A stretch of DNA of 64,000 nucleotides, taken from NCBI RefSeq assembly GCF_018141545.1, contig NZ_CP064356.1, forward strand, positions 2,927,001-2,991,000, in the 5' to 3' direction. Positions 1 to 64,000 of this stretch are shown piece after piece. The position numbers were made by a program, and so were the translations under genes. The notes beneath the pieces were generated by a model. That model was not told the DNA's origin, did not search any database, and saw only the letters and a program-made list of their open reading frames with translations. Numbering within the stretch: position 1 is the stretch's first letter; the number at the start of each line of letters is the position of its first letter. Source of the stretch: Miltoncostaea oceani. Lineage in GTDB: Bacteria > Actinomycetota > Thermoleophilia > Miltoncostaeales > Miltoncostaeaceae.

Positions 1-1050
1 CATGGGCTCCAGGCGGTGCTGGAGCAGGAACAGGTCGAGGTCGCGGCGGCAGCGGTCCAGGTCCCCGCCCCCGGCCAGCGCACGCGACCCGGCGGCCCGC
101 ACGCCCTCGTCGAGGATGACCCGGCACGCGTCGGCGACCGCCGTCCGCAGCGCCACCGACGCGGCGCGCAGGTCGCGGCGGGGGTCGCGGGCGGCGGCGG
201 CCGCCCAGTCCATCCAGCGGTCGATCGTGCCGCGGGCCGCGGCGACGCGGCCGGCGGCGAGGCCGGCGAGGTCGTCGGGCTCCCCGCGGGCGGCGAGGGC
301 GTCGAGGGCGGCGTCGTGGGCGCGGTCGGCGATGCCCGCCCACGACGCGGCCGTGCGGATCGCGTCGCGCGGGAACCACGGGTCGCGGACGATCTCGCCG
401 GGGCCCCCGAGGACCGCGACGACCCGCGCCCGGTGGAAGACGACGCGGTGGCTCTCGGAGGAGCGCAGGCCGGACGCCCGGTACCAGCCCCGGTCGACCT
501 CGACGTCCTCGGTGAGGTCGACGTACGCCAGCCGGGCGTCGCCGCGGTCGTCGCGGGCGACGACGAGGGCCCGGTCGACCCCGCCGGCGCCCGAGCAGAA
601 CACCTTCACCCCGTCGATGCGGCCGTCGCCGGTGAGCCGGGCCGGGTCGCCCTCGCCGGGGGCGGGGTCCGCGCCCCACACGCCGATGCGGCGACGCCCC
701 GCGCGCACCGCGTCCATCTCGGCGGCGGCGAGGTCGGGTGGGGCCAGGACCCCGACGCGCTCGACCCCGTTGAGGTGCCCGTCGACGATCCGGCCGACCG
801 ATCCGTCGGCGCGGGCGACCCGCCGGGCGAGGTCCCACTCGGCGGCGTGGTCCGGCAGCCCGGCGCCGGCGGTCGCGACGGTCGCCGCCAGGGCGCCCGC
901 CCGCTCCAGCAGGCCGATCGCGTCCTCGGGGAACGCCGGCGGGGCTGCGTCGCGCGCGGCCGCCCCCGCCGCCACCCGGGCGAGGGCCTCCTCCAGGTCG
1001 GGAACGGCGGGGGCGGCGGGGGCCGGCCCGGCCACGGCCCCGGTCGTCAC
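1..1050 (-). CDS. acyl-CoA dehydrogenase-like flavoprotein, cut by left edge
   Basis: Probable FAD-dependent oxidoreductase of the acyl-CoA dehydrogenase superfamily; the substrate cannot be told. 350 codons lie in the window and the C-terminus runs off the left edge. Seen: a helical N-terminal part (about residues 15-120), then GVKVFCSGAGG near residue 147, where the family has its SGA-containing strand of the middle beta domain, and close to the edge DLFLLQHRLEP, which resembles the C-terminal Arg/His helix of this superfamily. The GTG start at 1050 overlaps the stop of the upstream deacetylase by four bases (GTGA), so the two are coupled. No catalytic Glu can be assigned. Family assignment is moderately firm, function open. 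Confidence 0.7.
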   Translation of the reverse strand, partial: MTTGAVAGPAPAAPAVPDLEEALARVAAGAAARDAAPPAFPEDAIGLLERAGALAATVATAGAGLPDHAAEWDLARRVARADGSVGRIVDGHLNGVERVGVLAPPDLAAAEMDAVRAGRRRIGVWGADPAPGEGDPARLTGDGRIDGVKVFCSGAGGVDRALVVARDDRGDARLAYVDLTEDVEVDRGWYRASGLRSSESHRVVFHRARVVAVLGGPGEIVRDPWFPRDAIRTAASWAGIADRAHDAALDALAARGEPDDLAGLAAGRVAAARGTIDRWMDWAAAAARDPRRDLRAASVALRTAVADACRVILDEGVRAAGSRALAGGGDLDRCRRDLDLFLLQHRLEPM

Positions 1051-1639
1051 GCGGTGCCAACGGGGGAGCCCATGACGTCGAGGGCCAGGCCCTGCACACG
1101 GGCCTCGCGCGCCAGCGGGGCGAGCAGGCGCAGCGTCTGCAGGCAGTCCGCGCGACGCGCGCCCGGGCCGAGGCCGTCGTGCATCAGCACGCTCCCGCCG
1201 GGCGCGAGGTCGTCGCGGATGGCGTCGAGCATCTCCTCGGCCGTGTCGCCCCTCCAGTCGTGCGTGTCGGCGGTCCAGCGGACGAGCGTCAGGTCGCGGG
1301 CGGCGGCGACGTCGGCGGTCCACTCCGCGGTGTCACCCCACGGCGTCCGCCACAGCCGGGGGGCGACACCGAGGCCGGCGAGCACGGCGAGCGCCCGGTC
1401 GGTCTCGTCCTCCACCACGTGCCGCGCCGAGCGGCTGTGGCGTTCGTGCGTCCAGCAGTGCAGGCCGATCTCGTGGCCTCCGTCGCCGATGTCCCGCACG
1501 ATGTCGGGCCGCGCCGCGGCGAGGGGGGCGATCACGAAGAACGTCGCCCGCGCGCCGAGGCGCGCGAGCTCGCGGAGGACGATCGGCGTCCACGCCGGGT
1601 CGGGACCGTCGTCGAACGTGAGCGCGAGCCCCCGGTCAT
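1047..1639 (-). CDS. polysaccharide deacetylase (NodB fold) with apparent frameshift near the start
   Basis: NodB-type carbohydrate esterase, a metal-dependent N- or O-deacetylase of polysaccharides. All family motifs are present in one frame: LALTFDDGPDP (catalytic Asp and metal Asp), HCWTH (His metal ligands), WRTPWGD (R-x-P-x-G), and MHDGLG. That frame has no ATG, GTG or TTG before its first motif. An ATG at 1637-1639 overlaps the HAD stop (ATGA), as expected in this operon, but reads out of frame after a run of five G. One more G there would give a start beginning MTGGLALTFDDGP. The simplest reading is a one-base homopolymer deletion, real or a sequencing error; the clean in-frame part begins about codon 5. 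Confidence 0.8.
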
Positions 1640-2322
1640 GCGTCGCCGACGTGGCGTCCCTCCGCGCGGAAGGGCGGGTCGCCGAGGCGCTCCACCAGCT
1701 CGTCGAGGGAGTCGTACACCGCCGCGGCGCCCGCGGACACCAGCTCGCCGGCGCCCGTGCCGCCCGTGAGGAGGCCCACCGACGGCAGGCCCGCGCGGTT
1801 CGCCGACTCGCAGTCCCAGATCGAGTCGCCGATCATCACGGCCGGCCCGCCACCCGCCATCCCCAGGGCGACCTGCAGCAGGTCGGGCTCGGGCTTGGTG
1901 GCGTCCACGTCGCCGGAGGTGGTCCAGCCCGTGACGAGGTCGCGTCCGTCCACGAGGTCGAGGTAGCGCTCGGCGTCCTCCGCCGGCGCGGAGCTGGCGA
2001 TCACGACCGACCGCATGCGGCGCGACAGGGCCTCCAGCAGCGCGTGCGCGCCGGGGAGGGCGACGACCTCGTCGATCAGCTCGGCGTACCGCTCCTTCTC
2101 GGCGGCGCGCAGGCTCTCGCCGTGGGCCTCCTCGGCCTCCTCGCCCGCGAGCGCGGGGACGAGCTGGTCGCCGCCCATCCCGATGTGGCGGTGGATGCGG
2201 CGCAGCTCGACCGTGATCCCGTGGGCCCGGAAGGCCCGGTGCCACGCGATGGCGTGCTGGTAGTTGGAGTCGACGAGGGTCCCGTCGATGTCCACGATCG
2301 CCGCCGTGTGTCCCTCGTCCAT
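1636..2322 (-). CDS. HAD-superfamily hydrolase (phosphoglycolate phosphatase-like)
   Basis: 228-residue haloacid-dehalogenase-type phosphatase. Motif I is AAIVDIDGTLVDSN near residue 10 (nucleophile and acid/base Asp), motif II is VVIASSAP, the motif III Lys lies in KPEPD, and motif IV is MIGDSIWDCESANRAG, after which the chain follows the usual GLLTGG pattern. An alpha-helical cap (about residues 20-85) follows motif I, as in beta-phosphoglucomutase or phosphoglycolate phosphatase; the true substrate is unknown. ATG chosen at 2322 because a GAGGA Shine-Dalgarno sits seven bases upstream; a GTG two codons earlier is possible. Stop overlaps the start of the deacetylase gene. Confidence 0.85.
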   Translation of the reverse strand: MDEGHTAAIVDIDGTLVDSNYQHAIAWHRAFRAHGITVELRRIHRHIGMGGDQLVPALAGEEAEEAHGESLRAAEKERYAELIDEVVALPGAHALLEALSRRMRSVVIASSAPAEDAERYLDLVDGRDLVTGWTTSGDVDATKPEPDLLQVALGMAGGGPAVMIGDSIWDCESANRAGLPSVGLLTGGTGAGELVSAGAAAVYDSLDELVERLGDPPFRAEGRHVGDA

Positions 2323-2390
2323 GCTCACGTCCTCAGGGGGGATGGAGCAGGGTGGTACCCCGGCGCGCGACCGGGCGAACGTGCGTCCGC

Positions 2391-3257
2391 TCACCCCCGG
2401 GCGGCGAGCTCCATGCGGTTGCCGGACGGGTCGGTCGCGACGACGGCGTCGCCGTCGGGCACGACCTCGTGACCGGCGTCGGCGATGCGCCCCGCGAGGG
2501 CGTCGACGTCGCCGGACGTCGGCAGGTCGACCCGGAAGCGGGCGAGGCCGCGGCTGCCGGCGGGGGGCGACGGGGCGTCGCGGGTGCCCCACGTGTTCAG
2601 CCCGAGGTGGTGGTGGTAGCCCCCGGCCGAGACGAACAGCGCGCCGGGGTAGCCGCGCACCGTCGGGTCGAAGCCGGCGAGGCCGGCGTAGAAGCGCTCC
2701 GCGGCGTCCGTGTCGTGCACCTGCAGGTGGACGTGCCCCATGACGGTGCCGTCGGGCATCCCCTCGTCGGGGGTCCCCGCGGGCAGGGACGCGAGGACGC
2801 CGTCGAGGTCCATCGGCAGCGTCGCCATCTCGAGCTGCCCGGAGGCGTCGTGGGCCCACTCCCCGCGCGGCCGGTCGCGGTAGATCTCGATGCCGTTGCC
2901 CTCGGGATCGTCGAGGTAGACGGCCTCGCTGACGAGGTGGTCCGACGCCCCCGAGAACCGCGCGCCCGCCGCGGACGCCCGGTGGAGCGCCTGTGCCAGG
3001 TCGGCGCGACCCGGCACGAGGAGCGCCATGTGGAAGAGGCCCGTCGTGCGCGGCGGGCGCGCGGGGGCGGCGGGGTCGCCCTCGAGCTCGACGAGCGTGC
3101 GCCCCCCGGCGCCGAGCCGCACCCGGCCGGCGCCGCGCTCGATCACGTCCAGCCCGATCGCGCGGGCGTAGAAGGCGGTGAGGGTGTCGAGGTCGCCGGC
3201 GACGAGTCGCACGGGCCCCATGGTGGTGTCGGCGGGGATGCTCATCGGACCGTCCAT
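2391..3257 (-). CDS. VOC-family protein with two glyoxalase/dioxygenase domains
   Basis: 288-residue vicinal-oxygen-chelate protein with two tandem VOC modules (about residues 16-130 and 150-285). Candidate metal ligands are His in HMALLV, Glu in EIYRDR, His in GHVHLQV and the Glu of the C-terminal MELAA. The two-module layout and the G-NGIEIYRDRP stretch resemble CatE-type catechol 2,3-dioxygenases of Bacillus and Actinobacteria, but ring-cleavage activity is not proven by sequence. Two starts compete: ATG at 3257 (used here) and ATG at 3245 (MSIPAD). It probably shares the minus-strand transcript with the HAD and deacetylase genes, 68 bases away. Confidence 0.85.
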   Translation of the reverse strand: MDGPMSIPADTTMGPVRLVAGDLDTLTAFYARAIGLDVIERGAGRVRLGAGGRTLVELEGDPAAPARPPRTTGLFHMALLVPGRADLAQALHRASAAGARFSGASDHLVSEAVYLDDPEGNGIEIYRDRPRGEWAHDASGQLEMATLPMDLDGVLASLPAGTPDEGMPDGTVMGHVHLQVHDTDAAERFYAGLAGFDPTVRGYPGALFVSAGGYHHHLGLNTWGTRDAPSPPAGSRGLARFRVDLPTSGDVDALAGRIADAGHEVVPDGDAVVATDPSGNRMELAARG

Positions 3258-3272
3258 TCGTTTGTGCGCTCA

Positions 3273-3278
3273 ACTATA
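3273..3278 (-). promoter_or_regulatory. -10 element for the VOC gene
   Basis: TATAGT on the minus strand, 15 bases before the ATG at 3257, giving a very short untranslated leader. No clear -35 box. Confidence 0.4.
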
Positions 3279-3342
3279 CCGCACACGGGATCCACAGGAC
3301 GAGCTAGACCATCGGGGGGTCGGAATGGCTTCGGGGGCCGCC

Positions 3343-3348
3343 TAGGAT
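3343..3348 (+). promoter_or_regulatory. -10 element, leaderless-type, for the 73-residue gene
   Basis: TAGGAT seven bases before GTG 3356, with no Shine-Dalgarno; placement fits transcription starting at the start codon. Confidence 0.5.
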
Positions 3349-3355
3349 CCCATCC

Positions 3356-3577
3356 GTGAACGAGAACCCGATGGACGAGATCAAGGTCCTCTCCCTCGCG
3401 GAGCCGCCGGTGGACGAGTGGGAGCGCCAGGGCGCCCTCCGCGAGCTCACCCGCGTCGCCCGCGATCTGGAGCTCGAGGACGCCGACGCCGTCGTCGCGC
3501 GACTCGGTCGCCTCACGCAGAACCAGCGCGAGGCCGTGGCCGAGGCGATGGAGCGGATCCTGGAGATGGGCGCCTAA
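3356..3577 (+). CDS. small hypothetical protein, 73 residues
   Basis: Not recognised. An acidic, wholly helical 73-residue protein (many Glu, Asp, Leu, Arg; no Cys, no membrane segment, no signal peptide). Its sequence is patterned like a two- or three-helix bundle (ELTRVARDLELEDADAVVA and NQREAVAEAMERILEMGA). The GTG start is supported by a leaderless-type -10 box seven bases upstream, and two tandem hairpins follow the stop, so it appears to be a separate transcript between the VOC operon (divergent) and the 2-oxoglutarate dehydrogenase genes. Confidence 0.65.
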   Translation: MNENPMDEIKVLSLAEPPVDEWERQGALRELTRVARDLELEDADAVVARLGRLTQNQREAVAEAMERILEMGA

Positions 3578-3619
3578 CACCCGCGGTGCGGGTGGGGGCC
3601 GGCGCCGCCGAGGCGCCGG
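3578..3619 (+). terminator. two tandem hairpins after the small gene
   Basis: CACCCGC-GGT-GCGGGTG (3578-3594) begins right after the TAA, followed by CCGGCGCC-GCCGA-GGCGCCGG (3599-3619). Both are perfect; no U tract, as usual in high-GC actinobacteria. Confidence 0.55.
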
Positions 3620-3728
3620 GCACCCGATGGCCCGCTCCGGGCAGGAGTACGTGGCCGTGCGCACAAGTGAGCGCCGTGGACCCGGATCGGCCCTCCGCCC
3701 CTTCGACGCGATAGCCTAGGAACTCGGC

Positions 3729-6700
3729 GTGTCAACGACCTCCTCCCAGACCATCCAGGTACTCCTGCCCGAGCTCGGTGAATCGGTCACCGAGGGCATC
3801 GTGGTCGAATGGAGGGTCGCCGAGGGCGACGTCGTCGAGACGGGCCAGCCGCTCCTCGACGTGACCACCGACAAGGTGGACGTCGAGGTCCCCGCCCCCG
3901 CGGCCGGGCGCATCACCCGCATCGTCGCCGCGCCGGGCGAGACCGTCGAGGTCGGCGCCCTGCTCGCCGAGCTCGCCGCCGGCGACACCGCCACCGACGG
4001 CTCCGGCAACGGCGCCCCCGCCCCCCCGGCCCCCGCCGCCAACGCGGCGCCCGCCGGTGACTCCGCGCCCGCCGCGGCGCCCGCGGCCCCGGCCGACGAC
4101 GGCCCCGCGACCATGGTCCCGATCGTCCTCCCCGACATGGAGTCGGTCACCGAGGGCGTCGTGGTGGAGTGGCGCGTCGCCGTCGGCGAGACCGTCGCCG
4201 CCGAGCAGATCGTCGTCGAGGTCTCGACCGACAAGGTCGACCTCGAGGTCCCCGCCCCCGCGGCGGGTCGGCTCGAGTCGATCGCGATCCCGGCGGGCGA
4301 GACCTTCACGGTCGGCCAGCCCCTCGGCGAGATCGCCGCGGGCGCGTCCGGCGGGGCGACCCCCGCCCCCACGGCCGGGGAGCCCGCCCCCGCAGTGGAC
4401 GCCGGCCCCGCCCCCGACGGCTCGGCCGCCGCGGGCACCGAGTGGCCGCAGATCAGCCCCGTCGCGCGTCGCCTCGCGATCGAGCACGGCATCGACCCCG
4501 CCACCGTCACCGGCTCCGGCCCCGGCGGCATGGTCCGCAAGGCCGACGTCGTGGAGGCCGCGTCGCGACCCGCCGCGGCCGCCGCCCCCGCCCCGTCCGC
4601 GGCCCCCGCGGTCGCCGGCGAGGAGGCCGTCATCCTGCGCGGCCCCGCCGCGGCGCTCGCCGGCTACATGGACGAGAGCCTCAAGATCCCGACGGCGACG
4701 AGCTTCCGGACGCTGAGCGTCGCGACGCTCGACGCGCAGCGGCGGCAGATCAACGCCGACCTCGCCGCCGCCGGGCAGAAGGGCAAGCTGTCGTTCACGC
4801 ACCTGATCGCCTGGGCGATCGTGCGCGCCGTCCGCTCCCAGCCCGTCATGGGCACCGGCTTCGACGTGGTGGACGGCAAGCCCCACAAGCTCGTCCGCGA
4901 GGCCGTCAACCTCGGCCTGGCCGTGGACGTCGAGCGCAAGGACGGCAGCCGCTCGCTGCTCGTCCCCGTCGTCCGCGACGCCGCGTCCGGCGGGTTCGGC
5001 GCCTTCCGCGCCGCCTTCGACGACCTCGTCGGCCGCACCCGCGCCGGCCAGGTGAAGCCCGACGAGCTGCGCGGCGCGACCGTCACGCTGACGAACCCCG
5101 GCGGCATCGGCACCATCGCCTCCGTCCCGCGCCTCATGCCGGGCCAGGGCACCATCGTCGCGACCGGCTCGATCGCCTACCCGCCCGGGCTCGCGTCGGT
5201 GCGTCCCGAGACCCTCAAGGACCTCGGCGTCGAGAAGGTCATGACCGTGACCTCGACGTACGACCACCGGGTCATCCAGGGCGCCGAGAGCGGTGCGTTC
5301 CTCGCCGAGATCGACCACCTGCTCTCCGGCGACGACGGCTTCTACGAGGACGTCCGCGCCGGGCTCGGCCTGGGCGCCGCCGCCCCCATCGCCGTCGCCG
5401 CGCCGGCACCCGTCGCCGCGTCCGCGACCGCCGGCGCCCCCGTCGTCACCGACGACGAGCTGCTCGCCGGCGTCGCCGCCGCGATGTCCGTCGTCAAGGC
5501 GCACCGCAGCCACGGCCACCTCGCCGCGCGCCTCGACCCGCTCGGGTCGGAGCCGCCCGGCGACCCGGCCCTCAGCACCGAGAACGTCGGCCTGTCGCCC
5601 GAGGTGATGGCCCGCATCCCGGCCTCGCTGCTGCGCGTGAAGGTCCCCGGCGACTCGTTCGCCGCCGCCCTCCCGCACCTGCGCGCCGCCTACTGCGGCA
5701 ACATCGCCTATGAGATCGAGCACATCTCCGACCACCAGAAGCGGCTCTGGCTGCGCGGCGTCATCGAGTCGGGCCGCCTCCGCGCCCCCCTGTCGGCCGA
5801 ACGCCGCATCGCCGCGCTCGAGCGCCTCGTGCAGGTGGACGCCTTCGAGCGGTTCCTGCGCCGCACGTACCTCGGGCAGAAGACCTTCTCGATCGAGGGC
5901 GTGGACGCCCTGGTGACCATCACCGACCAGGTGATCGAGCTCGGGGCGGACGACGGCGCCTCCCAGGTCGTGCTCGGGATGGCCCACCGCGGCCGCCTCG
6001 CCTTCATCACCCACGTCGTCGGGCGCCCCCCCGAGTCGATCCTCGCCGAGTTCGAGGGCCACATGGCCTTCGAGTCGGGCGAGGAGGACATGCGGGAGAC
6101 CGCGGGCGACGTGAAGTACCACCTCGGCGCCGAGGGCACCTACGTGAGCCGCGCCGGCCGCACCGTCACCGTCCGCCTCGCCGCGAACCCCAGCCACCTC
6201 GAGCAGGTCAACGCGGTCGCCGAGGGCCACACCCGCGCCATCCAGACCCAGCGCTCCGGGCGCGACCCCGTCCACGACCCGTCGTCCGCGGTCCCCGTGC
6301 TCATCCACGGCGACGCCGCGTTCACCGGCCAGGGCGTCGTGGCCGAGACGCTCAACCTGCAGGCCCTCAAGGGCTACAGCACCGGCGGCACGGTCCACAT
6401 CATCGCGAACAACCAGATCGGGTTCACGACCGACCCGTACGACTCGCGCTCGACCTACCACGTCAGCGACCTGGCCCGCGGGTTCGACATCCCCGTCATC
6501 CACGTCAACGCCGACGACGTGGACGCCTGCATCAGCGCCGCCCAGATCGCCGCCGCCTACCGCTCGCGGTACCAGCGCGACGTGCTCATCAACCTGATCG
6601 GGTACCGCCGCCTCGGGCACAACGAGCTCGACGAGCCGGCCTACACGCAGCCCGTCATGAGCCGGACGATCAAGGCGCACCCGCCGGTCAGCAAGATCTA

Positions 6701-8078
6701 CGGCCAGAAGCTCATCGACGAGGGCATCGCGACGCGCGAGCAGGTCGACGCGATGATCGCGACCGCCGAGCGGCGGATGCGCGAGGCGCACGAGGCCGTC
6801 ACGAGCCGCGGCGAGCTCGGCACCCAGGGCAACGCGGAGAACGGCCGGACCGGCGTCCGCAAGACCCAGCCGCTCGCCACCGCCGTCGCCGAGGAGACCC
6901 TGCGGAGCCTCAACGAGCAGCTGCTCGCGGTCCCCGACGGCTTCACGATCCACCCGAAGCTGCGCCCCCAGCTCGAGCGCCGCCGCGAGGCCCTGGAGAC
7001 CGACGAGGCCGCCATCACGTGGGGCCACGCCGAGGCGCTCGCCTTCGCGTCGCTCCTCACCGAGGGCGTCCCCGTCCGCCTCACCGGCCAGGACTCCGCG
7101 CGCGGCACGTTCAGCCAGCGGCACCTGGAGCTGCACGACGTCGGCGAGGGCGAGACCTGGACCCCGCACACCGGGCGCGTCCACACGCCGCTCGCCAACC
7201 TGCTGCGGGCGTCCGCGTCGCTGGAGCTGCACAACAGCCCCCTCTCCGAGGCGGCCGCGGTCGGCTTCGAGTACGGGTACAGCACCCACGCGCCCGAGAC
7301 GCTGGTCCTCTGGGAGGCCCAGTACGGCGACTTCGCTAACGGCGCCCAGATCATGATCGACCAGTTCCTCGTCTCCGGCCGCGCCAAGTGGGGCGAGACG
7401 TCGCGCCTGACGCTGCTGCTGCCCCACGGGTACGAGGGCAACGGCCCCGAGCACTCCTCCGCGCGCATCGAGCGCTTCCTGCAGGCGGCGGCCGAGGACA
7501 ACATCCGCGTCGCCAACTGCAGCACGGCCGCGAACTACTTCCACCTGCTGCGCAAGCAGGCGCTGACCGACCACCAGCGGCCGCTCATCATCTTCACGCC
7601 GAAGAGCCTGCTGCGGGCCAAGAGCGCCTCGTCGCGCCTCAGCGACCTGTCCGACGGCGCGTTCCACCCCGTCTTCGACGACGCCCGCACCGAGGGGCGC
7701 CGCGACCAGGTCACCCGCCTGATCCTCTGCTCCGGCAAGGTCTTCCACGAGCTCGACGGCCACGAGGACCGCGACGCGCACCCGGAGCTCGCGATCGGCC
7801 GGGTCGAGCTGCTGTTCCCGTTCCCCGACGAGCAGATCACCGAGCTCGTCGCCTCCTACCCGGGCCTCACCACGGTGACCTGGGTCCAGGAGGAGCCGCG
7901 CAACATGGGCGCCTGGGAGTTCGCGCGCCTCCAGCTCGAGCGCGTCTTGCCCGAGGGCGTAACCTTGGAGTACGTCGGCAGAGCCCGGCGCGCGAGCACC
8001 AGCGAGGGGTACCCGCAGGCCCACCAGGCCGAGCAGGAGCGACTCCTCCGTGCCGCACTGAATCCAGACCAGGAGTAA
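3729..8078 (+). CDS. kgd: 2-oxoglutarate dehydrogenase superfusion: two lipoyl domains, PSBD, E2 acyltransferase and E1
   Basis: Oxidative decarboxylation of 2-oxoglutarate to succinyl-CoA in the TCA cycle. 1449 residues in order: lipoyl domain 1 (about 8-85, lipoyl Lys49 in TTDKVDVE), Ala/Pro linker, lipoyl domain 2 (about 129-205, Lys169 in STDKVDLE), linker, peripheral-subunit-binding domain (240-277, ISPVARRLAIEHGID), E2 catalytic domain (about 315-535, DHRVIQG at 512-518), then E1 (about 575-1449) with GMAHRGRLAF and the ThDP motif GDAAFTGQG...ANNQIGFTT. Mycobacterial Kgd and corynebacterial OdhA fuse E2 and E1 but lack lipoyl domains and PSBD and run about 1220-1260 residues; here the complete E2 is present. 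GTG 3729 starts the chain directly before lipoyl domain 1. E3 (lpdA) follows six bases after the stop codon. Confidence 0.95.
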   Translation: MSTTSSQTIQVLLPELGESVTEGIVVEWRVAEGDVVETGQPLLDVTTDKVDVEVPAPAAGRITRIVAAPGETVEVGALLAELAAGDTATDGSGNGAPAPPAPAANAAPAGDSAPAAAPAAPADDGPATMVPIVLPDMESVTEGVVVEWRVAVGETVAAEQIVVEVSTDKVDLEVPAPAAGRLESIAIPAGETFTVGQPLGEIAAGASGGATPAPTAGEPAPAVDAGPAPDGSAAAGTEWPQISPVARRLAIEHGIDPATVTGSGPGGMVRKADVVEAASRPAAAAAPAPSAAPAVAGEEAVILRGPAAALAGYMDESLKIPTATSFRTLSVATLDAQRRQINADLAAAGQKGKLSFTHLIAWAIVRAVRSQPVMGTGFDVVDGKPHKLVREAVNLGLAVDVERKDGSRSLLVPVVRDAASGGFGAFRAAFDDLVGRTRAGQVKPDELRGATVTLTNPGGIGTIASVPRLMPGQGTIVATGSIAYPPGLASVRPETLKDLGVEKVMTVTSTYDHRVIQGAESGAFLAEIDHLLSGDDGFYEDVRAGLGLGAAAPIAVAAPAPVAASATAGAPVVTDDELLAGVAAAMSVVKAHRSHGHLAARLDPLGSEPPGDPALSTENVGLSPEVMARIPASLLRVKVPGDSFAAALPHLRAAYCGNIAYEIEHISDHQKRLWLRGVIESGRLRAPLSAERRIAALERLVQVDAFERFLRRTYLGQKTFSIEGVDALVTITDQVIELGADDGASQVVLGMAHRGRLAFITHVVGRPPESILAEFEGHMAFESGEEDMRETAGDVKYHLGAEGTYVSRAGRTVTVRLAANPSHLEQVNAVAEGHTRAIQTQRSGRDPVHDPSSAVPVLIHGDAAFTGQGVVAETLNLQALKGYSTGGTVHIIANNQIGFTTDPYDSRSTYHVSDLARGFDIPVIHVNADDVDACISAAQIAAAYRSRYQRDVLINLIGYRRLGHNELDEPAYTQPVMSRTIKAHPPVSKIYGQKLIDEGIATREQVDAMIATAERRMREAHEAVTSRGELGTQGNAENGRTGVRKTQPLATAVAEETLRSLNEQLLAVPDGFTIHPKLRPQLERRREALETDEAAITWGHAEALAFASLLTEGVPVRLTGQDSARGTFSQRHLELHDVGEGETWTPHTGRVHTPLANLLRASASLELHNSPLSEAAAVGFEYGYSTHAPETLVLWEAQYGDFANGAQIMIDQFLVSGRAKWGETSRLTLLLPHGYEGNGPEHSSARIERFLQAAAEDNIRVANCSTAANYFHLLRKQALTDHQRPLIIFTPKSLLRAKSASSRLSDLSDGAFHPVFDDARTEGRRDQVTRLILCSGKVFHELDGHEDRDAHPELAIGRVELLFPFPDEQITELVASYPGLTTVTWVQEEPRNMGAWEFARLQLERVLPEGVTLEYVGRARRASTSEGYPQAHQAEQERLLRAALNPDQE

Positions 8079-8084
8079 CCACTC

Positions 8085-9458
8085 ATGAGCGAGCCCTCGC
8101 GGGTCGTCGTGCTGGGCGGCGGCCCGGCAGGCGACGTCGCCGCCCTGCGCGCCGCCCAGCTGGGCGCGACCGTGACCATGATCGAGCGCGCGGAGCTCGG
8201 GGGCACGTGCCTCAACTGGGGCTGCATCCCCACGAAGGCGCTGCTCGCCACCGCCGACCTGCTGCGCCGCGTGCGCCGGGCCGACGAGTACGGCCTGGTC
8301 GTGCCGGAGGTCTCCTTCGACTTCCCGAAGATGATGGAGCGCAAGGAGGGCATCGTCCTCAAGATGCGCCAGGGCGTCGAGGGCGCGGCGAAGCGCAAGG
8401 GCGTCAACGTCGTCCGCGGTGAGGGCCGGGTCGACGGCGACGCGGTCGTCGTCGACGGCGAGCGCCACGAGTACGACCACCTCGTCGTGTGCGTCGGCAC
8501 GGAGCCGTCGGGGCTGCCCGGGTACGACATGGACCACCCCGCGGTGCTGACCTCCAACGACATCCTGCGGCTCGAGACGGTCCCGGAGAGCATGATCGTC
8601 GTCGGCGGCGGCGTCATCGGCTGCGAGTTCGCCAGCCTCTTCGCCGCGCTCGGGACCGACATCACGATCGTCGAGATCCTGCCGCGGCTGCTCGCCGGCA
8701 TCGACAACCGCACCGCCAGCCAGTTCCAGAAGCTGCTGGAGAAGGACGGCGTGACCGTCCACCTGGGCCGCCAGGCCGAGGTCACGGGCTACCGCGACGA
8801 CGGCGTCACCGTGACGCTCGACGACGGCACCGAGGTCACCGCGGAGAAGCTGCTCGTCTCCGTCGGCCGCCGCTCCCAGGCCGCGGGCATCGGGCTGGAG
8901 GAGGCCGGGGTCGAGGTCACGGAGCGCGGCCACGTGGTCGTGGACGAGTACCTGCGCACCGCGAACCCGAAGATCTGGGCGGTCGGCGACTGCATCGGCG
9001 GGCTCCAGCTCGCCCACCTCGCCTCCGCGGAGGGCGGGCGCGCCGTCGAGAACGCCCTCACCGGCACGCAGGTCCCGATGGACCGCACCGTCGTCCCGAG
9101 CTGCATCTACACCCACCCCGAGATCGCCTCCGTCGGCCTGAACGCCGACGCCGCGAAGGAGGCCGGCCACGAGGTGAAGCTCGGCCAGGCCCGTTTCGTC
9201 GGGTCGGGCAAGGCGCTCGGCGAGGGCGAGCCGGACGGCTACGCGCAGCTGGTGATGGACACCTCGACCGGCCTGCTGCTGGGCGCGACGATCATGGGCG
9301 TCCACGCCGTGGAGATGATCCACGAGGTCGGCGTGGCCATCGCCGAGGGCCTGACCGTCGCCGAGCTCGGCGAGATCATCCACGCGCACCCGACGGTGAG
9401 CGAGATGGTGATGGACGCCGCGCAGCAGGCGGTCGGCGTCGCCCCCTACCTCAGCTAG
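8085..9458 (+). CDS. lpdA: dihydrolipoyl dehydrogenase (E3)
   Basis: FAD/NAD-dependent E3 that reoxidises the dihydrolipoyl groups of the fused E2-E1 encoded just upstream. 457 residues, normal length. Seen: N-terminal FAD Rossmann motif VLGGGPAGDVAA, redox-active disulfide GGTCLNWGCIPTKA (two Cys five apart), NAD-binding VVGGGVIGCEFASLFAALG, the second FAD motif (WAVGDCIGG) and the C-terminal His-Glu dyad HAHPTVSE that contacts the partner subunit's disulfide. An AGGAG that overlaps the upstream stop region lies nine bases before the ATG, so translation is coupled to kgd. The adjacency suggests a dedicated complex made from two polypeptides. Confidence 0.95.
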   Translation: MSEPSRVVVLGGGPAGDVAALRAAQLGATVTMIERAELGGTCLNWGCIPTKALLATADLLRRVRRADEYGLVVPEVSFDFPKMMERKEGIVLKMRQGVEGAAKRKGVNVVRGEGRVDGDAVVVDGERHEYDHLVVCVGTEPSGLPGYDMDHPAVLTSNDILRLETVPESMIVVGGGVIGCEFASLFAALGTDITIVEILPRLLAGIDNRTASQFQKLLEKDGVTVHLGRQAEVTGYRDDGVTVTLDDGTEVTAEKLLVSVGRRSQAAGIGLEEAGVEVTERGHVVVDEYLRTANPKIWAVGDCIGGLQLAHLASAEGGRAVENALTGTQVPMDRTVVPSCIYTHPEIASVGLNADAAKEAGHEVKLGQARFVGSGKALGEGEPDGYAQLVMDTSTGLLLGATIMGVHAVEMIHEVGVAIAEGLTVAELGEIIHAHPTVSEMVMDAAQQAVGVAPYLS

Positions 9459-9543
9459 CCGCAGCGAGACCTGGCGCCGGCTCGGCCCCGCCGGGCTGGC
9501 GCCGCGGCACGCCGTCGCCCGGCCGGTCGGCCTGCTGCGGGCG

Positions 9544-10269
9544 ATGCCGGCGGCCGGGCCGGGGGTCGTCTCCTGGTCGCGGGTCACCGCCCCGGCGCTG
9601 GTGCTCGGCCGGTCCGGCGTCGACGTCGCCGCCGATCCGGAGGCCGTCGCCGCCGAGGGCGTCGAGGTGGTGCGCCGCAGCTCCGGCGGCGGGCCGGTCC
9701 TGTGGGACGCCGACCTGCTGGCGCTCGACGTGGTCCTGCCGCGCGGCCACCGGCTCGCGGAGCGGGACGTGGTGCGCGCCTACCGGTGGCTCGGGGAGGC
9801 CTTCGCCGCCGCGTTGCGAACGTGTGGGGTGGGCGACGTGGAGGTGGTGGACGTGCAACGGGCGAGGGCGGATCGGGCGCACCCCGGTGCGGCGGCGCTC
9901 GCGTGCTTCGGCGGCCTCTCCCCCTTCGAGGTGACCGCCGGCGGCCGTAAGGTGCTGGGCCTCTCCCAGGCACGCCGGGGACCGGGGACGCTGCTGCAGG
10001 CCGGGGTCCCGCTCCGCCTCGACGCCGCGCGCCTCGCGCGCCTGCTCGGCCGCGACGCCGCGTTCGGGCGGGCCCTCGCCGAGAGCGCCGCCGGCGTGGA
10101 CGAGCTGGCCGACGGCGTCACCGCCGACGCGCTCGTCGCCGCCGTGGACGCGGAGATCGCGGACCGGGCCGGCGTGGCCCTGGCCGGCGACGACCTCACC
10201 CCCGCCGAGCACGACGCCGTCGCGGCCGTCGTGGCGGAGGGGCTCGGCGTGGCGCGGGGCGGGGCATAG
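9544..10269 (+). CDS. lipoate-protein ligase family protein
   Basis: Member of the biotin/lipoate A/B ligase family, which attaches lipoyl or octanoyl groups to E2 lysines. Markers: VVRRSSGGGPVLWD near residue 42 (the R-R-x-S-G-G-G loop that binds the acyl chain) and GGRKVLGLSQARRGPGTLLQAGVPL (the K-x-x-G-x-S/A-Q-x-R binding strand). 241 residues from ATG 9544. The frame stays open and coding-like back to the lpdA stop, encoding WRRLGPAGLAPRHAV, but has no ATG, GTG or TTG there, so the true start may be non-standard or this ATG is right. Position beside kgd-lpdA suggests it lipoylates the two lipoyl domains of the fusion protein. Confidence 0.8.
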   Translation: MPAAGPGVVSWSRVTAPALVLGRSGVDVAADPEAVAAEGVEVVRRSSGGGPVLWDADLLALDVVLPRGHRLAERDVVRAYRWLGEAFAAALRTCGVGDVEVVDVQRARADRAHPGAAALACFGGLSPFEVTAGGRKVLGLSQARRGPGTLLQAGVPLRLDAARLARLLGRDAAFGRALAESAAGVDELADGVTADALVAAVDAEIADRAGVALAGDDLTPAEHDAVAAVVAEGLGVARGGA

Positions 10270-10272
10270 GAT
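10267..10272 (+). promoter_or_regulatory. -10 element, leaderless-type, for capA-like gene
   Basis: TAGGAT, whose first three bases are the stop codon of the lipoate ligase gene, seven bases before ATG 10280. Confidence 0.5.
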
Positions 10273-10279
10273 CGGCGCG

Positions 10280-11458
10280 ATGGAGCAGGACCGCCAGGCG
10301 CGACGACGCGCCCAGCGCGACCAGGTCCGGCGGCGCCGGCGGACGGTCCTCGCCCTGTTCGCGGTGATGATCGCGGCGGTCGGCGTCGCCGCCGCCCTCC
10401 AGGGTGGCGGGGGCTCGTCGGGCGAGGCGCTCGCGCGACCCGGTCAGATCGGGCCGGGCACGTCGGCGTCGACGACGACCACCCCCGCGCCGCCGGTACC
10501 CGGCGGACGGGCGATCACCGTCGCCGCGGCCGGCGACACCGTGATGGGCAGCCTCCCCTACGGGCTCCCCCCCGACGGCGGCCGGTCCTTCTTCTCGCGG
10601 GTCGACGACCTCCTCGTCGGCGACGTGGTGCTGGGCAACCTCGAGGGGACCCTCGCGACCGGGGGGTCGTCGAAGTGCGGCGCGGGGAGCAGCAACTGCT
10701 TCGCCTTCCGGACGCCGCCCTCGTACGCGAGGTGGCTGAAGCAGGCGGGCTTCACGGTCATGACCCTCGCCAACAACCACGCGTACGACTTCGGCGCGAG
10801 CGCCCAGCGCGAGACGGTCGCCGCGCTCACGCGGGTCGGGGTGCGCAACACCGGCCGGCCGGGGACCGTCGCGACCCAGGTGATCGACGGCCAGCGGGTC
10901 GCCATCCTCGGGTTCGCGCCCTACGAGTGGGCCGACTCGCTGCTCGACATCCCCCGCGCGAAGCGCCGGGTGCAGGAGGTCGCGCGATCCGCCCAGATCG
11001 TGATCGTCACCTTCCACGGCGGCGCGGAGGGCAGCGACAGGACCCGCGTCCCGAACGGCCCCGAGACGTACCTCGGCGAGCCCCGCGGCGACCTGCGCCG
11101 CTTCTCGCGTGCCGTCGTCGACGCCGGCGCCGACCTGGTGGTCGGCCACGGCCCCCACGTCCTGCGCGGCATGGAGATGTACAAGGGCCGCCTGATCGCC
11201 TACAGCCTCGGCAACTTCGCCGGCTACGAGGTGTTCTCGCTCGGCGGTCTGCTCTCGACGAGCATGGTGCTGCAGGTGACCCTCGAGCCGGACGGCCGCC
11301 TGCGGACCGGGCGGATCCGGCCGACGTCGCTCGTCGGCGCGGGCACCCCGGCGCCGGGGGTCGACGCGATCACGGTGGTACGGCGCCTGTCGAGGCTCGA
11401 CTTCGGGGCGCGGGCGCCGCGGATCGACGCGCAGGGCGTGATCCGCCCCCGGACCTAG
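10280..11458 (+). CDS. CapA/PgsA-type metallophosphatase-fold capsule protein
   Basis: 392-residue CapA-family protein (poly-gamma-glutamate capsule biosynthesis type; calcineurin-like fold), anchored outside the membrane. A basic N-terminus (RRRRRT) and one hydrophobic segment (about residues 23-42) form a signal anchor, then a Ser/Thr/Pro linker, then the domain with the family blocks AAAGDTVMG, GNLEGTL, LANNHAYDFG, TFHGGAEG and GHGPHVLRGMEMYKG...YSLGNF. No PgsB or PgsC partner is nearby, so capsule synthesis itself is not indicated; orphan CapA proteins are common in actinobacteria. Single-gene transcript: leaderless-type promoter before it and a strong hairpin spanning its stop. Confidence 0.85.
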   Translation: MEQDRQARRRAQRDQVRRRRRTVLALFAVMIAAVGVAAALQGGGGSSGEALARPGQIGPGTSASTTTTPAPPVPGGRAITVAAAGDTVMGSLPYGLPPDGGRSFFSRVDDLLVGDVVLGNLEGTLATGGSSKCGAGSSNCFAFRTPPSYARWLKQAGFTVMTLANNHAYDFGASAQRETVAALTRVGVRNTGRPGTVATQVIDGQRVAILGFAPYEWADSLLDIPRAKRRVQEVARSAQIVIVTFHGGAEGSDRTRVPNGPETYLGEPRGDLRRFSRAVVDAGADLVVGHGPHVLRGMEMYKGRLIAYSLGNFAGYEVFSLGGLLSTSMVLQVTLEPDGRLRTGRIRPTSLVGAGTPAPGVDAITVVRRLSRLDFGARAPRIDAQGVIRPRT

Positions 11459-11471
11459 CCGGGGGCGGATC
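11440..11471. terminator. perfect 13-bp hairpin, bidirectional terminator
   Basis: GATCCGCCCCCGG (11440-11452), loop ACCTAG containing the capA-like stop, CCGGGGGCGGATC (11459-11471). It lies between two convergent genes and can serve both. Confidence 0.75.
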
Positions 11472-11483
11472 GGCGGGGCCGCC

Positions 11484-11819
11484 TCAGCGGGGGGCGGCCA
11501 CCGCGCCGGGCAGCGTGAGGTGGTGCAGCTCGTAGACGCTCACCGAGGGCGACTCCGCGGGGCCGGCCTCGCCCGGCGGGAGCCCGGCGAGGACCGCGTC
11601 CACGACCGGCCGCAGCCGCTCGCGGCGGAACGCCTCCCACGCCTGCTCGGACTCCCAGACGTCCTGGATCCGGAAGACCCCGGTCCCCGTCGTCCCGGAC
11701 GTGTGGACGATCAGCCCGGCGGGCGGGTCGTCCGCGATGCCCAGACGGCGGAAGACCTCGTCGTGGATCGTGGTGTCCCGGTCCCCGCGGGTCCATTCGG
11801 CGATGACGGTGACGGGCAC
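11484..11819 (-). CDS. small protein of ABM/dabb-like fold, function unknown
   Basis: 111-residue soluble protein not firmly recognised. The layout VTVIAEWTRGDRDTTIHDEVF...AGLIVHTSGTTGTGVFRIQDVWESEQAWEAFRRERLRP resembles antibiotic-biosynthesis-monooxygenase-like ferredoxin folds (short beta strands, then DVWES-x-x-A-W-x-x-F). Similar small proteins occur widely in actinobacteria without known function. The GTG start at 11819 is chosen because a perfect AAGGAGG lies six bases upstream. It is monocistronic and convergent with the capA-like gene. Confidence 0.65.
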   Translation of the reverse strand: MPVTVIAEWTRGDRDTTIHDEVFRRLGIADDPPAGLIVHTSGTTGTGVFRIQDVWESEQAWEAFRRERLRPVVDAVLAGLPPGEAGPAESPSVSVYELHHLTLPGAVAAPR

Positions 11820-11946
11820 GGCTCCTCCTTCGGCGGTGTGGTGGTGCCCACGACCCAACCGCCCGCCGCCCGTGGTGGCGTCACCCGCGCGGACGACATC
11901 GCGGCCCCGGGCCTCCCCCGCGCGGGCGAACCCGCGGGCCCCCGGC

Positions 11947-13611
11947 TCAGGCCAGGGGGTACCCGACCGGCGGGGTGGACCCCTCGACGCCGACGACCAG
12001 CACCGCGGGGCCGGTGGCGGCCCGGCGCCACAGGTCGTCGAGGGCGGCGGGCAGCGCGGCCCGGTCGTCGACGCGGTCGGCGGTCGCCCCGAAGCCGCGG
12101 CAGATGCCCTCGAGGCCGAGGCGCGGGGCGTCGAGGCGGAGCCCCGGCCAGTCGCCCTCCGGGCGGCCGGTCATCCCCTCGAGACCGGCCCGCAGGATCT
12201 CGTAGCCGCCGTTGTCGGCCACGACGAGCGCGATCGGGAGGCCCTCGTGCGCGGCGGTCCAGAGCGCGTGCACCCCGAACAGCAGGCTCCCGTCCCCCTG
12301 GAGGGCGAGGACGCGGCGGTCGCGGTCCGCGAGCGCGGCGCCCACCGCGGCGGGCAGGCCCCAGCCGAGGGCGCTGCCGCGGTGTGCGATCCACGTGCCG
12401 TGGCGCCGGGGACCGACGACCGCCCGCAGCCCGCGACCCGACGTGAGGGCCTCGTCGACCACGAGGTCGTCGGGTCCGACCGCCCCCGCGACGGCGGTCG
12501 CGAACGCGGACGGGGAGATCCGGTCGCCGTCCGCCGCGCCGGCGACGCGCGCCCGCCCGGTCGCGCGGGCGTCGGCCGCGCTCCCCTCCGCCGCCTCCCG
12601 GCGGGCCTCGGACGCGTCGGTGGGGGCGCCGAGGCGGGCGACGAGCGCCGTGAGGGAGGCGGCCACGTCGCCGGGCACCCCGGCGGCGGGGGCGTGGACC
12701 TTGCCGATCTCGGCCGGGTCGACCTCGAGGTGCACGAGCGCGGTCGTGACGGGCACCGCCGGCCCCGCGCTGTGGCCGAACAGCCGGAAGACCGGCATCC
12801 CGGCGGCGACCACGACGTCGAAGGGCTCCAGGACGGGCCGGATGTCCGCGGCGAACGGCGGCAGGGGGCCACGCCACAGCGGGTGGTCGGTCGGGAGGGT
12901 CGCGAGCGCCCCCATCGGCTCGCCGAGGACGGGGGCGCCGAGCCGCTCGGCGAGGGCCGCGAGCGCGGGCACCGCACCCATGTGCGCCACGCCGTCGCCC
13001 GCGATCAGCGCGGGTGCGGCGGCGCCTGCGAGGAGCGCGGCAGCGGCGTCGAGATCCGCGGGCGACGGGGCGGGGGCCCCGGGGACCGGGACGGGCACGT
13101 GCGGGGGCGGCGCCGGGGCGACCTGCACGTCGAGGGGGATGCTCAGCACCACCGGCCCCCGCGGGTGGGTCATCGCCGTCCGCACCGCCCGGGCGAAGGC
13201 CTCCGGTAGCTCGGCGGGGGACGCGACCTCCCACGCGCCCTTCGCGACGGGGGCGGCCATCGCGACGAGCTCACCGCCGAGGAAGGGGTCGCCGGGGAGC
13301 ATCGACTGCCACTGCTGGCCGACCGTGACGAGCACCGGCACCCGGCAGCGTGCGGCGTTGAGGATCGCCGACATCGCGTTCGCGAGGCCCGGCTGGACGT
13401 GGACGTTGGCGACCGCGAGACCGCCGGTGGCCTGCGCCCACCCGTCCGCCATCCCGACCACCGTGGTCTCGTGGAGGCCGAGGACGTACTGGACGGCGGA
13501 CTGCCGGCCGAGCGCGTCGGTGATCGGCAGCTCCGTCGAGCCGGGGTTGCCGAAGAGGTGCGTCACGCCCTCCGCGGCGATCGCCGTGAGGAGCCAGTCG
13601 GCGCCGTTCAC
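11947..13611 (-). CDS. thiamine-diphosphate enzyme, benzoylformate decarboxylase-like
   Basis: 554-residue ThDP-dependent enzyme with the usual three domains (PYR, central, PP). N-terminal FGNPGSTELP and GLHETTVVGMADGWAQATG (Glu48 activates the ThDP ring) match benzoylformate decarboxylase (MdlC) closely; the ThDP/Mg signature is GDGSLLFG ending in ADNGGYEIL. Substrate may be another aromatic or branched 2-keto acid, because the family is broad and no mandelate genes are nearby. GTG start at 13611. The gene begins seven bases after clpS ends, and both run on the minus strand, so they are likely co-transcribed although their functions look unrelated. Confidence 0.85.
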   Translation of the reverse strand: MNGADWLLTAIAAEGVTHLFGNPGSTELPITDALGRQSAVQYVLGLHETTVVGMADGWAQATGGLAVANVHVQPGLANAMSAILNAARCRVPVLVTVGQQWQSMLPGDPFLGGELVAMAAPVAKGAWEVASPAELPEAFARAVRTAMTHPRGPVVLSIPLDVQVAPAPPPHVPVPVPGAPAPSPADLDAAAALLAGAAAPALIAGDGVAHMGAVPALAALAERLGAPVLGEPMGALATLPTDHPLWRGPLPPFAADIRPVLEPFDVVVAAGMPVFRLFGHSAGPAVPVTTALVHLEVDPAEIGKVHAPAAGVPGDVAASLTALVARLGAPTDASEARREAAEGSAADARATGRARVAGAADGDRISPSAFATAVAGAVGPDDLVVDEALTSGRGLRAVVGPRRHGTWIAHRGSALGWGLPAAVGAALADRDRRVLALQGDGSLLFGVHALWTAAHEGLPIALVVADNGGYEILRAGLEGMTGRPEGDWPGLRLDAPRLGLEGICRGFGATADRVDDRAALPAALDDLWRRAATGPAVLVVGVEGSTPPVGYPLA

Positions 13612-13618
13612 GACGGGC

Positions 13619-13909
13619 TCAGGCCAGGGGGGCCATGGTGAGGCCCGCGCCCTTCAGCTGCTCCCAGTAGAGCTCCGCCTGCTCGCGCTGGCCGCTCCAT
13701 ACACGTGCCTGTCCGGAGTTGTGGATCTTGTTGGCGAGGTCCATGCCGCGGGCCCGGTCGACGCCCGGGATGTACCGGGCGAGCGTCGCCGCGACGTGCT
13801 CGAACGTGTTGTGGTCGTCGTTCATCACGATCACGTGGCACGGGTCGCCGTGACCCGAGCCGGAATCGGGCCGGCCCGTGCGTGGCTTGACAGGCGTCGC
13901 GGTCCCCAC
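13619..13909 (-). CDS. clpS: ATP-dependent Clp protease adaptor ClpS
   Basis: 96-residue ClpS adaptor, which hands N-degron substrates to ClpAP or ClpCP. The core (about residues 23-96) shows CHVIVMNDDHNTFEHV (the NDD/H substrate pocket), DLANKIHNSGQARVWSGQREQAE and the terminal beta strand; the first 22 residues are a flexible tail. GTG at 13909 is preceded at seven bases by a TATCCT box and no Shine-Dalgarno, so it is probably leaderless. It is followed at once by the ThDP enzyme gene. Confidence 0.92.
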   Translation of the reverse strand: MGTATPVKPRTGRPDSGSGHGDPCHVIVMNDDHNTFEHVAATLARYIPGVDRARGMDLANKIHNSGQARVWSGQREQAELYWEQLKGAGLTMAPLA

Positions 13910-13916
13910 GGGGCGC

Positions 13917-13922
13917 AGGATA
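13917..13922 (-). promoter_or_regulatory. -10 element, leaderless-type, for clpS
   Basis: TATCCT on the minus strand, seven bases before the GTG at 13909. Confidence 0.5.
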
Positions 13923-13942
13923 CCTCCGGGACCCCCCGCCGG

Positions 13943-14656
13943 TTAGGAGCCGGGCGGCACCAGCCGGACGAGGCCGGCGAAGCCGCCGGGGCCGTACGAA
14001 CGGGCCGACACCTTGTCGCTCGAGTTGCCCTCGACCGTCGCGATGCCCCCGTCGGGACGCACGCCGGTGACGATGCCGATGTGGTCGAGCACCCCGTCGC
14101 CGCCACGGTCGAAGACCACGAGGTCGCCGACCTGCGGCGGGGCGGAGCCCGCCGGGATGTAGCGCCCCGTGTCCTGCGCCCACTGCTTGACCGTCGGGAC
14201 GTATCCGAGGCCGCTGCCGTCCGGCCCGACCGGCACGCCCGCCTGCGCCGCCACCCACGAGGTGAAGTAGGCGCACCACGGCCCGACGCCCGACCCCGCG
14301 GTGGCGGTGCGGTACTGGGCGATCCGGGCGCCGTCGTTCGAGCCGGCGGGCTCCTCCGCCACCCCCAGCTCGGCCGTCGCGAGCGCCGCGATCCGCTGCC
14401 CGCGCCCACCGCCGCCGACGGCCGACACGCCGGCCAGGCCGGGGGTCGTCCCGAGCGACGCCGACACGAAGGGGGAGGCCGTCGTGGTCGTGCCGCCCGC
14501 GCCGGCGGCCGTCGCGGCAGGGGCCATGGCCGACGTCAGCGCGCCTGCGAACTCGCCGGTGAGCGGCGCGGCGGTGGCGCCCGAGACGGTCTGCCGGATC
14601 TCGTTGACGCGCGCGATCGCCTGCGCGAAGCCGGTGCTCTGGGTGTCGATGGGCAA
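13943..14656 (-). CDS. CHAP-domain peptidoglycan hydrolase
   Basis: 237-residue protein with a C-terminal CHAP amidase/endopeptidase domain (about residues 105-237): catalytic Cys in GVGPWCAYFTSWVA, His in VLDHIGIVTG, third residue probably Asn in EGNSSD. The first 100 residues are a helical start (FAQAIARVNEIRQTV) and an Ala/Gly/Thr linker, with no signal peptide; such N-termini are seen in proteins exported through flagellar or other non-Sec routes, so the export path is uncertain. TTG at 14656 is chosen as start because AGGGA lies about seven bases upstream and the frame matches. It is divergent from pit. Confidence 0.75.
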   Translation of the reverse strand: MPIDTQSTGFAQAIARVNEIRQTVSGATAAPLTGEFAGALTSAMAPAATAAGAGGTTTTASPFVSASLGTTPGLAGVSAVGGGGRGQRIAALATAELGVAEEPAGSNDGARIAQYRTATAGSGVGPWCAYFTSWVAAQAGVPVGPDGSGLGYVPTVKQWAQDTGRYIPAGSAPPQVGDLVVFDRGGDGVLDHIGIVTGVRPDGGIATVEGNSSDKVSARSYGPGGFAGLVRLVPPGS

Positions 14657-14754
14657 GCGGTGTCCCTGACGGAGGCGTCCTGTGGGCGGGATCGGCGCGC
14701 CGGCGGGCGCCCTTGAGCGCCGGGGCCGCGGGAAACCCGCAGTCGGATGGGAAT

Positions 14755-14770
14755 GTGACCGCGCGGTGAA
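14755..14770 (-). promoter_or_regulatory. PHO-box-like direct repeat upstream of pit
   Basis: On the minus strand TTCAC-n6-GTCAC (seen on plus as GTGAC at 14755 and GTGAA at 14766, period 11). Matches the direct-repeat grammar of OmpR/PhoP-type regulators; only two units. Confidence 0.35.
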
Positions 14771-14824
14771 ACACGTGGTCACCACCTTGAAACATCGACC
14801 GCCCGGCGGGAGTGTTCCCAGCGG

Positions 14825-16009
14825 ATGGCCGAGGACCTCATCCTGATCGTCGTGGTCGCAACCGCGCTCGCGTTCGACTTCACCAACGGATTCCACGACA
14901 CCGGGAACGCCACGGCCGCATCCATCGCGACGGGTGCGCTCCGGCCACGGATCGCGGTCGGCTTCTCCGCCCTCCTGAACGTCGTCGGCGCGTTCCTCTC
15001 CCTCGAGGTCGCGAAGACCATCGCCGGGGGCATCGTCGACGCCGGCGCCATCACGCTGACGATCGTCTTCGCCGGCCTCCTCGGCGCGATCCTCTGGAAC
15101 CTCGTGACCTGGCTCCTCGGGTTGCCGTCGAGCTCGTCGCACGCCCTGATCGGGGGCGTCGTCGGCGCGACCCTCGCGGCCCTCGGGACCGACGCCGTCA
15201 ACGGGACCGCCATCGTCCAGAAGGTCGTCGTCCCGGCGTTCCTCGCGCCGGTCATCGCCGGCGTCGTCGCGATCCTCGCCGTCCGCCTCGCGACCCGCCT
15301 GACGCACCGCGCCCCGAAGGCCGGCGCCGAGCGCGGCTTCAAGCGGGGCCAGGTGGCCTCCGCCGGGCTCATCTCCCTCGCCCACGGGACGAACGACGCC
15401 CAGAAGACGATGGGGATCATCACCCTCGCCCTCGTCGCCCACGGCACGATCGGCGCCGACTCCGGCGTCCCCACGTGGGTCGTCCTGTCCGCGGCGCTCG
15501 CGATCGGCGCGGGCACCTACATGGGCGGCTGGCGGATCATCCGCACGATGGGGACGCGCCTCACGGACATCACCCCGCCGCAGGGCTTCTCCTCCGACAC
15601 CTCCGCGGCGACCGTCATCCTCACGTCGTCGCACTTCGGCTTCCCGCTCTCCACCACCCACGTGGCGTCGGGGGCGATCATGGGGTCCGGCGTCGGCGCC
15701 CCCGGCGCCCACGTGCGCTGGAGGGTCGCGGGGCGCATGGCCCTCGCGTGGGCGATCACCCTCCCCGCCGCGGGCCTCACCGCCGCGGGCATGTACGGCA
15801 TCGCCGCCGGCATCGGCGGCAACGCCGGCATCGCGGTCGTCGCCGTGATCGCCGGCACGGCCTCCGCCGCGATCTGGCTCGCGTCGCGTCGCGACCGGGT
15901 GCACGCCGGCAACGTCACCGACGCCGGCCCGCCGCCGCCCATCGCCGTCGTCACCACCGACGCCGAGGAGGCCCGCGACGAGGGCCCGGCGATGGCCGGG
16001 GCGGCGTGA
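14825..16009 (+). CDS. pit: low-affinity inorganic phosphate transporter, Pit family
   Basis: 394-residue Pit-family phosphate/metal symporter in the inner membrane, about ten transmembrane segments. Both inverted-repeat halves carry the family signature: FDFTNGFHDTGNATA at the N-terminus and SLAHGTNDAQKTMGI in the middle; the paired loops SSSSHALIGG and PLSTTHVASGAIMGSG are also typical. ATG 14825 follows a GGGAG twelve bases upstream. A two-unit PHO-box-like repeat lies 55-70 bases before the start, consistent with phosphate control. The stop overlaps the next gene (GTGA). Confidence 0.92.
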   Translation: MAEDLILIVVVATALAFDFTNGFHDTGNATAASIATGALRPRIAVGFSALLNVVGAFLSLEVAKTIAGGIVDAGAITLTIVFAGLLGAILWNLVTWLLGLPSSSSHALIGGVVGATLAALGTDAVNGTAIVQKVVVPAFLAPVIAGVVAILAVRLATRLTHRAPKAGAERGFKRGQVASAGLISLAHGTNDAQKTMGIITLALVAHGTIGADSGVPTWVVLSAALAIGAGTYMGGWRIIRTMGTRLTDITPPQGFSSDTSAATVILTSSHFGFPLSTTHVASGAIMGSGVGAPGAHVRWRVAGRMALAWAITLPAAGLTAAGMYGIAAGIGGNAGIAVVAVIAGTASAAIWLASRRDRVHAGNVTDAGPPPPIAVVTTDAEEARDEGPAMAGAA

Positions 16010-16230
16010 GCGACTTCATCGACGTCGACGCCCTCTGGCGCGTCGCGGCGCTGAGCGCCGCGTTCGGGGTCGGCGTGGTCGGCCTCTACGCCCTCGGCGT
16101 CGTCGCGAGCACCGCCCCCGAGGGGTCCACGGGGGGGCTCTCCCCGGTCCGCCGGGTCGTCGCGGTCGCCTGCTTCGCCGTCTGCCTGGTGGTCATCGTC
16201 TTCGGCGTCTGGGTGATGCTCGACAAGTAG
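16006..16230 (+). CDS. small two-TM membrane protein coupled to Pit
   Basis: 74-residue protein with two hydrophobic helices (about 11-31 and 48-70) joined by a short loop, starting at a GTG that overlaps the pit stop by four bases. Not recognised. Coupling to pit suggests an accessory subunit or regulator of the transporter, in the place where other bacteria carry the PhoU-like DUF47 protein, but it has no PhoU sequence features. The function is inference only. Confidence 0.65.
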   Translation: MSDFIDVDALWRVAALSAAFGVGVVGLYALGVVASTAPEGSTGGLSPVRRVVAVACFAVCLVVIVFGVWVMLDK

Positions 16231-16263
16231 CACCGGTCCGGGGGTGACCTCCGGCCACGCGGG

Positions 16264-16269
16264 TACCAT
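16264..16269 (+). promoter_or_regulatory. -10 element, leaderless-type, for lhr
   Basis: TACCAT six bases before GTG 16276. Confidence 0.5.
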
Positions 16270-16275
16270 CGACGG

Positions 16276-19200
16276 GTGAGCACGTCGGCGCCGGCGCGGG
16301 GGGGTGACCCCGCCCTCTCCCCCTTCCACCCGCTGGTGCGCGAGTGGTTCGAGGCCGCCTTCGCGGAGCCGACGACCGCCCAGCGGCTGGGGTGGCCGCC
16401 GATCGCCGCCGGCGCGAACTCGCTGATCCTCGCGCCGACGGGATCCGGCAAGACCCTCGCCGCGTTCCTCTGGGCGTTGAACGGCATCGTCGCCGACCGC
16501 CTCGCGGGACGCGAGCCCGCGCGCCTGCTGTACCTCTCGCCCCTCAAGGCGTTGAACTACGACGTTGAGCGGAACCTGCGCGGCCCCCTCGCCGGCATCG
16601 CCGCCGTCGCCGAGCGGCAGGGCCTGGAGCCGCCGGAGATCTCCGTCGCCGTCCGCACGGGCGACACCCCCCAGCGCGAGCGGCAGCGGATGCTCCGCAC
16701 CCCGCCCGACATCCTCATCACCACCCCCGAGAGCCTCTACCTGCTGCTCACCTCCCGCGGCGTGGACATCCTCGGCGGCATCCGCGCGGTCATCATCGAC
16801 GAGATCCACGCCGTCGCCGGCACCAAGCGCGGCGCGCACATGGCGCTCAGCCTGGAGCGCCTGCAGCGGGTCGTGGAGGCCGACGGCGGTGAGCTCCAGC
16901 GCATCGGCCTCTCCGCCACCCAGCGCCCCCTCTCCGAGATCGCCCGGTTCCTCGGCGGCCAGGCCGCCGACGGGACGCCGCGACCCGTGGAGATCGTCGA
17001 CGCCGGCGCCGCGAAGGAGCTCGACATCGAGGTGATCGTCCCCGTCGACGACATGCGCGAGCTCGGGGAGTTCGAGTCCCCGCCCGGCGAGCTGTCGGAC
17101 GTCGCGGGGTCCGAGAACCGCCGCCGGTCGATCTGGCCCGCCATGTACCCCGAGCTGCTGAAGCTCGTCCGGGCGCACCGCTCGACGCTGATCTTCGTGA
17201 ACAACCGCCGCCTCGCGGAGCGCCTCGCGCTGCGCCTCAACGAGCTGGCGGAGGAGGAGATCGCCCGCGCCCACCACGGCAGCCTCGCCCGCGAGCAGCG
17301 GACCCTGATCGAGGAGGAGCTGAAGGCGGGGCGCCTGCCCGCCCTCGTGGCGACGAGCAGCCTCGAGCTCGGCATCGACATGGGCGCCGTCGACCTCGTG
17401 ATCCAGGTCGAGAGCCCGCGCAGCGTGTCGCGCGGCATGCAGCGGATCGGCCGGGCGGGGCACCAGGTCGGCGCCCCCAGCCGCGGCCGCGTCTTCCCCA
17501 AGTACCGCGGCGACCTGCTCGAGTGCGCGGCGGTCGTCGAGAGGATGGGCCGCGGCGCGATCGAGGAGACCCACGTCCCCCGCCTGCCGCTCGACGTGCT
17601 CGCCCAGCAGCTCGTGGCGATCTGCTCCGGCGACGAGGCGTGGGACGTCGACGACCTGGAGGCGCTCGCGAAGGGGGCGTACCCGTTCGCCGAGCTGTCG
17701 CGCGAGCAGCTCGAGGGCGTCCTCGACATGCTCGCCGGGCGGTACCCGTCGGACGAGTTCGCCGAGCTGCGCCCCCGCGTGGTGTGGGACCGCACCGCCG
17801 GGACGGTCCGGGGACGCGACGGCTCGCGGGCGCTCGCCGTCCAGAACGCCGGCACCATCCCCGACCGCGGCCTCTACGCCGTCGTCCTCCCCGACGGCGC
17901 CCGGGTGGGCGAGCTCGACGAGGAGATGGTCTACGAGGCGCGCAGCGGCCAGACGTTCATGCTCGGGGCGTCGACCTGGCGCATCGAGGAGATCACCCGT
18001 GACCGGGTGATCGTCACCCCCGCCCCGGGGGCTCCCGGCGCGGTGCCGTTCTGGAAGGGCGAGGGCATGGGCCGTCCGTACGAGCTGGGCGAGGCCGTCG
18101 GACGCCTCGCCCGCGAGCTCGTCACCGCGGGCCCCGAGGTCGCCCAGGCGCGCCTGCGCGCCGAGAGCTCGTTCGACGAGCGGGCGGCCCGCAACCTCGT
18201 CGCCTACCTCGAGGACCAGGCGCTCGCGACGGGGACGGTGCCGAGCGACCGCGCCATCGTGGTGGAGCGCTTCCGCGACGAGATCGGCGACTGGCGGCTC
18301 TGCCTGCTGACGCCGTTCGGGGCGCGGGTGCACGCCCCGTGGGCCCTCGCCATCGGCGCCCGCATCCGCGCGGAGACGGGCCAGGAGGCCCACACGATCT
18401 GGGGCGACGACGGCATCGCGCTCCACCTGCCCGACGCCGACGAGGCGCCCTCCCCGGACATCGCGATGATCTCGCCGGACGAGCTCGAGGAGCTCGTGCT
18501 CGGCGAGCTGGCCGGCACCGCGTTGTTCGGGGCCCGCTTCCGCGAGAACGCCGCCCGCGCGCTCCTCATCCCCCGTCGCCGGCCGGGACGCCGGACGCCC
18601 CTCTGGCAGCAGCGCCTGAAGGCGTCGTCGCTGCTGCAGGTCGCCCGGCGGTTCGGCAGCTTCCCGGTGATCCTCGAGACGTACCGCGAGTGCCTCAACG
18701 ACTGGTTCGACCTCCCGAGCCTGCGCGGCGTGCTGACCCGGATCCAGTCGCGGGAGCTGGCGGTGGTGGAGGTCGAGACGTCGACGGCGTCGCCGTTCGC
18801 GGGCTCCCTGCTGTTCGAGTACGTCGCGTCGTACATGTACGAGGACGACACGCCGGTCGCGGAGCGGCGCGCGCAGGCCCTGTCGCTGAACCGGGACCTC
18901 CTCCGCGAACTGCTCGGCCAGGAGGAGCTGCGCGACCTGATCGACCCCGGCGCCCTCGAGACGCTCGAGGCCGACCTGCAAGGCTTGTCCGACCGCGGCC
19001 GCGCCCGCGGACCCGACGGGCTGCACGACCTGCTGCGCCGCATCGGCGACCTGACCGAGGCGGAGATCGCCGAGCGGATCACCGAGCCCGCGTCCGCCGG
19101 CGCGTGGGTGGAGTCGCTGATCTCCGAGCGCCGCGCCACCCGGATGCGGATCGGCGGGGAGCAGCGGGTCATCGCCGCCGAGGACGCCGGGCGGTACCGC

Positions 19201-20748
19201 GACGGCCTCGGCGGCATGCCGCCCTCCGGCCTGCCCGAGGCGTTCCTCGAGACGGTCCCCGACGCGCTGCGGACCATCGTCGCGCGGTACGCCCGTTCGC
19301 ACGGGCCGTTCCACGCGGTCGACGTCGGCGACCGGTACGCGCTGCCGGCCGGCGTGCTGGAGGCGCCGCTCGCGACGCTCGAGGCCGACGGCACCCTGGT
19401 GCTCGGCGAGCTGCGGCCCGGCGGGTCGGGGCGGGAGTGGTGCGACGCCGAGGTGGTGCGGCGCCTGCGCCGCGCGAGCCTCGCGGCCCTCCGCCGGGAG
19501 ATCGAGCCGGCCGAGCCGCGGGCCCTCGGGCGGTTCCTGCCGGACTGGCAGCGCGTGGACCGCCCCGGCGGCACCCACGGGGTCGAGGCCCTCCGCGACG
19601 CGCTCGGCGCCCTCCAGGGCCTCGCGCTCCCCCCGGCGCAGTGGGAGGCCGAGGTCTTCCCGCGCCGCGTGACGGGGTACGCGCCCGCGGCGCTCGACGA
19701 GCTGGCGGCGCGGGGCGAGATCGTCTGGGTCGGCGCGGGCGCCGGCGGGGTGGGCGGCGGACGCGTCGCGTTGTACTTCCGCGACGACGCGCCCCTGCTG
19801 GGGGCGCCCCCCGTCGACCCGGCGCCGGAGGGCCCGGTCGCCGACGGGCTGCGCGCCGCCCTGGCGTCGGGGGCGAGCTTCTGGGAGGACCTGCTCGCGG
19901 CGGGCGAGGCGACCCGCGAGGACGTCTTCACGGCGCTGTGGGCGCTGGTGTGGGCGGGCGAGGTGACCAACGACCTGTGGCTGCCGTTGCGGGCGGCGCG
20001 GCGCCTCCCCGCGCCGCAGCGGGCGAGCGGCATCGGGTCGCGGCGGCGGCTCGGTGCGCGCCGGGCGGCGCCGTCCGCCGTCGCCGGGCGGTGGTCGCTG
20101 GCCGACCGCCTCTTCCGCGGGGACGTCGACCCGGCCGAGCGGCGGCGGGCGACCGCGGAGCTGCTCGCCCAGCGCCACGGGGTGCTCACCCGCTCGGCGG
20201 TGCTGAGCGAGGGCGTGCCGGGCGGCTACTCCGGCGTGTACCCGGCGCTGACCGAGCTGGAGACGCTCGGCACGGTGCGGCGGGGGTACTTCGTGGACGG
20301 CCTCGGCGGCGCCCAGTTCGCGATGCCCGGCGCGGTCGAGCGGATGCGCGACCTGCGCGACGCCCCGCTCGACGAGGAGCCGCGCATCCTGGTGCTCGGC
20401 GCCGCCGACCCGGCGCAGCCCTACGGGGCGGCGGCGCCGTGGCCGAAGCGCGAGGGGGCCACCCGGTCGCCGTCGCGCGTGTTCGGCGCGCAGGTGGTGC
20501 TGGTGGACGGGGCCCCGGCGCTCTACCTGGAGCGCGGGGGCCGCGGGCTGCTCACGTTCGACGCCCCCGACGAGCGGGCGCTCGAGCGGGCGGTGCCGGC
20601 ACTGGCCGACTGGATCCGCGCCGACCGCCGCCGCCGCGCCACGATCGAGCGGGTCGACGGGGAGCCGGTGTTCGGGACGCCGGTCGAGCGGCTGCTGCTG
20701 GAGGCCGGGTTCCGGACCGACCTGCGCGGGCTGGTGCTGCGGGCCTGA
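16276..20748 (+). CDS. lhr: Lhr-type large superfamily 2 DNA helicase
   Basis: 1490-residue ATP-dependent 3'-5' helicase involved in DNA repair. N-terminal helicase core: Walker A APTGSGKTLAAF near residue 55, motif II IIDEIHAV, motif III SATQRP, motif V TSSLELGIDMG, motif VI RIGRAGHQVG. A winged-helix and the Lhr-specific core follow (to about 900), then the long C-terminal region that defines full-length Lhr (mycobacterial Lhr is about 1500 residues). GTG start supported by the leaderless-type box. A Nei-type glycosylase lies about 2 kb downstream; in mycobacteria lhr is next to nei and damage-induced, so this neighbourhood is a conserved repair link. Confidence 0.93.
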   Translation: MSTSAPARGGDPALSPFHPLVREWFEAAFAEPTTAQRLGWPPIAAGANSLILAPTGSGKTLAAFLWALNGIVADRLAGREPARLLYLSPLKALNYDVERNLRGPLAGIAAVAERQGLEPPEISVAVRTGDTPQRERQRMLRTPPDILITTPESLYLLLTSRGVDILGGIRAVIIDEIHAVAGTKRGAHMALSLERLQRVVEADGGELQRIGLSATQRPLSEIARFLGGQAADGTPRPVEIVDAGAAKELDIEVIVPVDDMRELGEFESPPGELSDVAGSENRRRSIWPAMYPELLKLVRAHRSTLIFVNNRRLAERLALRLNELAEEEIARAHHGSLAREQRTLIEEELKAGRLPALVATSSLELGIDMGAVDLVIQVESPRSVSRGMQRIGRAGHQVGAPSRGRVFPKYRGDLLECAAVVERMGRGAIEETHVPRLPLDVLAQQLVAICSGDEAWDVDDLEALAKGAYPFAELSREQLEGVLDMLAGRYPSDEFAELRPRVVWDRTAGTVRGRDGSRALAVQNAGTIPDRGLYAVVLPDGARVGELDEEMVYEARSGQTFMLGASTWRIEEITRDRVIVTPAPGAPGAVPFWKGEGMGRPYELGEAVGRLARELVTAGPEVAQARLRAESSFDERAARNLVAYLEDQALATGTVPSDRAIVVERFRDEIGDWRLCLLTPFGARVHAPWALAIGARIRAETGQEAHTIWGDDGIALHLPDADEAPSPDIAMISPDELEELVLGELAGTALFGARFRENAARALLIPRRRPGRRTPLWQQRLKASSLLQVARRFGSFPVILETYRECLNDWFDLPSLRGVLTRIQSRELAVVEVETSTASPFAGSLLFEYVASYMYEDDTPVAERRAQALSLNRDLLRELLGQEELRDLIDPGALETLEADLQGLSDRGRARGPDGLHDLLRRIGDLTEAEIAERITEPASAGAWVESLISERRATRMRIGGEQRVIAAEDAGRYRDGLGGMPPSGLPEAFLETVPDALRTIVARYARSHGPFHAVDVGDRYALPAGVLEAPLATLEADGTLVLGELRPGGSGREWCDAEVVRRLRRASLAALRREIEPAEPRALGRFLPDWQRVDRPGGTHGVEALRDALGALQGLALPPAQWEAEVFPRRVTGYAPAALDELAARGEIVWVGAGAGGVGGGRVALYFRDDAPLLGAPPVDPAPEGPVADGLRAALASGASFWEDLLAAGEATREDVFTALWALVWAGEVTNDLWLPLRAARRLPAPQRASGIGSRRRLGARRAAPSAVAGRWSLADRLFRGDVDPAERRRATAELLAQRHGVLTRSAVLSEGVPGGYSGVYPALTELETLGTVRRGYFVDGLGGAQFAMPGAVERMRDLRDAPLDEEPRILVLGAADPAQPYGAAAPWPKREGATRSPSRVFGAQVVLVDGAPALYLERGGRGLLTFDAPDERALERAVPALADWIRADRRRRATIERVDGEPVFGTPVERLLLEAGFRTDLRGLVLRA

Positions 20749-20773
20749 CGGCGGGCCCCGCCCGTCCACCCGG

Positions 20774-20791
20774 GCCCGCGCCGGCGCGGGC
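20774..20791. terminator. perfect palindrome between convergent lhr and fructosamine kinase genes
   Basis: GCCCGCGCCGGCGCGGGC, 18 bases, directly before the minus-strand stop; probably a bidirectional terminator. Confidence 0.5.
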
Positions 20792-21678
20792 TCAGGCGTA
20801 CCGGCGGACGACGCGCTCCACGGAGGCGGCGTAGCCGCCGCCGAAGAGGACGACGTGGACGAGCAGCGGGTGGAGCTGGAACAGCTCGACGCGGTCCTCG
20901 TGGCCGGGCGCGAGGGGGTGGTCCTCGGCGTACGCCGCGAACGTCGCGGGGGGGAAGCCGCCGAAGAGGCGCATCATCGCCAGGTCGACCTCGCGGTGGC
21001 CTCCGTGGACGGCGGGGTCGAGGATCACCGGACCGCCGTCGGCGTCGAGGATCGCGTTGCCCGACCACAGGTCGCCGTGCAGCCGGGCGGGCGGCTCCGG
21101 GGGGCCGCAGAGGTCCGGGAGCCGGCCGGCCAGCGCCTCGATCGCCCGGGCCGTCGCCGGCCCCAGCCCGCCCCCGTCCACCGCCATCCGCGTCAGGGGC
21201 AGCAGCCGCCGCTCGGCGAGGAACGCCGCCCACGTGTCGCACGGGGTGTTCGACTGGGGCAGGGGCCCGATCGTGTTGTCGCGGTCGAGCCCGAAGGACG
21301 GGGCGCCGTACCGGTGGAGCGCGGCGAGGCCGCGCCCGAACCGCTCGGCGGGCGTCGCGCCGGCGCCGCGGCGGTCCACCGGGGTGGCGGGGGCGATCCA
21401 CTCGAGCGCGAGGAACCGTGCGCCCGGCTCCTCGCCGACCCCGAGGACCTCCGGGGTGCGGAGCGCGCCGGCCGCGGCGAGCCACGCCAGTCCGTGGGCC
21501 TCGGCGGCGAACGCGCCGGGCGGGGCGCCGGGGTGGTGCTTCACGAAGACCGTCCGCCCGTCGGCGAGGGTGACGCGGGCGGCGTGGTTGATGCTGCCGC
21601 CGCCCACCGGCACGGCGTCGGCGGGGGCCGCGCCGAGCGCCGCGGCGACGGCGGCGGAGACCGCGGGCGGGAGCGGGC

Positions 21679-21682
<4 letters not shown>
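20792..21682 (-). CDS. fructosamine kinase family protein
   Basis: 296-residue kinase of the fructosamine-3-kinase/aminoglycoside phosphotransferase fold, which phosphorylates sugar adducts on amines (protein deglycation). Seen: glycine loop GGGSINHAARV, ATP-binding Lys in VFVKHHPG, catalytic loop RLHGDLWSGNAI, metal site VILDPAVHGGHREVDLAMMRLFGGFP. Full length. GTG start overlaps the stop of the phosphatase gene upstream by four bases (GTGA). Pairing of fructosamine kinase with a low-molecular-weight phosphatase is common in bacteria and suggests joint turnover of glycated amines. Confidence 0.9.
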
Positions 21683-22174
<492 letters not shown>

Positions 22175-22182
<8 letters not shown>

Positions 22183-22768
22183 CCCGCTCGGCGCGCTCGG
22201 CCTCGTCGCGGGCCTTCGCCTCGCGCTCGTCCTCCTCGCGCCGGCGACGGAGCTCGTCGCCGAGTTCGGAGGCCCGGCCCTTCGCGCGCCGCCGCGACGT
22301 CATCAGGTACCGCACGCCGATGACGGCCGCCGCGCCGGCGATGGCGCCGACGAGGGTGAAGGCGCGGAAGTTCGGCCCCTCGACGTCGAGGATCCGCTCC
22401 CCGGCGTGCGACGCCGACCCGGTCCCCAGCACGATGCCGAGCGTCATCAGGTTCGGCAGGGCGAGGAGGATCGCCGCGCCCGCCAGCCAGCCGCGGAGCC
22501 GCCACGAGCGGCCCCGGTGGAGCGCGAACGACAGCACCAGCAGCGGGACGAACGTGAAGACGAACCCGTAGAAGAGCCCGATGCCGGTGCCGGCGGCGAT
22601 GCTGCCGTCGACCTGGTCGGCGATCCGCTGGGCCCACCACCGCGGCACGGTCGCCGCGGCGATGAAGTACGCGACGACGATGCCCGCGAGGATGCCGACG
22701 AGGAGGAGGGCGCGACGCGCGAGGGGGTTCCCGTGCCCGGGTCCACGGTCGGCGGTCTGCTCGCTCAC
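22175..22768 (-). CDS. four-TM membrane protein with charged C-terminal tail
   Basis: Unrecognised 197-residue protein: four hydrophobic helices (about residues 19-40, 60-80, 90-112, 134-153) and a highly charged, probably coiled tail (RRRREEDEREAKARDEAERAE). GTG start at 22768, first gene of a minus-strand three-gene run with the phosphatase and fructosamine kinase; the eight-base overlap implies coupled translation. Function unknown. Confidence 0.75.
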
Positions 22769-22820
22769 GCCGCGGAGTCTGACCGGCCGCGACCCCCGGC
22801 GCCAGGCCTCGCGCCCGGGC

Positions 22821-22826
22821 TATCGT
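22821..22826 (+). promoter_or_regulatory. -10 element, leaderless-type, for the Nei gene
   Basis: TATCGT six bases before ATG 22833. Confidence 0.5.
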
Positions 22827-22832
22827 CGACGG

Positions 22833-23642
22833 ATGCCGGAGGGACAGGTCAGCCACCGCAACGCGATCCGCTTCGGCGCGGCCCTCACGGGGCGGGAGCT
22901 CGTGCGGGTCGACGCACCCGACCCGCGGCTCGCCGACCGGGGCATCCCCGCCCTGCTGACGGGCGACCGGGTCACCGCCGCCGAGGCGGTCGGCAAGCAC
23001 CACCTGCTGCGCTTCGCGAGCGGCCGCGTGCTGCACTCGCACCTGATGATGAGCGGGGTGTGGCGGCTCATGCCCGTCGGCCGCCCGCCGCGGCCCGGCG
23101 GCATGATGCTGGCCCTCTGGACGTCCTCGCACGTCGCGGCGCTGTACCGCTGCCCGAACGTCCGGCTGCTGGAGCCCGGCGAGCCGCTGCCCCGCGGCCT
23201 GCGGGCGACGGGACCGGACCTGCTCGACGACGCGGTCGACCCGGCCGCCGCGACGACCGCCGCCCTCGCGCGGCTGGAGCCGACCCGCGAGGTCGGGGAG
23301 GCGCTGATGGACCAGCGCGTCGTGGCGGGCATCGGGAACGTCTACAAGAGCGAGACGTGCTTCCTCACCGGCATCGACCCCTGGCGGCCGGTGGGCGGGC
23401 TGACCGCGGAGGAGGCGGCCGCCCTCGGCGCCGAGGCCGCGCGGCTGCTGGCGCTGGGCGTCAGCGACCGCGGGCCGATCCGCACCTGGCGGCCGCCCGA
23501 CGCGCCGCCGTGGGCCCGCGAGCGCACCTGGGTCTACAACCGCCGGGGGCGTCCCTGCCGCCGCTGCGGCACGCGCATCCGCTCCCGCGGGCAGGGCGAC
23601 GCGAACCGCACGACCTACTGGTGCCCGACCTGCCAGCGGTGA
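22833..23642 (+). CDS. DNA glycosylase/AP lyase, endonuclease VIII (Nei) type
   Basis: 269-residue Fpg/Nei-family base-excision enzyme. The N-terminus is MPEG (Pro2 is the Schiff-base nucleophile, Glu3 the acid), Lys in AVGKHHLLRF contacts DNA, the helix-two-turn-helix shows VVAGIGNVYKSE, and the C-terminal zinc finger has four Cys (CRRCG and WCPTC). Lacks the Fpg-specific loop arrangement, so the Nei/Nei2 group is more likely than MutM. It is close to lhr, as in mycobacteria. Confidence 0.9.
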   Translation: MPEGQVSHRNAIRFGAALTGRELVRVDAPDPRLADRGIPALLTGDRVTAAEAVGKHHLLRFASGRVLHSHLMMSGVWRLMPVGRPPRPGGMMLALWTSSHVAALYRCPNVRLLEPGEPLPRGLRATGPDLLDDAVDPAAATTAALARLEPTREVGEALMDQRVVAGIGNVYKSETCFLTGIDPWRPVGGLTAEEAAALGAEAARLLALGVSDRGPIRTWRPPDAPPWARERTWVYNRRGRPCRRCGTRIRSRGQGDANRTTYWCPTCQR

Positions 23643-23646
23643 CGGG

Positions 23647-24585
23647 CTACATCACCCGGGTCGCGTCGGCCGCGGCGGCGCGCGCCTCGCGGTGGCGCTG
23701 GCGCATCGCGTAGATCTGTTCGTTGACCTCCGCCCCGATGAGGAGCGACACGCAGGTCAGGAACAGGAAGATCAGGTAGATCGCGGCGCCGGCGAGCGCC
23801 CCGTAGACGGTCTTGTACGAGTCGAAGTTCTCGATGTAGAGGGCGAACAGGCGGGTCACGCCGATCCACAGGGCGACGCCGATCAGCGCCCCCGGCACCG
23901 ACGCGAGGATGCGCCGGCGCGGCGCGTTCGGCCCGAAGTGGTACACCGCGACGGTGAAGAGGAGCAGGCTGCCGGTGCCGATGAGGTAGAGGATGCGGCC
24001 CGCGACGTTCGGCGCGCCCTTGCCGAAGATCTGCTCGGCGACGGCCTCCACCAGGCGCGACCCGCCGATCAGCGCCAGCGTCGTCGCGACGACCAGGACG
24101 CTCGTCGCGATCGCGATCGCGAGCGCCGCCAGCTTGCCGCGCACCCACGGGCGGTGCGGGACGCCGCGGATGCGGTCGAGCCCTCCGACGAGGGACCCCA
24201 TGACGTTCGCCGAGACGTACAGGGCGGCGATCAGGCCGATCGTCAGGAACAGGGCGGCCTGGCCGGTGTTCGCCGTCGCGGACCGCAGCGACGAGCGGAG
24301 CAGCTCGCGCAGCTCGACGGGGATGGCGTTGTCGGCGTCGTCGACGAGGAACTCGTCGAAGGTGTCCGGCTCCGCCACGAGCCCGACGATCGAGACGAGC
24401 ACGAACAGGAACGGAACCGTCGCGAGGAAGGCGTTGTAGGCGAACTGGCTCGCGACGCCGGTGATGTCGTCGGCGACGGACCGGCGGGTCGTCCCGCTGA
24501 CGACCTGGACGACCCATCCGGAGAGGCGGCGCAGCGGGCCCGCGACGGATCGCACGCGCGAGGCCGTGGTGGGGACGGTGCTCAC
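23647..24585 (-). CDS. YihY/BrkB family membrane protein
   Basis: 312-residue inner-membrane protein of the YihY (formerly RNase BN) family with six transmembrane helices and the family landmarks near the N-terminus (ASQFAYNAFLATVPFLFVL) and in the C-terminal half (YKTVYGALAGAAIYLIFLFLTC). Function in transport or envelope biology is not settled. GTG 24585 has a GATAAT box six bases upstream, so it is probably leaderless. Convergent with the Nei gene, four bases apart. Confidence 0.9.
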   Translation of the reverse strand: MSTVPTTASRVRSVAGPLRRLSGWVVQVVSGTTRRSVADDITGVASQFAYNAFLATVPFLFVLVSIVGLVAEPDTFDEFLVDDADNAIPVELRELLRSSLRSATANTGQAALFLTIGLIAALYVSANVMGSLVGGLDRIRGVPHRPWVRGKLAALAIAIATSVLVVATTLALIGGSRLVEAVAEQIFGKGAPNVAGRILYLIGTGSLLLFTVAVYHFGPNAPRRRILASVPGALIGVALWIGVTRLFALYIENFDSYKTVYGALAGAAIYLIFLFLTCVSLLIGAEVNEQIYAMRQRHREARAAAADATRVM

Positions 24586-24591
24586 GGGGTG

Positions 24592-24597
24592 ATTATC
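24592..24597 (-). promoter_or_regulatory. -10 element, leaderless-type, for the YihY gene
   Basis: GATAAT on the minus strand, six bases before the GTG at 24585; close to the sigma-A consensus. Confidence 0.5.
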
Positions 24598-24609
24598 CGC
24601 CGTCGGGCC

Positions 24610-24755
24610 GGATCCCGAACCGGGATCCCGCCGCGGGGGGCCCGTCGCGACCGCCCGCCCGCCCCCCGGGGGGCACCGATACTCCCCCTTCGGCGAGTCC
24701 CCGCACCACCCCGACTCGCCCCCCGGGGGGCGAAAAGGCCCATGACCGTAGTCAT
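24610..24755. repeat. cluster of four palindromes in the 332-base intergenic region
   Basis: Between divergent genes at 24585 and 24918: GGATCCCG-AAC-CGGGATCC (24610-24628); the palindrome GCCCCCCGGGGGGC at 24661-24674 and again, one base longer on each side, at 24717-24732; and CATGAC-CGTA-GTCATG (24741-24756 approximately). No open frame of coding character is seen. The two C6G6 palindromes are 56 bases apart. None is followed by a U tract on either strand. Confidence 0.6.
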
Positions 24756-24762
24756 GCTCCTG

Positions 24763-24887
24763 CTCGAGGGTCGTCCTACTGCCCCCGCGCGGCAGTTCGA
24801 GGATTCGAGGAGCTCGGGCACAGCGACTCGGATCTTCTGGGCACCGCTCCCACGGCGACGTGGTCGAGCGCCGGGACGACCCTCGAG
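24763..24887. ncRNA. candidate structured RNA or cruciform, four-way junction
   Basis: A 125-base segment closed by a perfect 14-bp inverted repeat (CTCGAGGGTCGTCC 24763-24776 with GGACGACCCTCGAG 24874-24887). Inside are three further stems: ACTGCC/GGCAGT (24778-24796), GAGGATTCGAG/CTCGGATCTTC (24799-24837, two G-U pairs), and CGCTCCCAC/GTGG-tc-GAGCG (24845-24870). The strand is unknown; the G-U pairs count as G-U if read on plus. It sits upstream of the promoter of the next gene, so it would be a free RNA rather than its leader. It matches no RNA family I know. Confidence 0.4.
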
Positions 24888-24904
24888 TCTCCCCCCGCCC
24901 CCGC

Positions 24905-24910
24905 TATCGT
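24905..24910 (+). promoter_or_regulatory. -10 element, leaderless-type
   Basis: TATCGT seven bases before ATG 24918. Confidence 0.5.
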
Positions 24911-24917
24911 GGGGGCG

Positions 24918-25757
24918 ATGCGGATCGGCTTCGTCGGCGCGGGACTGATGGGATCCGGGATGATCCGCAACCTCGCGGACGCCGGGCACGAGGTCGTCCT
25001 CCACGCCCGGACGTCGTCGCGGGCCGCGGGACTCCCCGTCACCCTGGCCGGGTCGATCGCCGAGGCGATGGACGGCGCCGACCTCGCGTGCTCGTGCGTC
25101 ACCGACTCCCCCGACGTGCGGGTCGTCGTGGACGGCCTGCTGGACGCCGCCTCCCCGCCCCCGGTGCTCGTCGAGATGAGCACCATCGCCCCCGCCGTCG
25201 CCCGGGAGCTCGCGGAGCGCTGCGCCGCGCGCGGCGTGGCGTACCTCGACTGCCCGGTCAGCGGCGGCCCCACGGGCGCGGCGGCCGGCACGCTCGCCGT
25301 CATGTGCGGCGGCGACGCCGACGCCCTCGCCCGGGCCGTCCCCGCACTCGACGCGATGGGCGACCCGGAGAAGCGGTTCCACTGCGGACCCGTCGGCCTC
25401 GGGCTCGTCGCGAAGCTGGTGAACAACATGCTCGTCGCGACCATCACGACGGCCACGGCGGAGGCCCTCGGCCGCGGTCAGCGCGCCGGCCTGGACCCGG
25501 CGCTCGCCCGGGAGATCGTGATGCGGTCGTCCGGCGACTCGTGGCAGCTGCGCAACCTCTTCGCGCGGGTGCTGGAGGGCGACCACGTCCCCGGCTTCAC
25601 GGTCCGCAACCTGCTGAAGGACCTGGGTCACGCCCGCGACCTCGACGACCGCGTGCCGCCGCTCGCCGACGCCGCGGCGGATCTGCTGCGACAGGTGCCC
25701 GCCGATCTCGACTACGGCGCCGTCGCCCGCCTCACGATGGACCTGCCGGGGGAGTAG
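24918..25757 (+). CDS. NAD(P)-dependent 3-hydroxyisobutyrate dehydrogenase family oxidoreductase
   Basis: 279-residue beta-hydroxyacid dehydrogenase. N-terminal Rossmann motif GFVGAGLMGSGM, substrate-binding block LDCPVSGGPTGAAAGTLAVMCGG, catalytic Lys in GLVAKLVNNML near residue 171. Substrate among 3-hydroxyisobutyrate, tartronate semialdehyde and succinic semialdehyde cannot be decided. ATG 24918 preferred over the GTG at 24909 because of the leaderless-type box ending at 24910 and because the Rossmann strand starts right after it. Confidence 0.88.
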   Translation: MRIGFVGAGLMGSGMIRNLADAGHEVVLHARTSSRAAGLPVTLAGSIAEAMDGADLACSCVTDSPDVRVVVDGLLDAASPPPVLVEMSTIAPAVARELAERCAARGVAYLDCPVSGGPTGAAAGTLAVMCGGDADALARAVPALDAMGDPEKRFHCGPVGLGLVAKLVNNMLVATITTATAEALGRGQRAGLDPALAREIVMRSSGDSWQLRNLFARVLEGDHVPGFTVRNLLKDLGHARDLDDRVPPLADAAADLLRQVPADLDYGAVARLTMDLPGE

Positions 25758-25770
25758 GCCGGGGCCTACT
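25753..25770. terminator. palindrome that contains both convergent stop codons
   Basis: AGTAGGCCGGGGCCTACT; the plus stop (25755-25757) and the minus stop (25766-25768) lie in opposite arms. Probably a shared bidirectional terminator. Confidence 0.5.
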
Positions 25771-26017
25771 TCGACTGCGACAGCAGGACGGCCAGGTCCG
25801 CGTACGACAACCCGTCCGGCGTGACGGGGAGGCCGAGGTCGTGCTCGATGGCGGCCGACAGCGCACGGGCGCGCTCCAGGACCGCCTTGTGCACGGGCTG
25901 TCCGGGCGCCGACTCGGCGATCCGCTTGGCCTCGTTGCGGAGCTGGTTGAGGTCGGCGGCGGGGCTGTTGAAGCTCGGCTTCGCCGGGGGGGTCCACGTG
26001 GGGGTGTCGCTGCTCAT
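25766..26017 (-). CDS. small hypothetical protein, 83 residues
   Basis: Not recognised. An 83-residue soluble protein: Pro/Ser/Thr-rich start (TPTWTPPAKPSFNSP) followed by helical segments (ADLNQLRNEAKRIAES, HKAVLERARALSAAIEH). No Cys and no membrane segment. ATG at 26017 is preceded by a leaderless-type TAACCT box. Standing alone between its own promoter and a shared terminator, it looks like a real gene. Confidence 0.65.
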   Translation of the reverse strand: MSSDTPTWTPPAKPSFNSPAADLNQLRNEAKRIAESAPGQPVHKAVLERARALSAAIEHDLGLPVTPDGLSYADLAVLLSQSK

Positions 26018-26023
26018 CGACCC

Positions 26024-26029
26024 AGGTTA
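26024..26029 (-). promoter_or_regulatory. -10 element, leaderless-type, for the 83-residue gene
   Basis: TAACCT on the minus strand, six bases before ATG 26017. Confidence 0.5.
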
Positions 26030-26060
26030 CCGCACGCCCGGCGGGCGGTGCCGGTGTCGA

Positions 26061-28148
26061 TCAGCCCGCCCGCGCCTGGCGCGCCGCGAGGTCCATCAGC
26101 GCGTCCTGGGAGTTGAGGGGCTCCTCCCCGGGGGCGGGCACGACCCGCGCCCACGTCCCGTCGGACGCGAGCTCCCACGCGAGGGCGGTGTCGGCCATCT
26201 GCAGGTCGAGGACCGTCTGGATCTCGGCGCAGGCGTCGGGATCGTCCACCGGCGCGACCAGCTCGACGCGGTTGTCGAGGTTGCGGGCCATCATGTCGGC
26301 CGACCCGATCCAGTAGGTCGTGGCCCCGCCGACGGTGAAGGCGAACACGCGGGCGTGCTCGAGGAACCGCCCGACGATCGACAGGACCCTCACGTTCTCG
26401 CTCAGCCCCGGGACGCCGGGTCGAAGGCCGGTGATGCCCCGCACGATCAGGTCGACGGGGACCCCCGCCTGCGAGGCGCGGTAGATCGCCGCGATCACCG
26501 GCCCGTCGATGATCGAGTTCATCTTCATCACGACCCGCGAGGGGTGCTCGGCGCTGTGCCCGTCGATCGCGCGCTGGATCTCGCGGATGACGCCGTCGCG
26601 CAGGTGCGCGGGGGCGACCAGGGCGCGCCGGTAGCTCGGGGGCCGGGCGAAGCCGGTGAGGTGGTTGAAGAGGTCGGCGACGTCCTCCACGAGGTCCTCG
26701 CGGCAGGTGAAGAGGCCGAGGTCGGTGTAGAGCCGCGCGGTGGACGGGTTGTAGTTGCCCGTCCCGATGTGGACGTAGCGCCGCACCCGGTCGCCCTCGC
26801 GGCGGACGACGAGGGCGAGCTTCGCGTGGGTCTTCAGGCCCGTCAGCCCGTAGACGACGTGGACGCCGGAGCGCTCCAGCGCCCGCGCCCACTGGATGTT
26901 GCGCTCCTCGTCGAACCGGGCCTGCACCTCGACGAGGCAGACGGTCTGCTTGCCCTGCTCGGCGGCGCGCATCAGCGCCGGCACGATCGGGGAGTCGCCG
27001 CTGGTGCGGTACACGGTCTGCTTGATGGCGAGGACGTTCGGGTCCTCCACCGCCTGCTCGACGAACCGCTCGACGCTGGAGGTGAAGTCGTCGTAGGGGT
27101 GGTGCACGAGGATGTCGCCGGAGCGCATCGCGGCGAACATGTCGATGCGCTCGCCCTCCTCGGGGCGCAGGCGCGGACGGGTGCGCGGCTCCCAGCTCGT
27201 GTCGCGCAACGCGGGCCGGTCGAGGGACGCGAGGGCCCAGAGCGCCGTCAGGTCGAGCATGCCGGGGATGCGGAACGTGTCGCGCGCCCCGACCTCCATC
27301 GCCTCCATCAGCTCGTCGACGAGGGAGTCGGACGCCCCCTCCTCGACCTCGAGGCGCACGACGTGGCCGAAGCGGCGGCGGCGCAGCTGCGCCTCGACCG
27401 CGCCGATCAGGTCGTCGGACTCGTCGGAGATCGAGAAGTCGGCGTCGCGGGTGACCCGGAAGCGGCTCGTCCCGACGACCCGCATGCCGGGGAAGAGGCG
27501 GTCGAGGTGGGCCTCGATGATGTCCTCGAGGGGCACCATCCGCGGCCCGACGGGCAGCAGCCGCGGGAGGCGCGGCGGCACCTTGATCCGCGCGAACCGG
27601 CTCTCGCCGGTGACGGGGTCGCGGACCCGCAGGCCCAGGTTGAGCGAGAGCCCCGAGATGTACGGGAACGGCAGGCCGGGGCCGACGGCGAGGGGCGTCA
27701 GGACGGGGTACACGGCGCGGTCGAACTCGGCGTCGACCTCCCGCCGCTGGGCGGGCGTCAAGTCGCGGTACGACGCGACCTCGATGCCTTGCTCCGCCAG
27801 CTCGGGCCGGAGGTCCTCACGCCAGATGCGGCACTGCTCGTCGGTCATCTCGCGCACGCGGGCGGCGACCCGGTCGAGCACGGCCTCCCGCGGCAGCTGG
27901 TCGGGCGTGGAGGGCAGGCGGCCCGCCTCCATCGCGTCCTGCACGGCCGCGACGCGGACCATGAAGAACTCGTCGAGATTGCTGGAGAAGATCGCGAGGA
28001 ACTTGCACCGCTCGAGCAGGGGCGTGCCCGGCTCCCGGGCGAGCGCCAGCACGCGCTCGTTGAAGTCGAGCCAGGAGAGCTCGCGGTTGATGTAGAACGC
28101 CGGGTCCGAGAGGTCGGGGACCGGTCGCGCCTCGGGTGCCGTCGTCAT
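26061..28148 (-). CDS. ppk: polyphosphate kinase 1
   Basis: 695-residue PPK1, reversible synthesis of polyphosphate from ATP. Order: N domain with FYINRELSWLDFNERVL at about residue 18, head domain, and two phospholipase-D-like C domains. The autophosphorylated His is in GLTGLKTHAKLALVVRR, the second catalytic His/Arg region reads TGNYNPSTARLYTDLGLFT, and the C-terminal block is YWIGSADMMARNLDNRVELV. ATG at 28148 (MTTAPE) chosen since PPK1 homology begins shortly after. Phosphate metabolism genes in the window also include pit and a possible PhoP-like regulator. Confidence 0.95.
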   Translation of the reverse strand: MTTAPEARPVPDLSDPAFYINRELSWLDFNERVLALAREPGTPLLERCKFLAIFSSNLDEFFMVRVAAVQDAMEAGRLPSTPDQLPREAVLDRVAARVREMTDEQCRIWREDLRPELAEQGIEVASYRDLTPAQRREVDAEFDRAVYPVLTPLAVGPGLPFPYISGLSLNLGLRVRDPVTGESRFARIKVPPRLPRLLPVGPRMVPLEDIIEAHLDRLFPGMRVVGTSRFRVTRDADFSISDESDDLIGAVEAQLRRRRFGHVVRLEVEEGASDSLVDELMEAMEVGARDTFRIPGMLDLTALWALASLDRPALRDTSWEPRTRPRLRPEEGERIDMFAAMRSGDILVHHPYDDFTSSVERFVEQAVEDPNVLAIKQTVYRTSGDSPIVPALMRAAEQGKQTVCLVEVQARFDEERNIQWARALERSGVHVVYGLTGLKTHAKLALVVRREGDRVRRYVHIGTGNYNPSTARLYTDLGLFTCREDLVEDVADLFNHLTGFARPPSYRRALVAPAHLRDGVIREIQRAIDGHSAEHPSRVVMKMNSIIDGPVIAAIYRASQAGVPVDLIVRGITGLRPGVPGLSENVRVLSIVGRFLEHARVFAFTVGGATTYWIGSADMMARNLDNRVELVAPVDDPDACAEIQTVLDLQMADTALAWELASDGTWARVVPAPGEEPLNSQDALMDLAARQARAG

Positions 28149-28197
28149 CGTGCGCCCATTGTGGACGTCGCCCCGCCCCGGGCATAGCCCCGGCCCG

Positions 28198-29580
28198 TCA
28201 CTGTCGCGCCCGGCTGACGTCGAGGCGGTACGGGAGCGTGCCGCGGCCCGCGCGCGACTCGCCGCCACGGATGCCGCGGACCTCGAGGGAGTACATGCCC
28301 GTCGTCGGGGCGGCCACGCTGATGCGCTCGTCGGCGCGGGGGCCGAGGGAGGCGGCGACGAGCCACGTGCGCGCGACCGCGGGGCCGCGGCGCCCGCTGG
28401 GCGTGCCGGGACGCCACAGGAGCAGGTCGAGGTCGCCGCCCTGCGGCGCCCCCTGGGGCGCGAGCGTGGCGGTGACGGCCTCCCCGGCGCGGAGGGCGAC
28501 GCGGAAGACGTCGGCGGGGTCGCTCCAGCTGCCGGTGCGGCCGCGGCGGACGGCGGTGTCGGGTCCGGTCACGGTGAGCAGCGGACGCGTGCCGGCGGCG
28601 ATGTCGATGTCGTCGTTCGGCTCCGTGTCGCCGGGGACGGGCGGCCGGGCGGCGAGGGCGGCGGCGAGGTCGAGGGCCCCGGCGCCGGTCGCGCTGTCGA
28701 CCCCCGTGGGCGGCACGTCGCGCGCCGAGTCCTCCAGCACCATCCGGACCTGCTGCGCCGAGAGCCCGGGCCGGCGGGCCATGAGGCGGGCGGCGGCGCC
28801 GGTGACGACGGCGGCCGCCATCGACGTGCCGGTCCGGGTCACGAGCCCCTGGGCGCTGACGCCGGGCAGGCCCCGGGGCGGCGTCGACGCGACGTCCTGC
28901 CCGGGCGCGGCGATCGCCACCTGGTCGCCGCGCTCCGAGATGCCGAGCGCGCGGCCGTCGGCGCCGAGCGCCGCGACGGCCAGCACCTGGCGGTAGGCGC
29001 CCGGGTAGTCGGGGCCGCCGGACCGCCCGCCGGAGTTGCCGACCGCGGCCACGACCAGCGCCCCCTGCCGGGTTGCGTCGTCGATCGCCCGCTGCTCCTG
29101 GGCGGAGAACCCCCGCCCCCCGAAGGAGATGTTGATGACGCGGGCCCCGCGGGCGGCGGCGTACCGCACGCCGCGCACCAGCGCCGAGGTCGTGGTGCGG
29201 CCGTCGGCGTCGGCGATCGTGACGGGGAGGATGCGCGCGTCGGCGACGCCGCTCCCGCCGACGCCGTTGCCGGACGTCGCCGCGATGATCCCCGCGACGT
29301 GCGTGCCGTGCCCCTCGGGGTCGCGGAGGGGGTCGGGCGACCCCGGCACGAAGCTGCGGCCCCCCTGCGTCACGACGACGCCGGCGAGGTCCGGGTCGGT
29401 GCGGTCGACGCCGGTGTCGAGGACGGCCACGAGGGGGCGGCGCCCGCCGGTCGCCGGCGGCGTCCAGTTGATCTGCGCCAGGAAGCCCTGACGCGACGTG
29501 AGGGGGTCGGTGCCCGGGATGGCGGGACCCGGCCGCGAGAAGGCGGGCACCGGAGCGGGCGGGAGGTCGGCCGGGCTCAC
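28198..29580 (-). CDS. subtilisin-like serine protease (S8)
   Basis: 460-residue S8 peptidase. Catalytic triad Asp55 (AVLDTGVDR), His91 (GHGTHVAG) and Ser253 (RTGTSMAA), oxyanion Asn182 (AVGNSGG). After the protease (about 45-300) comes a PPC-like beta domain (about 320-455, GDTEPNDD... typical of bacterial pre-peptidase C-terminal domains), normally an extracellular feature. No signal peptide or propeptide is visible: the start GTG at 29580 overlaps the stop of an upstream membrane-protein gene (GTGA), and no earlier in-frame start exists nearby. Either export is unusual or the coupled membrane protein takes part. Confidence 0.85.
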   Translation of the reverse strand: MSPADLPPAPVPAFSRPGPAIPGTDPLTSRQGFLAQINWTPPATGGRRPLVAVLDTGVDRTDPDLAGVVVTQGGRSFVPGSPDPLRDPEGHGTHVAGIIAATSGNGVGGSGVADARILPVTIADADGRTTTSALVRGVRYAAARGARVINISFGGRGFSAQEQRAIDDATRQGALVVAAVGNSGGRSGGPDYPGAYRQVLAVAALGADGRALGISERGDQVAIAAPGQDVASTPPRGLPGVSAQGLVTRTGTSMAAAVVTGAAARLMARRPGLSAQQVRMVLEDSARDVPPTGVDSATGAGALDLAAALAARPPVPGDTEPNDDIDIAAGTRPLLTVTGPDTAVRRGRTGSWSDPADVFRVALRAGEAVTATLAPQGAPQGGDLDLLLWRPGTPSGRRGPAVARTWLVAASLGPRADERISVAAPTTGMYSLEVRGIRGGESRAGRGTLPYRLDVSRARQ

Positions 29581-29945
29581 ACCCGCCAGCGAGCGGCGAT
29601 GAGCACGAGGCCGACGATAAGGACGATCGCGACGATCAGCCCCGCGACGAGGGACAGCCCGACGACCAGCGGGATGACGACGACGATCGCCTGCGCGATG
29701 GCGACGATCCAGAGCAGGTCGCGCAGCAGGCCGGGGCGCACGCGCGTCGCCCCCATGACGCTCAGGGCCAGCACGACGACCGCGAGGGTCGCGAGCAGCA
29801 CCGCGCTGGGGCGCCAGATCAGGAAGCCGACGACCTCGACCAGGGCGAGGACGCCGGACAGCATGAACCGGCGTCCGCGGATCCTCTGCCGGAGGCGCTC
29901 ACGGGCCGACGAGGGACGGGCCTCGATGATCAGCGGGTCGTTCAC
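29577..29945 (-). CDS. small polytopic membrane protein coupled to the subtilase
   Basis: 122 residues, four hydrophobic helices (about 29-46, 48-66, 74-94, 97-117) after a basic cytoplasmic start (RPSSARERLRQRIRGRR). Not recognised. Its stop overlaps the protease start, and its GTG at 29945 has a leaderless-type TACACT box eight bases upstream, so the pair forms one transcript. It may anchor or export the protease; inference only. Confidence 0.75.
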   Translation of the reverse strand: MNDPLIIEARPSSARERLRQRIRGRRFMLSGVLALVEVVGFLIWRPSAVLLATLAVVVLALSVMGATRVRPGLLRDLLWIVAIAQAIVVVIPLVVGLSLVAGLIVAIVLIVGLVLIAARWRV

Positions 29946-29953
29946 CGGGTCCG

Positions 29954-29959
29954 AGTGTA
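29954..29959 (-). promoter_or_regulatory. -10 element, leaderless-type, for the membrane protein-subtilase pair
   Basis: TACACT on the minus strand, eight bases before GTG 29945. Confidence 0.45.
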
Positions 29960-29964
29960 GCGCC

Positions 29965-29996
29965 GTCCCCCGGCGGCTCCGCCGCCGCCGGGGGAC
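29965..29996 (-). terminator. perfect 13-bp hairpin after the DUF4394 gene
   Basis: GTCCCCCGGCGGC (29965-29977), six-base loop, GCCGCCGGGGGAC (29984-29996), 12 bases after the minus-strand stop. Confidence 0.7.
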
Positions 29997-30008
29997 GTGT
30001 CGGCGGTG

Positions 30009-31127
30009 TTACCTCGTGACGAGCACGCGGACCGTGGTGGCCGTGCGCGCGCCCTTCTCGTCGGTGACCCGCACGCCGATCGTGCGGACGCCCGCGGGCA
30101 GGCCGAGACGGATCGAGGCGCCCGACGCGTCGTCGAACGCGCCGTCGCCGTCGGTGTCCCACGCGACCGCGGAGACGGCCCCGTCGGGGTCCGCCGCCTG
30201 GGCGATGTAGGCGGCCCTCTGGTTCGGCTTCGGCCGGAGGGTGGTCTTCACGATCTGGACGTTCGGCGCCGTGTTCGCCTTCGGGGAGGTCACCTCCTGG
30301 CGGGCGGCGAGGCCCGTGACGGTGAGACGCGGGGTGCCCTTGGTGCGGAGGAGGCTCCCCGTCGCGATCGGGCCGAGCTCGGTGGCCCTGCCGGTGGTGA
30401 TGTCCACCCGGTAGAGGACCGCGCCGGTGCCGCCCATCGGCGTCGTGGTCATGAAGCCGAGGTTGCCGGCGCCGGCGATGTCGAACGACGTCGCGTCGCC
30501 GACGTCCACGCCGAGCGGCTTCGGGTCGGTGAGCGTGCCCGCGTTCGGCGGGTTCTGCACCGAGAGGGTGTTCGCGGCGGAGTCGATCGCGTAGAGCGTC
30601 GTCGTCGCGGGGCGGACCGCCGAGACCGTCGAGTTGGTGTAGGCGCTCGCCACGACCGAGGGGTCGCCGGGGTTCAGCGCGCCGTCGGGGCTCGCGGCGC
30701 CGTGGTTGCCGGTCGCGAAGGCGATCCGGTAGTTCTGCTCGGCGTTGCTCGTGATGCGCAGGGCGTCCGGCACCGGGTTGGTGTCGACGCCGAACGACGT
30801 GCCGTTCAGGCCGGGCGCGAAGCCCGTGCCGATGGCGGTCGCCGCGCCGGTGTCGGGGTTGATCGTGTAGACGACGCTGTTCGAGCCGACGCCGACCAGG
30901 TCGCCCGTCGCGGGTCGCACGTCGATGCCGACGAGCGACACGCCCGCCGGCAGCCCGGTCACGGGCGCGCTGTCGAGGATCACGCCGGGATGACGGGAGT
31001 CGAGGCGGTGCAGGTTCCCGGCCGAGTCGGTGATGTACATGTCGCGGGCCTGTGCGGCGGCGGGGGCCACCAGTGCGAGTGCGGCGCCGAGTGCGAGCGC
31101 GCGGCGACCGAAGGTGCGTCGGGCCAT
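30009..31127 (-). CDS. secreted DUF4394 beta-propeller-like protein
   Basis: 372 residues. Signal peptide (about 1-28, RRALALGAALALVAPAAAQA), then a DUF4394 domain with repeated blades (YITDSAGNLHRLD, LVGIDVRPATGDLVGVG, VYTINPDTGAATAIG), and a C-terminal PKD/Ig-like segment (AVSAVAWDTDGDGAFDD), so a cell-surface or extracellular protein. DUF4394 has no known biochemical role. ATG 31127 has GGAGAGGAA about seven bases upstream. Monocistronic, with a strong terminator. Confidence 0.85.
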   Translation of the reverse strand: MARRTFGRRALALGAALALVAPAAAQARDMYITDSAGNLHRLDSRHPGVILDSAPVTGLPAGVSLVGIDVRPATGDLVGVGSNSVVYTINPDTGAATAIGTGFAPGLNGTSFGVDTNPVPDALRITSNAEQNYRIAFATGNHGAASPDGALNPGDPSVVASAYTNSTVSAVRPATTTLYAIDSAANTLSVQNPPNAGTLTDPKPLGVDVGDATSFDIAGAGNLGFMTTTPMGGTGAVLYRVDITTGRATELGPIATGSLLRTKGTPRLTVTGLAARQEVTSPKANTAPNVQIVKTTLRPKPNQRAAYIAQAADPDGAVSAVAWDTDGDGAFDDASGASIRLGLPAGVRTIGVRVTDEKGARTATTVRVLVTR

Positions 31128-31204
31128 GTCGTTCCTCTCCGTGGACGCGTGTCGCTCCGCGATACGTCCGGTGGGGCCGGACGGTTCACCGGACGGCACC
31201 CCGG

Positions 31205-31235
31205 CCGTTCGCCGGGAACCCTCCGCGGCGAACGG
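31205..31235 (-). terminator. hairpin after ispE
   Basis: CCGTTCGCCG (31205-31214), 11-base loop, CGGCGAACGG (31226-31235), just after the ispE stop on the minus strand. Confidence 0.6.
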
Positions 31236-31243
31236 GCGCGACC

Positions 31244-32086
31244 TCAGTCCGCGACGATCCGGACCCCTCCGGCCGCGGGGGTGACGACCGCCCGGAAACC
31301 GTCGCCGGGGATCGCGGCGGCGATGCGCCGGGCGGCGTCCACGTCGGGGGCGAACCCGGCGACGCACGATCCGCTGCCGCAGAGCAGCACGGGGCCGGCG
31401 CCCGCGGCGGCGAGGGCCCGGACGGTGCGGCCGAGCGCGGGCCGCAGCGCGAACGCCGGCGGCCACAGGTCGTTGCGCACCCACGCCGCGAGCCCCTCGA
31501 AGCTCCCGGGCGCGTCGCCGGGGCCGGCCGGGGGACGCGGCGGGGGGAGCCGGTCGAAGGCGCGGTAGACCTCGGGTGTCGCGAGGCCGGGGTCGCGGCG
31601 CAGGAGGACCGCGGCGAACGGCGGGGTCGTCCCCGCGGTGAGGCGCTCCCCGCGCCCCTCCCCCCACCGGGCGCCGCCGCGCACGAAGAACGGCACGTCC
31701 GAGCCGACGCGCGCGGCGACCCGCTCGAGGGCGTCGACGCCGAGGCGGAGGTCGTGGAGGCGGTCGACCCCGACGAGCGTGGCGGCGGCGTCGCTCGACC
31801 CGCCCCCGAGGCCCGCCCGGCTGGGGATCGCCTTCTCGATGACGACCTCGGCGGGGAGCGACCGGCCGGTCTCCCGCTCCAGGGCGTCGATCGCCGCCCA
31901 CGCGAGGTTGCCGGGCCCGTCGACGCCGGGGCACCGCACCACGCGCCCGGCGGCGTGGGAGACGCGGACGACGTCGGCGGGGCCGTCGAGCGCGACCATC
32001 AGGGTGCGGACCGGGTGGTAGCCGTCGGCGGCGAGGGGGCCGACCAGCAGGCGGAGGTTGAGCTTCGGGGGCGCGAGGAGCGTCAC
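31244..32086 (-). CDS. ispE: 4-diphosphocytidyl-2-C-methyl-D-erythritol kinase
   Basis: 280-residue GHMP kinase of the non-mevalonate isoprenoid pathway. N-terminal PPKLNLRLLVGP with the catalytic Lys, ATP loop IPSRAGLGGGSSDAAAT, C-terminal GSGSCVAGFAP. Full length. GTG start overlaps the rsmA stop by four bases; the rsmA-ispE order is the classic conserved pair. Last gene of the metG-tatD-rsmA-ispE run. Confidence 0.93.
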   Translation of the reverse strand: MTLLAPPKLNLRLLVGPLAADGYHPVRTLMVALDGPADVVRVSHAAGRVVRCPGVDGPGNLAWAAIDALERETGRSLPAEVVIEKAIPSRAGLGGGSSDAAATLVGVDRLHDLRLGVDALERVAARVGSDVPFFVRGGARWGEGRGERLTAGTTPPFAAVLLRRDPGLATPEVYRAFDRLPPPRPPAGPGDAPGSFEGLAAWVRNDLWPPAFALRPALGRTVRALAAAGAGPVLLCGSGSCVAGFAPDVDAARRIAAAIPGDGFRAVVTPAAGGVRIVAD

Positions 32087-32880
32087 CCGCTCCACTGCAG
32101 CTCCTCCGCGAGGCGTGCGAAGTCGGGCGGGGCGACCTGCTCCGGCCGGGCCGCGGGCGGCAGGCCGACGGCGGCGATGGCGCGGGCGGCCTCCGGCTTC
32201 GGGCAGCCCGCCTGCGCGAGGGCGTTGGCGAGGGTCTTGCGCCGCGACGAGAACGCGGCGCGGACGACCCGCCGGACCTCCGGCGACGGCGCCGGCGCGA
32301 CCCGGCGGAACGCGACGAGTGCGGAGTCGACGCGGGGCCGCGGGACGAACACCTCGCGGCCGACCTGGCGGCGGAACGTCGGCGCGAGGCTCAGCCGCAG
32401 CAGCACCGAGGGCCCCCCGTACTGGCGGCCGCCGGGCTCCGCGAGCCACCGGTCGGCGACCTCCCGCTGCACCATCACGCACCAGCGGTCGAGGGACGGC
32501 AGCCGCCACGTGCTCTCCAGCATCAGCGGGGTCGCGATGTCGTAGGGGAGGTTCGCGACGAGGGCCGTCGGCGGCGGGTCGAGGGCCTCCCAGTCGAGCT
32601 TCATCACGTCCCCCCACGCGAGGGACACGTTGCGGAGGCCGGACAGGGCGTCCGCGAGGGCGGGCGCGAGGCGCCGGTCGAGCTCGACGGCGTGCACCCG
32701 GGACGCGGCGCGCGCGAGGGCGACCGTCAGGACGCCGAGGCCGGCGCCGACCTCCAGGACGACGTCGTCCGGGCCGACGGCCGCCTCGCGCACGGCGAGG
32801 TCGACGAGGTTCTCGTCGAGGAGGAAGTGCTGGCCGAGGTCGGTGTCGGGGCGCAGGCCGTGCTCGGCGAGCAGGCGCAT
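32083..32880 (-). CDS. rsmA: 16S rRNA (adenine1518/1519-N6)-dimethyltransferase
   Basis: 265-residue KsgA/RsmA methyltransferase that dimethylates two adenines in helix 45 of 16S rRNA. Motifs: DLGQHFLLDENLVD at the N-terminus, SAM motif I VLEVGAGLGVLT, motif IV NLPYDIATP, motif in C domain FSSRRKTLANAL. ATG at 32880 taken (MRLLAEHGLRPD); upstream frame is arginine/serine-rich and not coding. Lies 25 bases after tatD and overlaps ispE. Confidence 0.93.
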   Translation of the reverse strand: MRLLAEHGLRPDTDLGQHFLLDENLVDLAVREAAVGPDDVVLEVGAGLGVLTVALARAASRVHAVELDRRLAPALADALSGLRNVSLAWGDVMKLDWEALDPPPTALVANLPYDIATPLMLESTWRLPSLDRWCVMVQREVADRWLAEPGGRQYGGPSVLLRLSLAPTFRRQVGREVFVPRPRVDSALVAFRRVAPAPSPEVRRVVRAAFSSRRKTLANALAQAGCPKPEAARAIAAVGLPPAARPEQVAPPDFARLAEELQWSG

Positions 32881-32905
32881 GACGCCCACCCGGCCCGAGC
32901 CGGGC

Positions 32906-33655
32906 TCACCAGCCGAAGACGCGGGCGGCGTTGGCGGAGGTGAGCTCGTCGAGCTCCGCCTCGGTGACGCCGCGCAGGTCCGCGATGAAGCGGAGGGTGT
33001 GCGCGACATTGGCCGGCCGGTTCGGGCGCCCGCGGCGCGGCACCGGCGCCAGGTACGGGCTGTCGGTCTCGACCAGCAGCAGCTCCGCCGGCACGTCCCG
33101 TGCGGCGCGCTGCAGGTCGAGGGACTTCGGGAACGTCACGGGCCCCGCGAAGCTCAGGACGTAGCCCCGCGCGACGACCTCGTCGAGGTGCTCGGGCAGC
33201 GAGAAGCAGTGGAGGACGACGGGGTGGCCGGCGGCCTCCGCGGCGAGCATGTCGAGCGTCTCGCGCGCCGCGTCGCGGGTGTGGATGACGAGCGGCAACC
33301 CGACCTCGCGGGCCAGCGCGATCTGGGCGCTGAACGCGCGGCGCTGGTTGGCGGGACGGGCGTGGTCGCGGTGGTGGTCGAGCCCGCACTCGCCGACCGC
33401 GACCACCTTCGGGTCGGCGCAGAGGTCGCGCATCCAGGCGATGTCGTCGTCGGTGAACCCGTCGGCGTCGTTCGGGTGGACGCCGACGGCCGCGTGGACG
33501 CCGGGGTGCTCCCGCGTCAGCGCCACGGCACGCTCGCTCGACTCCCTGCCGACGCCGATCGCCACGATCCGCTCGACCCCGGCGGCGGCCGCCTCGGCCA
33601 CCAGCTCCGCCGGCGGCACCTCGCAGGAGTCGAGGTGGGCGTGCGAGTCGACTAC
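32906..33655 (-). CDS. tatD: TatD-family metal-dependent hydrolase, no standard start codon seen
   Basis: About 250-residue TIM-barrel DNase/hydrolase. All metal ligands are present: DSHAHLD at the very start, GECGLDHHRDHARPANQRRAF, VIHTRDA, LHCFSLPEH and VETDSPYLAP. The frame begins VVDSHAHLD directly over the metG stop (GTAGTC, with TAG the metG stop). No ATG, GTG or TTG occurs in frame upstream for a long way, and the first one downstream (GTG in ELVAEA) would remove the HxH motif. GTA or GTC initiation, or an error changing GTG to GTA, must be assumed; GGAGGAGG lies just upstream as a good Shine-Dalgarno. The coordinates use the GTA. Confidence 0.85.
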   Translation of the reverse strand, partial: VVDSHAHLDSCEVPPAELVAEAAAAGVERIVAIGVGRESSERAVALTREHPGVHAAVGVHPNDADGFTDDDIAWMRDLCADPKVVAVGECGLDHHRDHARPANQRRAFSAQIALAREVGLPLVIHTRDAARETLDMLAAEAAGHPVVLHCFSLPEHLDEVVARGYVLSFAGPVTFPKSLDLQRAARDVPAELLLVETDSPYLAPVPRRGRPNRPANVAHTLRFIADLRGVTEAELDELTSANAARVFGW

Positions 33656-35184
33656 GCCGCCTCCTCCTCCACGCGGGGGAACAGCTGGCCCGACGGCGCG
33701 ACGGTGGCGCCCGGCCGGCCGGCGCCCCAGGCGGCGTCGGCGATCGCGACGGCGGCGGGGTCCTGCCCGAGCGCGGCGAGGATCGACTCCGCCGACCCCG
33801 GGATGACCGGCCACAGCAGGATCGCCACGGCGCGCAGGCCCTCCGCGAGGGTGTGCAGGGTCTGGTCGAGCTCGCCGGCGCGGGCGGGGTCCTTCGCGAG
33901 GGTCCAGGGGGCCCGCTGCTCGACGAGGCGGTTGAGGCGCTGGACGAGGCGCCACACGTCCTCGATGCCGCGTGACACGTCGAGGCGCTCGAACGCGGTC
34001 GTGAGGGACGCGGTCGCCGCGGACACCTCCCCGGCGATCTCCCCGTCGGCCCCGCCGTCGGGGGGCACGACACCGCCGCGGTAGCGGCCGATCATGCTCA
34101 CCACGCGGTTGAGGAGGTTCCCCAGCTCGTTCGCGAGCTCCTGCGAGTAGCGGCCCTCGAAGCCCTCGGCGGTGAACGTCCCGTCCTCCCCGAAGCGCAC
34201 CTCGCGGGCGAGGTAGTAGCGCAGGGCGTCGATGCCGTACGACTCGATGAACGGGAACGGGTCGACCACGTTGCCCGTGGTCTTGCTCATCTTCTCGCCA
34301 CCCTTGAGGACGTAGCCGTGGATCATCAGCCGGCGGGGCAGCTCGAGGCCGGCCGCCATCAGCATCGCCGGCCAGATCACCGCGTGGAACTTGAGGATGT
34401 CCTTCGCCATCAGCTGCAGGTCGGGCGGCCAGAAGCGCTCGACGAGGTCCTCGCCGGGCCGCGCGTACCCGAGCGCGGTGCGGTAGTTGAGGAGGGCGTC
34501 GATCCAGACGTAGATCGTCTGCTCCGGGTCCCACGGGACGGGGACGCCCCACTCCACCTGCGCCCGCGACACCGAGAGGTCGTCGAGGCCCTGCTCGATC
34601 ATCCGGCGGGCCTCGTTGTAGCGCGCCTGCGGCTGCACCCAGCCGGGGTCGGCGTCGTAGTGCTCCAGCAGCCGGTCGCGGTACGCGGAGAGGCGGAAGA
34701 ACCAGTTCTCCTCCTCGACCCACTCGACGGGCGTCTTGTGGACCGGGCAGAGGCGCCCCTCCAGCAGGTCGCCCTCGGCGTAGAACGCCTCGCTGGCGGA
34801 GCAGTACCAGCCGCCGTAGCTGCCCTTGTAGACGTCGCCGGAGTCGTGGAGGCCCTGGAAGATCCGGGCGACCTCCGCCTCGTGCTCGAGGTCGGTGGTG
34901 CGGATGAAGAAGTCGTAGGTCGCGTCGAGCAGGCCGCCGAGGTCGCGGAAGCGGGCCGAGAGGATGTCGGCGTGCTCGCGCGGGGTGCGGCCCTCCCTCT
35001 CGGCCGACGTGGCGATCTTGCCGCCGTGCTCGTCGGTGCCGGTCAGGAAGAAGACCTCCTCGCCGAGCTGCCGGTGATGGCGGGCGAGGATGTCGGCCAT
35101 GATCGTCGTGTACGCGTGCCCGATGTGCGGGTCCGCGTTGACGTAGTAGATCGGCGTCGTGAGGTAGAAGCGTCCGTCGGCCAC
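33652..35184 (-). CDS. metG: methionyl-tRNA synthetase
   Basis: 510-residue class I synthetase charging initiator and elongator tRNA-Met. HIGH box PHIGHAYT near residue 20, zinc-knuckle region with SYGGWYCSASEAFY and RLCPVHKTP, KMSKS box GGEKMSKTTGN, then the helical anticodon-binding domain. Short form without a C-terminal EMAP-like domain. GTG 35184 (VADGRFYLTTPIYYVN) chosen because a TACACT box lies eight bases upstream and the family conservation begins there; a GTG seven codons earlier is possible but would lie across that box. First gene of metG-tatD-rsmA-ispE. Confidence 0.95.
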   Translation of the reverse strand: MADGRFYLTTPIYYVNADPHIGHAYTTIMADILARHHRQLGEEVFFLTGTDEHGGKIATSAEREGRTPREHADILSARFRDLGGLLDATYDFFIRTTDLEHEAEVARIFQGLHDSGDVYKGSYGGWYCSASEAFYAEGDLLEGRLCPVHKTPVEWVEEENWFFRLSAYRDRLLEHYDADPGWVQPQARYNEARRMIEQGLDDLSVSRAQVEWGVPVPWDPEQTIYVWIDALLNYRTALGYARPGEDLVERFWPPDLQLMAKDILKFHAVIWPAMLMAAGLELPRRLMIHGYVLKGGEKMSKTTGNVVDPFPFIESYGIDALRYYLAREVRFGEDGTFTAEGFEGRYSQELANELGNLLNRVVSMIGRYRGGVVPPDGGADGEIAGEVSAATASLTTAFERLDVSRGIEDVWRLVQRLNRLVEQRAPWTLAKDPARAGELDQTLHTLAEGLRAVAILLWPVIPGSAESILAALGQDPAAVAIADAAWGAGRPGATVAPSGQLFPRVEEEAA

Positions 35185-35192
35185 GACCCCGG

Positions 35193-35198
35193 AGTGTA
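35193..35198 (-). promoter_or_regulatory. -10 element, leaderless-type, for metG
   Basis: TACACT on the minus strand, eight bases before the GTG at 35184; it overlaps the start of the divergent gene at 35199. Confidence 0.45.
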
Positions 35199-35738
35199 GT
35201 GCCACAGCCGTTGCCCCCGCGCTGCCACGCCGCCCTGATCGCCGTCGCCGCCCGCCTCGACGCGGCGGGGGTGCGCTGGGTGCTGGCGGGGAGCGCCGGG
35301 CGGGCGCTGCTCGGGCACCGGGTGCGCCCCCGCGACATCGACGTGGAGGTGGCCGTCGCCGACGCCGCCGCGGCGGAGGCCGCCCTCGGCGTCGCGTTGT
35401 CCCCGAGCTCCGGCGGGGGGCGGTCGTCGCGGCGCGGCGGGACGTGGGTCGCGGGCGTCGAGGTCGACGTGACGGCCGGGTTCGCCGCGGAGGGCCCCGC
35501 GTGGACGCTGGCGGCGGACGACGACGCCCAGCTCGCCGCGCGGCACCTCGTCCGGCTGGGCGACCGGACGGTCCCGGTGGCCCCCGTCGAGGAGGCCGTC
35601 GCGCGGGCGCTGGTGCTGGGCGACCGCGCGGCGGTCGCGCGGGTGGCGTCCCAGGCCGCCGCGGGGGACGCGGCGCCCCCGCGGGTCTCCTACGTGCTGC
35701 GGCGCCTCTCCTCGGCGACCTCGAGGGCGACCCGGTAG
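35199..35738 (+). CDS. nucleotidyltransferase-fold protein
   Basis: 179-residue protein with the start of a nucleotidyltransferase fold: GVRWVLAGSAGRALLGHRVRPRDIDVEV shows the G-S loop and the D-x-D pair of the minimal NTase family (AbiEii/MNT-like), followed by VEVDVTAGF, a possible third Asp. Substrate unknown and no antitoxin partner adjacent. GTG 35199 starts only 15 bases from the metG start on the other strand. The 3' end overlaps the convergent rsmI gene by 49 bases, where the last 16 codons look less constrained. Confidence 0.65.
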   Translation: MPQPLPPRCHAALIAVAARLDAAGVRWVLAGSAGRALLGHRVRPRDIDVEVAVADAAAAEAALGVALSPSSGGGRSSRRGGTWVAGVEVDVTAGFAAEGPAWTLAADDDAQLAARHLVRLGDRTVPVAPVEEAVARALVLGDRAAVARVASQAAAGDAAPPRVSYVLRRLSSATSRATR

Positions 35739-36556
35739 GCCCGGTTGCGGGGGGCGGCGCCGAGGAGGGCGGCGACCTCGGCGGCGCGTCCCGCCCCGAG
35801 GCCGGCGTCGAGGAGGACGGCCAGGGCCTCCCGCAGCGGCCCGTCCGCGGCGGCGGTCGCGGCGTCGCCGTCGGCGGGCGGCGCGGGGGCGACGACGACG
35901 GCGATCTCTCCGCGGGGGGGCTCGGTGACGCGGGCGGCGAGCTCGGCGGCCGTCCCCCGCAGGACCTCCTCGTGCATCTTCGTCAGCTCGCGGCAGACGG
36001 CGACGGGGCGGTCCGGCATGCGGGCGGCGAGGTCGGCGAGGAGGGCGGGGAGCCGCTGCGGGCTCTCGTAGGCCACGACGGGGACGGGCGACCCGGCGAG
36101 CGCGTCGAGGGCGGCGCGGCGCTCGGCCCCCTTGCGCGGCACGAACCCCGCGAACGCGAAGCCGTCGCCCTCGCCGAGACCCGAGACGGCGAGCGCCGCG
36201 GTCACGGCGCTCGGCCCCGGGACCACGTCGACGGGCAGGCCGGCGGCGACCGCCGCGCGGACGAGGCGGGCCCCCGGGTCGCTCACGAGCGGCATCCCCG
36301 CGTCGCTGACGAGGACCACGTGCGCGCCGGTCTCCATGCGGCCGACGAGATCGGCCGTCCGGGCCGCCTCGTTGTGCCGGTGGACCGCCACCATCCGCGC
36401 CCCGGATCCCGCGTGACGCAGGAGAACGGCGGTGCGGCGCGTATCCTCGCAGGCGACCAGATCGGCGCCGCGGAGGCACTCGGCGGCCCGCGGGGAGAGG
36501 TCGGCCAGGTTGCCGATCGGGGTCCCCACGACCGTCAGGCCTCCCGCTCCCTCCAC
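35690..36556 (-). CDS. rsmI: 16S rRNA (cytidine1402-2'-O)-methyltransferase
   Basis: 288-residue tetrapyrrole-methylase-fold RNA methyltransferase. VVGTPIGNLADLSPRA, ACEDTR, LVSDAGMPLVSDPGARL and DVVPGPSA are all typical of RsmI. GTG at 36556 selected because GGAAGGGG lies about six bases upstream and the SAM loop follows within a dozen residues. Divergent from the LCP gene; convergent and overlapping with the nucleotidyltransferase gene. Confidence 0.93.
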   Translation of the reverse strand: MEGAGGLTVVGTPIGNLADLSPRAAECLRGADLVACEDTRRTAVLLRHAGSGARMVAVHRHNEAARTADLVGRMETGAHVVLVSDAGMPLVSDPGARLVRAAVAAGLPVDVVPGPSAVTAALAVSGLGEGDGFAFAGFVPRKGAERRAALDALAGSPVPVVAYESPQRLPALLADLAARMPDRPVAVCRELTKMHEEVLRGTAAELAARVTEPPRGEIAVVVAPAPPADGDAATAAADGPLREALAVLLDAGLGAGRAAEVAALLGAAPRNRAYRVALEVAEERRRST

Positions 36557-36600
36557 GGCGGCCCCTTCCCGAGTTCGACGGTCGTCACCGTGACTGACGC

Positions 36601-36606
36601 TACCAT
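36601..36606 (+). promoter_or_regulatory. -10 element for the LCP gene
   Basis: TACCAT nine bases before ATG 36616; a leader of two or three bases or none is expected. Confidence 0.45.
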
Positions 36607-36615
36607 CACCCGCCG

Positions 36616-37815
36616 ATGAGCCGGACGACCAAGCCGTACAAGCGGTTCCGCGCCCGTGGGGCGGCGGCCGCACCCGAGGGCGAGGAGGGACTCGCCCAGC
36701 TCCGCGCGCTCGTGGCCCGCGAGGCGGGCGACGACGCCCGTGCGGCGGGCGGCGGCGGGAACGGGGGCGGGGGCGTCGGCGCACCGCCCCGGCCCGGCAC
36801 CCCCGGCCCCGCCCCGGGGCGCCGCCCCGGACGGCTCGAGCGCGAGCAGCGCCGCGCCCTGCAGCGCGAGGGGCGCCGCTGGTACTCGCTGCGCGGCCTC
36901 GGCCCCGGCGGCTGGGTCGCCCGCGGCCTGCTGGTGCTGCTCGTCGCGTTCACCGTCTGGGGCGTCCTCGGCTACCTCGCCCTCGACAGCGCCGTCGACG
37001 AGTCGAACGGCAAGATCACGGCCTCCGCCCGCGCCGCGCTCGACCCCCTCCCCGGGGGAATGCTCGGCACGCCCACCAACACCCTCATCCTGGGCGTCGA
37101 CGCCCGCCGGGGCCAGACCCGCAGCCGTGCCGACACCATCCTGCTGATGCGGACCGACCCCGACTCGGGCCGGATCAAGTACCTGTCGATCCCCCGCGAC
37201 TACCGCGTCGAGATCCCCGGCCAGGGCACCCAGAAGATCAACGCCGCGTTCTTCTTCAACGGCCAGGCCGGCGCGATCAACGCCGTGAAGCGCCTCACCG
37301 GGCTGCCGGTGCACCACCTGATCGTGATCAAGTTCAACGGCTTCCCGAAGATGGTCGACGCCGTCGGCGGCGTCACCGTCAACAACCCGACGTCGCTCGT
37401 GGACTGCCCCTACGAGGCGGGCCGCACCGTCAGCTTCCCCGAGGGCCGCATCTCCCTCGACGGGGCCCGGGCGCTCGAGTACGCCCGCGCCCGCCAGGGC
37501 GACTGCGGCGGCGACTTCGGGCGCGCGCTGCGCCAGCAGGCCGTCGTCGCCGGCCTCAAGAGCAAGGTCCTCGCCCCGTCCGGCCTGCTCCTGGCGCCGT
37601 GGCGCGGGGCCGACATCGTGCGCGCCCTCCAGACGGACATCGGCACGATCGACATGGCGAAGATGGGCTGGCTGCAGGCGCGCCTGGAGCAGCGCCCCGG
37701 CGACCGCATCCTCCTCTCCGGCGAGCCGCAGCTCATCGACGGCATCTCGTTCGTCGTCCAGACCGACCCGGACCGCAACGAGCGGGAGATCGCGAACTTC
37801 ATCGCGACCGGCTGA
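36616..37815 (+). CDS. LytR-CpsA-Psr (LCP) family cell-wall glycopolymer ligase
   Basis: 399-residue membrane-anchored phosphotransferase that attaches polymers to peptidoglycan. Long Gly/Pro/Arg-rich cytoplasmic start, one TM helix (about residues 101-123, ARGLLVLLVAFTVWGVLGYLAL), then the LCP domain (about 150-370): RSRADTILLM, LSIPRDYRVEI, INAAFFFNG and the Arg cluster YARARQGDCGGDFGRALRQQ. Substrate in this organism unknown. Single gene, two bases from the convergent potassium-uptake gene. Confidence 0.9.
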   Translation: MSRTTKPYKRFRARGAAAAPEGEEGLAQLRALVAREAGDDARAAGGGGNGGGGVGAPPRPGTPGPAPGRRPGRLEREQRRALQREGRRWYSLRGLGPGGWVARGLLVLLVAFTVWGVLGYLALDSAVDESNGKITASARAALDPLPGGMLGTPTNTLILGVDARRGQTRSRADTILLMRTDPDSGRIKYLSIPRDYRVEIPGQGTQKINAAFFFNGQAGAINAVKRLTGLPVHHLIVIKFNGFPKMVDAVGGVTVNNPTSLVDCPYEAGRTVSFPEGRISLDGARALEYARARQGDCGGDFGRALRQQAVVAGLKSKVLAPSGLLLAPWRGADIVRALQTDIGTIDMAKMGWLQARLEQRPGDRILLSGEPQLIDGISFVVQTDPDRNEREIANFIATG

Positions 37816-37818
37816 CCG

Positions 37819-38475
37819 TCAGTCGAGGGCGGCGAACGTCTCCGCGCGCTCGGGGGACCCGGCGACGACGAGCAGGTCGCCGCGCTGCAGCACCGTCTCC
37901 GGGGTCGCGTACGTGAACGTGCCGCCGGGGTTCTTCACGCACACGACGGTGACGTCGTACTTCTTGCGGAGGCCCGCCGCCTCCAGGGTCTGACCGACGG
38001 CCTCCCGGGGGGCCGTCGTCTCGATGAGGACGAAGTTCTCGTCGATCTCGATGTAGTCGATCGTGCGGCCCACCATCGAGTGCGCCATCCGGACGCCCAT
38101 GTCGCGCTCGGGGAAGATGACCCGGTGGGCGCCGACGCGCTGCAGGATCGCCCCGTGCTCCGCGGTGATCGCCTTCGCCCAGATCCGCGGGATCTCGAGG
38201 TCGACGAGGGCGTAGGTGACGAGGATGCTCGCCTGGATGTCGGAGCCGATCGCCACGACGGCGCTCGGGAAGTCGCCGGCGCCGAGCTGGCGGAGGGCGT
38301 CGGCGTCGGTCGCGTCGGCCTGCACGACGTGGGTCATGCTCGTCGAGCACGCCTGCACCGTGCGCGCGGCGGCGTCGACCCCGAGGACCTCGTGGCCGAG
38401 CTGGCCGAGGGTCTCCGCGATCGCCCGGCCGAAGCGGCCGAGCCCGATCACCAGCGTCTGGTCGTTCCTACCCAA
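37819..38475 (-). CDS. TrkA/KtrA-type regulatory subunit of potassium uptake
   Basis: 218-residue cytoplasmic RCK protein that gates the TrkH/KtrB channel. RCK_N with nucleotide-binding GLGRFGRAIAETLGQLGHEVLGVD (glycines and terminal Asp) and RCK_C from about residue 135. TTG start at 38475: AAAGG lies about seven bases before it inside the end of the channel gene, which stops five bases later; the two genes overlap and are co-translated. Confidence 0.92.
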   Translation of the reverse strand: MGRNDQTLVIGLGRFGRAIAETLGQLGHEVLGVDAAARTVQACSTSMTHVVQADATDADALRQLGAGDFPSAVVAIGSDIQASILVTYALVDLEIPRIWAKAITAEHGAILQRVGAHRVIFPERDMGVRMAHSMVGRTIDYIEIDENFVLIETTAPREAVGQTLEAAGLRKKYDVTVVCVKNPGGTFTYATPETVLQRGDLLVVAGSPERAETFAALD

Positions 38476-39811
38476 CGAGCGGCCTTTCCTCGGGGTGGGT
38501 GTAGAGGCGCTCCCGCTCGCGCAGCACCAGGGCGACGCCGAGCGTCAACGGCCCGACGCGCCCCAGGAACATGAGGACTATCAGAACGCCCTGGCCGAAG
38601 CCGTTCAACCCGGCCGTCACCCCGGTGCTGAGGCCCGCCGTCGTGAAGGCGGCGACGCACTCGAAGAGCGCGTCCAGGAACTCGATGTCGTTCGTCGCCA
38701 TCACCAGCAGCGTGCCGATGACGACGGCGTTCACGGCGAGCACCGCGATGGTCAGGGCCTGGCGCTGGACCGTCGTCGGGATGCGGCGGCGGAAGGCCGT
38801 CACCTCGGGGTCGCCGCGCACCTCGGCCCACACGATCAGGAACAGCAGGGCGAACGTCGTGACCTTGATGCCGCCCGCCACGGAGCCGCTGCCGCCGCCC
38901 GCGAACATCAGCATCTCCGTCACCAGGACCGTGTCGGGTTCGGCCTGGCCGTAGTCGATGACGTTGAAGCCGGCGGTGCGGGGCATGACGCCCGAGAAGA
39001 TCCCGGCGACCAGCCGGTCCGCGCCGGAGAGGGCACCGAGGGTGGCGGGGTTGCGCCACTCCAGCGCCGTGACGGCGATCGTCCCGAAGGCCAGCAGCGC
39101 CGCGGTCGTCACCAGGGTGAGCTTGGTGTGGAGGCTCAGGCCGGGCGGCGGCGTCGGCCGCAGCAGCTCCAGCCACACGGGGAACCCGAGGCCACCGGCG
39201 ATGACCGCGATCGCGATCGTCCCGAGGACCCACGGGTCGTCCGCGAACGACGTGAGGCCGCCGGGGAAGATCGACAGGCCGGCGTTGTTGAACGCCGCGA
39301 CGCCGTGGAAGAGCCCGTTCCACGCCGCCTGCCCGAACCCGAGGTCGGTGCCGAGCCACAGGCGGGCGGTGAGGGCGATGACGGTGATCGCCTGGAACGC
39401 GAGCGAGAAGCCGATGATCGCGATCAGCAGCTTCCTCGTGCTGCCGAGGTCGACGGTGTGCAGCTCGGTCTGGGCGGCGAGGCGCCCGCGCAGGCCGACG
39501 CGCCGGGCGACCACCAGGAACAGGAGCGACGCGCTCGTCACGATGCCGAGCCCGCCCAGCTGGACGAGCACCAGGATCACGACCTGGCCGGCCGGGCTCC
39601 AGTACGTGGACGTGTCGACGATCGCCATGCCGCCGAGCGTCACCGACGCCACCGAGGAGAACAGGGCCGTCCACACGGGGGCGTTGCCCGGCCCGGCGGT
39701 GGCGAACGGCATCAGCAGCACCAGCGTGCCGACGAGGATGGTCGCGGCGAAGCCGGCGACCACGAGCTGCGCCGGGTGGCCGACGCTCCGGGAGGTGAGG
39801 GGGCCCCTCAT
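38468..39811 (-). CDS. TrkH/KtrB-type potassium uptake channel
   Basis: 447-residue potassium transporter subunit with four M1-P-M2 repeats (eight or more TM helices plus pore loops). Selectivity-filter glycines are visible in SVASVTLGGM, AAFNNAGLSIF, GVMPRTAGFN and AAFTTAGLSTG. Partner RCK gene overlaps its 3' end. ATG at 39811. Together they form a complete Ktr-like system. Confidence 0.93.
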   Translation of the reverse strand: MRGPLTSRSVGHPAQLVVAGFAATILVGTLVLLMPFATAGPGNAPVWTALFSSVASVTLGGMAIVDTSTYWSPAGQVVILVLVQLGGLGIVTSASLLFLVVARRVGLRGRLAAQTELHTVDLGSTRKLLIAIIGFSLAFQAITVIALTARLWLGTDLGFGQAAWNGLFHGVAAFNNAGLSIFPGGLTSFADDPWVLGTIAIAVIAGGLGFPVWLELLRPTPPPGLSLHTKLTLVTTAALLAFGTIAVTALEWRNPATLGALSGADRLVAGIFSGVMPRTAGFNVIDYGQAEPDTVLVTEMLMFAGGGSGSVAGGIKVTTFALLFLIVWAEVRGDPEVTAFRRRIPTTVQRQALTIAVLAVNAVVIGTLLVMATNDIEFLDALFECVAAFTTAGLSTGVTAGLNGFGQGVLIVLMFLGRVGPLTLGVALVLRERERLYTHPEERPLVG

Positions 39812-39835
39812 GCGAGGCGACCCTCGGTCAGCGGG

Positions 39836-40186
39836 TCAGACCTTGTCCAGCCCCACCGTCTTGCCCCCGCCGCCCGAGGACGACGACGAGCTGTCCGACG
39901 ACGTCGATCCGCCCGAGGTGGATGCGCCGTCCTTGGAGCCGCCGGTGCCCGCGGTCCCGCCGTCACCACCCGACGATCCGCCGCCCTCGTCGCCACCGGT
40001 CCCGCGGCGCTTGCTGCCGTAGTCGGTGTTGTGGAAGCCCGTCCCCTTGAAGTGGATCGCGGGCGCGAAGAGCATCCGGGAGGCCTTCTTGCCGCAGACC
40101 TCGCACTTCGTGAGGGGCTCGTCGCTCATGCGCTGGGTCACCTCGAACGTGTGACCATCGACGCAGCGGTATTCGTAGAACGGCAC
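39836..40186 (-). CDS. FmdB-family zinc-ribbon protein
   Basis: 116-residue regulator-like protein. Core zinc ribbon: VPFYEYRCVDGHTFEV and LTKCEVCGKKASRM (Cys pairs), followed by FKGTGFHNTDYG, then a long low-complexity Gly/Ser/Thr tail ending in KTVGLDKV. FmdB-type proteins are common and of unknown function. GTG 40186 has AGGTG six bases upstream, and a perfect TATAAT lies further up. Confidence 0.85.
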   Translation of the reverse strand: MPFYEYRCVDGHTFEVTQRMSDEPLTKCEVCGKKASRMLFAPAIHFKGTGFHNTDYGSKRRGTGGDEGGGSSGGDGGTAGTGGSKDGASTSGGSTSSDSSSSSSGGGGKTVGLDKV

Positions 40187-40226
40187 GCAGACACCTCGTA
40201 CGACGTGGAACCACGGACGGCCCGGG

Positions 40227-40232
40227 ATTATA
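40227..40232 (-). promoter_or_regulatory. consensus -10 box for the FmdB gene
   Basis: TATAAT on the minus strand, about 40 bases before the GTG; the only perfect consensus box noticed in the window. No clear -35. Confidence 0.55.
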
Positions 40233-40312
40233 GACGACGGGCACCCGGCCCCTTGGCACTCTCCCCGCCAGTGTGCCAACGACGCGGCGGCGATGCGCCG
40301 GGGACGTGTTGA

Positions 40313-40367
40313 TAGCATCGCCGCGCGCGTGGGCGCCCGGAGCCCGCTGCGCCTCCCGATGCCATGA
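40313..40367 (+). promoter_or_regulatory. promoter and 12-codon mini-ORF before the deacetylase
   Basis: TAGCAT (40313-40318), then GTG at 40329 opening a 12-codon frame that ends in TGA at 40365-40367, overlapping the ATG of the deacetylase (ATGA). Possible translational coupling by a leader peptide. Confidence 0.35.
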
Positions 40368-41203
40368 CCGCGCCGATGCGAAAGGGTCAGGCCGTGCATC
40401 GCGCCGTCTGGACGGGCGTGGGCGCCGCCGTATCCGCCACGTTGATCGCCCGCCGGCAACCGGCGGCCGCCGCGGCGTTCGCGATCGGCGCGGCCCTCGC
40501 GACGGCCTCGGCCTTCGCCCCGCGCAGCCCCCTGTTCGGGCGGGTGCTCGGCCGCGGCCCCCGCGGCGTCCCGTGCGTGGCCCTCACGTTCGACGACGGC
40601 CCGGGACCCTCGACCCCGGACGTCCTGGACGCGCTCGCGCGGGAGGGGGCGCGGGCGACCTTCTTCGTGCTCGGCCGCCAGGTCGAGCGCCACCCCGCGC
40701 TCGTGCGGAGGATGGTCGCGGAGGGGCACCAGATCGCGAGCCACGGGTACGACCACGGCATCCTCGTGTTCCGCGGCGCCCGCCACGTGCGCGACCAGCT
40801 CACCCGCACCGAGGACGCCGTCCGGGCCGCGGTCGGCGCGGAGGCGATGAGCCGCCTGTTCCGCGCGCCCCACGGGTTCCGGGGTCCGGCGACGGTGTGG
40901 GCCGCCCGGCGCGGCGGCTACCGGACGGCCGCGTGGACGCATGGCGTGTTCGACTCGGCGGAGCCCGGCGCCGCGGTCATCGCGCGGCGGTCGGCGCGCG
41001 CGCTCGGCCCGGGTACGGTCCTGCTCCTGCACGACGCGGACGGGTGGGCGCCGGAGCGCAGCCGGCACCAGACGGCCGAGGCGCTCCCCGACATCTGCCG
41101 GTCGGCGCGGGAGCGGGGCCTGGCCCTCGTGACCATGGACGAGCTGCACGCCCCCCCGGGGGCGTACCGTCGTCGCGGGGGACGAAGGGGGGCGGGGACG
41201 TGA
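40364..41203 (+). CDS. polysaccharide deacetylase (NodB fold)
   Basis: 279-residue NodB-type deacetylase with an N-terminal membrane anchor region (about residues 15-52, Ala-rich hydrophobic). Motifs: ALTFDDGPGPSTPD, SHGYDHGIL (metal His pair), LFRAPHGFRG and LLLHDADG. Likely acts on a cell-envelope glycan or a lipid-linked sugar; the next gene, overlapping by GTGA, encodes a flippase-like membrane protein, which supports work on a lipid-linked substrate. ATG 40364 is used; an ATG four codons later is possible. Confidence 0.88.
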   Translation: MTAPMRKGQAVHRAVWTGVGAAVSATLIARRQPAAAAAFAIGAALATASAFAPRSPLFGRVLGRGPRGVPCVALTFDDGPGPSTPDVLDALAREGARATFFVLGRQVERHPALVRRMVAEGHQIASHGYDHGILVFRGARHVRDQLTRTEDAVRAAVGAEAMSRLFRAPHGFRGPATVWAARRGGYRTAAWTHGVFDSAEPGAAVIARRSARALGPGTVLLLHDADGWAPERSRHQTAEALPDICRSARERGLALVTMDELHAPPGAYRRRGGRRGAGT

Positions 41204-42297
41204 CCACCGGCGTGGCCGAGCGGAAGAGATCGACCGCCCGCCGGTTCGTCGTGCCCGTCGCGCGGGTCCTGACGATCGTGCTGGTCGGCGCCCTCGCGGT
41301 CTGGAAGCTCGACCTCGACGAGGTCCACGACGCCTTCCACATCACGTCCTGGGCGTTCCTGACGATCGCGATCCTCGCCAACTTCGCCTCGGTCGGGTTC
41401 AAGGGACTGGCCTGGAAGGGCGTGGTCGACGCGCTGCCGGGGATGCGCAGCCGCACCCGCTACCGCGAGCTGCTCAGCCCGCTGTTCGTCGGCTTCCTCT
41501 TCAACACCGTCCTCGCCGCGCGGGTCGGCGAGATCGTCAAGGTGCTGCTGCTGCGGCGGCGCCTCGAGCGGCGCGGCGAGCGCCCCCCGACGACGACGCT
41601 CCTCGGCACGGTGGTCGCGGAGAACCTGGTGTCCACCATCACCTGGGTGGGCCTCGTCATCGCGATCGGCCTGTTCCTGCCGCTGCCCTCCTACGCGTGG
41701 GTGGCGTCGATCTCGCTCGGTCTCGGGTGCCTGGTGGTCGTCATGGTCGCGCTGCTGTCGGGGCCGGGCCGCCAGCTGCCGCCGTGGCTGAACACCGGCC
41801 CGCTGTGGGCCCGCGCCACGCGGGCCGTCACCCGCCTGTGGGGGGCGGTGCGCGAGAGCCACCTCGGCCTGCGCGACCCCCGCCAGATGAGCCTCGTCGT
41901 GGGCGCGAGCCTCGCGACGTGGCTGGCGCAGTGGACCGGCATCTACTTCACGCTGATGGCCTTCGGGCTGGAGCGCGTCGGGTGGGGCGGCGCCGGCCTG
42001 CTGCTCGTCACGATCACCCTCGCGCAGGCCTTCCCGGTGCTGCCCGGCAACCTGCTCGTCTTCCAGGCGGCGGCCGTCGTGCCCCTCACGGCGTCCTACG
42101 GCGTCAGCGCCGCCGAGGCGATCGCCTTCTCGGTGGTGCTGCAGGCCACCGAGGCCGTCGTCGGCGTGGCCGTCGGGTTCATGTTCCTGGTCGCCGAGGG
42201 CGTCGGGTTCGGCCAGCTCCGCCGGCAGGCCGAGGAGGAGGACCGGCGCACCACCTCGCGCGGCACCGCCCCGGTCGACACCCTGGCGGGCCAGTGA
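41200..42297 (+). CDS. lysylphosphatidylglycerol synthase TM-region/UPF0104 family flippase-like protein
   Basis: 365-residue integral membrane protein with about eight TM helices and the UPF0104 landmarks: KGLAWKGVVDALPGMRSR, FNTVLAARVGEIVKVLLLRRR and LPGNLLVFQAAAVVPL. It lacks the MprF catalytic domain, so it is not an aminoacyl transferase; relatives such as AglD-neighbour proteins act with glycosyl or lipid transfer. GTG start overlaps the deacetylase stop by four bases. Direct repeats resembling regulator boxes lie right after its stop. Confidence 0.85.
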   Translation: MTTGVAERKRSTARRFVVPVARVLTIVLVGALAVWKLDLDEVHDAFHITSWAFLTIAILANFASVGFKGLAWKGVVDALPGMRSRTRYRELLSPLFVGFLFNTVLAARVGEIVKVLLLRRRLERRGERPPTTTLLGTVVAENLVSTITWVGLVIAIGLFLPLPSYAWVASISLGLGCLVVVMVALLSGPGRQLPPWLNTGPLWARATRAVTRLWGAVRESHLGLRDPRQMSLVVGASLATWLAQWTGIYFTLMAFGLERVGWGGAGLLLVTITLAQAFPVLPGNLLVFQAAAVVPLTASYGVSAAEAIAFSVVLQATEAVVGVAVGFMFLVAEGVGFGQLRRQAEEEDRRTTSRGTAPVDTLAGQ

Positions 42298-42305
42298 CGC
42301 ACCGC

Positions 42306-42342
42306 GTCACGCCGGGTCACCGGACGGTCACCGCGCCGTAAC
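42306..42342 (+). promoter_or_regulatory. four GTCAC/GTAAC direct repeats after the flippase gene
   Basis: GTCAC at 42306, 42316 and 42327 and GTAAC at 42338 (periods 10, 11, 11). OmpR/PhoP/GlnR-type spacing, but no gene starts downstream on plus for 750 bases. Confidence 0.35.
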
Positions 42343-42445
42343 CCGCGGCGCGGCGGCGGCCGGGAGACTGGCCTCCGACCCCGGGCGACCGCATCGCCGC
42401 CCCCGCTCCGGTCCTCCGGGGTCCGCGGGCCGGAACGCCGGCCCT

Positions 42446-42483
42446 GCGCGGCGAGGGGGTGTCGGGACCCCCTCGCACCGCGC
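42446..42483. terminator. long hairpin between convergent flippase and MarR genes
   Basis: GCGCGG-c-GAGGGGGT, loop GTCGGG, ACCCCCTC-gca-CCGCGC: 14 paired bases with one internal bulge. Confidence 0.7.
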
Positions 42484-42494
42484 GAGCGCCCGGT

Positions 42495-42995
42495 TCAGTC
42501 CCCGTCGCCGGGCGACGCGATCCGGTCCCACGCGCCGCCGAGCGCCGCGAGCTCCTCGTCCGAGAACCGCGACAGGAACTCGGCGCGCACCCCGGTCAGG
42601 TGGGTCGCGCGGGCGGCGCGCAACCGCGCCCGCCCGGCGGCGGTGAGGACGACCTCGGCCCCGCGGCGGTCGTCGGCGCAGGCCTCGCGCACGACCAGGC
42701 CGTCGCGCCCGAGCCGATCGATCATGCGGCTCATGCCGCTCACGCTGAGCAGCGTCGCGCCGGAGAGCTCCGACACGCGCATGCGCCCCCGGGGGGCGCC
42801 GCCCAGCAGCATCAGCACCTCGTACGAGGTCAGCGACATGCCGTGGCGCTCGTGGAGCTCGGCGTCGAGGCGCCGTGTGACGCCCGCGTGGGCGCGGAGC
42901 ATGCCGCGCCAGGCCCGCAGCTCGAGGTCGGTCAGCGGCTCCCCGTCCTCGCCGCGACGGGCCGGCGGGGCGCCCTCCTTGACGTGTGCTTGCAT
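42495..42995 (-). CDS. MarR-family transcriptional regulator
   Basis: 166-residue winged-helix regulator. SLTSYEVLMLLGGAPRGRMRVSELSGATLLSVSGMSRMIDRLGRDGLV is the helix-turn-helix, DDRRGAEVVLTAAG the wing. MarR proteins usually repress a divergent gene and respond to small aromatic or oxidising molecules; the divergent neighbour is a carboxymuconolactone decarboxylase-like gene. ATG at 42995 taken rather than TTG at 43001; AAAGGG lies upstream. A palindromic operator candidate sits 15 bases before the start. Confidence 0.9.
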   Translation of the reverse strand: MQAHVKEGAPPARRGEDGEPLTDLELRAWRGMLRAHAGVTRRLDAELHERHGMSLTSYEVLMLLGGAPRGRMRVSELSGATLLSVSGMSRMIDRLGRDGLVVREACADDRRGAEVVLTAAGRARLRAARATHLTGVRAEFLSRFSDEELAALGGAWDRIASPGDGD

Positions 42996-43009
42996 CGTCA
43001 ACTACCCTT

Positions 43010-43025
43010 TTGCTTGCTCACGCAA
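43010..43025. promoter_or_regulatory. candidate MarR operator
   Basis: TTGCTTGCTCACGCAA, symmetric at 12 of 16 positions (TTGC-n-TG-nn-CA-n-GCAA), between the divergent MarR and CMD genes. Confidence 0.45.
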
Positions 43026-43090
43026 CGATTCTAGCACCGGCCCCGGGGCGTCCGCTCGCGGGGGCGGGCCGGACGGATCCAGGGGGGACC

Positions 43091-43501
43091 ATGACCACCA
43101 CGCCGAGCGGCGACGCGCGCCTCGACCGGGGCAGGGAGCTGGCGGAGCAGCACCTCGGGGAGGGCGTCATCGAGCGGTGGCGGGGGGTCTCCCCCGCCCT
43201 CGAGGAGCTGACGTCGGCGTTCGGGTTCGCCGACCTGTGGGGGCGTCCCGGCCTGTCGCGCCGCGACCGCTCCATCGTGGCGATGGCCATCACCGCGACC
43301 CTGCGCGCCGAGCCCCAGCTCGGCTGGCACGTGCGCGGCGCCCTCGGGGCGGGCGTGACCCCGGACGAGGTGCGCGAGGTGCTGATCGCGGTGTCCGGCC
43401 TGGCCGGCTTCCCGGCGGCGTGGACGGCGCTGGAGGTGGCCGAGCCGATCCTCGCCGAGCACGCCGCGGGCTCCGCCGACGGCGGGGGCGACGCCGGCTG
43501 A
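43091..43501 (+). CDS. carboxymuconolactone decarboxylase family protein
   Basis: 136-residue CMD/PcaC-fold protein: GFADLWGRPGLSRRDRSIVAMAITATLRAEPQLGWHVRGALGAG...EVREVLIAVSGLAGFPAAW. The peroxidase CxxC of AhpD is absent, so it is PcaC-like, possibly acting on aromatic-ring cleavage products. ATG 43091 follows AGGGGGG. Probably the target of the divergent MarR regulator. Confidence 0.88.
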   Translation: MTTTPSGDARLDRGRELAEQHLGEGVIERWRGVSPALEELTSAFGFADLWGRPGLSRRDRSIVAMAITATLRAEPQLGWHVRGALGAGVTPDEVREVLIAVSGLAGFPAAWTALEVAEPILAEHAAGSADGGGDAG

Positions 43502-43535
43502 CGCGACCCCCGCGGTGACCGTCGCGTCGCGCGGC

Positions 43536-43562
43536 TTCACCGGGGTTTCACAGGATCGTCAC
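43536..43562 (+). promoter_or_regulatory. three PHO-box-like direct repeats before the response regulator
   Basis: TTCAC at 43536, TTCAC at 43547, GTCAC at 43558, exact period 11, about 60-85 bases before ATG 43621. Fits autoregulation by an OmpR-type regulator. Confidence 0.5.
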
Positions 43563-43620
43563 GGAGGGCGCGCGAACCTTCGGCGGGGCGTGACCACTCC
43601 CCCGTCCGGAGGGACGTGCG

Positions 43621-44424
43621 ATGAGGATCCTGATCGTCGAGGACGACGAGAGCACCGCCGAGGCCATGGCGTTCCACCTGCGCACGGCCGGCCTGGAGCC
43701 GACCGTGGTCGGCGACGGCCTCGCGGGCCTGCGGGCGCTGCGGACGGCGACGCCGGACGTGGTGGTGCTCGACCTGATGCTGCCGGGCGCCGACGGGTGG
43801 CACGTCATCCGCCAGGCGCGGGAGTGGGCGCCGCGCCTGCCGATCATCGTGGTGACGGCGCGGACGAACGAGCACGACCGCGTGGAGGTGCTCGCCCTCG
43901 GCGCCGACGACGTGATGGGCAAGCCGTTCTCGATGCGGGAGCTGCTGGCGCGGATCACCGCGGCGCTGCGGCGGACGGCGGTCGAGAACGCCCGCTCGGA
44001 GCGCCTGCCGGTGCAGGAGGGCGAGCTCACCGTCGACCCGTCGCGGATGTCGGTCATCGTGGCCGGGAGACCCGCCGACCTGACGCCGCTCGAGTTCAAG
44101 CTGCTGATGACGCTGGTGGAGGAGCGCGAGCGGGCGCTGTCGCGCGACGAGATCTTCCGGCGGGTGTGGGGGGCGGAGCGCGCCCACGGCGACCGCTCGG
44201 TCGACGTCCTGGTGCGGCGCCTGCGCCGGAAGGTCGACGAGGTCGGCGGCGCCTACACGTACATCCAGACCCTCCACGGGGTCGGCTACCGCTTCCTCAC
44301 GACCCCCCGCCGCCTCCCCGTGGCCGTCCCGGCGGCGCTCCCCGGGCCGGCGCCGGATCCCGCCGGCCTGCTCAGGCCGAGTCGCGGAGCGCCTGTGCCT
44401 CCGGCAGCGCCTCGAGCTTCTTGA
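43621..44424 (+). CDS. OmpR-family response regulator, orphan
   Basis: 267-residue two-component regulator. Receiver domain 1-120 with acidic pocket EDDE, phospho-acceptor Asp51 in [10 protein letters not shown], Thr in VVTAR and Lys in MGKPFS; winged-helix DNA-binding domain about 130-228 ([34 protein letters not shown]). A Pro/Ala-rich tail of about 40 residues extends over the end of the convergent rpoD gene. No histidine kinase is adjacent. GGAGGG precedes the ATG. The 11-base direct repeats upstream suggest PhoP/RegX3-like autoregulation. Confidence 0.92.
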
Positions 44425-45475
44425 GCGTGTTGTTCTCGATCTGACGGATCCGCTCGCGGGTCACGCCGAACGCGCGGCCGACCTCCTCGAGGGTGCGCGG
44501 CTGCTCGCCCAGGAGGCCGAACCGCAGCTCGATGACCTTGCGCTCCCGGTCGGGGAGGGCGTCGAGGGCGCGGAGGATGTCGGTCCGGCGCAGGTTGACG
44601 GACGCCTCGTCGAACGGCGACGCCGCCTGCTCGTCCTCGACGAAGTCCCCGAGCTCCGACTCCTCCTCCTCGCCGATCGGCTTCTCCAGGCTGACCGGCT
44701 GCTGCGCCATCCGGAGGATGTCGCGGACCTCCTCCACGCTCATGCGGAGTTCCTCGGCGATCTCCTCCGGCCGGGGCTCGCGTCCGAGCCGCTGGACCAT
44801 CTGCCGCTCGAGGTGGACGACCTTGTTGAGCTTCTCGACCATGTGCACGGGGATGCGGATGGTGCGGGCCTTATCGGCGATCGCGCGCGTCACGGCCTGG
44901 CGGATCCACCACGTGGCGTACGTCGAGAACTTGAAGCCGCGGCGGTAGTCGAACTTCTCGACGGCGCGGATCAGGCCGAGGCTCCCCTCCTGGATGAGGT
45001 CGAGGAAGGAGAGGCCACGGCCGAGGTAGCCCTTCGCGATGCTCACCACGAGGCGCAGGTTGGCCTCGACCATCGCCGTCTTCGCGGTCATGTCGCCCCG
45101 CTCGATGCGCTTCGCGAGCGCGACCTCCTGCTTGGCGGTCAGCAGCGGGACGCGGCCGATCTCGCGCAGGTAGAGGCGCAGGCTGTCGAGGCTGGGCTCG
45201 ACGGTGAGGTCGAGCTCGGGCGGGCGCTCGGTCTGCGTGGCGGACGCCTTCGCGATCACCTCGCCGTCGGCGTCCAGCACCTCGACGCCGATCTCCACGA
45301 GATGCGAGTAGAAGTCCTCGATCTGCTCCTTGGTGACGTCCGCGTCCTGGAGCGCCGCGACGATCTCGTCGTAGGTGAGGAACCCCTTCTCCCTGCCGTC
45401 CGAGGCGAGCGCGCGCATCTCCTCGACGTCCGGCACGGCGATCTCGACGGCGCTGCGGGCGGGGGCGTGCGACAT
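44372..45475 (-). CDS. rpoD: primary-type RNA polymerase sigma factor
   Basis: 367-residue group 1 (or close group 2) sigma-70. Region 1.1-like N-terminus ([29 protein letters not shown]), region 1.2 [15 protein letters not shown], region 2 with [53 protein letters not shown], region 3, and region 4 [29 protein letters not shown]. Presence of region 1.1 and full length favour the housekeeping factor. ATG 45475 has GGAAGGA seven bases upstream. Its 3' end overlaps the response regulator by 53 bases in opposite orientation. Confidence 0.93.
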
Positions 45476-45518
45476 CCGGCGGTCCTTCCTCGAGCGGGGA
45501 CGGACGGGAGGCTCCCCG

Positions 45519-45524
45519 ATCATA
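45519..45524 (-). promoter_or_regulatory. -10 box for rpoD
   Basis: TATGAT on the minus strand, 43 bases before the rpoD ATG. Confidence 0.45.
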
Positions 45525-45672
45525 CCCGGACGCCAGGCGGGCCCACCCTCCACGGGTCCGTCACAATCCTGCACACTCGGGACGAAATCGTGCGACCGGG
45601 GCCGCGACGAAATGCGGCGCGTCCCCGCCGCCCGGCCCCCCGAACCGGTGACCGACGAGAGCGAGTGACGGC

Positions 45673-46659
45673 ATGAGCACGACCCGGCGCACGGCCGTGG
45701 AAGACCTGCAGGCGACGCGTCCGTCCGCCGCGATCAGCCTCTCCCGCGCGGGCGTCACCCGCTCGGCGAAGGCGATCCGGATCCGGCACTCGGGGGCGGA
45801 GCAGCTCTTCCACGCCGAGATCTCGTGCTTCTGCGACCTGCGCCCCGACCAGAAGGGCGTCCACATGTCGCGCTTCGAGGAGACGGTCAACGAGGCGATC
45901 GACGAGGTCGTCCTGGGCGAGGCCCTCCGCGTCGAGGCGCTCGCCGAGCGGATCGCCCAGACGATCGTGGAGCGCCAGCGGGCGCTGCGCAGCGAGGTCA
46001 CGATCCGCGCGAGCTACCCCGTCGAGAAGCGGACGCCGGTGACGGACATCGCCACCCAGGAGATGTACGGCCTGATCGGCGTCGCCGCGGCCGACACCGA
46101 CGCCAGCCGGCGTCTGGTCGGGGTGACGGCGCAGGGCATGAACGCGTGCCCGTGCGCGCAGGGGCTGATCCGCGGGCAGGCCGAGGACGACCTCCGCGCC
46201 GACGGCTTCTCGGACGATGAGATCGAGCGCATCACCCGCCTGGTCCCGATCGCGACCCACAACCAGCGGGCCCGCGGGACGCTCTACCTGGGCGCGCCCG
46301 ACGGTCCGGACATCGACGCGGACGTGCTCCTCGAGATCGTCGAGGACGGCATGTCGTCGGAGATCTACGAGCTGATGAAGCGCCCCGACGAGCAGTACGT
46401 GGTGGACCGCGCGCACCGCCGGCCGCGGTTCGTCGAGGACTCGGTGCGCGAGATGGTCCGCGGGGTGCTGGAGCGCTTCCCCGCCCTGCCGGACGACGGC
46501 TTCCTGCACGCCCACCAGGCGAACTTCGAGACCATCCACACCCACGACGTCGAGGCGGAGCGCTTCGGCGGGGTCGGCGAGATCCGGGCGGAGCTGGCCG
46601 GCGGACGCCACTCGGCGCGCCACCTCACCCTGCAGGAGTGGCTGGCCGGCCGCTCCTAG
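45673..46659 (+). CDS. folE2: GTP cyclohydrolase I, FolE2/MptA type
   Basis: 328-residue type IB GTP cyclohydrolase, first step of folate (and possibly deazapurine) synthesis. Signature [17 protein letters not shown], catalytic Cys in [13 protein letters not shown]-terminal [14 protein letters not shown] and [14 protein letters not shown]. Unlike zinc-dependent FolE, this type works with several metals and is often zinc-regulated; no Zur-like palindrome is evident here. Divergent from rpoD; two GACGAAAT copies (45581, 45606) lie upstream. Confidence 0.9.
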
Positions 46660-46671
46660 GCGGCCGCGGGG

Positions 46672-47904
46672 CTAGAGGGGGAGCGCCCGGAGGGCCCGCC
46701 GCGCGAGGGCGGTCACCCGGTCGTACGCCCACTGGGGGTCGTGCAGCGGCGGGTCGAGCTGGTGGTCGCGGGCGACGGCGGCGCGGGCGATGCGGAGGGC
46801 GAGGTCCCGCGGGACCTCGCCGGTGCGGCCGGCCATCGCGTCGCGCAGCGCGGCGCGCTCGGAGGCGAGCGGGACGTAGGTGATGGACCGCATGCGCGCG
46901 CCGACGGGGAGCGTCATGCGCCCGAGGGCGGCCTCGACGCCGAGGCGCGGCAGGTCGAACCCCGCCGACACGGAGGCGCCGACCGACGCCGCGAGGCGCA
47001 GGTTGATGTCGTGGAACCAGTAGCGGCCGTCGCGCTCCAGCAGGTTCATGCAGCACGGGCCGACGTAGCCGGCGACGTCGAGCAGCCGCGCCGCGTGCCG
47101 CTCGAGGTCCGGGGGGATCGGGACGACGGTCGAGACGGAGCTGGTGCCGACGACCCGCGGGTAGGTCGTCTCGACGCGGGCGGCGACCATGCCGACGGTG
47201 CCGGCGGCGTCGCGCACGCAGTGCAGCACCCAGGGGCGGCCGATGATCTGCTCCTGCACGACGGCGTCCAGGTCGGACAGGCGCAGGTGGGCGATCGCGG
47301 CGTCGCGCTCCTCGACGCTGCGCACCGAGACGACGGGCGCCGCGGCGGCGTCCGACAGGGACGTGCGCGGCTTGACGATCGACGGCAGGGCGGGCCAGGG
47401 GCCGGCGGGGCCGTCGACGCCGACCTCGACGCTGGCGGGGTGGTCGGCCCCCGCGAGGGCGGCCGTGTTCGCCAGCTCGAGCTTGTCGCAGAGCATCCGG
47501 AACTGGCGGGCGTCGGGTCCGGCCACCACGGTGCGCGTCAGGCCGAGGGGGTTCTCCGCGAGGAGGCGGACGACGTCCTCGTCGAGCGGCAGGACGACGT
47601 CGACGCCCTCGAGGAGGCAGGTCTCGCGGATCCACGCGAGGAAGCCGGCCGGGTCGGCGACGGCCGGCGGGTAGCGGCGCGGCGACAGGACGGCGGTGGA
47701 GCGCCCGCCGGGGTCGCCGTGGGGGTGCGCCGCGATCACCCGGTGGCCGGCGGTGCGCAGGCTGCGCACGGCCCAGGGGCCGGGGCGGTGACCACACCAC
47801 ACCACCAGCACCGTCGGGGCGGCGCTCGGGGCGGTGGTGGTCGTCGCCGCGGCGGCCGGTGCCGGAGCGGGGCGCGGATGCCTGATCAGCGCGAAGAGGG
47901 GCAT
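46672..47904 (-). CDS. ATP-grasp enzyme, unknown substrate
   Basis: 410-residue ATP-grasp ligase-like protein. N-terminal pre-ATP domain with VLVVWCGHRPGPWAVRSLRTAGHRV, then LPLDEDVVRLLAENP, LCDKLELANTAALAG, IVKPRTSLSDAAA (ATP Lys), VVQEQIIGRPWVLHCV and the Mg-binding FHDINLRLAASVGASVSAGFD. Such proteins ligate an acyl phosphate to an amine or thiol, often in peptide or carbamoyl chemistry; no partner enzyme is adjacent. The first 30 residues are Pro/Ala/Thr-rich. A TATAGG box lies about 30 bases upstream of ATG 47904. Confidence 0.8.
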   Translation of the reverse strand: MPLFALIRHPRPAPAPAAAATTTTAPSAAPTVLVVWCGHRPGPWAVRSLRTAGHRVIAAHPHGDPGGRSTAVLSPRRYPPAVADPAGFLAWIRETCLLEGVDVVLPLDEDVVRLLAENPLGLTRTVVAGPDARQFRMLCDKLELANTAALAGADHPASVEVGVDGPAGPWPALPSIVKPRTSLSDAAAAPVVSVRSVEERDAAIAHLRLSDLDAVVQEQIIGRPWVLHCVRDAAGTVGMVAARVETTYPRVVGTSSVSTVVPIPPDLERHAARLLDVAGYVGPCCMNLLERDGRYWFHDINLRLAASVGASVSAGFDLPRLGVEAALGRMTLPVGARMRSITYVPLASERAALRDAMAGRTGEVPRDLALRIARAAVARDHQLDPPLHDPQWAYDRVTALARRALRALPL

Positions 47905-47985
47905 GGGGTCCGGATCGTCAGTGGAGGGCCGAGCCTATAGCCGCGGGGTGCGGCGACGCATCCCCGGATCCCCCTCGGGACGGGC

Positions 47986-47991
47986 TAACCT
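47986..47991 (+). promoter_or_regulatory. -10 element, leaderless-type, for the ACT gene
   Basis: TAACCT six bases before GTG 47998. Confidence 0.5.
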
Positions 47992-47997
47992 GGGGGG

Positions 47998-48525
47998 GTG
48001 AACCAGGTGATCGTCACTGCCGTGGGGGCCGATCGTCCCGGGATCGTCGCCGCCGTCACCGGGGCGCTCCTCGAGATCGGGGGCAACCTCGAGGAGACGC
48101 GCGCGGCGCTTCTGCGCGGATCGTTCGCGACGGTGCTCGCCGTCGCGGTCCCCGACGGGGTGCGCCCCGAGGACGTCGAGGCCGCGTTGCGCCCGATCGC
48201 CGACGAGCTGGGCCTCGGGATGTCGGTGGGCGCCGCCGCCCCCCGGCACGAGGGGCCGCCGCTCTCGCGCTGGGTGCTGTCGGTGTACGGGGCGGACCAC
48301 CCCGGCATCGTCCACGGCATGGCCGTCGCCCTCGCCGAGAACGACGCGAACATCGTGGACCTGTCGTCCCGGCTGGTGGGCGACCCGCCCGTCTACGTCC
48401 TCGGCATCGAGATCGAGCGCGCATCCGACCGCTCCGCGGCGTCCCTGGAGCGGGCGCTCCGCGAGGTCGCCGGGGCCCACGGGGTCGAGATGAGCCTCGA
48501 GCCCGAGGACGACGAGGTCCTCTGA
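47998..48525 (+). CDS. double ACT-domain protein (GcvR-like)
   Basis: 175 residues made of two ACT domains (about 3-78 and 92-170), each opening with the amino-acid-binding pattern: VTAVGADRPGIVAAVTGALLEIGGNL and LSVYGADHPGIVHGMAVALAENDANIVDL. Domain order resembles GcvR and related amino-acid sensors, without a catalytic or DNA-binding domain. It is followed by def, 23 bases away, possibly in the same transcript. Confidence 0.88.
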   Translation: MNQVIVTAVGADRPGIVAAVTGALLEIGGNLEETRAALLRGSFATVLAVAVPDGVRPEDVEAALRPIADELGLGMSVGAAAPRHEGPPLSRWVLSVYGADHPGIVHGMAVALAENDANIVDLSSRLVGDPPVYVLGIEIERASDRSAASLERALREVAGAHGVEMSLEPEDDEVL

Positions 48526-48548
48526 TGACGCGCATGGGCCTCTAGGCG

Positions 48549-49043
48549 GTGGTCCGGGAGGTCCTGCGCTACCCCGACCGCCGCCTCAAGCTCCCCGCCG
48601 CGCCGGTGGGGCGACCGGGCGCGGCGGTGCGGCGCCTCGCCGACGACCTGCGCGACACCGCCGCGTCGTTCCCGCGCACGGTCGGCATCGCCGCCCCGCA
48701 GATCGGCGCCCTCTGGCGGGTCGCCTACGTCGACTGCACGGGACACAAGAAGGTGCCGGACGCGCAGGGGCCGATGTGGCTCATCGACCCGGTCGTCGTC
48801 GACCACGAGGGCGACGAGATCGGCCGGGAGGGGTGCCTGTCGCTGCCGGACATCACCGCGAACGTCCGCCGGGCGACCCGGGTGGTGGTGGAGGCGACCG
48901 ACCTCGACGGCTCCCGCCGCGCGATCGCGGCGGAGGGGTTCGAGGCGCGGGTGATGCTGCACGAGATCGACCACCTGGACGGGGTGCTGATCCTCGACCG
49001 GGTCGCCTCGCTGGCGCTCGACGTCTTCCCCCGCCGCCGCTGA
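48549..49043 (+). CDS. def: peptide deformylase
   Basis: 164-residue Fe-dependent enzyme that removes the N-formyl group from new proteins. Motif 1 GIAAPQIGALWRV, motif 2 EGCLSLPD (metal Cys), motif 3 VMLHEIDHLDGVL (HExxH). GTG 48549 is the first start after an in-frame TAG; in the same frame an ATG at 48525, overlapping the stop of the ACT gene (TGATG), opens six codons before that TAG, so the original start may have been displaced. Confidence 0.93.
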   Translation: MVREVLRYPDRRLKLPAAPVGRPGAAVRRLADDLRDTAASFPRTVGIAAPQIGALWRVAYVDCTGHKKVPDAQGPMWLIDPVVVDHEGDEIGREGCLSLPDITANVRRATRVVVEATDLDGSRRAIAAEGFEARVMLHEIDHLDGVLILDRVASLALDVFPRRR

Positions 49044-49058
49044 GCGGGGGCCGCGCCG

Positions 49059-49478
49059 TCAGTCGTCGTGGACGGCGGCGCGGGCGAGGAGGGTGACGAT
49101 CTGGTCGCGGGCGGGCTCGCCGAAGGTCTCGCGCGCGAGGGCGAGGCGCGACTTGGCCCCCTCGTCGGTGCCCTCCGCCGCCTCGGCGACGGCGCGCCGC
49201 AACCCGGCGACGAGGAGCAGCAGGTCGCGGTCGGGGGCGAGGTCCGCCATCGGCGGGTCGATGGGGTGCACGACCCGCAGCCACTCGGACGCGGACTCGC
49301 CGGGCCGGGCGCTCGACCACGCGCTCGCCATGACGGCCTGCGTCAGGGCGTCGCGGCGCTCCCGGCGGCCGGGACGGCCGGACGCGGCGGCGATCGCCTC
49401 GATCTGGCGGCTGCCGACGCGGACGCGCACGACGCGGCAGAACGCGTCGTCGACGGTGGGCGGGGCGTCATCCCTCAC
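49059..49478 (-). CDS. hypothetical protein, 139 residues
   Basis: Unrecognised helical protein rich in Ala, Arg, Glu. N-terminal part has a short strand pattern (FCRVVRVRVGSRQIEAIAAASG), the rest is helices, ending in DQIVTLLARAAVHDD. One Cys, no membrane segment. GTG at 49478 assumed; no clear Shine-Dalgarno or -10. Same strand as the moaD-moaE group, 39 bases after it, possibly its last gene. Confidence 0.55.
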   Translation of the reverse strand: MRDDAPPTVDDAFCRVVRVRVGSRQIEAIAAASGRPGRRERRDALTQAVMASAWSSARPGESASEWLRVVHPIDPPMADLAPDRDLLLLVAGLRRAVAEAAEGTDEGAKSRLALARETFGEPARDQIVTLLARAAVHDD

Positions 49479-49517
49479 ACCCCTTGGATCGGCGGGGACG
49501 GCCCGTCACACGAGGGC

Positions 49518-49937
49518 CTACCTCTTCGAGTAGACGTCCCCGTCCCCGGCGCCGCGCACGGCGTGGACGGGGTGGCCGGCGGCCTCCCACTGGTAGTAGG
49601 AGCACGCGGGCCCGAACGCGGGCTCGTAGACGTCGGGGCGCGGGTTGCGGCCGACGTCGCGGGCGGCGGCGGCGTGGCGCAGGAGGCTCGGGTCGTCCAT
49701 CTCCGGCCAGACGATCACGAGGTGGGCGGCGGTGAGGAACCGGGCGACGAACGTGCAGCCGGGGGCGGGACACGGCCAGGGGTCGGTGCGGACGCAGTAC
49801 CAGCCGCTGTAGTCCTGGCCCGAGTCGTCGATCCAGAGCTCCTCGTCCTGGTCGACGTCGTCGTCGACGCCGGGGAGCGGCGGGGCGACGAGAGGGTCCT
49901 CGACCCCGGTACCGGGGCGTTCCGGACTCTCAGGCAT
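49518..49937 (-). CDS. hypothetical Cys/His-containing protein coupled to moaE
   Basis: 139 residues. Acidic start, then a Trp/Cys/His-rich region (GWYCVRTDPWPCPAPGCTF, AAHLVIVWPEMDD, ACSYYQWEAAGHPVH) that could bind a metal. No known family recognised. ATG 49937 overlaps the last eight bases of moaE, so it is translated with the molybdopterin synthase genes and may be linked to molybdenum-cofactor use; inference. Confidence 0.65.
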   Translation of the reverse strand: MPESPERPGTGVEDPLVAPPLPGVDDDVDQDEELWIDDSGQDYSGWYCVRTDPWPCPAPGCTFVARFLTAAHLVIVWPEMDDPSLLRHAAAARDVGRNPRPDVYEPAFGPACSYYQWEAAGHPVHAVRGAGDGDVYSKR

Positions 49938-50379
49938 GCGGGGTGCTCCCCTGTACGTGGGCGTGGTCCGTGGTGCATCCGTCGATCCAGGTGGTGCCGC
50001 CGTCGGCGTGGACCGTCTGCTTCCAGATCGGCGCCCGGGCCTTCAGCTCGTCGATGACGTACCGGCAGGCGGCGAACGCGGCGGGGCGGTGCCGCGCGGA
50101 CGCGGCGACGGCGACGCTGGGCTCGCCGACGGCGACCTCGCCGCGGCGGTGGACGACGGCGATCCGCGCGCCCCAGGCGCCCGCGGCCTCGGCGGCGATC
50201 GCCCGGAGCTCGGTGACCGCGAGCTCGTCGTAGGCCTCGTACCGGAGCGCGGCGACGGGCCGTTCGTCGCTCTCGCGGCGCGTGGTGCCGATGAAGGTGG
50301 CGATGCCGCCGTGCTCGGGGTCGGAGACGGCGGCGACGAGCGCGGCGTGGTCGATCGGCGTGTCGGTGAGCCCGATCAT
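49930..50379 (-). CDS. moaE: molybdopterin synthase catalytic subunit
   Basis: 149-residue MoaE, which with MoaD converts precursor Z (cPMP) to molybdopterin. ALRYEAYDELA, VVHRRGEVAVGEPSVAVAASARHR and the catalytic-Lys block LKARAPIWKQ are all family-specific. ATG overlaps the moaD stop (ATGA); its own stop is inside the next gene. moaA, moaC and others are not in the window. Confidence 0.93.
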   Translation of the reverse strand: MIGLTDTPIDHAALVAAVSDPEHGGIATFIGTTRRESDERPVAALRYEAYDELAVTELRAIAAEAAGAWGARIAVVHRRGEVAVGEPSVAVAASARHRPAAFAACRYVIDELKARAPIWKQTVHADGGTTWIDGCTTDHAHVQGSTPHA

Positions 50380-50633
50380 CCGCCGGACACCGGCAGGACG
50401 AGGGCGACCTCGTCACCGTCGCGCAGCGGCGCGCCGGGGAGGGTCCACTCGTGGTTGAGGGCGTACCGGACCCCCTCGGGCAGGCCGTGGCGGCGGACCT
50501 CGTCGGGGAGGTGGCTCCAGACCGCGCCGACGGGCGTCGCCGCGGGGAGCCGCAGCTCGACGCGGCCTGCGCCGGCGGCCTCCCGGAGCGACGCGAACAG
50601 GCGCACGCTCACCCTGATGCCGGCGTCGTCCAT
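50376..50633 (-). CDS. moaD: molybdopterin synthase sulfur-carrier subunit
   Basis: 85-residue ubiquitin-like protein ending in VSGG, whose C-terminal Gly-Gly carries the thiocarboxylate. VRLFASLREAAGAGRVEL is the first beta hairpin and helix, DGDEVALVLPVSGG the end. ATG 50633 has a leaderless-type box and no Shine-Dalgarno. Coupled to moaE by ATGA. Confidence 0.92.
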   Translation of the reverse strand: MDDAGIRVSVRLFASLREAAGAGRVELRLPAATPVGAVWSHLPDEVRRHGLPEGVRYALNHEWTLPGAPLRDGDEVALVLPVSGG

Positions 50634-50639
50634 CCGTCG

Positions 50640-50645
50640 ATGATA
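50640..50645 (-). promoter_or_regulatory. -10 element, leaderless-type, for moaD
   Basis: TATCAT on the minus strand, six bases before ATG 50633. Confidence 0.5.
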
Positions 50646-50715
50646 CCCACCGGCCATCCGGCGGCCCGGCCCGGACCCCCCATCTGTCCAGTAGGCCGGC
50701 ACCCGTCGCTTTTCG

Positions 50716-50721
50716 TACATT
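50716..50721 (+). promoter_or_regulatory. -10 element, leaderless-type, for lysyl-oxidase-like gene 1
   Basis: TACATT six bases before ATG 50728; this also favours the ATG over the GTG at 50725. Confidence 0.5.
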
Positions 50722-50727
50722 CGGGTG

Positions 50728-52329
50728 ATGCCGAAGCGAACCGCAATCCTCCCCCTCCTCGCGCTCGCCGCCTCCGCGGCCGCCGCCATCCCGATCATGG
50801 GCTTCGCGGCTCCCGCGAACTCCCTGCCGGACCTCCGGTCGGATCCCCCGACGCGGCCGATCCTCGACGACGTCGGCGACCGGTTGCTGCTGCGGTTCGA
50901 CGGCTACGTCACGAACGTCGGCTACGGGCCGCTGGACGTGACGGGCAACCCGTCCGCGAACCAGATGCGCCAGCGCCGCGCGAACGGCTCGGGCGGCTTC
51001 ACGGACGTGCAGGCGGTGCCGGTGAAGTACGAGACGGCGGACGGGCACAACCACTTCCACCTGATGAACGCGATGCGCTACTCGCTGCGCCGCGCCGACA
51101 GCACCGCCCAGGTCGCGCCGGCGCAGAAGGTCGGGTTCTGCCTCTACGACCTGAGCGACGCCGCGGGCGCGCCGGTGCAGGACGACCAGTTCTACGAGCC
51201 CACGAACTTCTGCCAGGTCGGCAACCCGTCCGCGACGTACCTCAGCATGGGCGTCTCCGCCGGATGGCGGGACGACTACTCGCGCGACCTCGCGCTGCAG
51301 TGGGTCGACGTCAGCAACACACCGCCCGGCGCGTACCGCATCGCCGCGGAGAGCGACCCCCTCGACGTCGTGGACGAGTCGAACGAGGGCAACAACGGCT
51401 TCGCCTTCACGAACTACACCCTCCCCGGTCACGTCGCCCAGCCGGTCGGCCCCGTCGCCGTCCCCGGCGGCGCGGGGGCGCGCACCGTCACGTTGAACGC
51501 GACGACCTACGGCGCGGCGGGGACCCGCGTGTTCCGCGTCACGGCGGCGCCGGCGCACGGCACCCTGAACGTCGCCGTCGGCCAGACGATCGCGGGCAAC
51601 CAGGTGCAGTACACGCCGGCCGCCGGCTACTCCGGCCCGGACAGCTTCCAGTACGTCGCGGCGAGCACCTCCGGCCCGGGGGCGGGCTTCCCGACGAACC
51701 CCGCGGCCGCGACGGCCTCGATCCAGGTGGGCCCGTCGGCGGCGGTGCCGACGGTCGCGATCTCCGGCGCACCGGCGAGCCTCGTCGCGGGCACGTCGGC
51801 GCAGCTGCAGGCGGTCGTCGCGCCGGCCGGCCCGGTGACGTGGACCGCGACCGCCGGCACCATCGACGCGAACGGCCTCTACGTCGCCCCGGGGACCCCC
51901 CCGCCGGGCGGCACCGTGACGATCCGCGCCACGAGCGTGGCGGCCCCGTCGGTCGTCGCGGAGGCGTCGATCGCGATCACGCCGATCCCGGTCCCGATCC
52001 CGACGCCCGGCGGCGGCGCGACCGGAGTCCCGGGCCCGGGCCCGGGCGGGGCGACGCCCGGCCTGATGTCGAAGCCCCGGGTGACGCGGGGCGGCCGGAT
52101 CGTCGTCGTGCGCACGACCCCGCGCGCGAACGGGCGGATCCTCGTCACGGCGATCCGCGGCGGCAAGGCCGTGTCGCGCTGCCGGATCGCGGCGCGGGCC
52201 GGGAAGCGCGCGACGTGCCGGGTGCGCCTGCCCGCCCGGTTCGCGAAGGCCCCGGTGCGCGTCGCCGTGAAGCTCTCCGCAGCGGGCGGCCAGAAGGCCG
52301 TCGCCGGCGCCCTGGTGCGGGCCCGCTAG
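50728..52329 (+). CDS. secreted lysyl-oxidase-like protein 1 with Ig-like domains
   Basis: 533 residues. Signal peptide about 1-28. Lysyl-oxidase-like domain (about 35-230): Cu ligands DGHNHFHL (His107, 109, 111), Lys134 in AQKVGFCLYD and Tyr184 in GWRDDYSRDLALQWVDVSNTPPGAY. Aligned from memory to human LOX these match the H-x-H-x-H copper site and the Lys320/Tyr355 pair that forms lysyl tyrosylquinone. Then a beta domain (about 240-335), a BIG/Ig-like domain (about 340-425), a Pro/Gly linker, and a basic C-terminal strand-rich domain with two Cys. Predicted extracellular amine oxidase, perhaps cross-linking surface proteins. Paralogue at 58138. Confidence 0.85.
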   Translation: MPKRTAILPLLALAASAAAAIPIMGFAAPANSLPDLRSDPPTRPILDDVGDRLLLRFDGYVTNVGYGPLDVTGNPSANQMRQRRANGSGGFTDVQAVPVKYETADGHNHFHLMNAMRYSLRRADSTAQVAPAQKVGFCLYDLSDAAGAPVQDDQFYEPTNFCQVGNPSATYLSMGVSAGWRDDYSRDLALQWVDVSNTPPGAYRIAAESDPLDVVDESNEGNNGFAFTNYTLPGHVAQPVGPVAVPGGAGARTVTLNATTYGAAGTRVFRVTAAPAHGTLNVAVGQTIAGNQVQYTPAAGYSGPDSFQYVAASTSGPGAGFPTNPAAATASIQVGPSAAVPTVAISGAPASLVAGTSAQLQAVVAPAGPVTWTATAGTIDANGLYVAPGTPPPGGTVTIRATSVAAPSVVAEASIAITPIPVPIPTPGGGATGVPGPGPGGATPGLMSKPRVTRGGRIVVVRTTPRANGRILVTAIRGGKAVSRCRIAARAGKRATCRVRLPARFAKAPVRVAVKLSAAGGQKAVAGALVRAR

Positions 52330-52345
52330 ACCCCGCGGGCACCGT

Positions 52346-52379
52346 CCGCGCGCGGCGCCCACCCGGGCGCCGTGCGCGG
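52346..52379 (+). terminator. 15-bp hairpin after lysyl-oxidase-like gene 1
   Basis: CCGCGCGCGGCGCCC (52346-52360), loop ACCC, GGGCGCCGTGCGCGG (52365-52379), one G-T pair, 17 bases after the stop. Confidence 0.7.
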
Positions 52380-52533
52380 GTCCCGCCGCGCCGTCGCGGG
52401 GTGTCCGCGGGGTTCTGCGCAAACGCCAGAACTACCCTACCGGCCAGGTTTCCTGTCGCCGGTGGGGAGTTAGTCTCGCCCCCCCTGAAGGTCCGGTCGC
52501 CACGCCGGAGCATCGCCCCGGAGAGGATCACGA

Positions 52534-53955
52534 ATGCGCGTCGCGCGCCCGCTCGTCCCCGTGCTCATCGCGTTCCTGGCCCTCGCCGGCCCGGCGGTCG
52601 GAGCGGAGAGGTCGGGCGGTCTGTTCGACGCCGCGGGTGACGTCACGAGCGCCGACGGGTTCGCCCGCCCCGATGTCGCGGAGTTCCGCGTCGCGACGGA
52701 CCCCGACACCGGCTCCCTGGTCACGTCGGTCCGCTTCCACCAGCCCGTGCCGCGCACGCAGGGCGGCCGGTCGACGGCGTTCAAGGTCGTCTACAACGTG
52801 GGCCGCGCCGCGCCGCAGGGCTACTGCGACTGGACCCACACCGGTGACCTCGGCGTCCGGATCGACGTGGTCCGCGCACCGGACGGGGACTACATCCTCC
52901 AGACCGCCACCCCCCGCGGGGGCGCGGACGTGGTCGACAACGCCGCGGGCGCGTTCAGCGCGGACTCCACGACCCTGACCGTCGTGACCGCGCGGAGCCA
53001 GTTCGCCGGCCGCGACTTCACGTGCGTCTCGCCGACGCGCGTCACCTACGAGCCGTTGACCGGCTCGGACGAGGTCGCCGAGTTCTTCTTCGCCGGCTTC
53101 GCCCCGCCGCCGCCGCCGCCGGACAGCCAGCCGCCGGCGATCCGGTGGGAGACCCCCTCGACGGGCGCCACCATCTCCGGCGTCTACAGCGAGGGCGGCC
53201 AGAACGGCTCGAAGGTCTGCCGCATGTCCGCGAGCGACAACGTGCGGGTCAACCGGATCGAGATCTTCGTCGACGGCGTCCCCACCGAGATCCAGCGGTT
53301 CGCGCCGTGGGGTTGCGAGATCGACACCCGCAAGCTGTCGGAGGGGTCGCACCTGCTGCGCGCCGACGCCTACGACGAGGCCGGCAACAAGACGTCCACC
53401 ACCATCCCGGTGACGGTCCGCAACTCCGGCGTCGCCCCGCCGCCCCCGCCGCCGCCCGTCGTCATCCCGCCCGACGCGACCCCCGTGCAGCCGCCTCCCC
53501 CGATCGTGGTCATTCAGGATGGTCCGCCGCCGCCGCCTCCGCCTCCGCCGGCGCCCTTCGTCCCCACGATCATCTCGCGGGCCGACTCCCTGCTGCGATG
53601 CACGGTCGTGAACGGGAGGACCCGCTCATGCGTCGTCCGAAAGGTCGCGCGCCTCAGCGTCCGCCTCACGCGCGAGACCGGCGGCCTCCTCAAGGACACG
53701 AGCGGGAAGATACGTCTGCGCGTCGCCTGCTCGCCGGCCAAGGCCTGCGGCGGGCGGTCTGTCGCTCTGCGCAGCGCGGCGCCCAAGGTCAGCTCTCTGG
53801 TCGGCGGCCGGGTCCTCTCGGTCGGAACGCGCATCGACTTCCGGATGACGCGCACCGGTGCGACCGGCGCGCTCATCCGGGTGAAGATCACGCGTCTGGG
53901 TGTGCGGACCAAGGTCTGCGCGCTCCGTGACGGCGTCCCCGTCTCGTGCGGGTAG
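52534..53955 (+). CDS. secreted beta-sandwich protein with poly-proline linkers
   Basis: 473 residues, unrecognised as a whole. Signal peptide 1-24 (VPVLIAFLALAGPAVG-A). First domain (about 28-190) contains paired Cys and resembles an adhesion/carbohydrate-binding beta sandwich; an Ig-like domain (about 200-305) has DNVRVNRIEIFVDG...DTRKLSEGSHLLRADAYDEAGN, common in bacterial surface proteins; poly-Pro stretches (about 306-350) lead to a C-terminal basic domain with four Cys (LLRCTVVNGRTRSCVVRK..., ending VCALRDGVPVSCG) resembling the tails of the lysyl-oxidase-like proteins. GGAGAGG seven bases before the ATG. First gene of a four-gene run. Confidence 0.75.
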   Translation: MRVARPLVPVLIAFLALAGPAVGAERSGGLFDAAGDVTSADGFARPDVAEFRVATDPDTGSLVTSVRFHQPVPRTQGGRSTAFKVVYNVGRAAPQGYCDWTHTGDLGVRIDVVRAPDGDYILQTATPRGGADVVDNAAGAFSADSTTLTVVTARSQFAGRDFTCVSPTRVTYEPLTGSDEVAEFFFAGFAPPPPPPDSQPPAIRWETPSTGATISGVYSEGGQNGSKVCRMSASDNVRVNRIEIFVDGVPTEIQRFAPWGCEIDTRKLSEGSHLLRADAYDEAGNKTSTTIPVTVRNSGVAPPPPPPPVVIPPDATPVQPPPPIVVIQDGPPPPPPPPPAPFVPTIISRADSLLRCTVVNGRTRSCVVRKVARLSVRLTRETGGLLKDTSGKIRLRVACSPAKACGGRSVALRSAAPKVSSLVGGRVLSVGTRIDFRMTRTGATGALIRVKITRLGVRTKVCALRDGVPVSCG

Positions 53956-54302
53956 CACCGCGCGCACTCGCCGCCGGCCTGGCGGTGCTCGCACTCATCG
54001 CCTTCGTCGTGGCGTTCGGCGTGACGCGGTCGTTGGAGGACGGCGGGGACGACGCGGCTGGAGCCGGACCATCGGCGGCCGCTTCAGCACCCGAGGCCGT
54101 GACGCTCGCGGACCAGCGGATCCCTCGTCTGGACCCCCTGGGAACGCTCCCCCCGCTCCGGCGCCGGCCGCCACCGCCCGTCGCGTCACCGGTGCCCGAG
54201 CAGTCCGCTCCGACGCCGGCGGTGACGCCGCCGACGCAACCGACTGCGCCGCCGACCCAGACTCCGCCCGCGCCGGACACCGGCGTCGAGGACTTCGAAT
54301 GA
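53946..54302 (+). CDS. single-pass membrane protein with Pro/Thr-rich exterior
   Basis: 118 residues: basic start, one TM helix (about 8-26, AAGLAVLALIAFVVAFGVT), then an extended Pro/Ala/Thr-rich region ending in DTGVEDFE. No known domain. GTG 53946 overlaps the preceding gene by ten bases, and the next gene starts 58 bases on after a GGAGG. The form suggests a wall-spanning stalk or small partner of the neighbouring protease or kinase; inference. Confidence 0.7.
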   Translation: MRVAPRALAAGLAVLALIAFVVAFGVTRSLEDGGDDAAGAGPSAAASAPEAVTLADQRIPRLDPLGTLPPLRRRPPPPVASPVPEQSAPTPAVTPPTQPTAPPTQTPPAPDTGVEDFE

Positions 54303-54360
54303 CCGCCGACCGCCTGCGACGGGCGCCGTCGCACACCACTCCTCCAGGAGGACACACACG

Positions 54361-55776
54361 ATGTGGCTGACGATCCGGACCCCCGGCGCCGACGAGAGGA
54401 CCGTCCGGGTCACCGGCGACCGCTTCCTCATCGGCCGTGACGAGGGTTGCGACCTCGTGCTGGACGACCCGCTGGTCTCCCGTGAGCACGCGGCGCTGAC
54501 CGTCTCGGGCGACGACGTCGAGCTCACCGACCTCGGATCGTCCAACGGCACCCGCCTCAACGGCAAGATGGTCCACGGATCCACGCCGGTCGCGTCCGGT
54601 GACGTGATCGAGATCGGGGACTCCGAGATCACGGCACAGAAGGCCGGCTCCGCCCCCGGGACCGTCGTCCGCTCGGCGTACGCCGCGTCGCGCCACCTCG
54701 AGCCGGAGGTCGTGGACGAGGACCGCAGCGGGAGGAAGTTGCCGCTCGTGATCGCCGGCGGCGTCGCCCTGATCGCCGGGTTGGCCGTGCTCGGCCTGTT
54801 CCTCGGTGGTGCGTTCGACGGCGACGACGAACTCTCCGACGTGGTCGAGGACGCGCGCGCCTCGGTCGTGGTCGTCAACGCCTCCAACGGGGCCGGGGAC
54901 GGCGGGACAGGGTCCGGCTGGGTGCTCGACGCCGCGCAGGGCCTGATCGTCACGAACCACCACGTCGTCAACGCCGGAAACCTGTACACGGTCTCCGTGC
55001 GCTCCGGCGAGCCGGCGGCAGGCGCGGAGGACAGCCCGCTCGAGGAACGCGACGCCGAACTCGTCGGCACGGCGCCCTGCGAGGATCTCGCGGTGCTCCG
55101 CACGTCGCCCGAGGGTCTCCGTCCCCTGCTGATGTCGAGTCAGGCCGACGTGCGTCAGGGGGACCAGGTCACCGCGCTCGGGTTCCCCGGCACCGAGTCG
55201 GACCGCATCGACTACGTCCAGACCACCGGGACGGTCTCGGACGTCCGCACGTCGTTCTCGAACAGGAAGCTCCGGATCGGCGTCCCCGACCTCCCGAACC
55301 TGATCCTCACCGACACGACGTTCAACCCGGGCAACTCGGGTGGCCCCCTCGTGGACGCCGAGGGCCGCGTGGTCGGGGTCGCGACGGGAAGCCGCGGCTC
55401 CCAGAACTACGCGATCGGCGTGGACCGCGTGAAGGAGATCACCGATCAGCTGCGTCGCGGCGTGTCCATCGGCTGGACGGGCCTCGGACTGGACTTCGAC
55501 CCCGCCCTCCGCGGCGCGATCGTCACCAACGTCGTGCCCGGGACCCCCGCCGCCGCCGCCGGCATCGAGGCTCCACAGCTCCTGACGGCCATCGAGCGGC
55601 CGCGCACCGACCCCGACCGGATCCGTGGGACGCTCGCGGACTACTGCGACGCCGTCGGCAGCCTCGAGCGCCGCCAGAGCTTCACGGTCCGCCTGCTCCC
55701 GCTGGAGACGGACCCGGACGGCGGCTACCGCCTGAGCGGCGAGGGGCCGACGCGGGTCCGGATCTCCCTCAAGTGA
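54361..55776 (+). CDS. FHA - transmembrane - trypsin-like (HtrA type) - PDZ protein
   Basis: 471 residues. FHA domain (about 20-78) with phosphothreonine-binding marks FLIGRDEGCD, SREHAAL, LGSSNGTRLNG; linker; TM helix about 128-150; chymotrypsin-fold protease (about 158-365) with triad His201 (TNHHVV), Asp242 (CEDLAVL), Ser326 (NPGNSGGPL); PDZ-like C-terminus (GAIVTNVVPGTPAAAAG). Topology implies FHA inside, protease outside. A Ser/Thr kinase gene follows after 25 bases, so the FHA domain may read its phosphorylation and pass the signal to the protease. GGAGG precedes the ATG. Confidence 0.9.
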   Translation: MWLTIRTPGADERTVRVTGDRFLIGRDEGCDLVLDDPLVSREHAALTVSGDDVELTDLGSSNGTRLNGKMVHGSTPVASGDVIEIGDSEITAQKAGSAPGTVVRSAYAASRHLEPEVVDEDRSGRKLPLVIAGGVALIAGLAVLGLFLGGAFDGDDELSDVVEDARASVVVVNASNGAGDGGTGSGWVLDAAQGLIVTNHHVVNAGNLYTVSVRSGEPAAGAEDSPLEERDAELVGTAPCEDLAVLRTSPEGLRPLLMSSQADVRQGDQVTALGFPGTESDRIDYVQTTGTVSDVRTSFSNRKLRIGVPDLPNLILTDTTFNPGNSGGPLVDAEGRVVGVATGSRGSQNYAIGVDRVKEITDQLRRGVSIGWTGLGLDFDPALRGAIVTNVVPGTPAAAAGIEAPQLLTAIERPRTDPDRIRGTLADYCDAVGSLERRQSFTVRLLPLETDPDGGYRLSGEGPTRVRISLK

Positions 55777-55801
55777 GCCGCGGCTCGCGGACGGCATAGC
55801 C

Positions 55802-57868
55802 GTGCCCCCGCGTCGCCGGCCGAGCGCCCCCAAGCCCCTGACGCTGGGGGGCGCCGTCGCCGGGCGCTACGAGCTCCGCGAACTGCTCGGGGACGGTGCG
55901 ATGGGGAGCGTCTACCGGGCCTTCGACCGCGACCTCGAACGCGAGGTGGCGGTCAAGGCGATGCTGCCCGCGCTCGCGGGCGACCCCGAGTTCGTCGGAC
56001 GGTTCCAGCGGGAGGCACGGGCGCTCGCGCGCCTCCGCCACCCGAACATCATCGGGGTGCACGACCTCGTGAAGGTGCCCGAGGGCGGGCTCTTCCTGAT
56101 CCTCGAGCTCGTTCGCGGACGGTCGCTCCACGAGGTGATCGCGTCCGAGGCACCCCTGCCGTGGAGCCGCTGCGCGGACATCGGCATCCAGGTCGGGGCC
56201 GCCCTCGCGGCCGCCCACGAGGCAGGCGTCGTCCACCGCGACATCAAGCCCGGGAACATCCTGATCGAGGAGACGGGCGCCGCCCGGGTCGCCGACTTCG
56301 GGGTCGCCCGGCTGGCCGAGGGCGGCGGGGGCACACGCACCGGCTCGATGATCGGCACCCCCTCCTACACCTCGCCGGAACAGGTGGAGGGACGGGCGGC
56401 GACGCCGCAGGCGGACATCTACAGCCTGTGCGTCGTCCTGTTCGAGGTCGCGACCGGAAGCCCGCCCTACGACGCGTCCGAGGGGTACCGGGCGGTCGCG
56501 CTGCAGCACCTCGCGAGCCCCGTGCCGGACCCCTGCGAACGCGAACCGACCCTCCCGGCCGCCGCCGGGGCGCTGATCGTGCGGGGGCTCCAGAAGGACC
56601 CGGGGGACCGGTTCGCGGACGCGGACGAACTCGTCGCCGCCCTGCGCGAGACCCGCGATCTGCCGCAGCTGCGCCGGCCGCGGCCCGTCGCGCCGCCGAC
56701 GGTCATCCGCCCCCCCGACCCGGAGGATGCCGCCGGCCCCGGGCCGCCGCCCGACGTCCCGCCGCGCGCGTCGTCGCCCGCGCCCGTCGCGGCGGAGCCG
56801 TACCGGGAGCCGGAGCCGGCCCCACCCGCGGAGGGCACCGTCCATCGCCCAGCCGCCCGGGAGGGCGCCGTGACCCCGGGGACGGTCGTGCGGCCGACGC
56901 GGGACGAGGAGGCACCGCCGGCGCGGGAGCCGGGCAGGCGCCATGGCGCGGCGGCCTGGCTGGCAGGGGCGCTCGCGGTCGCTGCGGTCGCCGCGATCGC
57001 CGGGCTCCTCATCGGGCGTGGACCGGAGCGGGAGCCGGCGCCCGCAGCCGCGCAGACCATCCAGACGGCGGGTGTCGAGACGCGCCTCCCGGCGGGGTGG
57101 ACGCCGGTCTCCGCGACGATCCCGGGCGTCAGCCTCGCGCGCGGCGCGAGCTACGCCCCGGTGGACGGACCGGCGGCCGGCCTCGTCATGGTCGGACGAT
57201 CCCGGGGGACGGGACCCACGCTCCTGCCGCCGTCCCTGCTGCAGCGGCTCCGGGAGGTCCCGGACGACGGCGAGGCCGTCGATCTCGGCGGCGCCCAGGC
57301 AGTGTCGTTCACCGGCCTGCCGGCGACGGGCATCGGGACCGACATGACCGTCTTCGCGGTGCCGACCGGCGACGGCGTCATCACCGTCGCCTGCCAGGCG
57401 GCGCCGGACCACACCGCCCAGGTCGCCGCCGCCTGCGACACCGCGGCCACCTCGCTGGATCTCTCCGACGACCGGGTCTACGCGCTCGATCCGTCGCCCG
57501 CGTACGCCCGGGCGGTGCAGGGTGCGCTGACCCCGCTCACACGCGCACGCGCGGCCGGTCTCGCGCGCCTGCGCGAGGCGCGGCTGCCGGAGCCCCAGGC
57601 GGCCGCGGCGTCGACGGTCGCCGCCGCCCACCGACGCGCGGTCGCCGCGCTCCGGCGCGTCGATGCGGGGCCCGGCCCCGGCCCCGCCCACCGTTCGCTG
57701 ATCGTGTCGGTATCGCGCGGGGGCACGGCATTCGCACGGATGGCGTCCGCCGCGGCCGGGGAGGACCGGGCGGCGTACGACGCCGCGCGACGGGATGCCG
57801 CGGCGGCGGACCGGGACCTGCGCGCGAGCCTCGAGCGCCTCGCGCAGCTGGGGTACGCCCCGGGCTGA
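55802..57868 (+). CDS. transmembrane serine/threonine protein kinase (Pkn2/PASTA-kinase-like, no PASTA)
   Basis: 688 residues. Kinase domain about 22-285: Gly loop LGDGAMGSVYRAF, Lys52 (VAVKAML), HRDIKPGN (Asp147), DFGVAR (165-167), activation loop with GTRTGSMIGTPSYTSPEQ. Pro-rich juxtamembrane (290-380), TM helix about 384-405, extracellular part (410-688) of a mixed domain (LPAGWTPVSATIPG...) and a helical C-terminus (PLTRARAAGLARLREARL...), not PASTA repeats. GTG start, last gene of the FHA-protease run. Confidence 0.9.
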   Translation: MPPRRRPSAPKPLTLGGAVAGRYELRELLGDGAMGSVYRAFDRDLEREVAVKAMLPALAGDPEFVGRFQREARALARLRHPNIIGVHDLVKVPEGGLFLILELVRGRSLHEVIASEAPLPWSRCADIGIQVGAALAAAHEAGVVHRDIKPGNILIEETGAARVADFGVARLAEGGGGTRTGSMIGTPSYTSPEQVEGRAATPQADIYSLCVVLFEVATGSPPYDASEGYRAVALQHLASPVPDPCEREPTLPAAAGALIVRGLQKDPGDRFADADELVAALRETRDLPQLRRPRPVAPPTVIRPPDPEDAAGPGPPPDVPPRASSPAPVAAEPYREPEPAPPAEGTVHRPAAREGAVTPGTVVRPTRDEEAPPAREPGRRHGAAAWLAGALAVAAVAAIAGLLIGRGPEREPAPAAAQTIQTAGVETRLPAGWTPVSATIPGVSLARGASYAPVDGPAAGLVMVGRSRGTGPTLLPPSLLQRLREVPDDGEAVDLGGAQAVSFTGLPATGIGTDMTVFAVPTGDGVITVACQAAPDHTAQVAAACDTAATSLDLSDDRVYALDPSPAYARAVQGALTPLTRARAAGLARLREARLPEPQAAAASTVAAAHRRAVAALRRVDAGPGPGPAHRSLIVSVSRGGTAFARMASAAAGEDRAAYDAARRDAAAADRDLRASLERLAQLGYAPG

Positions 57869-57931
57869 GGGACGCCCAACCAGGACGGATCGGCGGTACG
57901 CGCGAAATTCACAAATGGTTCATGTGATGTC

Positions 57932-57962
57932 CGGGGGGAACACGGGGCGCCGGGACCCCCCG
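57932..57962 (+). terminator. hairpin after the kinase gene
   Basis: CGGGGGG (57932-57938), 17-base loop, CCCCCCG (57956-57962). Weak because of the large loop. Confidence 0.35.
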
Positions 57963-57997
57963 AAAGTCGTGTTTTACGGGAGGTCGTCGCGTCCTAG

Positions 57998-58064
57998 CGT
58001 GTGCCGGGCCGGTGGCGGACCCGACCCCGGCCTGCACCGACGGGGGGTCCCCCGGCGGCACACG
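57998..58064. repeat. 9-bp inverted repeat spanning 67 bases upstream of lysyl-oxidase-like gene 2
   Basis: CGTGTGCCG (57998-58006) and CGGCACACG (58056-58064), with GGGGGGTCCCCC inside. Just upstream of the promoter box at 58070; regulator site or structure. Confidence 0.35.
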
Positions 58065-58069
58065 ACTCG

Positions 58070-58075
58070 TAGGGT
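58070..58075 (+). promoter_or_regulatory. -10 element, leaderless-type, feeding an 18-codon leader ORF
   Basis: TAGGGT six bases before ATG 58082. Confidence 0.45.
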
Positions 58076-58081
58076 CCATTC

Positions 58082-58138
58082 ATGACGCAACGCCCGTGCC
58101 CATGGCCGGCAAGCCGAACACCCGAGGACATCGCCTGA
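58082..58138 (+). CDS. 18-codon leader ORF overlapping the start of lysyl-oxidase-like gene 2
   Basis: Opens at a leaderless-placed ATG, encodes MTQRPCPWPASRTPEDIA and stops at TGA 58136-58138, which overlaps the downstream ATG (TGATG). Translation of the leader would deliver ribosomes to the oxidase start. No amino-acid bias suggests attenuation. Existence as a peptide is unproven. Confidence 0.35.
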   Translation: MTQRPCPWPASRTPEDIA

Positions 58139-59829
58139 TGCAGACGGACACTCACGAGAACCCGAACCGCACCGAGACTCCTCGGCCGTCGCGCCGGCCC
58201 CGGCGGGCGGTGCTCGCCACCCTCGGCGTCGCCGCCGCGGCCGCCGCCGGCCTCACGGTCCTGGCGACCACCGTCACCAGCGCGCCGAACCTCCCGGACA
58301 TGATCTCGGAGGCCCCGGGCGCGCCCGGCACCCAGATCTACCGCGACGGCCGCCTGCTCGTCCGGTTCGACGGCTTCGTCACCAACAGCCCGAGCGCCCC
58401 CGCGCCCCTCGAGATCCGCGCCCTCAACCCGAACGGCGCCGGGATCATGCAGAGCGTCCAGCAGCGCGTCGGCGGCGCCGCCGTGCCGCCCCCCGCCGGG
58501 GTCCCGCCGACGGTGCGCTTCGAGGTGGCCGACGGCCACAACCACTACCACCTCAAGAACGCCGCCGAGTACACCCTCTGGACCGCCGACCAGACCCGGC
58601 AGGTCGCCCTCGCCCAGAAGACCGAGGCCGGGTTCTGCCTCGAGGACTCCGAGGCCCTCCCCGGCGCCCCCGGCGGCCCCGTCTACAGCTCCGGCTCCAA
58701 CGACTTCTGCCGCGACGTCCCCCTCGTCATGGGCATCAGCGCCGGCTACCGCGACATCTACTACGCGGGCCTCAGCTACCAGTGGATCGACGTCTCCGAC
58801 GCCGCCCCCGGCCGCTACCGCCTCGCGAGCCGCGTCGACCCGACCAACGTCATCGCCGAGGCCGACGAGTCGAACAACGGCTACGCCTTCCGCGACGCCG
58901 TCGTCCCCGGCTACATGCCGCGCGCCGTGAGCGTCCCCCGCGTCGACCCCGGGCAGACGGCGCCCGTCACCCTCAGCGCCGAGCGGTTCGTCAGCACCTG
59001 CTTCGACGGTGACTTCAACCCCGACCCCGGCGACTCGCCCTACTGCAGCCCCGGCTCCGTCCGGTACCGCATCACGTCCGGCACCAGCCGCGGCGTCCTC
59101 AAGCAGGGCGGCGCCACCCTCTCCGTCGGGTCCGTCCTGACGAACGGCGCCATCACCTACACGCCGAACGCCGGCCAGCGCGGCGCCGACTCCTTCACCT
59201 ACGAGGCGTACGACTCCACGCAGACCACCTTCCCGCGGACGCGGCCCCAGGCCGCCGTCGCCATCCAGGTGGGCGCGCCGATCACGTCCGTCGCGATCTC
59301 CGGGGCCCAGGCCAGCATCGTCGCCGGGCTGTCGATGCAGCTCAGCGCCGTCCTCACCAACGGCCCCTCCGGCGTCACGTGGACGACGACCGCCGGCACC
59401 ATCACCCCCGCCGGCCTCTTCACCGCCCCGGCGACCGCCGGCACCGCCGTCGTGCGGGCCACCAGCAAGGACGACCCCTCGGTGTTCGCCGAGGTCTCCA
59501 TCCGCGTCGACGCCGCACGGGTCCAGGGCCCCGCACCGACCACGCCCTCGATCCTCCGGAAGTTCGCCGTCGGCCGGGTCGGCAAGAAGGTCATCGTGAC
59601 CAAGGTCACCGCCGGGCCCCGCAAGGGCACCCTGCGGACCACCGCGACGTTCGGGAAGAAGGTCGTCGGTCGCTGCGCGAAGCCGGTGAAGGCCGGCAAG
59701 ACCGTCACCTGCAAGATCACGCTGAAGCGGGTCTACAACCTCAAGAAGGTCAAGGTCACGGCGAAGTTCACCGCCGCGGGCAAGACGACGGTCCGCCGGG
59801 CCTTCGTCATCCCCGCCAAGCGCCGCTAG
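58138..59829 (+). CDS. secreted lysyl-oxidase-like protein 2 with Lys-rich tail
   Basis: 563 residues. Basic N-terminus and hydrophobic signal (about 24-47). Lysyl-oxidase-like domain (about 50-245): DGHNHYHL (His134, 136, 138), Lys161 in AQKTEAGFCLED (FCLED is identical to animal LOX), Tyr208 in AGYRDIYYAGLSYQWIDVSDAAPG, all consistent with a copper/quinone amine oxidase. Then a beta domain (about 260-380), a BIG-like domain (about 385-460) and a tail with 18 of the protein's 22 Lys. ATG 58138 preferred because of the TGATG overlap with the leader ORF; ATG 58102 is an alternative. Paralogue of the gene at 50728. Confidence 0.87.
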   Translation: MQTDTHENPNRTETPRPSRRPRRAVLATLGVAAAAAAGLTVLATTVTSAPNLPDMISEAPGAPGTQIYRDGRLLVRFDGFVTNSPSAPAPLEIRALNPNGAGIMQSVQQRVGGAAVPPPAGVPPTVRFEVADGHNHYHLKNAAEYTLWTADQTRQVALAQKTEAGFCLEDSEALPGAPGGPVYSSGSNDFCRDVPLVMGISAGYRDIYYAGLSYQWIDVSDAAPGRYRLASRVDPTNVIAEADESNNGYAFRDAVVPGYMPRAVSVPRVDPGQTAPVTLSAERFVSTCFDGDFNPDPGDSPYCSPGSVRYRITSGTSRGVLKQGGATLSVGSVLTNGAITYTPNAGQRGADSFTYEAYDSTQTTFPRTRPQAAVAIQVGAPITSVAISGAQASIVAGLSMQLSAVLTNGPSGVTWTTTAGTITPAGLFTAPATAGTAVVRATSKDDPSVFAEVSIRVDAARVQGPAPTTPSILRKFAVGRVGKKVIVTKVTAGPRKGTLRTTATFGKKVVGRCAKPVKAGKTVTCKITLKRVYNLKKVKVTAKFTAAGKTTVRRAFVIPAKRR

Positions 59830-59841
59830 CGGAACCCGGTC

Positions 59842-59874
59842 GCGCGGCCCGGCGTCCATGACGCCGGGCCGCGC
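59842..59874. terminator. perfect 15-bp hairpin between convergent genes
   Basis: GCGCGGCCCGGCGTC (59842-59856), loop CAT, GACGCCGGGCCGCGC (59860-59874). The strongest terminator-like stem in the window. Confidence 0.75.
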
Positions 59875-59895
59875 CGGGCCCCGCCCGCACCGTCG

Positions 59896-61278
59896 TCACG
59901 CCGCCGGGTAGGGCTCGTCCCGGCCGCGGTCCTCGTCGATGTGGGGGACGCGCCCGACGAGGGGGAAGGCGCGTTGCGGACACGCGTCGCGTTCGCAGAG
60001 GCGGCACCCCGGGCCGATCGGGACCGTCGTCGCCGGGTCGGACAGCGCCAGGCCCCGTGAGTACACGAGGCGCGGTGCGTGCCGGATGTCGCACCCCAGT
60101 GCGACGGCGAACTGCACCTGCGGCTCGCCGAAGCCCCCGATCGGCCGCCCGATGGCGCGCGCGATCCAGAGGTACGTCCGGCCGTCCGGCATCTGGGCCA
60201 CCTGCGTGATGAACCGCCCCGGGGAGGAGAACGCCTCGTAGACGTTCCACAGGGGGCAGGTGCCGCCGATGCGGGAGAAGTGGAAGTCCGTGGCCGAATG
60301 GCGCTTCGAGATGTTGCCGGCGCGGTCGACCCGCACGAAGAAGAACGGGACGCTCGAGGCGCCGGGCCGCTGCATCGTGCTCAGCCGGTGGCAGACGGTC
60401 TCGATGCTGACGCCGAAGCGGGCGCTCAGCAGCCCCACGTCGTACCCCGTCTCCTCCGCGGCGGCGAGGAACGCGCGGTAGGGCAGCAGGACCGCCCCCG
60501 CGAAGTAGTTCGCGAGACCCACCCGCGCCAGGGCGCGCGACTCGTCACCGGACAGCCCCGGGACGGCCGTCAGGGCGTCGAGCGTCGCGGCGTGCTCGAG
60601 CAGGCACCACTGCACCGCGAGCTGGAACGTGCGCCGGGCGCCCTCCCGCCGGCGCGGCAGGTGCAGGGTGCGGGTCGCCCGGTCGAAGCGCCGCCGGTCG
60701 CGGAGGTCGTCGTCGATGACCACCCGGACGCCGTGGCGCTCCGCGAGCAGGCGCGGCAGGTCGGCGGCGGGGAGCACCTCGGCGGCGTCGTCGAGCTCGG
60801 GGAAGTGGTTGTGGTTGTCGTAGACGTAGTCGAGGACCTCGTCGTACGCGATGACGGGCAGCCGCTCCCCGAGCGGCAGCCGCGCGCCGAGCCCGATGGC
60901 CATCTCCTCCACGCGCCGGCGGGCGTCCCCGGCGCGCCGGTGCAGGACCACGATGGCCTTCGCCACCGCCGGGAGGTCGGTGACGAGGTCGCGGACCTCC
61001 GCGTCGGTGACGCGTTCCTCCACGCCGGCCGCGGGGTCGCTCAACGCGATGTGGACGTCCGAGACCAACCGGGCGCCCTCGTCCTCGGAGACCGCGTACG
61101 CGTCGAACCCGACGGCGGCGTTCAGGCGCAGGAGCACGGGGACCGTGAGGGGGCGCTGGTTGCGCTCGATCTGGTTCAGGTAGCTCGGCGAGATCTCGAC
61201 GAGGCGGGCGAGCGCCGCCTGCGTCAACCCCCGCTCCTCACGCGCCCGCCGCAGCTGCGCACCGACGAACATCCTCAT
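59896..61278 (-). CDS. short-chain acyl-CoA regulator, RamB/MccR type (XRE-HTH)
   Basis: 460-residue transcription regulator. XRE helix-turn-helix (about 6-62, RRAREERGLTQAALARLVEISPSYLNQIERNQR), middle ImmA/IrrE-related region (RTFQLAVQWCLLEH), C-terminal ScfR domain with a Cys cluster CRLCERDACPQR that may bind metal or a ligand. RamB and MccR control acetate and methylcitrate/propionate genes. Divergent from an acyl-CoA carboxylase operon, which is the likely target. ATG 61278 used (61272 possible). TTCGCAA and TTTGCAA motifs lie just upstream. Confidence 0.9.
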   Translation of the reverse strand: MRMFVGAQLRRAREERGLTQAALARLVEISPSYLNQIERNQRPLTVPVLLRLNAAVGFDAYAVSEDEGARLVSDVHIALSDPAAGVEERVTDAEVRDLVTDLPAVAKAIVVLHRRAGDARRRVEEMAIGLGARLPLGERLPVIAYDEVLDYVYDNHNHFPELDDAAEVLPAADLPRLLAERHGVRVVIDDDLRDRRRFDRATRTLHLPRRREGARRTFQLAVQWCLLEHAATLDALTAVPGLSGDESRALARVGLANYFAGAVLLPYRAFLAAAEETGYDVGLLSARFGVSIETVCHRLSTMQRPGASSVPFFFVRVDRAGNISKRHSATDFHFSRIGGTCPLWNVYEAFSSPGRFITQVAQMPDGRTYLWIARAIGRPIGGFGEPQVQFAVALGCDIRHAPRLVYSRGLALSDPATTVPIGPGCRLCERDACPQRAFPLVGRVPHIDEDRGRDEPYPAA

Positions 61279-61286
61279 TCGCAGAC

Positions 61287-61333
61287 TTCGCAACCCCGGC
61301 CCCCCGCCTTTGCAACCCTGCACTAGCAGTGCA
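61287..61333. promoter_or_regulatory. candidate operator region for the RamB/MccR-type regulator
   Basis: TTCGCAA (61287-61293) and TTTGCAA (61309-61315), 22 bases apart, then the palindrome TGCACTAGCAGTGCA (61319-61333). RamB sites reported in Corynebacterium contain TTTGCAAA-like cores (from memory). Confidence 0.4.
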
Positions 61334-61388
61334 CTCTCGCGGAGTGTGACGCTACGCACAACGCACGTCGGGCGGTAGGTTCCCCCGT

Positions 61389-61404
61389 GGCGGGGCAACC
61401 CGCC
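61389..61404 (+). other. GCAA-tetraloop hairpin in the intergenic region before the carboxylase operon
   Basis: GGCGGG-GCAA-CCCGCC. The rest of 61334-61528 shows no open frame of coding character; GGAGGG lies 15 bases before the carboxylase GTG. Confidence 0.35.
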
Positions 61405-61528
61405 GCGTGTCCGGTCGGAGGGCCCGGGCGACGACGCCCCCCGGGGACGTGCCGCGCGGGACGGCGGTGCCGCCGGGACGCACGGGGACCAGATCTGTTC
61501 GCAGGACGACCCGGAGGGTGATGTCGAG

Positions 61529-63091
61529 GTGAGCGCCGGGGACAGGATCGACCAGCTCCACCGCCTCCGCGAGGAGGCCCTGCACGCCGGCACCGAGGCC
61601 GCCGTCCAGCGGCAGCACGACCGCGGCAAGCTGACGGCGCGCGAGCGCATCGAGCTGCTGGTCGACCCGGACAGCTTCGTCGAGCTGGACATGTTCACGC
61701 GCCACCGCGCACACGGCTTCGGCCTGGAGGACACCCGCCCCTGGGGCGACGGCGTCATCACCGGCCACGGCACCATCGACGGCCGCCGCGTCTTCCTGTT
61801 CAGCCAGGACTTCACCGTCTTCGGCGGCAGCCTCGGCGAGGTCTTCGCGGAGAAGATCGTCAAGGTCATGGACATGGCCGTGAAGATGGGCTGCCCGCTC
61901 ATCGGCATCAACGACTCGGGCGGCGCGCGCATCCAGGAGGGCGTCGTCAGCCTCGGCGGCTACGCCGACATCTTCTTCCGCAACGTCCGCGCGAGCGGGG
62001 TCATCCCCCAGATCTCCGTGATCATGGGACCGTCCGCCGGCGGCGCCGTCTACAGCCCCGCGATCACCGACTTCATCTTCATGGTGCGCGAGACGAGCCA
62101 CATGTTCATCACCGGCCCGGAGGTCATCAAGACCGTCACCGGCGAGGACGTCACCATGGAGGAGCTCGGCGGGGCCCAGAGCCACGCCACGAAGTCGGGC
62201 GTCGCCCACTTCGCCGCCGACTCCGAGCAGGACTGCCTGGAGATGGTGCGCGACCTCTTCTCGTACCTGCCGCAGAACAACCTCGACCCCGCGCCGTTCC
62301 TGGCGACGGCCGACCCCGTGGACCGGGCCGAGCCGGAGCTCGCGACGATCGTCCCCGACGTCGCCACCAAGCCGTACGACATGACGCACGTCATCGAGCT
62401 GATCGTGGACGACGGCGACTTCTTCGAGGTCGCCCCCCTCTACGCCCAGAACATCGTCATCGGGTACGCCCGCCTCGCCGGCCACGTCGTCGGCGTCGTC
62501 GGCAACCAGCCGAAGGCCCTCGCCGGCGTCCTCGACATCGACGCGTCCATCAAGGCCGCGCGCTTCGTGCGCTTCTGCGACGCGTTCAACATCCCGCTCG
62601 TGACGCTGGTGGACGTGCCGGGCTTCCTGCCCGGGACGACCCAGGAGTACAACGGGATCATCCTCCACGGCGCGAAGCTGCTCTACGCCTACGCCGAGGC
62701 CACGGTCCCCAAGCTCACCGTCATCACCCGCAAGGCGTACGGCGGCGCCTACGACGTCATGTCGAGCAAGCACGTCGGCGGCGACTTCAACGCGGCGTGG
62801 CCCACGGCCGAGATCGCGGTCATGGGGGCCGAGGGGGCGGTCAACATCGTCTTCCGGCGCGAGCTGCAGGAGACCGAGAAGGCCGGCGGCGACGTCGCGG
62901 CCCGGCGTGCCCAGCTCATCGCCGACTACACCGAGCGCTTCGCGAACCCGTACATCGCGGCCGAGCGCGGCTACATCGACGCGGTGATCGACCCGCGGGA
63001 GACGCGCGGCTGGCTCATCCGCTCGCTCGAGACCGCGCTCACCAAGCGCGAGCTGCGGCCGCGGCGCAAGCACGGGAACATCCCGCTGTGA
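61529..63091 (+). CDS. pccB: acyl-CoA carboxylase carboxyltransferase (beta) subunit
   Basis: 520-residue biotin-dependent carboxyltransferase of propionyl/acetyl-CoA carboxylase. [17 protein letters not shown] near the start, [14 protein letters not shown] and [16 protein letters not shown] (acyl-CoA oxyanion site), [19 protein letters not shown] and [14 protein letters not shown] (biotin-binding half). Full-length and typical of PccB/AccD5 type; acyl specificity is not decided. GTG 61529; its stop overlaps the next gene (GTGA). Likely controlled by the divergent regulator. Confidence 0.93.
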
Positions 63092-63342
63092 GCGGTGGGG
63101 GGTGGACGGCGTACACGCCCCGGTCGGCGCCCCTGCGCGTCACGGCCGGCGGTGTCCCGTCCCCGCGCCAGCTCGCGGCCCTGACGGCCGCGCTCACCAC
63201 CCTCGTCGAGTCGGAGCGGCCCGTCGCCGCCGACCCGCTGCCCGCCGCCTACCGCTCGCGCTGGCGCCGGGCCGCGCTCATCGAGTCGAGCGAGGTCCCG
63301 CTCAACGTCAAGGACGTCGGTCCGCCCTGGGGAGTCCACTAG
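63088..63342 (+). CDS. acyl-CoA carboxylase epsilon-like small subunit
   Basis: 84-residue protein placed between beta and alpha subunits. Pattern [25 protein letters not shown] followed by a Trp/Arg region ([13 protein letters not shown]) matches the AccE/epsilon proteins of actinobacterial carboxylases, which stabilise the complex. The C-terminal end ([12 protein letters not shown]) is longer than I recall for the family. GTG overlaps the pccB stop by four bases; the next start follows its TAG immediately. Confidence 0.75.
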
Positions 63343-64000
63343 ATGCCGTTCAGCAAGGTGATGGTCGCCAACCGCGGCGAGATCGCGATCCGCGTCTTCC
63401 GGACGCTGCGCGAGATGGGGATCCCGTCGGTGGCCGTCTACAGCGAGGTCGACCGCGACGCCCTGTTCGTGGGCTACGCCGACGAGGCGTACCTGCTGGG
63501 TCCCGGCCCGGCGAGCGAGAGCTACCTCAACATCCCGCGCATCCTGGAGGTCGCCGCCGAGGCCGGCGTCGACGCGGTCCACCCCGGCTACGGGTTCCTG
63601 GCCGAGAACGCCGGGTTCGCCCGGGCGCTCGGCGAGGCCGGCATCACCTGGATCGGCCCGCCGCCGGACGCGATCGACGCGATGGGCTCCAAGACCGGGG
63701 CGCGCGCCCTGATGGACGCCGCCGGCGTCCCGATCGTCCCGGGCGTCACCGACCCGGTGCCCGACCTGGAGGCCGCGCGGCCCATCGCCGACGACATCGG
63801 CTACCCGGTGGCGGTGAAGGCCGCGGCGGGGGGCGGCGGGAAGGGCTTCCGCGTGGCGCTGACCCCGGACGAGCTGCCCGGCGCCTTCGAGGGGGCCCGC
63901 GGCGAGGGCGAGCGGTTCTTCGCCGACGGCACCGTGTACCTGGAGCGGTACCTGCCGCACCCCCGGCACGTCGAGATCCAGGTGTTCGCCGACACGCACG
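63343..64000 (+). CDS. acyl-CoA carboxylase biotin carboxylase (alpha) subunit, cut by right edge
   Basis: First 219 codons of the biotin carboxylase/BCCP subunit. SKVMVANRGEIAIRVFRTLREMG, HPGYGFLAENAGFARA, GPPPDAIDAMGSKTGAR, AVKAAAGGGGKGFRV (ATP glycine loop) and the start of the ATP-grasp lid YLPHPRHVEIQV are all present; the C-terminal biotin-carrier part lies beyond the window. ATG 63343 directly after the stop of the small subunit gene. Completes the carboxylase operon. Confidence 0.92.
   Translation, partial: MPFSKVMVANRGEIAIRVFRTLREMGIPSVAVYSEVDRDALFVGYADEAYLLGPGPASESYLNIPRILEVAAEAGVDAVHPGYGFLAENAGFARALGEAGITWIGPPPDAIDAMGSKTGARALMDAAGVPIVPGVTDPVPDLEAARPIADDIGYPVAVKAAAGGGGKGFRVALTPDELPGAFEGARGEGERFFADGTVYLERYLPHPRHVEIQVFADTH

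Follow-up and report, generated by a model that had tools for sequence, protein, structure and literature searches.

What do the short repeats preceding the gene of an orphan response regulator in Miltoncostaea oceani represent, and do they place this regulator in the control of phosphate uptake? In the window, that is, the whole stretch of 64,000 nucleotides analysed here, the array TTCACCGGGGTTTCACAGGATCGTCAC was read directly from the sequence at positions 43536-43562. Three units of 11 bp follow each other on the plus strand: unit 1 (43536-43546) with the core TTCAC at 43536-43540, unit 2 (43547-43557) with the core TTCAC at 43547-43551, and unit 3 (43558-43568) with the core GTCAC at 43558-43562, each of which is kept in all 12 orthologue promoters read. 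The original prediction described exact 11-base direct repeats. The period is indeed exactly 11 across the three units, yet identity does not extend over 11 bases: the 5-base cores alone repeat, TCAC is common to all three of them, and the six linker bases vary between units. According to PMC4415409, a PHO box is defined as two 11-nt direct repeats, with GTTCACC in Streptomyces coelicolor, and the array thus contains at least the two direct repeat units at an 11-bp period that such a box requires. It lies 58 nt ahead of the regulator's ATG. A search for the exact triple pattern found a single instance in the window and none in 100 dinucleotide shuffles.

The gene behind the array (43621-44424, plus strand) encodes an OmpR/PhoB-type response regulator of 267 aa, in which a receiver domain with a phospho-acceptor site (PF00072) is combined with an OmpR-type winged helix (PF00486), as in PhoB and PhoP. 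The best NCBIfam model is PhoB (TIGR02154), whose 189 bits fall below the equivalog cut-off of 296.2, and the recognition helix resembles that of E. coli PhoB (DRTVDVHIRRLRKA). Directly upstream lies a CMD-family (carboxymuconolactone-decarboxylase) gene (43091-43501, plus strand), on the side that a divergent pst operon takes in most decidable relatives. Downstream, a convergent primary-sigma-like gene of the RpoD type (44372-45574, minus strand) overlaps the 3' end of the regulator gene and is kept as a neighbour in 10/12 relative loci aligned. Together with a MarR-family gene, likewise upstream, these neighbours include no kinase, so that the regulator had rightly been called an orphan, and the adjacent SenX3-type kinase expected of a RegX3 is absent next to its gene. 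While the best-scoring solved structure is RegX3 (2oqr, 153.6 bits), our tree joins RegX3 to MtrA (95/88) and leaves it out of the clan of 36 rows (100/99) to which the window regulator belongs. RegX3 orthology is thus not supported, an exclusion that is not firm given the long branches and unsettled bootstrap of this tree.

If the array serves phosphate control, the same motif should stand before pst genes elsewhere in this genome. Across all 4,542,116 bases, the pattern KTCAC-N6-KTCAC-N6-KTCAC matched three times in two places, and the reversed control pattern gave no match. The second place, upstream of pstS, accounts for two overlapping matches and comprises four consecutive units (C1:3440558-3440595, minus strand), located ∼96 nt ahead of the ATG of a PstS-type gene that is followed by PstC, PstA and PstB genes on the same strand. 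The genome scan proposed with the original prediction hence turned up the motif before pstSCAB. Among the other genes named there, neither phoA nor glpQ was recognised behind the few box sites detected in this genome.

To what extent the array is conserved was addressed by a search for regulator homologues in 41 genomes. Thirteen sequences, 58-100% identical and including the window regulator, form a single clade (100/100), referred to as group A; 12 of their promoters are readable, the window's included, whereas the thirteenth (L022) is truncated by a contig end. Absence of the motif upstream of orthologues had been named beforehand as evidence against the prediction, and the triple box was present in every readable group A promoter, 11 times at 15/15 core positions and once at 14/15, with the proviso that all rows come from related genomes and the counts are not independent. 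Since linkers and surroundings differ widely among these promoters, its conservation reflects constraint and goes beyond mere relatedness. A chance origin of the repeat, which we count as negligible, is refuted by this conservation, as it also is at odds with the empty shuffles. In contrast to group A, none of 18 scored promoters of the paralogous group B exceeded 10/15, and in a third group, termed C, five members reached 11-13/15. When named genomes were scanned for close relatives, only distant regulators came up. Sequence comparison supports the repeats as an operator of the PHO-box type, whose three 11-bp units lie in the promoter of the gene for their own putative regulator. In its sequence and context features it would be a further instance of a known operator type, with binding as a prediction.

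Over 25 genomes, the exact triple pattern matched 22 times, at 18 sites in all, whereas its reversed control matched once. Seven of these sites precede group A regulators, ten precede pstS (in G000, twice in G002, and in G003, G005, G007, G014, G026, G029 and G031) and one (in G032) precedes nothing recognised. This distribution bears on the idea that the array is the site of another OmpR-family regulator, e.g. an MtrA-like one, and unrelated to phosphate. The MtrA model scores nearly as high as PhoB for the window regulator (187.8 vs 189 bits, both below cut-off), and PMC6988585 describes overlapping sites of MtrA, GlnR and PhoP in Streptomyces. With 17/18 triple-box sites standing before a group A regulator or pstS, however, we regard such a site as very improbable.

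At the pstS genes, the box reached at least 13/15 in 19 of the best 25 promoters out of 39 pstS search rows and stayed below this value in the other six. Promoters of a second pstS type attained at least 13/15 in one case out of eight. Despite a group A regulator in the same genome, the best pstS hit lacked the full box in G004 (9/15), G008 (10/15), G012 (10/15) and G013 (12/15). On the other hand, a box of 13-15/15 was seen before pstS in G005, G007, G014, G016 and G020, where no group A regulator was found; some assemblies of this kind are 67-80% complete, while G007 and G014 exceed 90%. The box is thus not dependent on the window regulator alone. This could mean that it is read mainly by a group B paralogue, encoded in the own genome at C1:180018-180704, or by both proteins, and that the window regulator would be a target of group B instead of, or besides, its own target. 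The paralogue is the nearest one (47%), its recognition helix (DRSVDVFVRKVRQK) is nearly the same as that of the window regulator, and the pho cluster of G029 contains a member close to group B. Yet not a single group B promoter among the 18 scored carries the box (none reaches 11/15), the own-genome paralogue adjoins a Ser/Thr-type kinase-like gene and not pst, and it is group A, not B, that neighbours pst operons in the family. All in all, reading by group B is the chief rival but seems unlikely to us, and we favour the window regulator as the protein acting on the box.

Gene neighbourhoods lend the phosphate reading support of their own. The regulator gene is divergent from a pst operon in 8/11 decidable cases (G002, G006, G012, G013, G017, G018, G023 and G024; in G009 and G004, left out of this count, the contig end is too close), and the operon in question is of the second type. 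Such an operon is missing at the regulator in the own genome (G000), in G003 and in G008, and neither G000 nor G003 yielded a copy of the second-type PstS. Besides, distant clan members sit in pst/phoU clusters of G026, G029 and G031, which belong to other families of the class. The G029 cluster includes a PhoR-type kinase, whose best match in the window's genome, C1:803895-805001, extends at 42% over nearly the full length and is far ahead of all others. The corresponding candidate, C1:803778-805022, is of the PnpS/PhoR type, albeit below curated cut-offs, and no response regulator was among the genes listed around it. In the genome of M. oceani, then, the regulator is unlinked to pst, as is the clearest PhoR-type kinase, and two PhoU genes lie elsewhere. 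The genome thus probably holds a complete yet scattered phosphate circuit.

Taken together, we put the probability at roughly 0.78 that the operator serves a phosphate-responsive circuit in which the regulator acts on its own promoter and on pstSCAB by recruiting RNA polymerase; binding, kinase pairing, the phosphate signal and activation are the steps that we infer. Under this reading, a PhoR-type kinase from another locus of the genome, with C1:803778-805022 as the candidate, would sense phosphate shortage and phosphorylate the window regulator. The latter may then bind the 11-bp units head to tail, both before its own gene, as feedback, and before pstSCAB, for high-affinity phosphate uptake. 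As the units would share one helix face and be spaced from the -10 element in steps of 11 bp, the bound regulator could recruit RNA polymerase. Of what the original prediction had proposed, the PHO-box grammar is borne out by cores at an 11-bp period that are absent from shuffles and recur before pstSCAB and in orthologues. Autoregulation, still a prediction, gains support from the box kept at the own-gene promoter in all 12 readable orthologues. The PhoP/RegX3-like role is supported as far as phosphate is concerned, given the box before pstSCAB and the frequent divergence from pst operons, and falls short in the strict sense of RegX3 orthology, which the tree does not support.

The geometry of the promoters speaks to how the regulator might act. 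A TANNNT element starts +21/22 or +32/33 nt past the last core in 25 of the 31 box promoters considered (the 12 of group A plus the 19 of pstS that score 13/15 or more), and over positions 0-55 the sole others are two at +7. Shuffles gave a mean of 1.10 and a largest value of 6 in 5000, to be read in the light of positions that were picked after viewing the alignment. The L161 pstS promoter (13/15, no TANNNT) was left out, and its inclusion would give 25/32. Four-unit pstS boxes have TANNNT at 21/22 and three-unit boxes mostly at 32/33, two group A promoters having it at 21. Such 11-bp steps fit the expectation for an activator that touches RNA polymerase. In all ten group A promoters with TANNNT, an in-frame ATG follows 7-11 nt behind this element, so that the regulator mRNAs of these ten are probably leaderless.

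The window and G003 promoters differ in that neither has a TANNNT in register (+21/22 or +32/33); both show GANNCT at +11 and a Shine-Dalgarno-like sequence. In the window, the putative -10 element would be GAACCT (43574-43579, plus strand), 11 nt past the last core, with GAGTCT at equal distance in G003; this assignment is a weak guess. GGAGGG (43608-43613, plus strand) is a likely Shine-Dalgarno sequence. Lacking an in-register TANNNT, the window promoter is of uncertain strength and sign of regulation. The regulator might accordingly repress its own gene, or activate and then repress it. For E. coli phoB, PMC6194859 reports an autoregulated promoter under positive and negative control, in which positive feedback is joined by auto-repression via an extra half-site beside the PHO box, and the three units of the window box with an altered promoter downstream could accommodate something similar. 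In 10/12 orthologue promoters, however, the box stands upstream of the -10 element at fixed 11-bp steps, a placement typical of activation, and we consider negative or mixed feedback improbable.

Returning to activation as the preferred sign, we tentatively propose a rule for the phosphate operator of this family, at somewhat less than even odds. The -10 element would stand a multiple of 11 bp past the last unit: 22 bp where the box has four units, 33 bp where it has three, and, in the window and G003, perhaps 11 bp. Units or turns of DNA could then be gained or lost with the activator kept on the same face. At the same time, the regulator mRNA would be leaderless in most relatives and would have become Shine-Dalgarno-led in this lineage when, following loss of the neighbouring pst operon, the -10 element shifted towards the box by two turns.

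In E. coli phoA, the -10 element follows a single turn after the last core; at 21/22 or 32/33 nt, the elements of the relatives lie further away. Tandem 11-bp units, a similar recognition helix and predicted autoregulation are otherwise shared with E. coli PhoB and its Pho box, whereas the core differs (TTCAC/GTCAC here vs CTGTCAT). PhoB sites are described as overlapping the -35 region (PMC3348028), and the regular 11-bp spacing of operator and -10 element would offer natural variants for how far from this region a PhoB-type activator can work. The PHO box of Streptomyces PhoP is alike in its 11-bp direct repeats with a GTTCAC-type core and in its position before pstSCAB and the regulator's own gene, phoRP in that genus (PMC4415409, PMC6988585). 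Unlike Streptomyces PhoP, the regulator here is an orphan, unlinked to a kinase and, in this genome, to pst; there are three units at the regulator and four at pstS, and the likeness concerns the box. Mycobacterium RegX3, of the SenX3-RegX3 pair, has a known role in phosphate control (PMC4415409) and scores best among solved structures, but besides its place in the tree it differs in a helix K where the window regulator has R. A precedent for an orphan response regulator in phosphate control is PhoP4 (PMC4415409). We found no publication on a PHO box in Thermoleophilia, and among the titles listed by wider literature searches none concerned the group. An experimentally uncharacterised lineage would gain a concrete phosphate-control circuit, in which an operator is matched with an orphan regulator, with a kinase candidate that is likewise an orphan, and with pstSCAB as the first target operon.

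Several further sites were noted. With one mismatch allowed, the genome gave three additional triple matches against one for the control. Those at C1:2167414 and C1:2969316 were taken as chance; the latter is a repeat at window positions 42316-42342 (GTCACCGGACGGTCACCGCGCCGTAAC) without a same-strand gene start closely downstream. The third (C1:3156681) belongs to a stretch at C1:3156655-3156707 (L222) with GACAC/GTCAC/GTCAC at period 11 and TAGTCT at +20; the gene behind it encodes an M23 peptidase that also has a peptidoglycan-binding domain, and an Rfam search of L222 gave no match. Elsewhere, two ORFs resembling insertion-sequence transposases by eye (L042:9963-11852) lie between the pst operon and the aconitase-like gene next to it. 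A two-unit box followed by TANNNT matched 31 times over 25 genomes (control 7), and for most of the matches outside pst and regulator promoters no explanation was found. Two genera of another family have near-identical stretches of the form TCAC-N6-TTCAC...ATCGTAGCAT, at L238:1501 (G030) and L239:1501 (G025), with no gene recognised behind them. In the own genome, the two-unit pattern with TANNNT was found in three places (control 0). One of them, C1:3312891-3312934 (L223:1501), combines two full units with TAGGAT at +23, which is followed 8 nt later by an in-frame GTG. The gene that starts there encodes a phosphodiester glycosidase (PF09992) and might also belong to the phosphate regulon. Another gene for a phosphodiester glycosidase (L190:4992-6803) is divergent from the candidate PhoR-type kinase gene (6779-8023 of this locus).

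Follow-up and report, generated by a model that had tools for sequence, protein, structure and literature searches.

Lysyl-oxidase-like genes and a putative kinase/FHA-protease operon share one locus in Miltoncostaea oceani

Introduction

The actinobacterium Miltoncostaea oceani carries, within the 64,000-nucleotide stretch of DNA analyzed here (designated as the window), two genes for secreted lysyl-oxidase (LOX)-like proteins, LOX1 and LOX2, which flank genes for an Ig-like protein, a Pro-rich membrane protein (ProR), an FHA-TM-HtrA protease, and a TM Ser/Thr kinase. We consider it likely that two independent functions, a LOX array and a kinase–protease operon, share this one place. Judging from the same locus in relatives, the arrangement is probably a lineage-specific neighborhood, peculiar to a few species, and not a single conserved machine.

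Both LOX and FHA-trypsin proteins have been described in bacteria before, and we know of no role for bacterial lysyl oxidases. The locus described here shows that, in a Thermoleophilia family, bacterial LOX genes form lineage-conserved tandem arrays whose products are secreted multi-domain proteins, and it makes a genetic test possible. Prokaryotic LOX proteins (PF01186), the carriers of which include Actinobacteria, have conserved catalytic residues (Grau-Bove et al. 2015, PMC4448552), and HTU-LOX from Haloterrigena turkmenica, once refolded with copper, oxidizes amines with relaxed specificity (PMC6452851). The combination of LOX, kinase, and FHA-protease genes had been thought, from the sequence alone, to be undescribed in bacteria, and we found no described system of this kind in the literature searched, which lay mostly outside subscription journals.

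Results

The six genes were all found in the proposed order on a single strand by open reading frame and Pfam analyses (Table 1). The block is not a chance reading, because the same order recurs in a second genome of the genus (G003). The window genome (G000; 4.54 Mb, three contigs, approximately 75% GC) has five places that match PF01186. A ScfR-type regulator gene (HTH, Peptidase_M78, ScfRs) lies on the minus strand at 59896–61300 of the window, between LOX2 and the carboxylase genes, where G002 (same genus) and G003 have a methylmalonyl-CoA mutase gene.

Table 1. Features of the LOX locus (window coordinates)
Feature	Position	Strand	Description
moaE + moaD, upstream anchor	49930..50798	-	NCBIfam best matches MoaE/MoaD, below cut-offs
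LOX1	50725..52329	+	Secreted lysyl-oxidase-like protein; PF01186, 43.0 bits
Hairpin after LOX1	52344..52419	+	GC-rich, strong, no T-run; -81 kcal/mol, z -6.2
Ig gene	52534..53955	+	Secreted, bacterial Ig-like domain Big_7; PF17957, 3.2e-07
Pro-rich membrane protein gene (ProR)	53946..54302	+	Short, single-pass; ORF
FHA-TM-trypsin/HtrA-PDZ gene	54361..55776	+	FHA, 1.3e-19; Trypsin_2, 1.6e-25; PDZ weak
TM Ser/Thr kinase gene	55802..57868	+	Pkinase, 5.4e-48; HRD, DFG, and VAVK intact
LOX2	58012..59829	+	Secreted lysyl-oxidase-like protein; PF01186, 55.2 bits
Hairpin after LOX2	59840..59875	+	No T-run; z -3.2
Acyl-CoA (propionyl-CoA-type) carboxylase beta subunit, then biotin-carboxylase subunit, downstream anchor	61529..64000	+	PF01039, 2.7e-208

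Both LOX proteins exceeded the curated cut-off of PF01186 (20.4 bits), while an NCBIfam search gave no family name for them or for the Ig and Pro-rich proteins. LOX1 consists of a LOX domain, a Big_9-like domain, and a C-terminal beta domain. The copper motif H-x-H-x-H, which is invariant in the family alignment, reads HNHFH in LOX1 and HNHYH in LOX2, and the cofactor Lys/Tyr pairs are K135/Y185 and K203/Y250, respectively (LOX2 is numbered from the GTG at 58012; the ATG at 58138 is the more likely start). The Lys and Tyr residues of both proteins aligned with the human LOXL2 segment in an alignment of family LOX domains, and they form, together with the three copper histidines, invariant columns in two family LOX alignments. 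The initial view that both oxidases keep the copper site and the quinone-forming pair was therefore upheld. As a caveat, the Lys is followed immediately by two additional residues in the LOX2 clade (K-TE-AGFC versus K-V-GFC; window 58612–58650), so that the cofactor geometry in LOX2 is less than certain. Two G002 LOX copies have similar insertions (K-NT/NY-AGFC). AlphaFold models of LOX1 and LOX2, at 21–22% identity to LOXL2 (5ze3), fitted this structure at 3.0 and 3.7 Å, respectively, over about 230 columns, and both modeled proteins share the LOX fold.

In a phylogenetic tree, LOX1 fell in one group with the LOX protein encoded at this locus in G002 and those of G016 and G011, the wider group being moderately supported; judged from this placement, LOX1 is the ortholog of the LOX gene at the same locus in relatives. 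LOX2 clustered with the two copies of G003 and with a solitary paralog at G000:1697872. We rejected LOX2 as a local duplicate of LOX1, because the two fall in different clades. Among the sampled genomes, members of the LOX2 clade are confined to the window genome and G003, which are also the only carriers of the intervening module, and LOX2 may have arrived with, or near, that module.

LOX1 is separated from the Ig gene by 204 bases, whereas the Ig and ProR genes overlap by 10 bases and the following gaps are 58 bases (ProR to FHA-HtrA) and 25 bases (FHA-HtrA to kinase); the kinase–LOX2 gap is 143 or 269 bases, depending on the LOX2 start chosen, and contains an AT-richer stretch. The strong hairpins noticed after LOX1 and LOX2 were confirmed as well above shuffled sequences. 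A terminator scan missed both because they have no T-run. The stretch from the kinase gene to LOX2 showed no unusual structure (z 0.0), and a sigma-70 promoter scan gave no match, as expected at 75% GC. The hairpin after LOX1 is a putative transcript boundary, and the gap sizes and hairpins together suggest three transcript units, namely LOX1, Ig–ProR–FHA-HtrA–kinase, and LOX2. Read-through from the kinase gene into LOX2 is possible, since no strong hairpin separates them.

The phosphothreonine-binding residues of the FHA domain, G25 R26, S40, H43, and N62 (GR, SxxH, N), are invariant in eight relatives, and the protease triad H201, D242, and S326 (GNSGGP) is invariant among the relatives aligned; the PDZ_2 match (20.4 bits) is below its 27-bit cut-off. 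Our literature search for an FHA-protease/kinase system gave only a protease survey of 2008 (PMC2605481), which includes an FHA-FHA-Tryp fusion from Bacteroides thetaiotaomicron (NP_811686.1). Both this protein and that of the window have FHA sequence N-terminal to a trypsin-like protease, but the window protein has one FHA domain, a TM segment, an HtrA-like protease, a weak PDZ match, and an adjacent kinase gene. The kinase has the layout of PknB-type TM Ser/Thr kinases, with a kinase domain, a juxtamembrane Pro-rich linker, one TM segment, and an extracellular part. It scored 310 bits against the PknB/Stk1 PASTA family NF033483 (cut-off, 450), with the kinase part alone matching. In contrast to PknB-type kinases, no PASTA repeats were found with Pfam or NCBIfam, and its extracellular domain matched no family in either collection.

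The FHA-HtrA protein has a 69% identical ortholog in G003 and 37–50% identical paralogs elsewhere. Most of the family has a paralog that stands by itself, and the block copies form their own long branch in the tree, apart from these stand-alone copies. Full-length relatives of the kinase were found in G009, G018, and G006, all away from LOX. Of 17 related FHA-HtrA genes, 5 have a Ser/Thr kinase gene within 8 kb, versus 2 of 66 LOX loci, and in G010 the kinase and FHA-HtrA genes share a strand, with reading frames that overlap by a few bases. In a Fisher test against 40 LOX loci of other families, kinase proximity to FHA-HtrA gave p = 0.007 (0.057 when the two block genomes are left out); with these values and the small sample, the comparison lends modest support to a kinase/FHA-protease pairing. 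The sequence-only reading suggested that the FHA domain could read kinase phosphorylation and control the outside protease. The tight spacing, intact residues, and kinase neighbors make this plausible. As a separate observation, G169 (L121, 9844–17381) has several FHA-domain genes with starts of the MWLT/MWCS type, one being an FHA-HtrA fusion; this cluster adjoins a Ser/Thr kinase gene, without LOX, and is a possible FHA-kinase relay island.

At the same locus in G003, between moaD/moaE and the carboxylase gene, the order is LOX1, Ig, FHA-HtrA, kinase, and two LOX2-type genes, with 55–69% protein identity to the window block (kinase, 61% over full length); the Pro-rich gene was not identified in this block, where about 440 bases take its place. 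An ortholog of the Ig protein (58%) was found only in this block, and paralogs (36–39%) occur elsewhere in G000 and G003. The surrounding genes extend further into the family: moaE/moaD occupy the same position in G003, G002, and G009, and a carboxylase gene is near LOX on a single contig in eight genomes of the family. On one contig, G002 has moaE, moaD, one LOX1 relative, methylmalonyl-CoA mutase, PCCb, and PCCa. The order is moaE–moaD–LOX–LOX–PCCb in G009 and g140–three LOX genes–PCCb in G006. With both flanks read, the kinase, FHA-protease, and Ig genes are absent from the LOX site in G002, G006, and G009. LOX adjoins PCCb in G018 and G011, with no kinase or FHA gene seen on those contigs; it lies about 3.4 kb from PCCb, by coordinates, in G020, and a LOX1 relative is next to moaD at a contig end in G001. 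No relatives of the FHA-protease (E 1e-20), Ig protein (1e-6), or kinase (1e-60) were found in G001 and G002. LOX genes thus occur at this site independently of the kinase–protease run, and relatives of the kinase and FHA-protease occur elsewhere without LOX, both of which contradict the joint system proposed at the outset.

A wider survey gave the same picture. Among 249 genomes of the class, 80 have LOX and 14 have an FHA-HtrA gene (E 1e-40). By coordinates, only G000 and G003 have the two together; one further case in G000, a weak LOX about 12 kb from a stand-alone FHA-HtrA copy, we regarded as a coincidence because no counterpart is present beside that gene in G003. Outside the block, we collected 86 LOX loci in Actinomycetota (66 + 20), several of which end at contig ends; a Ser/Thr kinase gene is near 2 of these 86 loci, and an FHA-protease fusion is near none, several loci being cut short in this way. 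Co-occurrence of LOX, FHA-trypsin, and kinase genes across the actinobacterial genomes sampled was limited to two genomes. HtrA matches near LOX in three genomes of another Thermoleophilia family (G136, G225, and G213; L163, L159, and L155) were discarded as independent support: their surrounding genes recur, so they count as one case, and the protein that was tested, from G136, is a MarP protease (NF033740, above cut-off). A MarP-type membrane serine protease gene adjoining LOX in a recurring gene context is a neighborhood unrelated to the window block.

Discussion

In this Thermoleophilia family (Miltoncostaeaceae), we interpret the locus between moaD/moaE and the propionyl-CoA carboxylase genes as the site of an array of putative secreted LOX-family copper amine oxidases. 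At the cell surface, these enzymes probably oxidize primary amines, be they lysine side chains or others, and the resulting aldehydes would form cross-links between surface proteins or feed into amine breakdown. Between LOX1 and LOX2, the lineage comprising the window genome and G003 has a predicted four-gene operon (Ig, Pro-rich, FHA-TM-HtrA, and TM kinase), which most likely encodes a phosphorylation-controlled envelope protease: the kinase would sense something outside the cell, the cytoplasmic FHA domain would bind phosphothreonine on the kinase or a partner, and this binding would position or gate the protease outside. The further suggestion that the protease processes or matures the LOX enzymes found no support.

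Some observations speak against the independence of the two functions. Two species retain the order of the block despite protein divergence, so the neighborhood has lasted; the LOX2 clade and the module share the same two sampled genomes, and LOX2 may have come with the module; and transcription may continue from the kinase gene into LOX2. Animal LOX proteins are matured by proteolysis. A joint system limited to this lineage, in which LOX2 was acquired along with the operon and is itself matured, or has its substrates matured, by the kinase-gated protease, would draw on the shared distribution, the lack of a strong hairpin, and the location of LOX2 immediately after the kinase gene in both genomes. 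We nevertheless regard it as unlikely: a LOX2-clade paralog stands alone at G000:1697872 with no kinase nearby, the 143–269 bases with their AT-richer stretch split the kinase gene from LOX2, and the proposal draws on two genomes and no processing-site evidence. That in these two genomes a TM kinase and a phosphothreonine-reading envelope protease control the maturation or substrates of a dedicated LOX2 is, in our estimation, quite improbable. If true, such control would give these bacteria a system for cross-linking cell-surface proteins in response to a signal and, to our knowledge, the first signaling link for a bacterial LOX, but the comparative evidence disfavors it.

It is very doubtful that the module was ancestral at the locus and lost in other genera. 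Relatives of the kinase and FHA-protease do exist in several genera of the family, but they occupy other loci and, G010 excepted, do not lie close together; several separate losses would be needed, and the block FHA-HtrA copies branch on their own. One six-gene system in which the kinase-controlled protease would act on both LOX enzymes is hardly credible in spite of the single strand, the intact residues in every part, and the order kept in G003, since LOX1 relatives and LOX arrays stand without the module at the same site elsewhere, as G002, G006, and G009 largely refute it, and since the strong hairpin after LOX1 and the 204-base gap set LOX1 off from the rest.

Under the preferred reading of two independent functions, the LOX array can be compared with known prokaryotic LOX proteins. 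The window proteins have the same domain, three-His copper motif, and cofactor Lys and Tyr as those described previously, but they differ in their extra Ig-like and C-terminal beta domains (mostly LOX-only architectures have been reported), in the tandem arrays of the family, and in the two-residue insertion after the Lys of LOX2 (PMC4448552). HTU-LOX is likewise a prokaryotic LOX, but it is archaeal and encoded by a single gene; the native role is obscure for both (PMC6452851). Elsewhere in the phylum, G498 (L170, L171, L178, and L179) has five LOX genes, which apparently represent an independent expansion.
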